Source: Porphyromonas sp.
Lineage (GTDB): Bacteria > Bacteroidota > Bacteroidia > Bacteroidales > Porphyromonadaceae
Assembly: GCA_030529525.1 (NCBI GenBank)
Contig: JAUMWS010000008.1
Coordinates: forward strand, 1-34,654
Length of the DNA: 34,654 bases
Reading direction: 5' to 3'
Under the pieces are notes generated by a model. That model was not told the DNA's origin, did no database searches, and saw only the letters and a list, made by a program, of their open reading frames with translations. The position numbers and the translations under genes are program-made. Positions 1 to 34,654 of the stretch are shown here, piece after piece; within the stretch, counting starts at the first letter, position 1; each line of letters begins with the position of its first letter.

Positions 1-111
1 TACATAACTAACGCCATTTTAACGACCATAAAAATACTCAGAAAGCTACTTTTTTTAATGCGTCAGCCCTGAAATATCTCTCTGTAAAAAGCGCATTGTT
101 ATTAGTTTTTT

Positions 112-119
112 TACATTTG
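112..119 (+). promoter_or_regulatory. Bacteroidetes -7 box (TACATTTG) for the lipoprotein gene
   Basis: The octamer TACATTTG matches the Bacteroidetes -7 consensus TAnnTTTG and lies 26 bp before the ATG at 146, giving a short leader. No TTG stands at the expected -33 distance, so only half of the promoter is recognisable. Confidence 0.45.
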
Positions 120-145
120 CCTAATCAAACTAAAAACCGAATCTG

Positions 146-676
146 ATGAAACGAAATTTTTCTACACTCTTGCACCTTTTTGCACTACTATTAGTAGTCC
201 CTCTTCTAACAAGCTCTTGTAAGGATAAAGATCCGGATATTATCTTCGATTTCTATCCTCTCAACATAGAAATAGAGGTGGCCGATAAGGAGGGAAGAGA
301 TCTTTTGGATGCCAATACTCCGGGCAACTTACTCTCGCAAGATGTTACTGCCACATTTTTAGGAAAGACTTTTAGGATGGGAGAAAGAATAGACCGACCA
401 ACTCCTGATGTTTTCCGAGCCTATATGCCTACGTTTCATGGGCTACTTGTTGGAACAAACAAAAATGGACGCAAGGCTTTATTTTTCGGAGAATTGGCAG
501 GCAATAGTACATTTAAATCAGAAGAGCTGGTATTGAACTGGGGAAACGGATGGCAAAAGGATGTAATAACCATCAGCCAAAAAGTACACAGTAAAGGGAA
601 TGACATAAAGGTGATAAGGAGTTTTTACCTCAATGGAAAACGGATTTCTCGTCCTATTAAAATCGTGAAAGGGTAA
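146..676 (+). CDS. Putative lipoprotein of unknown function (176 aa)
   Basis: Unrecognised protein. The N-terminus is a lipoprotein signal: basic MKRN, a hydrophobic core, and a lipobox ending TSSC with the lipidated cysteine at residue 25. The residues after it (KDKDPD) are charged and partly acidic, which resembles the Bacteroidetes lipoprotein export signal and suggests surface or outer-membrane placement (inference). The rest is a soluble domain of about 150 residues, probably beta-rich, with no motif I can name. The gene stands alone between the window edge and a strong terminator and converges with the GH109-like gene, so context gives no clue to function. The start is supported by the signal peptide and the nearby -7 box. 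Confidence 0.75.
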   Translation: MKRNFSTLLHLFALLLVVPLLTSSCKDKDPDIIFDFYPLNIEIEVADKEGRDLLDANTPGNLLSQDVTATFLGKTFRMGERIDRPTPDVFRAYMPTFHGLLVGTNKNGRKALFFGELAGNSTFKSEELVLNWGNGWQKDVITISQKVHSKGNDIKVIRSFYLNGKRISRPIKIVKG

Positions 677-694
677 CGCACTCCTATCTAAAAG

Positions 695-747
695 AAAAAG
701 GATTCGTACAGCCCGGTAGTTTTACTACATCTGTACGAATCCTTTTT
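695..747. terminator. Bidirectional intrinsic terminator between convergent genes
   Basis: Arms AAAAAGGATTCGTACAG (695-711) and CTGTACGAATCCTTTTT (731-747) are perfect 17-bp inverted repeats. The loop contains a smaller GTAGT/ACTAC hairpin. A T-run follows the stem on both strands, so it can end both the lipoprotein gene (+) and the dapB/GH109 operon (-). Confidence 0.9.
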
Positions 748-749
748 GT

Positions 750-2021
750 TTAAGAGATATGCCAATCTACTTTTTCCAGTATCTCCCAAGCACCTCGGGT
801 AAAGTCCGGAATCTCTATCGGAACAGATCCGAGACGAAGAGACTCTTCGGAAAGTGGAATGATGGAGCACCACTCTGCCATGTCATAAACGTCCATGTCA
901 AGTGGTAAACCTTTTTGAAGACAGTATATAAGCCTTCTATCCATGATACCACTCATAGGGGCATGCCCTTTCAAGTGCTTTATCCCTTCAACGATATCCG
1001 GAGTCAGAATAGGATGTGCATATTTTTGCAGAACGACTTCTGTTTTATCCGAAGGAAGATAGTCCGGAAGTTCCGGATGAAGCGTGCTGCTATAAGAGAT
1101 ACCCTCGCAGTATTCGGGCTTCAAAGAGAGTGTGGGATATGGATACTTTTGAGCGAATCCGTCCGTGCCGACTATCTGCAAGGAGCGAGAATATGGCCTG
1201 TATGATGCAACATCGTGCTCTATATAGAGGGTACGCCCTTTAGCTGTCTGTATAATGGTTTGCGTATGATCTCCATTTGCAAATCGACTAAAGTCTTCTC
1301 CGTAATGGGAAGACAATACTTGAGGCGTATGTTTAGGAGAAGCATCCATAGATACCAAGCGGAATAAACGGTCTCCTCTGTGTATATTCATGGCAAGGCA
1401 CAAAGGGGCAATTCCGTGTGTAGGATAGAGATCGCCTCTACGGGCAATATTATGGGCTAAACGCCAATCTTCTCTATGCTGCAACCATTGACTATGCAGA
1501 TTGTGCACGTATCCTCCTTTAGCATGAATGATTTCGCCGAAAAGACCACTCTGTGCCATATTCAGCATAGATAGTTCAAATGAGTCGTAAACACTATTTT
1601 CCAGCATGAAGCAGTGCTTACGAGTCTGTTCGGCAGTCTCTATCAATTGCCATATTTCCGGTATGGAGATAGCTGCAGGGACCTCAACAGCGACATGTTT
1701 TCCATGCTTCATCCCTTCCGTTGCTATGGTTGCATGGCTCTCCCAAGTAGTGGTAATGTACAGCAGATCCGCAGAAGTGTGTTCTATACAAGAAAATGCT
1801 GCATCCGTTCCGGTATGATAATCAACTTTTTGATGCGGCAGAAGAGCAGATGCTTTTCGGACAGCCTCTTCATCCAAGTCCGCAAGAGCAACTATCTCAA
1901 CTCCCGGAATCTCTACAAGTCTGGCTAATGCTTTGGTCCCTCTTATCCCTAAACCGATTATGGCAATACGGACAATCGGGATAGGAGCACACCTGAGAGA
2001 AAGCACATGGTTACGATTCAT
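750..2021 (-). CDS. GH109-like Gfo/Idh/MocA-fold protein (NAD-dependent glycosidase family)
   Basis: 423 aa. An N-terminal Rossmann fold carries GLGIRG (GxGxxG, residues 23-28) and an acidic ALADLD at the end of strand 2. The usual MocA EKP motif is EVP (113-115) inside GKHVAVEVPAA. Together with MLENSVYD, GGYVHNL (Tyr171) and GDLYPTHGIAP (His202), this matches the GH109 alpha-N-acetylgalactosaminidase family, which hydrolyses glycosides through transient NAD oxidation of the sugar. The family's conserved Tyr and His motifs are both present. Many GH109 proteins carry an export signal; none is visible here, so a cytoplasmic role or another substrate is possible. The gene starts 9 bp after dapB ends and is the last gene of that operon. 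Family is fairly certain; substrate is unknown. Confidence 0.8.
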   Translation of the reverse strand: MNRNHVLSLRCAPIPIVRIAIIGLGIRGTKALARLVEIPGVEIVALADLDEEAVRKASALLPHQKVDYHTGTDAAFSCIEHTSADLLYITTTWESHATIATEGMKHGKHVAVEVPAAISIPEIWQLIETAEQTRKHCFMLENSVYDSFELSMLNMAQSGLFGEIIHAKGGYVHNLHSQWLQHREDWRLAHNIARRGDLYPTHGIAPLCLAMNIHRGDRLFRLVSMDASPKHTPQVLSSHYGEDFSRFANGDHTQTIIQTAKGRTLYIEHDVASYRPYSRSLQIVGTDGFAQKYPYPTLSLKPEYCEGISYSSTLHPELPDYLPSDKTEVVLQKYAHPILTPDIVEGIKHLKGHAPMSGIMDRRLIYCLQKGLPLDMDVYDMAEWCSIIPLSEESLRLGSVPIEIPDFTRGAWEILEKVDWHIS

Positions 2022-2030
2022 CCCTTTTCT

Positions 2031-2780
2031 TTATTGCTTACTCAGCAAATCCTCCATAAGTGAATCTATCGTAAAGAGACCTTTTCGTCCTAAAACGTAT
2101 TCCGCTGCCATTACCGTTCCGGTGGCAAAACCCTCTCTTCCATGCGCCTTGTGCTCTATAGTGATCTCGTCTATCTTAGAAGAGTAAGATACTGTATGAA
2201 TACCCGGAACATTCTCTTTTCTGTGTGCGCGTATAGTAAGCCCCTCATTAACAGGAGCAAGAGAACCGTCCGTAGTGGTAAATATCGCCAACTTTCGGTC
2301 TATCCTTTTAAGAATTTGTTGAGCAAGCGTAAGTGCTGTTCCACTTGGTGCGTCTTTCTTTTCTGTATGGTGAGTCTCGTCTACAATGACGTTATACTGA
2401 GGAAGAAGGTTCATATAAGTGGCCAGAAGTTCATTTATCTTTCCAAAAATATAGACCCCTATACTGAAATTGGAGCTGTAAAAGAGTGTTCCTCCTTCCT
2501 GATCCATAGTCTGAATAACATCATCCCACTCGGAAAGCCATCCTGTAGTACCGCAAACAACAGGTATTCCCGCCTTGAAACAAGCCTCTATATGCTCTCG
2601 GGCAGTTGTCGGGGTACTGAACTCTATAGCGACATCCGCTGTAAAAAAGGAAGAAGAACGGTTTGTCAGATCATCGGCATTTGCCTCATCTATAATTGAA
2701 ACTATCTTGTGTCCTCTTTTCTCGGCGACTTCATAAATGGTTTTACCCATTTTACCGTATCCTATAAGTGCTATCTTCAT
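2031..2780 (-). CDS. dapB: 4-hydroxy-tetrahydrodipicolinate reductase
   Basis: 249 aa, the usual Bacteroidetes length. It reduces 4-hydroxy-tetrahydrodipicolinate with NAD(P)H in the diaminopimelate/lysine pathway, feeding peptidoglycan and lysine synthesis in the cytoplasm. The N-terminal nucleotide site is GYGKMGK (7-13). The catalytic signature ETHHTEKKDAPSGTAL has the His pair at 137-138 and the substrate lysine at 141. The C-terminal stretch with HKAHGREGFATGTVMAAEY is also typical. A Bacteroidetes promoter lies directly upstream, so dapB and the GH109-like gene behind it can be transcribed separately from ricT-gldH. Confidence 0.96.
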   Translation of the reverse strand: MKIALIGYGKMGKTIYEVAEKRGHKIVSIIDEANADDLTNRSSSFFTADVAIEFSTPTTAREHIEACFKAGIPVVCGTTGWLSEWDDVIQTMDQEGGTLFYSSNFSIGVYIFGKINELLATYMNLLPQYNVIVDETHHTEKKDAPSGTALTLAQQILKRIDRKLAIFTTTDGSLAPVNEGLTIRAHRKENVPGIHTVSYSSKIDEITIEHKAHGREGFATGTVMAAEYVLGRKGLFTIDSLMEDLLSKQ

Positions 2781-2804
2781 GCTACTTCTCTATTTTTCTG
2801 TCCG

Positions 2805-2832
2805 CAAATATACTTATTTCGTCCTATATTCA
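2805..2832 (-). promoter_or_regulatory. Bacteroidetes promoter for dapB
   Basis: On the - strand TATATTTG (2805-2812) fits the TAnnTTTG -7 box, and a TTG (2831-2833 region) lies about 18 bp upstream. The -33 element overlaps the end of gldH. The predicted start of transcription is about 30 bp before the dapB ATG. Confidence 0.55.
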
Positions 2833-3315
2833 AGGAGTCATATCACTCTTCATAACCCTCACTCCAATCTCTTCTATTCCTAAAAGAAGAGAGTCTGTCA
2901 TAAGATGTTGAAAGGAGATAGTCTGAATACCGGAAGCAGAAAAAGACCTGTTAAGATAGAGAGGCTCACTCTTTACAAAGAAGTGATACCCTCCTTTTGA
3001 AATACCGCTCTCCGGGACATGGAACCTTAACTCTTTTGTTTCGGTAAGATATGTCCGGTTATTTGTCTCCGAAACAATTCCCAATACGATATTGGTATAA
3101 GGGTACTTTTCGGTGTATCTGATGTCTATGTAAATATCATACAGAGCTGTGGTATCTTCTACATTGAACGAATAAAAAAGCTCTTTCTTTGTTCTCCACC
3201 CCTCTTTATCCATCTTTTGATAATAGGCATAAAAATACTGTTTGTGGCAGGCAGTAAGCCCTAATGACACAAGCAATGTAAATAGGAGAAAAAAAGTAAA
3301 GAGCTTTCTTTTCAT
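2830..3315 (-). CDS. gldH: GldH-family lipoprotein
   Basis: 161 aa with a lipoprotein signal peptide (MKRK, hydrophobic core, lipobox GLTAC, Cys23). The mature region resembles GldH: an aromatic start (HKQYFYAYYQ), then a single beta-rich domain with DTTALYDIYIDIRYTEKYPYTN. GldH is needed for gliding in Flavobacterium, but homologues are widespread in Bacteroidales that do not glide, where the role is not established. No other gliding genes (gldK-N) are in the window. It lies 39 bp downstream of ricT, probably in the same transcript. Family assignment is from recalled sequence pattern. Confidence 0.85.
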   Translation of the reverse strand: MKRKLFTFFLLFTLLVSLGLTACHKQYFYAYYQKMDKEGWRTKKELFYSFNVEDTTALYDIYIDIRYTEKYPYTNIVLGIVSETNNRTYLTETKELRFHVPESGISKGGYHFFVKSEPLYLNRSFSASGIQTISFQHLMTDSLLLGIEEIGVRVMKSDMTP

Positions 3316-3354
3316 ACAACTATGTAACCGGATAAGAAGATATATTCCCGAATA

Positions 3355-4560
3355 TTATCCTTGTACCTCTTTGCGTTTTCGAGCTCCGGACTTAGATCTA
3401 TTACGTCTCTTTTTCTGACCTCCCTCTCCGTCTCTCGAATCGAATCTGGAAATGCTTTCATTCAAGATATCGTTAGAAGATTTCTCCTCCTTCTTATTCT
3501 TTGCATCGTACTCAAGAGAAAATGGAATATCTCCCTCTTTGTTCATTTTAATAACTCGGAAGGCACGATCTGTAGATATCGTTACGTAAGCAGGGCCTTC
3601 TTGTCTCTCATTGCGATTGTCAAGAGCGTACGTGATATTCTTTGCTAAAATATCAGCCTTAAAATATTTATACTGCCCTACTTCTGTTCTGAGGCGAATC
3701 TCTCTCGATGGCATCTTCTTTTGAGCCTCTGCGTAAACATCGGTCTCAAAATTGATACAACACTTTAGCTTGCCGCACTGTCCTGCCAACTTCAGAGGAT
3801 TCATTGAAAGATCTTGAATACGAGCGGCATTTGTACCAACGGACAGAAACGAAGGCATCCACTTGGAACAACAGAGTTCCCTACCGCACGGACCAATTCC
3901 ACCGATACGTCCCGCCTCTTGTCTTGCACCAATCTGCTTCATCTCTATACGAATATGAAACTCTTCTGCAAGCTTCTTGATGAGCGTTCTAAAGTCCACC
4001 CGATCATCAGAGATATAGTAAAATATCGCCTTCAATCCATCACCTTGATATTCGACATCGCCTATCTTCATATCCAAGCCAAGGTCTTTGGCTATCTCTC
4101 TGGAGCGAATCATCGTACTATGCTCTAAAGCTTTGGTCTGATGATATTTCTCCATATCAGACTCCTTAGCCAAGCGATAAATCTGTCGTATCTCTCCTCC
4201 GGGATGACGATAACGAATCTTTTTCATCTGTAAGGCAACAAGCTTACCGGTTAAAGTAACCATCCCGATATCATGACCGGGAGAAGATTCTACCGCAACC
4301 ATATCTCCTTGATGCAACTCCAGCCCCAATGGATTGGTATAGTATCCTTTTCGAGTATTCTTAAACTGAACTTCCGTAAATTCGTATTCATTAGAACCTT
4401 TGGGAAGATGAGAAAAGTAATCAAAAGAGTTTAGCTTTATAATAGGTGTTTTTCTTCCCTTTCTCTTAGGACAGCCACATCCTCCCTGACTACTGCAAGC
4501 ACAAGTCTGCTTTTGCGGTACTTGTTCTGTATCTATATATATATTGTTATCTGTTATCAT
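3355..4560 (-). CDS. ricT: PSP1-domain protein, RicT/YaaT family
   Basis: 401 aa. An N-terminal cysteine cluster (C20, C22, C28, C30) is followed by a PSP1 domain with further cysteine motifs GPCGRELCC (C225, C230, C231) and QCGKLKCC (C262, C267, C268). In Bacillus, RicT (YaaT) is part of a Fe-S-containing Ric complex that affects RNase Y-dependent mRNA processing. The Bacteroidetes protein shares the domain and cysteines, but its role is not established. The C-terminal 25 residues are rich in Lys/Arg and Ser, a disordered tail that may bind nucleic acid (inference). It lies 58 bp downstream of uvrB in the - strand block. The start is supported by the N-terminal cysteine cluster, which many orthologues share. 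Confidence 0.88.
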   Translation of the reverse strand: MITDNNIYIDTEQVPQKQTCACSSQGGCGCPKRKGRKTPIIKLNSFDYFSHLPKGSNEYEFTEVQFKNTRKGYYTNPLGLELHQGDMVAVESSPGHDIGMVTLTGKLVALQMKKIRYRHPGGEIRQIYRLAKESDMEKYHQTKALEHSTMIRSREIAKDLGLDMKIGDVEYQGDGLKAIFYYISDDRVDFRTLIKKLAEEFHIRIEMKQIGARQEAGRIGGIGPCGRELCCSKWMPSFLSVGTNAARIQDLSMNPLKLAGQCGKLKCCINFETDVYAEAQKKMPSREIRLRTEVGQYKYFKADILAKNITYALDNRNERQEGPAYVTISTDRAFRVIKMNKEGDIPFSLEYDAKNKKEEKSSNDILNESISRFDSRDGEGGQKKRRNRSKSGARKRKEVQG

Positions 4561-4618
4561 AAGTGTCTATTGTATCCACGAATATACTTAATAATGAAGA
4601 AAGAGAGAGAGATACTCC

Positions 4619-6673
4619 CTACTCTTTTTTATCCTCTTGAAGAGCAGACAAACGGAAATATTCGTCTCTCCACTGGGCTGCCGAAATAAAGTCCAATGCT
4701 TTGGCGGCTTGTTCCATTGCCGTTTTAGCTGCTTTAATCTTTTCGGATAGTTTTTCAGCCGAAACGTATGCCCCTTCGGCTTCTTCTGCAACTTTCCCAA
4801 AATCTGTTGCCTTAAATGAATAAGATGCCGATTTAGAATCTGCTTTTTTACCTGTCGGTGCTCCTGTAAGATCTAATATGGAAGCTGAGTTCTTTACAAT
4901 CTGCTTCGGAGTTATGCCATGCTTTTCGTTATACTGAAGTTGTTTATTTCGACGTCGTTGTGTCTCTTCTATTGTAAGGGCCATACTTGCTGTGATAGTA
5001 TCTGCATAGAAAATCACTTTGCCATTTAAGTTTCGAGCTGCTCGACCTGCCGTTTGAGTAAGAGAACGATGCGAACGCAAAAAGCCCTCTTTATCTGCAT
5101 CCAAAATGGCAACAAGAGAGACTTCCGGAAGATCCAATCCCTCACGTAAAAGATTGACCCCGACAAGAACATCAAATTGTCCGGCTCTCAAACCTTCCAT
5201 TATCTCAACTCTTCTCAATGTGTCTACATCACTGTGTATGTATTCACATTTTATTCCTGCATAAGACAGGTAATCTGAGAGTTCTTCCGCCATCTTTTTG
5301 GTAAGAGTTGTTACAAGAATACGTTCGTTTGCTTCTATTCTTTTTCTTATCTCTTCCATCAAGTGGTCAATCTGATTAAGAGTAGGATGAATCTCTATTA
5401 TAGGATCCGGAAGACCTGTAGGACGGATTACCTGCTCTACCACAACTCCTCCACTTTTTTCGAGTTCGTAATCTGCCGGAGTAGCTGAAACAAATATGGT
5501 GTCTCCGATAATATCTTCAAACTCTTCAAACTTCAGGGGCCTATTGTCTATTGCAGCCGGCAATCTAAAACCATACTCTACTAGATTCGTTTTTCTTGCA
5601 CGGTCTCCTCCATACATTGCTTTCACTTGAGGAATAGTTACATGGCTTTCGTCTATAACAAGTAGAAAGTCTGAAGGGAAATAGTCGAACAGACAATAAG
5701 GTTTCTCTCCCGGCTCCCGACCATCAAAGTATCGTGAGTAGTTTTCTATTCCAGAACAGTAACCAACCTCCTTCATCATCTCAATGTCATATAAGACTCT
5801 CTCATTAAGCCGTTTTGCCTCCAATAGTTTTCCTTCTCGTTCAAATAAACTAACCTGTGCATCCAGGTCTTCTTGGATTTGCTTTATCGCCTGAGTCATC
5901 AACTCAGAAGATGTAACAAAAAGGGTTGCAGGATAAAGGGCAAGAAAAGGAAGCGTACCAACTTCTCTACCGGTTAAAGGGATGAAGCGAGTAATGCGCT
6001 CTACTTCGTCTCCCCATAGCTCTATTCTGTAGGCAACTCCATCATAATTCTCTTCAGCAGGAAATATATCTATAGTATCTCCTTTGGCTCTAAAGCTCCC
6101 GGGAAGGAACTCTGCCTTGTTATGAATATAGTATGCATCAACGAGAGCACGGAGCAAAGCCTCTCTCTCTATCCGACTTCCTTGCTTTATCTCGATACGT
6201 TTTTCTATGTATGCACTCGGATTTCCCATACCGTAAATACAAGAGACGGAAGAAACAATGATAATATCTTGTCTTCCACTCATGAGGGACATCGTTGTGC
6301 GAAGTCTTAGTTTATCAAGTTCTGCATTTATTGCCAAATCTTTCTCTATATAGAGGTCGGATGCAGGAAGATAAGATTCGGGTTGATAGTAGTCATAGTA
6401 TGAGACAAAATATTCAACTGCATTATCCGGAAAGAAAGATTTAAATTCTCCATACAACTGAGCCGCTAATGTTTTATTATGGCTTAGTATGATGGTAGGC
6501 TTTCCTATTTTCTCTATTACATTGGCAATAGTAAAAGTCTTTCCTGAACCGGTAACACCCAAAAGAGTTTGGTATTGAGAGTGTCCGCTATTAAGGCCAT
6601 CCACTAAAGCTTTTATGGCTTCAGGCTGGTCTCCTGTCGGTTTAAACTTAGAATTTAATCGGAACACACTCAT
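4619..6673 (-). CDS. uvrB: Excinuclease ABC subunit B
   Basis: 684 aa, full length. UvrB is the damage-verifying helicase-like subunit of nucleotide excision repair and works with UvrA and UvrC. Visible motifs are Walker A GVTGSGKT (39-46), the aromatic beta-hairpin VSYYDYYQPESYLP (about 90-103) that inserts between DNA strands, Walker B DESH (341-344), SATPADYELEKSGG, and the late helicase motif with QTAGRAARN. The C-terminal UVR domain, which binds UvrC, is present (about 645-680). It starts 11 bp after lpxH ends and is probably the last gene of the parC operon. Confidence 0.98.
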   Translation of the reverse strand: MSVFRLNSKFKPTGDQPEAIKALVDGLNSGHSQYQTLLGVTGSGKTFTIANVIEKIGKPTIILSHNKTLAAQLYGEFKSFFPDNAVEYFVSYYDYYQPESYLPASDLYIEKDLAINAELDKLRLRTTMSLMSGRQDIIIVSSVSCIYGMGNPSAYIEKRIEIKQGSRIEREALLRALVDAYYIHNKAEFLPGSFRAKGDTIDIFPAEENYDGVAYRIELWGDEVERITRFIPLTGREVGTLPFLALYPATLFVTSSELMTQAIKQIQEDLDAQVSLFEREGKLLEAKRLNERVLYDIEMMKEVGYCSGIENYSRYFDGREPGEKPYCLFDYFPSDFLLVIDESHVTIPQVKAMYGGDRARKTNLVEYGFRLPAAIDNRPLKFEEFEDIIGDTIFVSATPADYELEKSGGVVVEQVIRPTGLPDPIIEIHPTLNQIDHLMEEIRKRIEANERILVTTLTKKMAEELSDYLSYAGIKCEYIHSDVDTLRRVEIMEGLRAGQFDVLVGVNLLREGLDLPEVSLVAILDADKEGFLRSHRSLTQTAGRAARNLNGKVIFYADTITASMALTIEETQRRRNKQLQYNEKHGITPKQIVKNSASILDLTGAPTGKKADSKSASYSFKATDFGKVAEEAEGAYVSAEKLSEKIKAAKTAMEQAAKALDFISAAQWRDEYFRLSALQEDKKE

Positions 6674-6684
6674 CTTACTACTCT

Positions 6685-7512
6685 CTATTTTACACTTCTA
6701 TCCTCTCCCTCGTAGAGTTCCAAAGAGATTTGATTTCCATCCCATTTTGCATAGGAGTTGTACTTAATCCAATCCCCCAGTATAACAATTCGTCTTCTAT
6801 CGGGAAGCATCAGATCCACCAACTTATGGAGATGTCCAAAAACGAATATATCAGGCTTTTCTTTCTCTCCTTTAATCTCACTCAAATATTTTTTAGTCCA
6901 AACGATGAGATAATTATCATCTTCATCTACAAAGTCGGGATTCTCACCATACTTTTTCTCAATACCTTTTTTTCGGCTGTAATTAGACCAAAAATGAGCC
7001 AAACCAACGGTCCATCTGGGATGGATAGCAGCATAAAGTTTCTGACAAACTCTGTTGTGGAAGATAGAACGTATAAGTCGGAATCCCTTAGATCTATAAT
7101 CATACTCATCGCCATGAGCCATAAAAAATCTCTTTCCTCCTATCAGGCATTCCCAGCTACCCTTATGCAACTTTACTCCAAGCTCTTGCTCTAAATACCC
7201 AAAACTCCAAATATCATGATTACCGGTAAAAAAGTGCATCTCGATACCAAGATCCGACATTCGGGCAATCTGTCCTAAGAAACGGGTAAACCCACTTGGT
7301 ACAACATCTTTATACTCGAACCAATAGTCAAATATATCTCCCAACATCACAACCATACAAGCATCCTCCTCAATGGATCTCAACCACCGAACAAGTTGCC
7401 GCTCCAAATCCACCGGACTTTTATGATAGGGAGATCCTAAATGAACATCCGAAAAAAAATATACGGACTTACCCTGTGGAATGTTGTAGGATGTAATATT
7501 CGAATCTGCCAT
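6685..7512 (-). CDS. lpxH: UDP-2,3-diacylglucosamine diphosphatase (calcineurin-like)
   Basis: 275 aa metallophosphoesterase. It is expected to cleave UDP-2,3-diacylglucosamine to lipid X at the cytoplasmic membrane in lipid A synthesis. The metal-binding motifs are in order: SDVHLG (D22, H24), GDIFDYWFE (D59), TGNHD (N98, H99), AHGDEYD (H133) and GHLH (226-229). GDxFDYWFE, GNHDIW and the HGD motif fit the LpxH branch rather than generic phosphodiesterases. Its ATG overlaps the stop of the DUF59 gene by one base (TAATG), indicating translational coupling. No other lpx genes are present. Confidence 0.9.
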   Translation of the reverse strand: MADSNITSYNIPQGKSVYFFSDVHLGSPYHKSPVDLERQLVRWLRSIEEDACMVVMLGDIFDYWFEYKDVVPSGFTRFLGQIARMSDLGIEMHFFTGNHDIWSFGYLEQELGVKLHKGSWECLIGGKRFFMAHGDEYDYRSKGFRLIRSIFHNRVCQKLYAAIHPRWTVGLAHFWSNYSRKKGIEKKYGENPDFVDEDDNYLIVWTKKYLSEIKGEKEKPDIFVFGHLHKLVDLMLPDRRRIVILGDWIKYNSYAKWDGNQISLELYEGEDRSVK

Positions 7513-7841
7513 TACAAAAATCCAAGCTCCAACAAAGCTTCTTCACTCATCATATCTTTGGACCACTCAGGTTCAAAGGTCAAATTTATAGTAACTTCCT
7601 TAATCCCTTTTACACTCTCTACCTTCATCTTGACATCTTCCATGATGAAGTCCGCAGCCGGACAGTTGGGAGCGGTCAGAGTCATCGTAACTACCACATG
7701 TCCGTTATCTTGAATGTCTATGTCATATATAAGTCCAAGATCGTACACATTCACCGGAATTTCCGGGTCATAAACTGTTTTAAGCATGCGTACAATCTCT
7801 TCCTCTTGCATCAGTAATGGGTTGTTATCGTTATTGTTCAT
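7512..7841 (-). CDS. DUF59/MIP18-family Fe-S assembly factor (SufT-like)
   Basis: 109 aa, a single DUF59 domain. The signature YDPEIPVNVYDLGLIYDI and the TAPNCPAADF loop with its reactive cysteine are both present. Members (SufT, PaaD-like, MIP18) help mature Fe-S proteins; the exact client here is unknown. The C-terminus FEPEWSKDMMSEEALLELGFL is the usual ending of the Bacteroidetes proteins. The start overlaps the end of the S41 protease gene by 4 bp (ATGA) and the stop overlaps lpxH by 1 bp. Confidence 0.9.
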   Translation of the reverse strand: MNNNDNNPLLMQEEEIVRMLKTVYDPEIPVNVYDLGLIYDIDIQDNGHVVVTMTLTAPNCPAADFIMEDVKMKVESVKGIKEVTINLTFEPEWSKDMMSEEALLELGFL

Positions 7842-8872
7842 ACTTTATACTTAGAATAGATTATCTCAATACCTTTCTCTATAATATCGTCTCTATCTTT
7901 TGCTCCGCTTAGGGATATCCGAACTTCGGGCTCTATCCCTTGCTCGTGCGATATAGACTTTCTGTCCAAACCCGCAGCAGTAGAATATCTGACCCTCCAA
8001 CCATTCGGAAGTTCTGCCATTGAGGGAAGGCCGGCTCCACCTCCGGACTTCAATCCTACCGTTGTAATGTTGTTCTCATAAACACTTTTATAGAGAAAAT
8101 CATTTGTTGCACTGTAGCTGCCTGCATCTTGTAATACCACAATTGGAATATTAGCCCAAAAAGCATTATTCCCATATGGAGAAACATATTGAGGACGAGG
8201 GTCGGAGTAGTCTCCTCTCTTGGCACTTTTCTTATACCTTGTGTACCCAACCAAAGTCTTTTGAGATAAAAGATAAGAAAGAAGTTCATCTGAATTGGTT
8301 ACCAGTCCTCCACCATTTCCTCGAACGTCTATTATGACTCCCTTGCAGTTTACAAAATAGAGGGATAGAAACTGCATCTCACCAAGCGAATTCATAAAAC
8401 TTGGATAGATTATATATCCTATATCTGCCTCATCCTCTTCAGAAGCAGACACAGACTTTATTTTTTTATAGATCATTCCACGAGAAACTCTATACTTATC
8501 TCCTAAATAGATTTTTCTCAAAGTGGGATCTAAGGATTCTTCATCATTAGGATTAGTCCAAGTGTATTTGCCATGATCAAAGAACGAAATCAGATTACAA
8601 TGTCCATCTTTCAGTTCTCTTATCATATCCGAAAGCAGATCGAAAAACTCAAGAGTATTCAATTTTTTTTCATCTAATCTGCTCTGATACTTGACCTTTA
8701 CTGCATCCCAATCTATATTCTTCTCTTCAAAATAGCAGTAGTTGTCATTCAAAATATTCCAAAGAGCCTCAAAGTTTTTCTGCTGATCCGTAGTCCCTTC
8801 CACTTCAATCTTTCTGCAAGAAGGCAGAAAGATTAGCAATATTGCGATAGCTATACTACTAAACCTTTTCAT
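7838..8872 (-). CDS. S41-family peptidase lipoprotein
   Basis: 344 aa. The N-terminus is a lipoprotein signal with lipobox LPSC (Cys19), so the protein should sit in the envelope facing periplasm or surface. An N-terminal helical part ends with ELKDGHCNL (about 87-94), the S41 'DGH' region. The protease core has IIDVRGNGGG (180-189), the probable nucleophile Ser254 in AGSYSATNDF, and the glycine-rich TTVGLKSGGGAGLPS (270-284), then SISHEQGIEPEV at the C-terminal edge. No PDZ domain is evident, which puts it with the short Bacteroidetes tricorn-like/CTP proteases rather than CtpA. Substrate unknown. It lies 13 bp after the DUF3316-like gene. Confidence 0.88.
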   Translation of the reverse strand: MKRFSSIAIAILLIFLPSCRKIEVEGTTDQQKNFEALWNILNDNYCYFEEKNIDWDAVKVKYQSRLDEKKLNTLEFFDLLSDMIRELKDGHCNLISFFDHGKYTWTNPNDEESLDPTLRKIYLGDKYRVSRGMIYKKIKSVSASEEDEADIGYIIYPSFMNSLGEMQFLSLYFVNCKGVIIDVRGNGGGLVTNSDELLSYLLSQKTLVGYTRYKKSAKRGDYSDPRPQYVSPYGNNAFWANIPIVVLQDAGSYSATNDFLYKSVYENNITTVGLKSGGGAGLPSMAELPNGWRVRYSTAAGLDRKSISHEQGIEPEVRISLSGAKDRDDIIEKGIEIIYSKYKV

Positions 8873-8885
8873 GATTTTATGCTTT

Positions 8886-9842
8886 TTAGAAGTGAAAACT
8901 TTTGTCTATTCTGTTATTCCTGATACTACGCGATCCGCTAAGCTTGAAAGAGTCAAAAGAGTAACCCAGCGCAAGACCCAGGTATAGTTCTCTAAACTTT
9001 CTACCATTCAAATCCATATTGGTATACCCGTGTTCAAATCCCAACATCATAGTAGAGCGGGCAAAGGGGATATCCACAGCAAACATTTGATTCATTTTCA
9101 ATCTGTTCCAAGGCTGGGTCAAATAAAATTTCAGAGGGGCTCCGTTCTCTCCTCCGATATAATCGTAGTAAGGCTGTCCATAACCCGGATGAAAAGTAAG
9201 ATGCAAAGCCGAAATTTGGGCTCTGTAATGGAAAAACATTTTGTACTCCTTTATCTTCACAGGAAAGAGCAAGTCTGTAGAAAGATCGAAACCCGTAGAA
9301 AGCTTCAGATTAAAGACATTATTTGTATTGCTAGACTTAATAGTAGAACCTAATGAAAGGTTGCCCAACAGAGCCACATTCCATTTCAGCCAACTCTTCT
9401 GTAATAGACTCCATGCCGGACCGAAAGAGCCGTCAAACAGCAGATACTGCATACCGGATCCGTTTATGGGATTTCTGTAAAGACCGACATGAATATCCAT
9501 AAGAGATTGCCAAGCCTGAATCTGCCACATCTCTCTTCTCTCTCTCTCATATCCCAATCTTCTATGCCTTAAGAATAGTCCTTCCTGTGGAATAGGAGAT
9601 AGATAATCGTCTAAGACTTGTCCCATTCCCACCGTCAATATCCTCCTATTATGAACGGTAGGAAGCGGATCGAACTCCAAGAACGGCTTCCCCATGTAAA
9701 TATTGTAAAGAGCCCTGTCAATCTTCTCCAAGAAAGGACTCTTTCCGGTTATGGCTTTCTGCGTGGAGCCGTTCTGAGCATTGGTAGGAAAAACGACACT
9801 CAACAAAAAAGCAATAAAACCAATCTGTATGTACTTTTTCAT
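8886..9842 (-). CDS. DUF3316-like outer-membrane or envelope protein
   Basis: 318 aa with a Sec signal peptide (MKKYIQIGFIAFLLSVVFPTNAQ, cut after about residue 22). The mature protein has many alternating hydrophobic and aromatic strands, for example LKLSTGFDLSTDLLF and LGLALGYSFDSFKLSG, and ends in Phe (SFHF). That pattern suggests an outer-membrane beta-barrel. It resembles the Bacteroidetes DUF3316 family, whose function is unknown; this assignment is from memory of the pattern. The start overlaps the parC stop by 4 bp (ATGA), so the two are co-translated. Confidence 0.7.
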   Translation of the reverse strand: MKKYIQIGFIAFLLSVVFPTNAQNGSTQKAITGKSPFLEKIDRALYNIYMGKPFLEFDPLPTVHNRRILTVGMGQVLDDYLSPIPQEGLFLRHRRLGYERERREMWQIQAWQSLMDIHVGLYRNPINGSGMQYLLFDGSFGPAWSLLQKSWLKWNVALLGNLSLGSTIKSSNTNNVFNLKLSTGFDLSTDLLFPVKIKEYKMFFHYRAQISALHLTFHPGYGQPYYDYIGGENGAPLKFYLTQPWNRLKMNQMFAVDIPFARSTMMLGFEHGYTNMDLNGRKFRELYLGLALGYSFDSFKLSGSRSIRNNRIDKSFHF

Positions 9843-12505
9843 CTTTCCTCCTCTGTGTCTTCTGTTTCATTTCCGAAAGGAATGCTCTTCATTCCTGTCG
9901 CTTCACCAAGTAGACGATTTGTTTCCAAAAACTCCTCTCCGCTGTCTACATCGGTTTGTTCCAAATCCGGAGTCTCCTCTTCGGCTGCTGTCGATTCTAC
10001 TTTCTTGCCCTCTTTCTCTTCTATATCTCCTACTTCAAAGGTACTTAATCTCTTTCCTTTGGCTCGAATACCTTTGACAGAGATATACTCATCTGCATCT
10101 ATAACTATTGGTAATCTGTGCTGATCTTTCCCTTTGAAAGAGACTTCAAACAGAGGATACTGTTCATCGGACAAAGTTATCATCTCACATCCATCTCCTA
10201 AGATATTTTCCCTCTTTATGGAATCCTCTACTTGAAAACGTTTGATATAGGTATAGTCTTGTTCCGAATCAAAATAAATCAGTGTCCAGATCTTATTCGG
10301 ATCGTACTTTTCTATGATAAATATGTCGTTCTCAAAATGATTTGTATCACTAAACGACGTAATATAGACCTCTCCATTCTGACGAATGACCAGTATCTTG
10401 TCTTCCGGGAAGAACTCTCCCAAGAAAGCCCCTCTCTCGTCATAGTTCACCCTATTGACGTCATGATCGAACCACACCATACGTCCTCCAAGAGTGGATA
10501 CTCCTTTCTGCTTCAGCACTATCTTATGTACATCTCCCTTGGTAAGCAGGTATCCTCTTGATGAACGTCCCATGATACGGATAGAAGAAAAATCTTTCTC
10601 GAACACCAATTGACGCTGATTGGGTTTCGGTTTAAGCACCACTCTTACTGTCTCTGCTTCGCCATTCGGATTGGCGGAAAAGTAGACAAACTTAGACCCT
10701 TCTCCCCCATATCCTACGGGATAATCTCTGTCTCTCATGAAAGAGGTTACACTAAAGCGTTTGATAAAGTAGTGTCCGTGCTTACCCTCTCTATGAATGG
10801 TATTGTAGACCGTACGCTTATCATTCTTCACAAAACGGGCTACATGAATGATATCCTTGCCGACAAAAGCTTTCTCCGAAACCTTTGTTATGATATACTT
10901 GGCATCTTTAAAGAACACTATGATATCATCTATATCCGAGATGTTACAGACAAACTCATCTTTCTTAAGCCCCGTTCCGATAAATCCCTCTTGTCTGTTG
11001 ACATACAGCTTCTCATTCTTCTCTACCACTTTAGAAGCCTCTATGGTATCGAAGCTACGTACTTTTGTTCGACGGGGATACTTGGCTCCATACCTCTCCA
11101 ACAAGGAGGAGTACCACTCTATGGTATATTCGATGATATGATTCATCCTATGCTGAGCCAACTCCATCTCTTTCAAAAGAGACTCCAAAAGGATCTGGTT
11201 CTTTTCCTCATTGAAGCGCAAGATTCTTGCCATACGTATTTCCAGCAATCTCTTGAGATCTTCATCCGTTACCGGACAAACAAGGTCTTTAAGTTCCTTA
11301 GCCAATGCGATACGAATGTAAGCTACAGCCTCTTCCGTACTTTTGGCTTCCTCGAACTTCTTCTCTTTGTACACTCTTTTCTTAATAAACAGTTGCTCCA
11401 AATAGGCAAAAAGATGCTTTTCCCTCAGCTCATCGTACTCCACCTGAAGCTCTGCATAAAGATGGTTTTTGGTGCGTTCGACATTATCTCTCAGCACATC
11501 CGATACAGAGACAAAAACCGGCTTATCGTCCTTTATCACACAACAGTTCGGAGAGATGCTTATCTCACAATCGGTAAAAGCATAGAGGGCATCTATCGTC
11601 TTGTCGCTTGATGTTCCAGGCGCCAGCTGTATCTCTATATTTGCCTTTTCGGAGGTCTTGTCGTCCACTTTCCGTACCCGAATCTTTCCTCGCTCATTGG
11701 CTTTCAGTATCGAATCTATAAGAGAAGATGTGGTCTTACCGAATGGTAATTCATCTATGACCAAAGTCTTAGAATCTTTCTTGATTATGTTGGCACGCAC
11801 TTTCAAGTTACCCCCACGCTCTCCGTCATTATACTTTGAAACATCTATATGACCGCCGGTCTGGAAGTCCGGATAAAGCCTGAAGGTTTCCCCTTTCAGA
11901 TGGGAGATACAAGCTTGAAGTATTTCCGAAACATTGTGAGGCAAGATTTTGGAAGAAAGCCCAACGGCTATCCCCTCAACTCCCTGCGCCAATAAGAGCG
12001 GGAATTTTACCGGCAGACGAACCGGCTCTTTATTAGCTCCGTCGTAGGAGGGACGGTACTCTGTTATTTTCGGACTGAACAGCACTTCCTTGGCAAACGG
12101 AGTGAGACGAGCCTCGATATAACGTGCAGCTGCGGCACCATCGCCTGTGAGGATGTTTCCCCAGTTTCCCTGACATTGAATAAGAATATCTTTCTGCCCC
12201 AACTGTACCAAGGCGTCCGATATACTGGCATCGCCATGAGGGTGAAGCTGCATAGAAAAACCTACAATATTTGCCACCTTTATAAGCCTGTCGTCCATCT
12301 GTGACATCGTATAAAGAATACGTCTTTGGACAGGTTTCAACCCATCCGCAATGTGCGGAACAGCCCGCTCCAATATCACGTACGAAGCGTAGTTGACAAA
12401 CCAAGACTTATACATCCCCGTAAGGACATAAGTAGATCCTGACGAAGACGCCCGTTGAGGTTCTCCGGAATGCTCTGTATATTGCTCTATTTCTATGCTA
12501 CTCAT
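9839..12505 (-). CDS. parC: DNA topoisomerase IV subunit A
   Basis: 888 aa type IIA topoisomerase A subunit, which cuts and passes DNA to decatenate chromosomes with ParE. The breakage-reunion domain has SYVILERAVPHIADGLKPVQ, HPHGD (88-92) and the catalytic Tyr129 in AAAARYIEARL. The residue matching E. coli GyrA Ser83 is Ala93, while Asp87 is kept as Asp97. The C-terminal beta-pinwheel lacks a GyrA box (QRRGGKG), favouring ParC over GyrA. An acidic tail of about 65 residues (rich in Glu/Asp) ends the protein. parE is not adjacent. A -7 box lies about 32 bp upstream. Confidence 0.92.
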   Translation of the reverse strand: MSSIEIEQYTEHSGEPQRASSSGSTYVLTGMYKSWFVNYASYVILERAVPHIADGLKPVQRRILYTMSQMDDRLIKVANIVGFSMQLHPHGDASISDALVQLGQKDILIQCQGNWGNILTGDGAAAARYIEARLTPFAKEVLFSPKITEYRPSYDGANKEPVRLPVKFPLLLAQGVEGIAVGLSSKILPHNVSEILQACISHLKGETFRLYPDFQTGGHIDVSKYNDGERGGNLKVRANIIKKDSKTLVIDELPFGKTTSSLIDSILKANERGKIRVRKVDDKTSEKANIEIQLAPGTSSDKTIDALYAFTDCEISISPNCCVIKDDKPVFVSVSDVLRDNVERTKNHLYAELQVEYDELREKHLFAYLEQLFIKKRVYKEKKFEEAKSTEEAVAYIRIALAKELKDLVCPVTDEDLKRLLEIRMARILRFNEEKNQILLESLLKEMELAQHRMNHIIEYTIEWYSSLLERYGAKYPRRTKVRSFDTIEASKVVEKNEKLYVNRQEGFIGTGLKKDEFVCNISDIDDIIVFFKDAKYIITKVSEKAFVGKDIIHVARFVKNDKRTVYNTIHREGKHGHYFIKRFSVTSFMRDRDYPVGYGGEGSKFVYFSANPNGEAETVRVVLKPKPNQRQLVFEKDFSSIRIMGRSSRGYLLTKGDVHKIVLKQKGVSTLGGRMVWFDHDVNRVNYDERGAFLGEFFPEDKILVIRQNGEVYITSFSDTNHFENDIFIIEKYDPNKIWTLIYFDSEQDYTYIKRFQVEDSIKRENILGDGCEMITLSDEQYPLFEVSFKGKDQHRLPIVIDADEYISVKGIRAKGKRLSTFEVGDIEEKEGKKVESTAAEEETPDLEQTDVDSGEEFLETNRLLGEATGMKSIPFGNETEDTEEER

Positions 12506-12536
12506 ATACTCTCATGATGTATGGGTACAATCCGAA

Positions 12537-12544
12537 CAAAGATA
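12537..12544 (-). promoter_or_regulatory. Bacteroidetes -7 box for the parC operon
   Basis: On the - strand TATCTTTG (12537-12544) matches TAnnTTTG, about 32 bp ahead of the parC ATG. No clear TTG is found 19-21 bp further up, so the -33 part is weak. Confidence 0.5.
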
Positions 12545-13380
12545 CAACTTTTTCCTCGTTCCATTTATCTGGCGATGTTTAGGGCCCCTTCGGTATTCCT
12601 CATTTTATTAAAATCAAAAAATGCTCTTGAGTTTAAGATAAAAAATTCAGAATAAATATCAGTCGTAAACAATCCGATGTTTTTCTAATAAGTTTTCCCT
12701 TTTTCTTGAGTAGAAATCGGCCTCATTCTCCTCTTCTATTTTTATATATTTAGTACCGACAAGAAGGTTTCAAGTCCGGCTTCTCTATTTTATCTTTCAC
12801 CTCTATTTTCAGAGGGTGCCCAAAGTGTTAAACCAGAGCTATTTTGTTAACACTAATTATAGTACATATTAGTCAAAAACGATAAACAAGCATATTCTTT
12901 CGGCTTAACCCGTTTAATTTTTCAGTAAACACGTTTACCATTTTCATTTAACCCGTTTACCGAATTCAATTAACGTGTTTAGAATTTTCAATCAAACTGC
13001 TGAAAATGAAAAACTTAGGCAATTACTTCATTTTTTAGGGCTATTTGCAAGACAATTTTACGTTATGAAATATTTACAGTAAATCGGGATTGATTTTTTC
13101 TTTTTTAACCTAAAAACAAGCCATAAAACCGACCAAGAGTCAAAAAGTTTGAGACTTCGCATTTCTCCATACAACACTGATTTACAGAAAATTAAACGAT
13201 CTACTATCCAATTTCAGGAGAAATACAAGAAGAAAAACACTCTGTTCCACAAGAGGTGAAAAGCTTCATTTTTATATAAAAGTACATCAAGTGAGGGTCC
13301 TCAAAATGGGGTTCACAATGAGATTTAAATCAAATAAAACCTGATTATAATTTCAATTCTAAAAAAGAGTTAGAAAATAA
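12545..13380. other. AT-rich non-coding region between parC and the hydrogenase operon
   Basis: About 840 bp with no credible ORF or known RNA on either strand. It holds a short ACTAAT/ATTAGT inverted repeat (12852-12873), an array of four GTTTA-type dyads (12905-12982), a TCAAAAAGTTTGA dyad (13140-13152) and a TGAGG-GT-CCTCA dyad (13292-13303). Gene-poor spacing of this size is exceptional in this otherwise compact window, so it is likely regulatory or a remnant. Confidence 0.6.
12905..12982. repeat. Four operator-like dyads at about 21-22 bp spacing
   Basis: Sites are TTAACCCGTTTAA (12905-12917), GTAAACACGTTTAC (12925-12938, perfect 6-bp arms around AC), TTAACCCGTTTAC (12948-12960) and TTAACGTGTTTAG (12970-12982, the inverted form). 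Dyad centres are about 20.5, 22.5 and 22 bp apart, two helical turns, so bound dimers would share one DNA face. The palindrome type recalls LacI-family operators, but the regulator is unknown. Confidence 0.5.
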
Positions 13381-13412
13381 TTGCATCATATTACTTTTTG
13401 GGCTTATCTTTG
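13381..13412 (+). promoter_or_regulatory. Bacteroidetes promoter of the hydrogenase operon
   Basis: TTG (13381-13383) and TATCTTTG (13405-13412) are separated by 21 bp, fitting the -33/-7 consensus. Transcription would start near 13418, giving a leader of about 30 bases before the ATG at 13450. Confidence 0.65.
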
Positions 13413-13449
13413 TAGCGCAAAAGCAGATTATTGTATATATATCTATAGT

Positions 13450-14916
13450 ATGGCCTACACAAACAATGTAATGATTGTCCGACACAAGCTTTTGGCGGCT
13501 CTCGTCAAGCTTTGGAAAGAAGGGCAACTCGTAGAAAAAATTGACTACCTTCCTATCGAATTTTCACCTCGTCGATCTAAGGTACTTGGGAGATGCTGTC
13601 CCCATAAGGAGCGTGCTGTATGGAAGTATAAATGCTTCCCTCTGCTCGGCTTTGATATGACCGATGAAGAAAGCGAAGTGGATATGCTTTCCAAGTACGC
13701 AAAGAAAGCTCTCGAACGAGAATCTCCCAACAAAGAGAACTTGATGTGTGTGATAGACGAGGCATGCACCTCTTGCGTTCAGATTAACTACGAAGTCTCC
13801 AATCTCTGTAGAGGGTGTGTAGCTCGTAGCTGTTATACCAATTGTCCGAAAGATTCCATAAGTTTTCAGAAAAACGGACAGGCTCAAATCAACCATGATA
13901 CCTGCATAAGTTGCGGAATATGCCATAAGTCTTGTCCGTATCATGCGATCGTGTACATTCCCGTACCATGCGAGGAGGCTTGTCCTGTAAAAGCTATTTC
14001 AAAGGATGAGTATGGCGTAGAGCACATAGATGAGAGTAAGTGTATATACTGTGGGAAGTGTCTTAATGCCTGCCCATTCGGTGCTATTTTTGAAATATCA
14101 CAGACCTTTGATGTTCTCCAAAGTATTCGCAAGGGAGAGGAAGTAATTGCAATCATAGCACCTTCAATACTTGGGCAGTTCAAAACAACCATAGACCAAG
14201 TTTATGGAGCATTCAAAGAGATTGGCTTTACCGACGTTATAGAAGTGGCTCAAGGAGCTATGGACACTACAAGCAACGAGGCTCACGAACTTCTCGAAAA
14301 ACTTGAAGAGGGACAGCCATTCATGACTACTTCTTGCTGCCCATCGTATATAGAGTTGGTCAATAAGCATATTCCGGAGATGAAACCATTCGTTTCCTCT
14401 ACTGGTTCTCCTATGTATTACACCGCGCGTATTGCACGTAAAAAGTATCCGAATGCCAAGATCGTGTTTGTGGGTCCTTGCATTGGCAAACGTCAGGAAA
14501 TACGTAGAGATGAAGAAGTAGACATGATTCTCACATTTGAGGAAGTTGGTGCTATCTTCAAAGGAATGGACATAGAGCTACAACAAGCTCCCGCTTATAA
14601 AATGGCATTTAACTCTGTGCGTGAAGCTCACGGCTTCGCCCTCAACGGTGGTGTCATGGGTGCAGTAAAGGCTTATCTGGGTAAAAATGCAGACAAAGTC
14701 AATGGCATCGAAGTGGCAGACTTGAACAAAAAGAATATCACAATGCTTCGCAGCTACGCTAAAACGAAGAAAGCTCCGGGGCAGTTCATAGAAGTAATGA
14801 CCTGTGAGGGTGGTTGCATATCCGGACCAAGTGCATACAACGATATCGTATCGGGACGTCGTCAGCTCAGCAAGGAGCTTACGAACGTAAAGGAGACGTA
14901 TGCAGACAGCAATTGA
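13450..14916 (+). CDS. Monomeric [FeFe] hydrogenase, group B-like
   Basis: 488 aa from the ATG at 13450; an in-frame ATG 69 bp earlier lies upstream of the -7 box and is unlikely. The enzyme would produce or take up H2 with ferredoxin-type electrons in the cytoplasm. A cysteine-rich N-terminal part (C106, C109, C120, C123, C128, C132) precedes two ferredoxin motifs (C152/155/158/162 and C198/201/204/208), with an extra C174/C178. H-cluster loops are TSCCPSY (294-300), GPCIGKRQE (342-350) and EVMTCEGGCISG (448-459). They supply ligands C297, C344, C452 and C456; the proton-transfer cysteine is C296. GPC replaces the group A MPC, and L3 lacks the GGGQP tail, matching group B (B1/B3) enzymes. 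No NuoE/F-like partners are nearby. The end overlaps hydE by 17 bp. Confidence 0.93.
   Translation: MAYTNNVMIVRHKLLAALVKLWKEGQLVEKIDYLPIEFSPRRSKVLGRCCPHKERAVWKYKCFPLLGFDMTDEESEVDMLSKYAKKALERESPNKENLMCVIDEACTSCVQINYEVSNLCRGCVARSCYTNCPKDSISFQKNGQAQINHDTCISCGICHKSCPYHAIVYIPVPCEEACPVKAISKDEYGVEHIDESKCIYCGKCLNACPFGAIFEISQTFDVLQSIRKGEEVIAIIAPSILGQFKTTIDQVYGAFKEIGFTDVIEVAQGAMDTTSNEAHELLEKLEEGQPFMTTSCCPSYIELVNKHIPEMKPFVSSTGSPMYYTARIARKKYPNAKIVFVGPCIGKRQEIRRDEEVDMILTFEEVGAIFKGMDIELQQAPAYKMAFNSVREAHGFALNGGVMGAVKAYLGKNADKVNGIEVADLNKKNITMLRSYAKTKKAPGQFIEVMTCEGGCISGPSAYNDIVSGRRQLSKELTNVKETYADSN
14889..14895 (+). promoter_or_regulatory. Shine-Dalgarno-like site of hydE
   Basis: AAAGGAG lies 4-5 bases before the hydE ATG at 14900, inside the 3' end of the hydrogenase gene. 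Bacteroidetes starts rarely carry a strong SD, so its presence in this overlap supports the chosen start and coupled translation. Confidence 0.55.
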
Positions 14917-15946
14917 TCTACTAAAAAGAGAGCAAACTCTACCGGATAGAGATCTTATAAATCTTCTCTCTTCTTCTGATGCAGAAGCTATACGCTATCT
15001 GCATCAGAAGGCAAGAGAGGTTACTCTTGAAAACTTCGGAAATAAAGTTTATCTGAGGGGTTTGATAGAGATTAGCAACTATTGTCATAACAACTGCTAC
15101 TACTGCGGTATCCGCAAAGACAACAAAGAGGTATCGAGATACCGTCTTTCTCATGGGGAGGTACTGGAATGCTGTCGGGAAGGATACAATATAGGATTTA
15201 GGACATTCGTGCTTCAAGGAGGAGAAGATCCTCGTCAGTCCACTTCTTGGATAGAATCTTTAGTAAAGGAGATACGTGCTGAATTTCCCGAATGCGCCAT
15301 AACCCTCTCTCTCGGAGAGAAGTCTTACGACTCTTATCTTAGACTATACAATGCGGGAGCTAACCGCTATCTTCTGAGACACGAAACATTTGATACGGCT
15401 CACTACTCCCTGCTTCATCCCTCTTCTATGAGTCAATCTCGCAGGAAACAGTGCTTGAAAAATCTCAAAGATATAGGGTATCAGACCGGAACGGGAGTGA
15501 TGGTAGGAAGTCCGGGACAAAGGATTGAGCACCTCCTTCAAGATATTCGATTCATAGAACGATTAAGACCGGAGATGATTGGCATAGGACCTTTTATTCC
15601 ACATCATGCGACTCCTTTTGCAAAAGAAAAGGCCGGGACCGTGGATATGACACTTAGACTACTATCTATCTGTCGCCTCATGCTTCCTCAAGCTCTTATT
15701 CCAGCCACTACGGCATTAGCTTCACTGCCCGGAGAAGGGAGGCTTGGAGGTATTCTTGCAGGGGCTAATGTCATCATGCCAAACCTATCTCCTGCATCGC
15801 ATCGGAAGGAATATTCATTATACGATAACAAAGCTGCGTTCGGAAGTGAATCTGCACAGGGAATAATAGATTTGGCTGAACAGCTGAAAACAATAGGATA
15901 CGAAATCTCCATGGAACGTGGAGATCATTATGAACATAGAAGTTAG
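14900..15946 (+). CDS. hydE: [FeFe] hydrogenase maturase HydE (radical SAM)
   Basis: 348 aa. HydE is a radical SAM enzyme that acts on an iron-cysteine-dicarbonyl-cyanide precursor during assembly of the H-cluster diiron subsite. The [4Fe-4S] motif CX3CX2C is C62, C66, C69 in ISNYCHNNCYYCGIR, and FRTFVLQGGEDP, RHETFD and MVGSPGQ are family hallmarks. Length matches known HydE. The start overlaps the hydrogenase gene by 17 bp and has an SD-like site, so synthesis is tied to that of its client. An 88-bp gap separates it from hydG. Confidence 0.95.
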   Translation: MQTAIDLLKREQTLPDRDLINLLSSSDAEAIRYLHQKAREVTLENFGNKVYLRGLIEISNYCHNNCYYCGIRKDNKEVSRYRLSHGEVLECCREGYNIGFRTFVLQGGEDPRQSTSWIESLVKEIRAEFPECAITLSLGEKSYDSYLRLYNAGANRYLLRHETFDTAHYSLLHPSSMSQSRRKQCLKNLKDIGYQTGTGVMVGSPGQRIEHLLQDIRFIERLRPEMIGIGPFIPHHATPFAKEKAGTVDMTLRLLSICRLMLPQALIPATTALASLPGEGRLGGILAGANVIMPNLSPASHRKEYSLYDNKAAFGSESAQGIIDLAEQLKTIGYEISMERGDHYEHRS

Positions 15947-16034
15947 AAAATAGATCTGATAAGAGAGAAAGATAGAGAAGAACGTTATTATATTTAACCA
16001 TCTCCTCGAAAACATTTGAAACCTTACATAAAAA

Positions 16035-17456
16035 ATGATATACAATAAAACGTCAAGAAATGCTGAGGAGTTTATCTCTCATGAAGAGATAATGGAGACT
16101 CTTGCTTTTGCAGAAGCAAACAAAAACAACAGGGAACTGATAGAAGAAATTCTCGTAAAGGCTGCAGAAGGAAAAGGGATAGAGCATAGAGAAGCTGCTC
16201 TTCTTCTTGAGTGTGAAGATCCGGAGCTGCAACAGAGGATGTTTGATATTGCCAAAGCAATCAAGCAGAAGCTGTACGGCAATCGAATTGTAATGTTTGC
16301 TCCTCTCTATCTGTCTAACTACTGCATTAACGGATGTACCTATTGTCCTTATCATGCAAAGAATAAAACGATACATCGTCGCAAACTCACACAAGAGGAG
16401 ATAGCCAAAGAGGTAATAGCTCTACAAGATATGGGGCACAAGAGGCTTGCCCTTGAGATGGGAGAGCACCCTACTCTCAACAGCATGGAATACCTGTTGG
16501 AGTCCATCTCAACTATATACAGCATCAAACACAAAAACGGAGCAATACGACGTGTAAACGTCAATATTGCAGCTACTACTGTCGAAAACTACAGAAAGTT
16601 ACACGAGGCAGGTATCGGTACATACATCCTGTTTCAAGAGACTTATCACAGAGAAACGTACGAAGCACTACACCCTACAGGACCTAAAAGCAACTATATC
16701 TACCACACCGAAGCGATGGACAGAGCAATGGAAGGTGGAATAGATGACGTTGGTATCGGTGTTCTATTCGGTCTCAATACTTATAAGTATGACTTCACGG
16801 GGCTATTGATGCACGCAGAACACCTCGAAACAACATTTGGTGTGGGGCCTCATACCATAAGCGTACCAAGAATATGTCCGGCAGATGACATAGATACGGC
16901 AGACTTTCCAAACTCGATTTCGGATGACATATTCCGTCGCATTGTGGCAGTAATACGAATTGCCGTCCCATATACAGGTATGATTATATCCACACGAGAG
17001 TCTCAAAAATCTCGTGAAAGCGTTCTCGAAGTAGGTATTTCTCAGCTTAGTGGCGGATCTCGAACCACTGTTGGAGGCTACACGGAGGAGAAAGAGAAAG
17101 CTCACGATACCGCCCAGTTCGACCTCAGTGATACCCGAACTCTTGACGAAATAGCGGCTTGGCTCATAGATCTTGGGTATATACCAAGCTTCTGCACTGC
17201 TTGTTATAGGGAGGGACGTACGGGCGACCGCTTCATGGCTTTGGTTAAGAGCGGACAGATAGCCAACTGCTGTGGTCCCAATGCTATTATTACTCTAAAA
17301 GAATACCTTGAAGACTACGCTTCTGAAGAGACAAAGAAAAAAGGTCAAAAGCTTATCTTTAATAGTCTTAAGATGATTCCGAACCTAAAGATTCGTGATA
17401 AAGCCACTCGAAATCTTTCTGAAATAGAGAAAGGTAAGAGAGACTTCAGATTCTAA
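16035..17456 (+). CDS. hydG: [FeFe] hydrogenase maturase HydG (tyrosine lyase, radical SAM)
   Basis: 473 aa. HydG cleaves tyrosine to give the CO and CN ligands bound to an iron-cysteine product that becomes part of the H-cluster. The radical SAM motif CX3CX2C is C97, C101, C104 in LSNYCINGCTYCPYH. The second cluster motif CX2CX22C is C387, C390, C413 in FCTACYREGRTGDRF...CCGPN, the feature that separates HydG from the thiamine enzyme ThiH. The length is as expected. The 88-bp gap upstream contains no clear promoter, so it is probably transcribed with hydE. Confidence 0.97.
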   Translation: MIYNKTSRNAEEFISHEEIMETLAFAEANKNNRELIEEILVKAAEGKGIEHREAALLLECEDPELQQRMFDIAKAIKQKLYGNRIVMFAPLYLSNYCINGCTYCPYHAKNKTIHRRKLTQEEIAKEVIALQDMGHKRLALEMGEHPTLNSMEYLLESISTIYSIKHKNGAIRRVNVNIAATTVENYRKLHEAGIGTYILFQETYHRETYEALHPTGPKSNYIYHTEAMDRAMEGGIDDVGIGVLFGLNTYKYDFTGLLMHAEHLETTFGVGPHTISVPRICPADDIDTADFPNSISDDIFRRIVAVIRIAVPYTGMIISTRESQKSRESVLEVGISQLSGGSRTTVGGYTEEKEKAHDTAQFDLSDTRTLDEIAAWLIDLGYIPSFCTACYREGRTGDRFMALVKSGQIANCCGPNAIITLKEYLEDYASEETKKKGQKLIFNSLKMIPNLKIRDKATRNLSEIEKGKRDFRF

Positions 17457-17489
17457 TTCTTCTATCCGAACCATTCACCGCAAAGATTC

Positions 17490-18680
17490 ATGGAACAGAC
17501 TCCCCGATCCGAACGCCTGCACATCGTGCTTTACGGACGGACAAATAGTGGTAAATCTTCCCTTATCAATGCCCTTACAGGGCAAAATATCTCGCTTGTT
17601 TCCGAGACACCGGGCACCACAACAGACCCCGTAAACAAAGCCATGGAAATTCCCGGCTTGGGAGCATGTGTGCTTGTAGACACTGCCGGATTTGATGATG
17701 CAGATAAAGCACTCGGTCTACTCCGTATAGAACGGACACGTGAGACACTGAAAGGAGCAGATATTGCGATAGTGGTTATTGCCTCCGAAGATATCTCCAC
17801 CGAACTCGAATGGATTGAAAAGCTTCAAGAAAAAGAGATTCCGATCATCCCGATTCTCAATAAATCGGACTTACACAGCTATTCCGACTCCGTACGAGAG
17901 AGGCTGAAAGAGAAGACAAATCACTCCCCCATTCTCCTTAGTACCCGAACCGGAGAAGGAATGGATGCCCTCAGAAATGCTCTTCATGCGATACAATCTC
18001 AGTCGGAAACCGCAGGAAGCATAACAGGAACTCTTGCATCTGAAGAAGATGTCATTCTGCTTGTAATGCCTCAAGACTCGCAAGCTCCAAAGGGCAGACT
18101 TATTCTCCCGCAAGTCCAGACCATACGTGAGCTTCTTGATAAAAACTGTATTCCGATATGCTGTACACCGGAAACAATGAAAAGAAGTCTTGAAGCTCTT
18201 CAGCATCCTCCCAAGCTAATCATCACCGACTCTCAAGCATTCAAAAGCGTGTATGAGATGAAGCCGGCAGAAAGTTTGCTAACCTCATTCTCTATCCTCT
18301 TTGCTGCTTATAAAGGAGACATCAAAAACTTTGTTGCAGGAGCAGAAGCAATAGCCCGACTCACACCTAAATCCAAAGTTCTCATCGCAGAAGCATGTAC
18401 GCACGCACCTGCTACCGAAGACATCGGACGAGTTAAGATTCCGGCACTCCTGCGGAAACGCATATCGCTAACTCTACAGATCGACATCGTCTCCGGCAGA
18501 GATTTCCCGGAAGATCTCTCTCCATACGATCTGATAATCCATTGCGGAGCCTGTATGTTCACCCGAAAAATGGTAATGAACCGCTCCAAGCAAGCACAAA
18601 AACAACACGTTCCGATGACAAATTACGGCATCACGATGGCTTATCTCACTGGAATTTTGGATAAAATAGTGCTACCTTAG
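17490..18680 (+). CDS. hydF: [FeFe] hydrogenase maturation GTPase HydF
   Basis: 396 aa. HydF is the GTPase scaffold on which the diiron subsite is built and from which it is passed to the apo-hydrogenase. The GTPase domain has GRTNSGKS (16-23), TPGTTTDPV, DTAGFDD and NKSD. The C-terminal cluster-binding domain has EACTHAPATEDIGRVKIP (C303, H305) and HCGAC (H351, C352, C355), the CxH...HCxxC signature. The gene starts 33 bp after hydG and completes the operon, giving every maturase known to be required. Confidence 0.96.
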   Translation: MEQTPRSERLHIVLYGRTNSGKSSLINALTGQNISLVSETPGTTTDPVNKAMEIPGLGACVLVDTAGFDDADKALGLLRIERTRETLKGADIAIVVIASEDISTELEWIEKLQEKEIPIIPILNKSDLHSYSDSVRERLKEKTNHSPILLSTRTGEGMDALRNALHAIQSQSETAGSITGTLASEEDVILLVMPQDSQAPKGRLILPQVQTIRELLDKNCIPICCTPETMKRSLEALQHPPKLIITDSQAFKSVYEMKPAESLLTSFSILFAAYKGDIKNFVAGAEAIARLTPKSKVLIAEACTHAPATEDIGRVKIPALLRKRISLTLQIDIVSGRDFPEDLSPYDLIIHCGACMFTRKMVMNRSKQAQKQHVPMTNYGITMAYLTGILDKIVLP

Positions 18681-18682
18681 AT

Positions 18683-18829
18683 TCAATCCTTAGCACTGAC
18701 GCTCCAAAAAGTTGACAGATAGAGCTTCAAATATCTCCTCTTAGATGGAGTAGCACTATTGCTCCTCATTCCAACTTGTCGGCAAATGTCTTTGTACAGA
18801 GGGAAAAAACTTCGAAATTCATTCTTCAT
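18683..18829 (-). CDS. Possible small ORF (48 aa), low confidence
   Basis: On the - strand an ATG at 18827-18829 opens a 48-codon frame that ends 3 bp beyond the hydF stop. The frame stays open about 24 codons further upstream without another ATG. The predicted peptide is basic and aromatic (for example SFFPLYKDICRQVG and SKRRYLKLYLSTFW). I do not recognise a family. It has no clear promoter or ribosome site, and could equally be a remnant of a mobile or repeated element. Confidence 0.2.
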   Translation of the reverse strand: MKNEFRSFFPLYKDICRQVGMRSNSATPSKRRYLKLYLSTFWSVSAKD

Positions 18830-18963
18830 AACATTCAAATTTGCTGTAATCCTTTGATCAAAGCCACATAAGCATAGAGAAAGAAAGGACTTATAGGCGT
18901 CATGTTATAATCTCTGCTGCATTTATTTATCACTATCATTTTTATATATTTAGATTTGCAACA

Positions 18964-19058
18964 GAAAATGACTATATGATAGTTATTAAAAATCAGAATA
19001 AGTAGTCAGATAGTATAAACGACAAAACGCTGTAAAACATAAATTTTACAGCGTTTTT
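18964..19058 (+). ncRNA. Candidate small RNA with terminator
   Basis: A -7-like box TAGATTTG (18951-18958) is followed by about 95 nt without an ORF, a small ACTAT/ATAGT hairpin, then the strong terminator at 19024-19057. The arrangement is that of a short independent transcript, but there is no -33 match and no known RNA family is recognised. Confidence 0.22.
19024..19057. terminator. Intrinsic terminator between hydF and tRNA-Ser
   Basis: AAAACGCTGTAAAA (19024-19037) and TTTTACAGCGTTTT (19044-19057) form a perfect 14-bp stem around CATAAA. The + strand T-run (TTTTTCTTTTTC) is the longer; the - strand has TTTT. It can end the hydrogenase operon and, 54 nt downstream, the tRNA-Ser transcript. 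Confidence 0.88.
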
Positions 19059-19110
19059 CTTTTTCTTAATGCTTAATCTCAGGATATGCAACCCGCCTGA
19101 AAGCCTTTCG

Positions 19111-19197
19111 CGGAAGCGGGGGGATTCGAACCCCCGGTACGGTAACCCGTACGTCAGTTTAGCAAACTGGTGGTTTCAGCCACTCACCCACACTTCC
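19111..19197 (-). tRNA. tRNA-Ser (anticodon GCU)
   Basis: 87 nt including the discriminator G. The acceptor arm GGAAGTG pairs with CGCTTCC with one G-U pair. The anticodon loop TTGCTAA gives anticodon GCU (19161-19163 on the + strand reads AGC), and the long variable arm CGTACGGGTTACCGTACC is typical of serine tRNA. The T arm carries GGTTCGAATCC. CCA is not encoded, so it must be added afterwards. Confidence 0.96.
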
Positions 19198-19210
19198 TTG
19201 TTTCCGAGTG

Positions 19211-19241
19211 CAAATATAATACATCCAAGTATATCACGCAA
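19211..19241 (-). promoter_or_regulatory. Bacteroidetes promoter of tRNA-Ser
   Basis: On the - strand TTG (19239-19241) and TATATTTG (19211-19218) are 20 bp apart, a good -33/-7 pair, ending 13 bp before the mature tRNA 5' end. Confidence 0.65.
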
Positions 19242-19262
19242 TAGATAAAGCACATTTTCTTC

Positions 19263-19270
19263 TATCTTTG
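19263..19270 (+). promoter_or_regulatory. -7 box for mltG
   Basis: TATCTTTG fits TAnnTTTG and is 19 bp before the mltG ATG, giving a very short leader. It stands back to back with the tRNA-Ser promoter. No clear -33 element. Confidence 0.4.
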
Positions 19271-19289
19271 TAAATAAACAGCAGAAATA

Positions 19290-20342
19290 ATGGAAAGAAA
19301 GAAGAAAAAAAACATAGTAAAGTGGTTGGGAATAGTGTCTCTTGCGGTTGTTTTGCTCGGAGGAGTATTTGCCTACATGGTGGTTAAGCGCCTTAAAGAT
19401 CCGGGAACATTCGGGATGTACAATGCCGGTAAGGGGTGGATTTATGTCTTTCCCGAGAGCAACTGGGATGATGTAAGCAGATCCATTACAGAGTTGTATA
19501 GTGTGAAGTATCCGTCATTCCTGCCCTACTTACATCTTATATCGGATAGTCCGTCGCCTTCAGTGGGAGCATACACCATACATCCGTCGGAAAGCTTGCA
19601 GTCTGTAGCCAAGCGTATCGGAAAGGGAGAGCAAGACCAAGTCTCTCTTACACTGCCACTTGACAGACTTACCGGAAATACGGAAAGAGTTTTAGCCAAA
19701 TACCTCATGTACAAAAAAGAGGAGTATAGTGATGCTCTAAAAGATAGAGATCTGATTCAATCCCTAAACGTACAAGACACAACACTGCTGAACCATATTT
19801 TACTCGGAGAGTACACACTCTATTGGGATACTCCTCCCAAAGAGGTAGCTACGATGCTTGTGAAAAGATACGAAGAGTTTTGGAACAAAGAGCGTTTGGA
19901 GCGTGCAAAAGATTTAGGTCTTACTCCTTTTGAAGTCCGAATTTTGGCTTCCATTGTAAGCTTAGAGAGCAGATACCAACCAGAGTTGGGCACCATTGCA
20001 GGTCTCTATCTGAACAGATTGCGGTTGGGTATGCCATTGCAAGCGGACCCGACAATCATTTTTGCGCATCAAGACTATTCCATAGTGCGTGTACTGAAAA
20101 AGCATTTGGAAATAGACTCCCCCTACAACACCTATAAGAATAAAGGGCTTCCGCCTACTCCTATTTGCATCCCGTCTCAAGAGGCTATAGAAGCTGTTTT
20201 GAATGCCGAAAGCCACAACTTCCTGTATATGTGTGCAGACTCCGACTTCTCTGGCAAGCACATCTTTGCTACGGACTATGCAACACACTTAAAGAACGCA
20301 CGCCTCTTTCAAGAAGAGCTAAACAGAAGAGGAATCAAGTAG
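19290..20342 (+). CDS. mltG: Endolytic transglycosylase MltG
   Basis: 350 aa. MltG (YceG family) is an inner-membrane enzyme that cuts nascent peptidoglycan strands and sets their length. A basic N-terminus (MERKKKKN) precedes one membrane segment (about 10-32). The catalytic domain carries LASIVSLESRYQ with the catalytic Glu at about 226, followed by GLYLNRLRLGMPLQADPT and SPYNTYKNKGLPPTPI, both hallmark motifs. The stop codon overlaps that of the convergent GH3-family gene by 8 bp. Confidence 0.95.
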   Translation: MERKKKKNIVKWLGIVSLAVVLLGGVFAYMVVKRLKDPGTFGMYNAGKGWIYVFPESNWDDVSRSITELYSVKYPSFLPYLHLISDSPSPSVGAYTIHPSESLQSVAKRIGKGEQDQVSLTLPLDRLTGNTERVLAKYLMYKKEEYSDALKDRDLIQSLNVQDTTLLNHILLGEYTLYWDTPPKEVATMLVKRYEEFWNKERLERAKDLGLTPFEVRILASIVSLESRYQPELGTIAGLYLNRLRLGMPLQADPTIIFAHQDYSIVRVLKKHLEIDSPYNTYKNKGLPPTPICIPSQEAIEAVLNAESHNFLYMCADSDFSGKHIFATDYATHLKNARLFQEELNRRGIK

Positions 20343-21861
20343 AAGCGTTCTTTTTAGCTACCTCCAAAAGAGCATTGAGAATATCCGTGTTATTGGATAG
20401 TCGTGGCACTTTGTGTTGCCCTCCCAGCTTTCCTTTTGAGTCAAGCCACTGATGGAAAGTACCCTCGGCGGCTATACTCAGTTTGAGAGGGAGTAACGTG
20501 TAGTCGTTGAACCTCTTGGCATCATAGTCCGAATTAATCTCCCGAAGAGTCTTATCCAATATCTCGGCAAACTGTTCCGTAGAAGCAGGTTGCGTGTAAA
20601 ACTCTATCAACCAATGGTGATATCCTCTTCCCTCTTCTGCCAAGACTATTGGGGCGGCTGTGTACTCGGACACTTTAGCACCCGTTTCGGCACAAGCTTT
20701 TTCTATTGCCTTGTCTGCATTGTGCACCATTAGTTCCTCGCCAAATGCATTGATATAGGACTTTGTTCGTCCCACTATCTTTATTTTGTGAGGATAAACG
20801 GATGTGAACTCCACCACATCCCCGATAATGTAGCGGAACAGACCTCCCATAGTCGTGATAATCATTGCGTATGGGACACCTATTTTCACGTCTGAAAGCG
20901 GTACGATAGCCGCTGTATCTCCTCTATTATAAGCGTCCAAAGCCCAAAATTCGTAGAATACAGCGTGATCTAAAAGGAGCAACATTCCGGGGTCCCGGCT
21001 ATCATCTTGAAGTGCAAAAAAGCCTTCGGAAGCGTTATAGGTCTCTCTATAAAAGATCTCCTTTCCCATGATGGATTTGTACTCCGCCCTGTATGGATCG
21101 AAGCTGATGCCTCCATGAAAGAATACCTCAATATTGCTCCATATCTCCGCCACACTCTTTGCCCCGGTATAGTCGAGCACTCTTTTGATTACCATCAACA
21201 GCCAAGAGGGAACACCTGAAATACTTCCCACATCTGCTTTGGCTATTACAGGGATAAGCTTTTCCAGCTTCGCTTCCCAATCCCCCATTAACAGAATTTT
21301 CTTTGAAGGAACTCTTATCCACTCCCCTATGCTTGGCATATTTTGCACAAGTATGGCAGAGACGTCTCCTGTCCGGATTCCGCTCCCCTCGTATGTCGGG
21401 GCATGACTTCCGCCAAGGACGAATCCTTTGGACGAAAAAAGCCTACTGTTGGGGTTTTCAGCCAAATAAGACCAAACCACATCCGAGCCGGCTTTGTAGT
21501 GATTTTCTTTCAAGTAGGGCTTTGGGACAGGGATATATTTGCTTCTGTCATTGGATGTTCCACTACTTTTAGCCATCCACGTCACAGGATAAGGCGAAAG
21601 AATATTCTTCTCTCCCCTTAGCATACGCTCTATGTATGGAGCTAAAGCCTCGTATTCCACTACGGGAACGGAAGATTTGAACTTCTCATAACCGACCGAA
21701 TGTCTGGAAATAAAAGAACTTAGATAAGCAGTCTCTTTACTCTTATTCAGAATATATTTCAGCTGCTTTTCCTGTATGGCATCGGCACTTTGGGCATAGC
21801 TATTCAAGACCCGAACCCGATGCTTTGTTGCCTGACGCAGTATCTTAGTAAGAAGATCCAT
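20335..21861 (-). CDS. GH3-family acyl-adenylate/amide synthetase-like protein
   Basis: 508 aa. The protein belongs to the GH3 family of the ANL (adenylating) superfamily, known from plants where it joins amino acids to hormones. Bacteroidetes homologues are common but have no assigned substrate. The ATP motif KSSGTSNDRSKYIP (98-111) is the GH3 form of motif 1, and FHGGISFDPYR, YNASEGFFALQ and FRYIIGDVVEF follow in the expected order. No export signal. It is convergent with mltG, and stop codons overlap, so no terminator separates them. A hairpin terminator lies just upstream of its start, separating it from the SRPBCC-like gene. Confidence 0.88.
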   Translation of the reverse strand: MDLLTKILRQATKHRVRVLNSYAQSADAIQEKQLKYILNKSKETAYLSSFISRHSVGYEKFKSSVPVVEYEALAPYIERMLRGEKNILSPYPVTWMAKSSGTSNDRSKYIPVPKPYLKENHYKAGSDVVWSYLAENPNSRLFSSKGFVLGGSHAPTYEGSGIRTGDVSAILVQNMPSIGEWIRVPSKKILLMGDWEAKLEKLIPVIAKADVGSISGVPSWLLMVIKRVLDYTGAKSVAEIWSNIEVFFHGGISFDPYRAEYKSIMGKEIFYRETYNASEGFFALQDDSRDPGMLLLLDHAVFYEFWALDAYNRGDTAAIVPLSDVKIGVPYAMIITTMGGLFRYIIGDVVEFTSVYPHKIKIVGRTKSYINAFGEELMVHNADKAIEKACAETGAKVSEYTAAPIVLAEEGRGYHHWLIEFYTQPASTEQFAEILDKTLREINSDYDAKRFNDYTLLPLKLSIAAEGTFHQWLDSKGKLGGQHKVPRLSNNTDILNALLEVAKKNAST

Positions 21862-21899
21862 GATAGTGTCTGTATTCCTCGTGTATCTCGAAGTACAAT

Positions 21900-21946
21900 A
21901 AAAACGAATAGCTAAACAGACTGCTCTGTATAGCTACTCGCTTTTT
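21900..21946. terminator. Bidirectional hairpin between SRPBCC-like and GH3-family genes
   Basis: Arms CGAATAGCTAAACAG (21905-21919) and CTGTATAGCTACTCG (21926-21940) pair with two mismatches around ACTGCT. T-runs flank the hairpin on both strands. It should end the SRPBCC-like transcript before the GH3-family gene. Confidence 0.65.
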
Positions 21947-21982
21947 AGGGTCTAAAATCGAACATATACTGTTCTACGTTTT

Positions 21983-22402
21983 TCATTTCAGATACTCGGA
22001 AAGATCCATTTTTCCAAGCATCTCGCCCACTTTGTTCAGTGTGGGTTCTATCCGTCCTCTTACCATTCCGGCCAAAAATGGCGGAACATCCGCATCTACA
22101 AACAGCTGTCCGTAGTTTCCACCCTCTCTCTCCATAAGCTCTATTCTCAAATGAAGAGGCACAGGTGTAGATATCCCTTGATAGGTGATACTATTCGGAG
22201 TTGTGTTTACCAACTTCAGCCCGATCTCTCCAAGGGTTTTAACCTTAAGCTTCAATTCCTCTTGAGAAGCAGAGAGAGTCTGAACCTTATCCCCGCCAAA
22301 CTTTGCAATCAAAGGTTCTACCTTGGTAAGATCTGTAAGATAAGAGTGAATAACGGATATATCAAGCTTTACCGGAAACTCCGGACTCGAGAATGTTTTC
22401 AT
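21983..22402 (-). CDS. SRPBCC/START-like protein
   Basis: 139 aa with no signal peptide. Length and pattern fit the SRPBCC (polyketide cyclase-like) ligand-binding fold: an N-terminal strand with SSPEFPVKLDISVIHSYLTDL, a central antiparallel sheet, and a long C-terminal helix (VRGRIEPTLNKVGEMLGKMDL). Similar small proteins are widespread in Bacteroidetes and have no known role. A -7 box (TAGCTTTG) lies 30 bp upstream and a hairpin terminator follows, so it is a single-gene unit. Family call is from pattern only. Confidence 0.6.
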   Translation of the reverse strand: MKTFSSPEFPVKLDISVIHSYLTDLTKVEPLIAKFGGDKVQTLSASQEELKLKVKTLGEIGLKLVNTTPNSITYQGISTPVPLHLRIELMEREGGNYGQLFVDADVPPFLAGMVRGRIEPTLNKVGEMLGKMDLSEYLK

Positions 22403-22431
22403 CGCAAATAATCTGTTTAAGAGTTACTCTA

Positions 22432-22439
22432 CAAAGCTA
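22432..22439 (-). promoter_or_regulatory. -7 box for the SRPBCC-like gene
   Basis: On the - strand TAGCTTTG fits TAnnTTTG and is 30 bp ahead of the ATG. No TTG is found at -33. Confidence 0.4.
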
Positions 22440-22843
22440 CTGAAAAACGTTTAGATCCACTACACTTTTTGGCTTCTTAAGACCCGATAAGCCGGTGTCG
22501 CTTTCGGCCATTTCGAATAGAGCCGTATCTTTTTTGTTTTTAACCCGTTCAGAAGCAAGAGTTAAAGTGTCAAGAACTCTGTTTCAAGCTTTGATCTTTG
22601 CGAGTCGGGGTTCGATTTGTAGAAATCAAGACTTGAAAACCGGAAACCAAGATTTGATTTGGATTTCTTAGAACGTTCACACAAAAGAACAAACAGGATA
22701 AATATCATTTTTGAAAGTGATAACGCCAATTTTATCGGAGACCCCAAAAGGAGTATAGAGCTTTATCTTCGATGTGATGTATCACAAAGAAAGAGTCTCT
22801 ATCAATGTCCGAAACAAAGGTTCGATTTTAATGTCTATCTTTT
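22440..22843. other. Non-coding divergent region with degenerate repeats
   Basis: About 400 bp between the SRPBCC-like gene and the ileS promoter. A 61-codon - strand frame (22562-22747) lacks any supporting signal and its predicted peptide has a loose internal repeat (KSNLGF... and KSNPDS...). Underlying it are two 42-bp units (22619-22660 and 22577-22618) with about half of their bases in common, and a TCAAGACTTGA palindrome (22626-22636). It looks like a worn intergenic repeat. Confidence 0.35.
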
Positions 22844-22873
22844 TTGCAGTAACCCCTAAAAATATTATTTTTG
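22844..22873 (+). promoter_or_regulatory. Bacteroidetes promoter of the ileS operon
   Basis: TTTG (22843-22846) and TATTTTTG (22866-22873) are 19 bp apart, a very good -33/-7 pair. Transcription should start near 22880, leaving a leader of about 63 bases. This rules out a TTG start at 22871, which lies inside the -7 box. Confidence 0.75.
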
Positions 22874-22942
22874 CAACTTATAAAACGTAAAGGGAAGAAA
22901 GCCCTCATACAACCCAACAGAAAATATAGAACTGCAAAATAT

Positions 22943-25900
22943 ATGAATAAAAAGTACGCTGAATATAGTGGTATGGATTTGGCTTCCACCAACCGCACAA
23001 TGCTTGAAAAATGGAAAACTGAAAACCTCTTTGCTAAAAGTCTTAACATTCGCAATGGAGCACCGGACTTCGTATTCTTCGAGGGTCCTCCCTCTGCAAA
23101 TGGTATGCCGGGCATTCACCACATTATAGCGAGAACTCTTAAAGATGTATTTTGTAGATATAAGACCATGAAAGGCTTCCGGGTAGACCGTAAAGCCGGA
23201 TGGGATACACACGGACTTCCGGTTGAGCTCGGAGTGGAAAAAAACCTCGGTATCACGAAAGCCGACATAGGCACCCGTATCTCCATTGAAGAGTACAACC
23301 ACGCTTGTAGAAAAGAGGTGATGAAGTACACTAAGGAGTGGGAAGATCTTACAGACCAAATGGGATACTGGGTAGATATGCAACACCCATACATCACCTA
23401 CGACAACAAGTATATAGAAACCCTTTGGTACATGCTCAAGAAGCTCTACGAGAAGGGGCTTCTCTATAAAGGTTATACCATCCAGCCTTACTCCCCTGCT
23501 GCCGGTACAGGGCTAAGTTCTCACGAGCTTAACCAACCGGGATGCTACAGAGATGTAAAAGATACGACCTGTACGGCACAGTTTGAGATCTGCGATTCCA
23601 AAACGGAGATGCAAGGATGGGGTCAAGCCTATTTTCTGGCTTGGACCACAACACCATGGACACTCCCTTCCAATACGGCTCTTTGCGTAGGCGGAAAGAT
23701 AGAGTATTCGGTTGTCAGAACATACAATCCTTATACATTCAAACCTATTACCGTAGTTTTGGCTTCTGATCTTGTGGGCTCATACTTCCACAAAGAAGGC
23801 GCTACTCTGGGCTTGGACTCCTACAAGGAGGGCGATAAGGTAATTCCCTATCAAGTGGTGGCACAGCTAAAAGGTGCGGACCTCGTGGGCATGAGATACA
23901 AGCAACTCATCCCTTGGATCAAACCTATGGGAGACGCTTTCCGTGTGATATCGGGCGACTTTGTTACGACAGAGGATGGAACCGGCATCGTACACATAGC
24001 TCCTACGTTCGGTGCAGATGACGCCCGAGTGGCACAAGCGAATGATATAGTAGGTCTTCTGCTTATCGACCGCGAAGGTAAGCAACGACCAATGGTAGAC
24101 CTGACAGGTAAATACTACGGATATGAGGATCTGTCCGAAGAGTTTATCAGCTCCAATGTAAACAGAGCTCTCTATGATGAGTATGCCGGACACTTCGTTA
24201 AAACCGAATACGAGGAGAGCGAAAGCAAAAAAGAGGAAGAGTCCTTGGATCTCAAACTCTGTATGATGCTCAAACAACAGGGGCTCGCTTTCAAGATAGA
24301 ACGATATGTTCACAACTATCCTCACTGCTGGCGGACAGACAAGCCTATCCTTTACTACCCTCTTGACAGCTGGTTCATTAAGTCTACAGCTGTAAGAGAA
24401 CGCATGATAGAGCTTAATGAAACAATCCTTTGGAAGCCTGCAAGCACAGGTACGGGTCGCTTTGGTAAGTGGTTGGAGAACCTCCAAGACTGGAATCTTT
24501 CCAGAAGCCGTTATTGGGGTACACCTCTTCCAATCTGGAGAACGGAAGATGGAAAACATGAAATATGTATCGGTTCTGTACAGGAGCTTTACGAGGAGAT
24601 AGAAAAAGCTATCGAAGCAGGTGTTACTGACAAAAATCCTCTCGATGGATTCGTTCCCGGCGACTTTTCTAAGGAAAACTACGACAAGATAGATCTTCAC
24701 AGACCTTTTGTTGATGAGATTATTCTTGTTGCACCTAACGGAGAACCGATGCATAGAGAGTCGGATCTGATAGACGTTTGGTTCGATTCGGGAGCGATGC
24801 CTTTTGCTCAATGGCACTACCCATTCGAGAATAGAGAGTTTATAGATAACCATCAGGCATATCCTGCAGACTTTATAGCAGAAGGAGTAGACCAAACTCG
24901 GGGCTGGTTCTATACGCTTCATGCGTTGTCTACAATGCTTATGGACTCTGTCGCTTTCAAGGCAGTAATTTCAAACGGACTGGTATTGGACAAGAACGGC
25001 AACAAGATGTCTAAACGTCTTGGTAATGGTGTAGACCCATTTGAAACGATAAGGAAGTATGGATCGGATCCGCTTCGTTGGTACATGATGACCAATGCTT
25101 CTCCTTGGGATAACCTGAAGTTTGACATAGAAGGTCTTGAAGAGGTACAAAGAAAGTTCTTCGGTACACTCTACAACACCTACTCGTTCTTTGCTCTTTA
25201 TGCAAACCTTGATGGTTTCTATAACGAACAAAACGAAATCCCATACAAGGATAGACCGGAAATAGACAGGTGGATACTCTCCAAAGTAAATACCTTGATA
25301 GAGGAAGTAGACACAGCTCTCCAACACTACGAACCGACACGAGCAGGACGCGCGATAGCTGAATTTGTAACTAATCAGCTTTCAAACTGGTATGTACGTC
25401 TGTGTCGCAAGAGATTTTGGGGTGGAGGACTTACAGAAGATAAGCTAAGCGCTTACCAGTCTCTATACATCTGTTTGGAAACCGTAGCCAAACTTATGGC
25501 TCCTATAGCTCCGTTCTATGCGGATATGCTATACAGAGATCTTCGGATGAGTACGTCTATGGAAGATGAGACAATCTCCGTCCACTTGGCAGACTTCCCT
25601 ACTTCGGATAACAGAGAGATAGATACTGCTCTTGAAGCACGTATGGAACTTGCTCAAAATGTATCTTCCATGGTGCTGGCACTAAGAAGAAAAGCGAATC
25701 TCAAAGTGCGCCAACCTCTGACCCGAATCATTGTTCCAACGATAGATAAGGAGTTTAAGAAAAATCTGAAGATGATAGAACACATCGTCATCAACGAGGT
25801 CAATGTAAAGGCTATTGAAACTGTGGATCCGTCCGACAGCGTGATAGTAAAACGTGTGAAGCCGAACTTCAAGGCATTAGGACCTAAGTGTGGTGCACAC

Positions 25901-26380
25901 ATGAAGCAGGTGGCTGCATATCTTACCGCTCTCGAACAGGATGCTATAAACAGCCTTGAGCAGACGGGATCCATATCGTTTGAAGTGGCAGGCTCTAACA
26001 TAACAGTGGATAGAACCGATGTAGAGATCTTTGCAGAAGATATTCCGGGCTGGTTGGTTGCTAATGAAGGCACATTGACACTCGCTCTGGATATCAATGT
26101 AACGGACGAACTACGCCGTGAAGGAGAAGCGAGAGAGTTTATCAATCGTGTTCAAAACCTTAGAAAGTCGAAGAACTTCGATGTTGTGGACAAGATAAAG
26201 ATCACAATAAAATGTGATGAGGATCTCCAACAAAGTATACAAACGCACATGGAATATATTTGTACACAGGTTCAGGCTTTGGATATAGCATTCTCACCGA
26301 ACTTGGATGAAAGCAGTGCGGATACGATAGATATAAATGAGATAATAGTACCTCTTGTTTTGGAAAAGGTACAATCTTGA
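22943..26380 (+). CDS. ileS: Isoleucyl-tRNA synthetase (type 2-like)
   Basis: 1145 aa from the ATG at 22943 (MNKKYAEYSG), the start shared by Bacteroidetes orthologues. It charges tRNA-Ile. The class I signature reads GMPGIHH (54-60), that is GxHH instead of the usual HxGH, and the second signature is KMSKR (688-692) instead of KMSKS. An editing domain is present (TWTTPWTLPSNTALC), as is the long C-terminal anticodon-binding part. These features fit type 2, eukaryote-like IleRS. It heads the operon with the dksA-like, lspA, DUF4296, ligA and dnaE genes. Confidence 0.97.
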   Translation: MNKKYAEYSGMDLASTNRTMLEKWKTENLFAKSLNIRNGAPDFVFFEGPPSANGMPGIHHIIARTLKDVFCRYKTMKGFRVDRKAGWDTHGLPVELGVEKNLGITKADIGTRISIEEYNHACRKEVMKYTKEWEDLTDQMGYWVDMQHPYITYDNKYIETLWYMLKKLYEKGLLYKGYTIQPYSPAAGTGLSSHELNQPGCYRDVKDTTCTAQFEICDSKTEMQGWGQAYFLAWTTTPWTLPSNTALCVGGKIEYSVVRTYNPYTFKPITVVLASDLVGSYFHKEGATLGLDSYKEGDKVIPYQVVAQLKGADLVGMRYKQLIPWIKPMGDAFRVISGDFVTTEDGTGIVHIAPTFGADDARVAQANDIVGLLLIDREGKQRPMVDLTGKYYGYEDLSEEFISSNVNRALYDEYAGHFVKTEYEESESKKEEESLDLKLCMMLKQQGLAFKIERYVHNYPHCWRTDKPILYYPLDSWFIKSTAVRERMIELNETILWKPASTGTGRFGKWLENLQDWNLSRSRYWGTPLPIWRTEDGKHEICIGSVQELYEEIEKAIEAGVTDKNPLDGFVPGDFSKENYDKIDLHRPFVDEIILVAPNGEPMHRESDLIDVWFDSGAMPFAQWHYPFENREFIDNHQAYPADFIAEGVDQTRGWFYTLHALSTMLMDSVAFKAVISNGLVLDKNGNKMSKRLGNGVDPFETIRKYGSDPLRWYMMTNASPWDNLKFDIEGLEEVQRKFFGTLYNTYSFFALYANLDGFYNEQNEIPYKDRPEIDRWILSKVNTLIEEVDTALQHYEPTRAGRAIAEFVTNQLSNWYVRLCRKRFWGGGLTEDKLSAYQSLYICLETVAKLMAPIAPFYADMLYRDLRMSTSMEDETISVHLADFPTSDNREIDTALEARMELAQNVSSMVLALRRKANLKVRQPLTRIIVPTIDKEFKKNLKMIEHIVINEVNVKAIETVDPSDSVIVKRVKPNFKALGPKCGAHMKQVAAYLTALEQDAINSLEQTGSISFEVAGSNITVDRTDVEIFAEDIPGWLVANEGTLTLALDINVTDELRREGEAREFINRVQNLRKSKNFDVVDKIKITIKCDEDLQQSIQTHMEYICTQVQALDIAFSPNLDESSADTIDINEIIVPLVLEKVQS

Positions 26381-26415
26381 CGAGAATATAAATAACCTCT
26401 TATACAGTAAATGCT

Positions 26416-26805
26416 ATGAGTGAAAAAGTTGAAAAGACAAGGTATTCAGATGAAGAACTTTTGGAGTTTAAGGAAATTATAACTCAGAAATTGGAGAAAG
26501 CCATAGAGGACTATGAGCTACATCGTGCCTCTCTTAACAATTCGGACAGTAATGATGTTTCGGACACTTCTTTCACATTTAAAAATATGGGAGAAGGGGC
26601 AAATATCCTTTCTAAGCAAGAATCTGCAATGTTCGCTGAAAGACAGCTGAAGTTTATCCAAAACCTCCAAGCTGCTCTGGTAAGAATAGAGAACAAAACT
26701 TATGGCATTTGTAGAGAAACAGGAAAACTTATTCCGAAAGAACGGCTACGTGCTGTTCCTCATGCTACATTAAGTATTGAAGCAAAGAATAGTGGAGTAA
26801 AGTAA
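26416..26805 (+). CDS. DksA/TraR-family protein with a degenerate zinc finger
   Basis: 129 aa. A coiled-coil half (about 10-90) is followed by the remains of the DksA zinc finger, YGICRETGKLIPKERLRAVPHATLSIEAK. Only Cys99 of the four zinc ligands is kept; the other three positions are Thr, Ser/Ile and Ala-type residues. DksA proteins bind RNA polymerase in the secondary channel with ppGpp. Bacteroidetes members commonly lack the cysteines, so this is likely lineage-typical. It lies 35 bp after ileS in the conserved ileS-dksA-lspA order. Confidence 0.88.
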   Translation: MSEKVEKTRYSDEELLEFKEIITQKLEKAIEDYELHRASLNNSDSNDVSDTSFTFKNMGEGANILSKQESAMFAERQLKFIQNLQAALVRIENKTYGICRETGKLIPKERLRAVPHATLSIEAKNSGVK

Positions 26806-26823
26806 ACGGGAAGAAAAAGAGTA

Positions 26824-27498
26824 ATGATAGAACGCGAAAAAAAGAAGAGGAGCATCATAGTGGCATCACTTATACTCCTTCTTCTTGTAGTAGATCAGAT
26901 TGTAAAAATCCTGGTCAAGACTAATATGGCCCTGGGAGACTCCATAGAGATCACCAAGTGGTTTTATATACACTTCACGGAGAATCCGGGAATGGCATTC
27001 GGATGGGACTTTTTCAATAAGTACCTACTGACCATTTTCCGCATTATAGCCTCTATGGGTCTTCTCTATCTGATTTCAAGACTTATAAAATCTGAAGATA
27101 AAGGAAAGCCTCGCTATTCTCTCGGATTTATACTGACAATCTCTGCCATATTTGCCGGAGCCTTCGGAAACATAATAGATTCTGTATTCTACGGTCAGCT
27201 TTTTTCGCACAGTCACGGACAAATTGCCCAATTTCTACCTCCGGAAGGAGGGTATGCTCCATGGTTAAATGGTAAGGTTGTAGATATGTTCTACTTTCCT
27301 ATCATCCAAACAGTATGGCCGGAGTGGGTACCTTTCTTTGGCGGAGAAGATTTTGTCTTTTTCAGACCTATCTTTAATATCGCTGATGCCTGTATTTCTG
27401 TAGGAGGCATTCTTCTTATTACGATCTATTATAAGTCCTTCGGGATGCTTATAGAATCATCGAAAAAACATGAAAGCATTACGAAAGAGGAGGCATAG
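26824..27498 (+). CDS. lspA: Lipoprotein signal peptidase (signal peptidase II)
   Basis: 224 aa inner-membrane aspartic protease that cleaves prolipoprotein signal peptides after lipidation. Four hydrophobic segments are visible (about 9-30, 66-86, 100-122 and 184-204). The conserved motifs are VVDQIVK, ENPGMAFG (53-60), GNIIDS with catalytic Asp119, and FNIADA with catalytic Asp188. It is longer than E. coli LspA because of a periplasmic insert (about 124-160) usual in Bacteroidetes. Its 3' end overlaps the next lipoprotein gene by 29 bp. Confidence 0.96.
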   Translation: MIEREKKKRSIIVASLILLLLVVDQIVKILVKTNMALGDSIEITKWFYIHFTENPGMAFGWDFFNKYLLTIFRIIASMGLLYLISRLIKSEDKGKPRYSLGFILTISAIFAGAFGNIIDSVFYGQLFSHSHGQIAQFLPPEGGYAPWLNGKVVDMFYFPIIQTVWPEWVPFFGGEDFVFFRPIFNIADACISVGGILLITIYYKSFGMLIESSKKHESITKEEA

Positions 27499-28393
27499 TG
27501 CCGTTCTGTTTTCTATAATTGTATGCAGCATCGTCCTGATAAGTTGCAGAACAAGGCCGAAATATGTCCTCAATAGTAATGATTTTTATGCGGTATCTAA
27601 GGACTTATTTATAGCTGAAGAGGTTGTACGCTCCGAATCTATAGAAGACTCCATAAAGGCCCTTTACTACCAAAGCATTTTTGATAAGCATAAGATTACA
27701 CAAGCTCAGTACGATTCGTCTCTTGTCTGGTATGCTAAAAATGTAAATCTTCTTAATCCTATATACGATAAGATTGCCAATGAGCTTGCCGCAGAGGAGT
27801 CTCTACTGCAAGCGAAAAAACAGGATTCTCTCCACGTATTGGATAGATTGGCTCCTAAAATAGATGACTTGTGGACCTATCCGAGACAGTTTGAGATACC
27901 TGCTTTGCATGAGATATTCAGACGTCTGTTTATCTTTAACAGCTTTCCCAAAGGCCCGGAAGAGGAGGACTTGCGCTTTTCGTTCAATGTCGTAGCTCCT
28001 CCAATCAAAGAGCGTACGGACAGTTTAAGGGTTTGTTGGTTTATCTTCTCCGATAAACGTAAAACACATCGAATAGATAGATTGTACAGATTCCCATCCG
28101 GAAACTACACAATAGACATTCCCTATGATTCCACTCTGTTTAATAACGCAACCGGACTTGTAGGGCTATTTCATTGGAATGGAACGAAGAGTCTTCAAAG
28201 AAAAGCATTACGATCTTTCATAGATGGAATACGGTTTTACCATGTCAAGAAAGAAATTCCTACGGATACGTTGGCCATTCCAGAAGATGAGAATCTGAAC
28301 TTAGATACAATACCTTCCATAGATACAAGCACAGACAGTATTCCCAAAGAGACTGAAGTAATAGATACGATATCCGATTCCAAAGACCTCTAA
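27470..28393 (+). CDS. DUF4296-containing lipoprotein
   Basis: 307 aa. The signal peptide ends in lipobox LISC (Cys26). Residues about 35-125 match DUF4296 (ISKDLFIAEEVV-type helix, YYQSIFDKHKITQAQYDSSLVWYAKN), a Bacteroidetes lipoprotein domain of unknown function that typically sits next to lspA. A further domain of about 140 residues (135-262) follows and is not recognised. The last 45 residues are Asp/Thr/Ser-rich (for example DTIPSIDTSTDS) and probably disordered. The start overlaps lspA by 29 bp; no later ATG could make a signal peptide. Confidence 0.85.
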   Translation: MKALRKRRHSAVLFSIIVCSIVLISCRTRPKYVLNSNDFYAVSKDLFIAEEVVRSESIEDSIKALYYQSIFDKHKITQAQYDSSLVWYAKNVNLLNPIYDKIANELAAEESLLQAKKQDSLHVLDRLAPKIDDLWTYPRQFEIPALHEIFRRLFIFNSFPKGPEEEDLRFSFNVVAPPIKERTDSLRVCWFIFSDKRKTHRIDRLYRFPSGNYTIDIPYDSTLFNNATGLVGLFHWNGTKSLQRKALRSFIDGIRFYHVKKEIPTDTLAIPEDENLNLDTIPSIDTSTDSIPKETEVIDTISDSKDL

Positions 28394-28395
28394 TC

Positions 28396-30399
28396 ATGAA
28401 AGAAAGAATAGAACAACTCCGAGAAGAACTTAATAACCATAACTACAACTACTATGTTCTTGGAGTTCCCACTATTTCGGATTTCGAATTTGATGCTCTA
28501 ATGAAAGAGCTGGAAGCTTTGGAAGCAAAACATCCGGAGTTTTTTGATCCCCTCTCCCCGACTCAACGTGTAGGAAGCGATTTGACGGAAAAAGGAGTAA
28601 AAGTAAAGCATACAAGACCTATGCTTTCTCTTTCCAACTCCTACTCTTTTGAAGATGTAATATCCTTTGTCAGCAGGGTCAAGGAGACAATAAGGGAAGA
28701 TAAAATTGAGTATAATGTTGAATTGAAACTGGATGGCATATCTATTTCGATAATCTATGAAAATGGACGCCTGATACAAGCTCTAACCAGAGGAGATGGC
28801 GAACAAGGAGAGGATGTTACAGCATCTATCAAAGCGATACCTTCCATCCCTCTTAAACTGAGAGGTGCAAATACAATTCCCGGACGGATTGAAGTTCGTG
28901 GAGAGATCATCCTCCCATGGAAACGCTTTGAAGAGATTAACGAAGAAAGGGCAAAGTCGGGAGAAGAGCTATTTGCAAATCCTCGAAATGCGGTATCCGG
29001 TACGATCAAACAATATAGCCCTGCTCTTGTTGCATACAGAAGGCCCGAAGCATACATATACTACATCTATACAGACGACATCTCTCTTTTGCCTAAAACC
29101 ATATCGGAAAGAATAAAACTGCTTCAAACTCTTGGATTCAAGACGGAGTCTCATGGACGAGTGTGTAGTAGTGTTGATGATATTCTTGAGTTTATAAAGC
29201 ATTGGGAAAGCAAAAGGGATGATCTGCCATTTGCAACAGACGGTATCGTAATCAAGGTAAATGAAATAGGACAACAGGAAGAACTTGGACTAACGGCTAA
29301 GTCGCCCCGATGGGCTATCGCCTATAAATACCCGGCAGAGAGAAAAGAATCTAAGCTTATTGGAGTAGAGTTTCAAGTAGGAAGGACAGGCACTGTAACA
29401 CCCGTTGGGGTGATGGATCCCTTGCACCTTTCAGGCACAATAGTCCGACGTGCTTCCCTGCATAATGCGGACTACATAAAGAGTATGGATCTTCGCATTG
29501 GGGATATAGTAGAAGTAGAGAAAGGTGGAGAAATTATTCCCAAGATTGTTAAGGTCAGAACGGATCTTAGAAAAGAAGAAGATACTTTTCCTATTGTCTT
29601 TCCATCCAACTGTCCTGAGTGTGGCACTCCTTTGGTGCGAAAGGAAGATGTCGCAGCTATCTGTTGCCCCAATTCTACCGAGTGTCCTCCACAAATCATC
29701 AATTCAATAGAACACTTCTGCTCAAGAAAAGCACTCAATATAAATATCGGACCTGAGACAATAAAAGAATTGTATAGGAAAGAAATGGTAAAAGATGTAG
29801 CAGATCTGTACACTCTTACTCCTATGCATTTTATCCAACTTAAAGGATTCAAAGAACGTAGTGCCCTCAAGTTATACGACAGCATCAAGGGCTCCTTAGC
29901 TACGCCATACAATAGAGTGCTTTATGCTTTGGGAATACCTCAGATTGGAGAGACTACAGCAAAACTTCTTGCTCAAAAGTTTAAGTCTATAGATAATCTA
30001 TCTATGCAGACCACTGAAGCTCTCTGCGAGGTAGAAGGTATCGGAGAAGTGGTTGCCAACTCTATTAAAGACTATTTTCAAGAAGAGAGACATATAACTC
30101 TTATAAGAAGATTAAAAGAGTCGGGACTCAAACTTGAAGAAGATAGTTCAGAGCAAAAGGTTATTTCAGAAAAACTTGAAGGAATGACTTTTGTTGTTAG
30201 CGGAACTTTCTCTTCACACTCAAGAGACGAGATAAAAGAACTTATCACTCAAAATGGTGGAAAAGTTGCATCTTCAATATCTTCTAAAACAAGCAAAGTA
30301 ATAGCCGGAGAGAATATGGGCCCTCAAAAGTTAGAAAAAGCCAATAAGCTAAATATTCCCATTATTTCAGAAGAAGACTTTCTGAATCTTATCGATTAA
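28396..30399 (+). CDS. ligA: NAD-dependent DNA ligase
   Basis: 667 aa. LigA seals nicks in DNA during replication and repair using NAD. The catalytic lysine is Lys111 in KLDG (111-114). The OB-fold follows (VGRTGTVTPVGVMDPLHLSGT), then the four-Cys zinc finger NCPECGTPL...CCPNSTECPP, helix-hairpin-helix repeats (ALGIPQIGETTA and EVEGIGEVVA) and a C-terminal BRCT domain (about 595-667). It starts 2 bp after the DUF4296 gene ends, so the two are co-transcribed. Confidence 0.98.
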   Translation: MKERIEQLREELNNHNYNYYVLGVPTISDFEFDALMKELEALEAKHPEFFDPLSPTQRVGSDLTEKGVKVKHTRPMLSLSNSYSFEDVISFVSRVKETIREDKIEYNVELKLDGISISIIYENGRLIQALTRGDGEQGEDVTASIKAIPSIPLKLRGANTIPGRIEVRGEIILPWKRFEEINEERAKSGEELFANPRNAVSGTIKQYSPALVAYRRPEAYIYYIYTDDISLLPKTISERIKLLQTLGFKTESHGRVCSSVDDILEFIKHWESKRDDLPFATDGIVIKVNEIGQQEELGLTAKSPRWAIAYKYPAERKESKLIGVEFQVGRTGTVTPVGVMDPLHLSGTIVRRASLHNADYIKSMDLRIGDIVEVEKGGEIIPKIVKVRTDLRKEEDTFPIVFPSNCPECGTPLVRKEDVAAICCPNSTECPPQIINSIEHFCSRKALNINIGPETIKELYRKEMVKDVADLYTLTPMHFIQLKGFKERSALKLYDSIKGSLATPYNRVLYALGIPQIGETTAKLLAQKFKSIDNLSMQTTEALCEVEGIGEVVANSIKDYFQEERHITLIRRLKESGLKLEEDSSEQKVISEKLEGMTFVVSGTFSSHSRDEIKELITQNGGKVASSISSKTSKVIAGENMGPQKLEKANKLNIPIISEEDFLNLID

Positions 30400-30414
30400 A
30401 ACTTTATCAACGAC

Positions 30415-33400
30415 ATGAGCCATACCATATATCCATTCACTCATCTTCACGTCCACTCTTTCTACTCAACATTAGATGGGCTTTCTTCGATCCCTCAGCT
30501 TGTCACAGCAGCCAGAGAGGACGGGCAGAGAGGACTTGCTCTGACGGATCATGGTAATATGTTCGGGATAAAGGAGTTTTACAACCACGTTCAGAAAATC
30601 AATTCTCCAATAAACAAAAACATTAAGCAACTTGAAGAGCAGCTTAATGATGCCAGATCCAAGGGAGAGAATACAGTAGAAATAGAGGAGAAAATAGCAG
30701 AAGAGAAGAAAAAGCTGTTCATTCCGATATTTGGTTGCGAATGCTACTGCGCCAGAAGGGGGAGACTATCGAAACAAAATAACGAATTCGACCGAAGCGG
30801 ATATCATCTTATCGTCTTAGCGAAAAATAAAACAGGATATAATAACCTTATTAAGATGGTTTCCATATCCTATACCGAAGGGAAGTATCATCGTCCCAGA
30901 ATAGACAAAGAACTTTTAGAAAAATATCATGATGGTCTTATCGTAAGTAGTGCTTGCCTCGGTGGAGAAATCCCAAGGCTTATAGCCCAAAATAAACTGC
31001 AAGAGGCAGAAGAGAGTATTCGTTGGTTCAAGAATATTTTTGGAGAAGACTACTACTTGGAGCTTCAACGGCATAAAACTGATGATCCCACAGCAGATAG
31101 AACAACCTTTCTTAAACAAGAGAGTGTCAATAAACATATTCTGGAATTAGCACGAAAAATAGGAGTCAAAGTCATTGCAACAAATGATGTCCACTTTGCC
31201 AGAGAAGAGAATGCAGAAGCTCATGACAGGCTAATCTGTGTGAGTATGGGAAAAATCCATGATGATCCCAACCGCCTAAGATACACAAAGCAAGAGTGGT
31301 TGAAAACTCAAGCTCAAATGAGCGAGATCTTTCAGGACATCCCCTTTGCACTGACCAATACTCAAGAAATACTGGATAAGGTAGAGGTTTACTCTATAGA
31401 CAATCCACCTCTTATGCCTCACTTCCCTATTCCGGAAGATTTTAAAGATGCAGATGATTATCTTCGTCATCTCACCTATGTCGGAGCACATAAACGATAT
31501 GGAGAAAGTCTTTCAGAAGAACTCGTAGAACGTCTCGACTTTGAGTTGGAGACAATTAAGAATATGGGATATCCGGGATACTTTCTCATCGTTCAGGACT
31601 TCATTGCAGCAGGACGATCTATGGGAGTTGCAGTTGGACCGGGAAGAGGATCTGCTGCCGGATCTGCCGTTGCATACTGTCTTGGTATAACCAATATTGA
31701 CCCCATTAAGTACGACTTGCTTTTTGAGAGATTTCTGAATCCGGATAGAATTTCACTTCCTGATATTGATATAGACTTTGATGACGATGGACGATTTGAA
31801 GTTATTAAATGGGTAACAGAAAAGTATGGGGTTGAGAATGTAGCTCATATCATAACATTCCAAACGATGGCATCGAAAAGTGCCATAAAAGATGTGGCTC
31901 GTGTTACCAATGTGTCTATCGCAGATAGCAACCGTTTGGCAAAACTTATTCCCGCAAGGATTCCTGACGTCAAAAAGATAGATATCACAACAAGCCTCCA
32001 ACACGTCCCGGAACTTGCTGAGGTCTACAATGGTACGGATAAAAAGATAAAGGAAACTTTAGACTATGCCATCCAATTAGAGGGAACAGTCCGTTCTACA
32101 GGCATTCATGCTTGTGGTATCATCATCGGACAGTCCCCTATTTCTGACGTTGTACCCATTGCCACCTCCTATGATAAAGAAATAGACGAAGAGATTCTTG
32201 TAACTCAATATGAAGGTAATATCATTGAGGAGACAGGGCTGATAAAGATGGACTTCTTAGGCCTAAAAACTTTGTCTATTATTAAGGAGGGATTGAAAAA
32301 CATAAAGAGCAGACACGGTATAGACATAGATATAGATTCTATTCCTCTTGACGATGAAAAAACTTTTGAACTCTTCTGTAAAGGCAATACTTCTGCTGTT
32401 TTCCAATTTGAATCTGCAGGAATGCAAAAGTACATGAAGGAGTTGAAACCTTCTCTCTTTGAAGATCTCATTGCGATGAATGCTCTCTATCGTCCGGGAC
32501 CTATGGACTATATTCCTTCTTTCATCAAGCGTAAGCATGGAGAAGAAGAGATATCCTACGATCTTCCTTGTATGGAACGTTATCTGGCAAATACCTATGG
32601 TATTACGGTCTATCAAGAGCAGGTGATGCTTTTGTCTCGGGAAATTGCAAATTTTACTCGCGGACAATCGGATGAGCTTCGTAAAGCCATGGGTAAAAAG
32701 ATCATCGAAAAAATGATGATGCTTAAGGATAAATTCATGGCGGGTGGTACAGCCAAAGGCTATCCCAATGATATATTGGAAAAAATTTGGGCGGACTGGG
32801 AAAAGTTTGCATCATATGCCTTCAACAAGAGTCACTCTACTTGTTACGCTTATTTAGCTTACCAAACTGCATACCTGAAAGCTCACTATCCTCCGGAGTT
32901 TATGGCCGGTGTACTTAGTAGGAACGTTAACAATGCCACCGAGGTAACTAAGTACATAGATGAGTGCCAGAAATTGGGTATTCAAGTGCTTTGTCCGGAT
33001 GTTAATGAATCTGACTATAAGTTTACCGTAAATAAGGATGGTAATATTCGTTATGGTTTGGAGGCGATAAAAGGTATGCCTAAGTCTGCGGTACATGCCA
33101 TAGTTTCAGAGAGAGAAGCCAATGGACCTTACGTAGACGTTTACGACTTCTTTGAGAGAGTAAACCTCTCTGCCTGTACAAAGAAAGCTCTGGAGTCCAT
33201 TGTTTACTCGGGAGGTTTCGACTCTTTCTCCAATTACAGTAGAGAAGACCTAGTCGTTTCCGAAACGCCCGGAGAGGAAGATTCTTTCCTTCATAAGCTT
33301 TTCAGATACGGCCAGAAAGTTCAGCAAGACAAACAGAGCATGCAGCTTTCTCTCTTTGGAGATAGCGACTTTCAGGAGATGGCAAAGCCCTGTCTCAACA

Positions 33401-34074
33401 ATCGAGCACCTAAATGGAGTGACATCGAGAGATTAAAAAAAGAGAGCGAACTCTTGGGGATATCCATTTCGGCCTCTCCTTTGGACAAATATGCGGTAAC
33501 TATCAAGCATTTTTGCAATGCATCTGTTATGGACCTAAGCCATGTAGAAGACTTTATTGGTAAAGATATGACTATGGCCGGAGTTGTTACGGGATTCCGA
33601 CAAGCTTATACAAAAAAAGGGCAGCTTTGTGGATTTATCAAGGTTCAAGACTTTGAAGGTGAGGCAGAGATAGCACTCTTTGGGGATGCTTTCCCTAAGT
33701 TTTCTTCTTATGGAGTAGAAGGAATGTACATCTACGCCCAAATCAAAGTAGAAGAGCCTCGATACAGAACAGAAAATCAGAGACCTTTTACGAACATTGT
33801 CAACATTACTTCTTTGGATAATATCCATGAAAATTTGAAATATGATTTGGATGTGGAGATTCCGATAACAGATCTGACGGATACAATCATTTCTGAAGTG
33901 GCGGATCTTATAGCGGTCTGTGAAGAGGGTAAGTCAAATATATACTTCAACTTCATAGACCCGGAAGCGGAAATAAGACTTCGAATGCAAGTAGAAAAAC
34001 CATTAGATATTTCAGTAGAACTATTAGATTATCTGTCAGAAGCAGATCTTCATTTCACTTTGGCACAAAAATAG
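30415..34074 (+). CDS. dnaE: DNA polymerase III subunit alpha
   Basis: 1219 aa catalytic subunit of the replicative polymerase. The N-terminal PHP domain has HLHVHS (10-15). The polymerase core has VGPGRGSAAGSAVAYCLGI and the catalytic PDIDIDF (449-455, with D452 and D454), RSTGIHACGIII, and the palm/finger motifs ALYRPGPMDYIPSF and YQEQVM. The C-terminal part has an OB-type domain (DMTMAGVVTGFR). DnaE1 type, no exonuclease insert. It starts 15 bp after ligA. Confidence 0.98.
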   Translation: MSHTIYPFTHLHVHSFYSTLDGLSSIPQLVTAAREDGQRGLALTDHGNMFGIKEFYNHVQKINSPINKNIKQLEEQLNDARSKGENTVEIEEKIAEEKKKLFIPIFGCECYCARRGRLSKQNNEFDRSGYHLIVLAKNKTGYNNLIKMVSISYTEGKYHRPRIDKELLEKYHDGLIVSSACLGGEIPRLIAQNKLQEAEESIRWFKNIFGEDYYLELQRHKTDDPTADRTTFLKQESVNKHILELARKIGVKVIATNDVHFAREENAEAHDRLICVSMGKIHDDPNRLRYTKQEWLKTQAQMSEIFQDIPFALTNTQEILDKVEVYSIDNPPLMPHFPIPEDFKDADDYLRHLTYVGAHKRYGESLSEELVERLDFELETIKNMGYPGYFLIVQDFIAAGRSMGVAVGPGRGSAAGSAVAYCLGITNIDPIKYDLLFERFLNPDRISLPDIDIDFDDDGRFEVIKWVTEKYGVENVAHIITFQTMASKSAIKDVARVTNVSIADSNRLAKLIPARIPDVKKIDITTSLQHVPELAEVYNGTDKKIKETLDYAIQLEGTVRSTGIHACGIIIGQSPISDVVPIATSYDKEIDEEILVTQYEGNIIEETGLIKMDFLGLKTLSIIKEGLKNIKSRHGIDIDIDSIPLDDEKTFELFCKGNTSAVFQFESAGMQKYMKELKPSLFEDLIAMNALYRPGPMDYIPSFIKRKHGEEEISYDLPCMERYLANTYGITVYQEQVMLLSREIANFTRGQSDELRKAMGKKIIEKMMMLKDKFMAGGTAKGYPNDILEKIWADWEKFASYAFNKSHSTCYAYLAYQTAYLKAHYPPEFMAGVLSRNVNNATEVTKYIDECQKLGIQVLCPDVNESDYKFTVNKDGNIRYGLEAIKGMPKSAVHAIVSEREANGPYVDVYDFFERVNLSACTKKALESIVYSGGFDSFSNYSREDLVVSETPGEEDSFLHKLFRYGQKVQQDKQSMQLSLFGDSDFQEMAKPCLNNRAPKWSDIERLKKESELLGISISASPLDKYAVTIKHFCNASVMDLSHVEDFIGKDMTMAGVVTGFRQAYTKKGQLCGFIKVQDFEGEAEIALFGDAFPKFSSYGVEGMYIYAQIKVEEPRYRTENQRPFTNIVNITSLDNIHENLKYDLDVEIPITDLTDTIISEVADLIAVCEEGKSNIYFNFIDPEAEIRLRMQVEKPLDISVELLDYLSEADLHFTLAQK

Positions 34075-34085
34075 ATAGAGAGTTT

Positions 34086-34138
34086 AAGGTAGGCAATAAG
34101 CCCCTTTTCTAAAACAGAAATAACAAAATGCCTATCTT
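34086..34138 (+). promoter_or_regulatory. Weak stem-loop between dnaE and trxA
   Basis: AAGGTAGGCA (34086-34095) and TGCCTATCTT (34129-34138) can pair over 10 bp with one G-U, around a 33-nt loop. There is no proper T-run after it, so termination is doubtful. TATCTTTA (34133-34140) differs from the -7 consensus by the last base and could serve trxA. Confidence 0.3.
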
Positions 34139-34193
34139 TACTCCATAAAAAAGAAATATTCAGTACTAAGAACCCTTTTAAAACTTAACAGCA

Positions 34194-34508
34194 ATGGCTT
34201 TTAACTTTACAGATGACAATTTCAAGCAAAAGGTAGCAGAAGATCTACCTATCGTAATAGACTTTTGGGCAGAATGGTGCGGACCATGCCGAATGGTAAC
34301 ACCTATTATAGAAGAGCTTGCTGCCGAATACGAAGGCAAAGTCCTTATTGGTAAAATGAATGTGGACGAAAATAGTGCCACTCCTGCCGAATTCAGTGTT
34401 CGCAACATCCCTACTATCTTGTTCATCAAGAATGGTCAAGTGGTAGAACGCCATGTTGGAGCAGCAAGCAAAGCTGTTCTTCAACAAAAAGTAGAAGCTC
34501 TGCTCTAG
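34194..34508 (+). CDS. trxA: Thioredoxin
   Basis: 104 aa, a classic single-domain cytoplasmic thioredoxin that reduces protein disulfides. The active site WAEWCGPCRM has Cys29 and Cys32, followed by cis-Pro loop RNIPTILFIKNG and the terminal helix. No signal peptide. A separate promoter is likely, since dnaE ends 119 bp upstream, and a strong terminator follows. Confidence 0.97.
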   Translation: MAFNFTDDNFKQKVAEDLPIVIDFWAEWCGPCRMVTPIIEELAAEYEGKVLIGKMNVDENSATPAEFSVRNIPTILFIKNGQVVERHVGAASKAVLQQKVEALL

Positions 34509-34530
34509 TCTTAGCTTAATTCTGAATAGA

Positions 34531-34580
34531 AAGCCTTTACAACAATTGGATAATATCCGAACGTTGTAAAGGCTTTTTTA
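34531..34580. terminator. Intrinsic terminator after trxA
   Basis: AAGCCTTTACAAC (34531-34543) pairs perfectly with GTTGTAAAGGCTT (34563-34575), followed by TTTTTA. The loop carries a second small hairpin GGAT-AAT-ATCC. Confidence 0.9.
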
Positions 34581-34583
34581 TTT

Positions 34584-34654
34584 CTGGATACTGTCCTATA
34601 AAAGTGTGTAAGCCCCGTAGCTCTTAACTTTGAGGTAAGAAGAAAAAACAAACT
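34584..34654 (+). mobile_element. Possible end of an IS256-like insertion sequence (cut by window)
   Basis: The sequence after the trxA terminator contains CTGTCCTATAAAAGTGTGTA (34591-34610), which resembles terminal inverted repeats of IS256-family elements (TGTcc...AAAAGTGTGTAA). A -7-like box TAACTTTG (34625-34632) then faces an unseen gene. The opposite end and transposase are outside the window, so this stays a suggestion. Confidence 0.3.

Follow-up and report, generated by a model that had tools for sequence, protein, structure and literature searches.

The BrickBuilt MITE of Porphyromonas gingivalis is always intergenic and carries tandem repeats of 23 nt, about two helical turns, between a leader and a tail; strain ATCC 33277 contains 19 copies, one of which has 18 full repeats (PMC4596501). 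The element described here, F1, shares with BrickBuilt the genus Porphyromonas (in the NCBI sense), a strictly intergenic location and tandem repeats (21–22 bp in F1) placed between a leader and a tail. By inspection, however, the BrickBuilt repeat, AGAYCATARTATCCTCTCRTRTG, differs from the repeat unit of F1, which is TTTAACNNGTTTAnnnATTTCA-like and 21–22 bp long, and the IS5-type terminal repeats of BrickBuilt, GAGACCTTTGCA, differ from the F1 ends, TTTTTATATATTCC.. and TTTTTATATAAAA (PMC4596501). Unlike BrickBuilt, F1 usually has four dyads, a near-fixed length of ~542 bp, no terminal repeats, a minimum spacing along the chromosome and helical phasing that continues beyond its ends. The BIME-2/REP elements of Escherichia coli are likewise dispersed and intergenic, and have been suggested to contribute to genome organisation; BIMEs are assembled from short palindromic units, in contrast to the 22-bp dyad array, ~542-bp length and minimum spacing of F1 (PMC6379681). 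Among the open-access papers listed for BrickBuilt, for Porphyromonas repeats and MITEs, and for dispersed gyrase-associated or phased repeats, none describes F1, or the second family F2 presented below, in its title or the opening lines of its abstract. The BOX element of Streptococcus pneumoniae is modular like F1, with a left module, a tandem module of variable copy number and a right module. We know of no sequence common to BOX and F1, and BOX has not, to our knowledge, been reported with a fixed helical length or an even spacing.

F1 came to light in a 34,654-nt stretch of Porphyromonas DNA (the window), in the gap between parC, which starts at 12505 and is transcribed leftward, and hydA, which has a listed ORF opening at the TTG at 13381 and a probable start at the ATG at 13450. 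An earlier note, made from the letters of the window, had pointed to an unusually long gene-free region holding four similar dyads two helical turns apart. Both observations hold: the gap contains no listed ORF of ≥100 aa, and direct reading gives four AAC-NN-GTT dyads on the forward strand at 12904..12982, namely CTTAACCCGTTTAA (12904–12917), GTAAACACGTTTAC (12925–12938), TTTAACCCGTTTAC (12947–12960) and ATTAACGTGTTTAG (12969–12982); successive centres are separated by 21, 22 and 22 bp. The second is a perfect dyad, and the centre dinucleotides are CC, AC, CC and GT. With at most one mismatch, TWAACNYGTTTA occurs 9 times in the window against 2.66 expected, a count reached in 0/100 shuffles. 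Exact matches in the whole window genome number 148 (67 + 81), compared with 9 (5 + 4) for the reversed control, where here and in the TTTTTATATAAAA counts below palindromic sites are counted on both strands.

Four phased dyads, one of them perfect, could serve as the operator array of a dimeric transcription regulator controlling the hyd genes or a large regulon, and the AAAC-N2-GTTT form resembles the sites of the TetR-type protein PsrA. The same array, however, recurs at 79 strong loci in Porphyromonas canoris among the matches listed, with no preference for divergent genes or for gene direction; in the window it stands ~400 bp from parC and 468 bp from hydA, and a fixed length of 540 bp would be needless for an operator. 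TetR_N proteins are also few, 2 and 1 in the two element-bearing genomes, and gave no lead to a dyad binder. We consider the regulon operator very improbable. Because the same array is scattered over unrelated gaps, between divergent, convergent and tandem gene pairs alike, which the earlier note had itself named as a refuting outcome, a local operator is not supported, and the lineage-specific intergenic repeat that the note had listed as an alternative is supported at dozens of unrelated intergenic loci. The note's other refuting outcome, absence from orthologous loci, was not observed, as the array is found in the orthologous parC–hydA gap of P. canoris. An iteron-like replication or segregation site fits poorly with 79 strong copies among the matches listed in a genome of 10 contigs, and the one copy queried had no plasmid match. 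Rather than a hydrogenase operator, the array is the core of the dispersed noncoding element F1, to which parC and the hyd genes appear to be bystanders. The suggestion that a dimeric protein binds the sites cooperatively remains likely, given four similar dyads two turns apart.

The interval 12905–12982 given in the earlier note locates the core array correctly, and the whole unit is considerably larger. The TWAACNYGTTTA matches occur in pairs with fixed order and conserved spacers, and an alignment of 35 P. canoris copies revealed a ~540-bp block that begins with TTTTTATATATTCC and ends with TTTTTATATAAAAG. The block is conserved throughout, save for a stretch near the right end in which length alone is kept. 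In a search with the P. canoris element profile (nhmmer), the window copy matched over 12723–13302 (E 2e-72); combined with the analysis of ends and lengths, this places the window element at 12739..13281 on the forward strand, 543 bp from TTTTTATATA on the left to TTTTTATATAAAA on the right, filling most of the parC–hydA gap. Its left end, TTTTTATATATTTAG (12739..12753), is found in 94/94 complete copies, by selection, and its right end is the 13-mer TTTTTATATAAAA at 13269..13281. The inner right wing spans 13192..13265 and is variable in sequence, conserved in length and phased at ~11 bp. 

Beyond the element, an ~11-bp phased oscillation of AT and GC content marks an outer left wing at 12667..12730 and an outer right wing at 13285..13348.

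The family is confined to two sister species among the genomes searched. P. canoris is a bacterium of the dog mouth. Its genome in our set (G008, 99% complete) is taken as that of strain OH2762, and the window genome (G000) is 89% complete. The published OH2762 assembly has 14 contigs and 2.20 Mb, and in that report the word 'intergenic' is absent and 'repeat' appears once, as 'repeated' (PMC4700951). Among 11 other genomes of the genus, TWAACNYGTTTA has 251 matches in P. canoris and 0–2 in each of the other 10. Exact TTTTTATATAAAA occurs 93 times in P. canoris (reversed control 13), 75 times in the window genome (control 0) and twice in the other 10 genus genomes. A 150-position sequence model, R1, identified 79 F1 loci in P. 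canoris, counting only listed matches below E 1e-20 and merging duplicated arrays. In the window genome it gave 121 matches at E 1e-3, contig-end fragments included, with the best 150 candidates scored, and 44 loci were read there. The only match elsewhere was a weak one in G006 (E 3e-5), both in the other 10 genus genomes (best 150 of up to 998 candidates each) and in 36 other family genomes that include these 10 (best 81 candidates each); since only the best candidates per genome were scored, the absence elsewhere and the tally of weak copies are not exhaustive. In three P. canoris loci (L263, L276 and L281, at C5:773 kb, C11:55.9 kb and C11:137.6 kb) the array is duplicated, giving seven or eight dyads, and in eight others (L278, L183, L160, L258, L157, L295, L257 and L259) the first site has decayed (e.g. 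TTAAAGTATT..). Contiguous stretches of the same genome also hold local repeats in which 12-mers such as AAACCTTTAGTG and AAAAAGTTTCAT abound, every one of them limited to 1–3 places.

Most F1 copies occupy corresponding positions in the two genomes. Both flanks match those of a P. canoris element, on the same sides and in the same orientation, at 29/44 window-genome loci; one flank matches at 8/44 and none at 7/44, with P. canoris covered by its 79 loci, and in 5 of the 8 one-flank loci the other flank is ≤158 bases long because the contig ends there. In 6/9 pairs for which the element sequences were compared, no P. canoris copy is closer than the orthologue. Among 72 scorable P. canoris loci the neighbouring genes are divergent at 21, convergent at 15 and in tandem at 36, and these loci have no bias toward gene ends or gene direction; a seeming orientation bias in the first 39 loci ('--' 16, '++' 4) was gone at 72 (21 vs 15). 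By its sequence, F1 is a vertically inherited, dispersed, noncoding element.

A dispersed intergenic family with many copies in only two sister species among the genomes searched might also be an old non-autonomous, MITE-like transposable element, with its minimum spacing due to target immunity and no present function. MITEs that carry tandem repeats internally are known from P. gingivalis (PMC4596501), inversion breakpoints coincide with F1 copies, and one copy has a left-type end in place of its right end. Flanks of 94 copies, however, lack target-site duplications (mean shared word 3.28 vs 3.33 permuted; words of ≥6 in 3/94), and by inspection the two ends have no inverted repeat beyond the self-complementary TTTTATATA, which is all they have in common. 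A phage, plasmid or viral origin was rejected on one query each: the window copy had no phage match, a P. canoris copy had no plasmid match and the exact core pattern had no match in viral contigs. In comparisons of 11 window-genome stretches with P. canoris, counterparts devoid of F1 coincided with rearrangement breakpoints. The orthologous positions at 29/44 loci, together with a length and a helical phase that are kept though sequence is not, and a phase that extends past the element, make the MITE-like origin unlikely.

Length is held far more tightly than sequence. Mean pairwise identity is 0.567 within the window genome, 0.671 within P. canoris and 0.586 between the species (55 copies). 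Complete copies number 94 (55 from P. canoris and 39 from the window genome), a set that leaves out the eight P. canoris loci whose first site has decayed, two loci lacking a normal right end (L262 and L001), copies cut by contig ends and duplicates. At L001 (window genome, C2:5241–5834) a left-type end, TTTTTATATATTCCATCCCG, stands in place of the right end, and the locus coincides with a rearrangement breakpoint in the comparison with P. canoris. The length is 540–544 bp in 80/94 copies, and the other 14 measure 531 (three copies), 537, 538, 539, 553 (five), 554 and 558 bp (two); 9 of these 14 deviate by about one helical turn. The distance from the left end to the array is 171–175 bp in 89 of the 94, 163 in 3 and 184 in 2, and that from the array to the right end is 366–371 bp in 88, 379–380 in 4 and 384–386 in 2. 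Orthologues have the same outlying lengths (L304/L158, L305/L182, L022/L187 and L025/L267), so that independent one-turn events number only ~3 to 6; one further event common to orthologues amounts to +16 to +18. Seven of the eight loci with a decayed first site measure 542–544 bp, and L295 measures 568 bp. Over 23 orthologous pairs the element differs in length by 0–3 bp, whereas the 27 neighbouring spacers retained by the filter, which have a median length of 160 bp, show a median difference of 4 bp and a largest one of 65 bp. A neutral repeat equally diverged would be expected to carry many more indels.

The constancy of length is accompanied by a periodicity in base composition. AT content oscillates with a period of ~11 bp in the inner right wing and for ~64 bp beyond both ends, in DNA that is unrelated from locus to locus. 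The outer phasing has a period of 11.25 bp and a power of 0.30 on the left and 0.40 on the right (99% null levels 0.14 and 0.16), is significant in each species separately and is weak or absent past 64 bp; no such periodicity was found upstream of 339 control T-rich sites. AT peaks fall at −13, −23, −34, −45 and −58 on the left, at 10, 21, 33, 43, 55 and 65 on the right, and at −26, −37, −48 and −59 in the inner right wing. A profile of AT content built from the 55 P. canoris copies has a positive correlation with 37/38 window-genome copies in each of the three wings. Because orthologues of many tested copies are among the training copies, the two sets are not fully independent; the window copy itself gives r values of 0.33, 0.19 and 0.26. 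The correlation turns negative at 5-bp shifts in either direction. Its recovery near 11 bp is partial (right outer wing 0.13 at −11 and 0.03 at +11; right inner wing 0.18 at +11 and 0.02 at −11; left wing 0.12 at +11), and is clear on a single side of each right wing. Judged from copy lengths and AT profiles, the parts of F1 hold one helical phase over ~540 bp and a further ~64 bp of host DNA at each end.

At the right end, such phasing is reminiscent of DNA gyrase sites. The E. coli gyrase motif covers 130 bp, with a ~36-bp centre at −16..19 and ~47-bp wings at −63..−17 and 20..66 in which a 10.75-bp GC periodicity is explained by wrapping (PMC6379681), and a periodicity of 10–11 bp is reported for all gyrases examined (PMC12324340). 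At the right end of F1 both wings are periodic at ~11 bp (AT 0.32–0.86), and its mirror symmetry fits several centres; at the left end the outer wing alone is so, the inner side having no clear 11-bp signal (best period 15). In size, in period and in its layout of a centre between wings, the right end resembles the gyrase motif, which makes gyrase the leading candidate for a wrapper there. The end centres of F1 are very rich in AT, in contrast to the preference for guanine at gyrase cuts trapped by quinolones (PMC6379681). The same phased element could instead have its ends wrapped by another nucleoid protein, HU-, histone- or SMC-loader-like: ~11-bp AT/GC phasing indicates DNA lying on a surface and names no protein, the end centres are AT-rich, and F2 has no gyrase-like ends, so that gyrase would leave one of the two families unexplained. 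With a period above 10.5 bp and a reach of ~64 bp, the pattern nevertheless suits gyrase better than a nucleosome-like left-handed wrap, judged by the topology of wrapping and the published motif (PMC6379681), and a wrapper other than gyrase is possible but doubtful. One candidate was rejected, as the Lrp/AsnC domain (PF01037) has 0 matches in both element-bearing genomes. A match is present in 9/12 genomes of the genus, G001 being the third without one. Lrp/AsnC proteins are known DNA wrappers.

The centres of the dyads differ between the species. In the 55 P. canoris copies, those of sites 1–4 are nearly fixed as GT (55), AC (54), AC (55) and GT (51), and at site 1 the 39 window-genome copies have GG, CT, GT, CC or CG. 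Such a change across a whole species, at loci that are for the most part orthologous, suggests co-evolution with a trans-acting binder, or gene conversion. Pairing between centres might also point to a structured noncoding RNA family, since in the window genome complementary centres exceed expectation for sites 1 and 2 (20/39 vs 13.9, p 0.017) and for sites 2 and 4 (12/39 vs 6.8, p 0.012). These two pairings are mutually exclusive, however, and the other four site pairs are not significant. The window copy folds no better than its shuffles (z-score −0.68), and the 152-column core has as its consensus fold a single hairpin of 9 pairs (covariation term −0.32), whose two variable inner pairs are disrupted in 7/49 and 8/49 rows. 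The sole Rfam match in the window is a tRNA, and an RNA would leave the phasing of the flanking DNA unexplained. An RNA family is thus extremely improbable.

F1 copies keep their distance from one another. The 79 P. canoris loci among the matches listed define 72 gaps, the smallest 6.1 kb, compared with a minimum gap averaging 0.30 kb and never above 2.65 kb in 5000 random placements; gaps under 6 kb averaged 16.9 in those placements and were never fewer than 5. Taken alone, F1 gaps are uneven (CV 0.84, up to 111 kb). In P. canoris C5 680–988 kb, F1 density drops toward dnaA (C5:958.4 kb) and F2 loci persist; the last 196 kb of the dnaA contig hold 2 F1 copies against 9.8 expected from the first 680 kb, with limits chosen afterwards. 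With such variation in density, F1 is not evenly spaced over the genome as a whole. No clear origin or terminus emerged from GC skew.

The next element along the window is of the second family. Its array, at 22572..22694 on the forward strand and 9.6 kb from F1 (F1 at 13.0 kb, F2 at 22.6 kb), has CAAGnCTTG-type dyads at ~21-bp spacing. F2 consists of four such dyads 21–22 bp apart, bordered by degenerate AACnnGTT dyads that are similarly spaced; other examples lie at L234:10390–10534, L240:14420–14564, L249:6781–6925 and L252:18793–18937. F2 lacks F1-type ends, and its phasing runs from about −40 to 200, plus one isolated window at −340 to −280. No F2 match was found in the other 10 genus genomes among the best 150 of up to 661 candidates per genome. 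The two families interleave along the chromosome at quasi-regular intervals. Of the 53 F2 loci used, a lower bound from a list in which many places occur on both strands, none lies within 3.4 kb of F1 (nearest 3.5 kb), against 13.7 expected and a minimum of 3 in 5000 runs. Positions for these tests were typed from match lists, and the 6-kb and 3.4-kb cut-offs were fixed after the distances had been seen; the minimum-gap and CV tests are independent of them. Scanned with both profiles (E 1e-3), eight stretches totalling 367 kb of P. canoris gave 24 gaps with a mean of 9.6 kb, a minimum of 3.6 kb and a CV of 0.46 vs 0.86 expected (P 0.0002), and 233 kb of the window genome gave 17 gaps of 3.6 to 11.6 kb. 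These stretches were picked around F1 copies with orthologues and are therefore not a random sample; the whole-genome F1 statistic is free of that choice. Two slots hold different families in the two species. At C5:91.1 kb P. canoris has F1, and two flank-matching window-genome contigs have F2 matches (C8 start and C9 11.7 kb); at C5:288.5 kb P. canoris has F2, and window-genome C16 has F1 copies at the matching ends. Both slots sit on rearrangement breakpoints, so recombination there is likely.

From this architecture, demonstrated at the level of sequence, we infer the proteins and the function. The explanation that we favour, at somewhat less than even chances, is a helically phased nucleoprotein element in which a dimer-bound array and DNA-wrapping ends, perhaps occupied by gyrase, organise the chromosome in ~10-kb units. 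A dimeric sequence-specific protein would load cooperatively on the four dyads (seven or eight in three copies), all of which would face the same side of the helix, and the DNA on either side of the array would be wrapped on a protein surface, most likely that of gyrase at the right end. Some 80 such complexes per genome would, with the F2 arrays, serve as markers or insulators of ~10-kb topological or loop domains. More tentatively, two Porphyromonas species may have evolved sequence-specified, chromosome-wide and quasi-evenly spaced nucleoprotein stations about every 10 kb, with F1 and F2 in conserved slots and the family differing between species in the two slots compared.

Supercoiling domains of E. 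coli are ~10 kb in size, and we know of no general sequence signature for the boundaries of bacterial supercoiling domains. If the proposal is correct, these species would have a chromosome whose topological domains are written in, and readable from, its sequence. Were F1 and F2 to set the boundaries, the positions of domains in P. canoris would be predictable from sequence and the boundaries individually deletable. A constraint on helical phase over 540 bp and its flanks would also offer a natural template for a large, defined DNA–protein complex. Even if the function proves to be another, the retention of length and phase where sequence is lost would represent an unusual form of selection in noncoding bacterial DNA.
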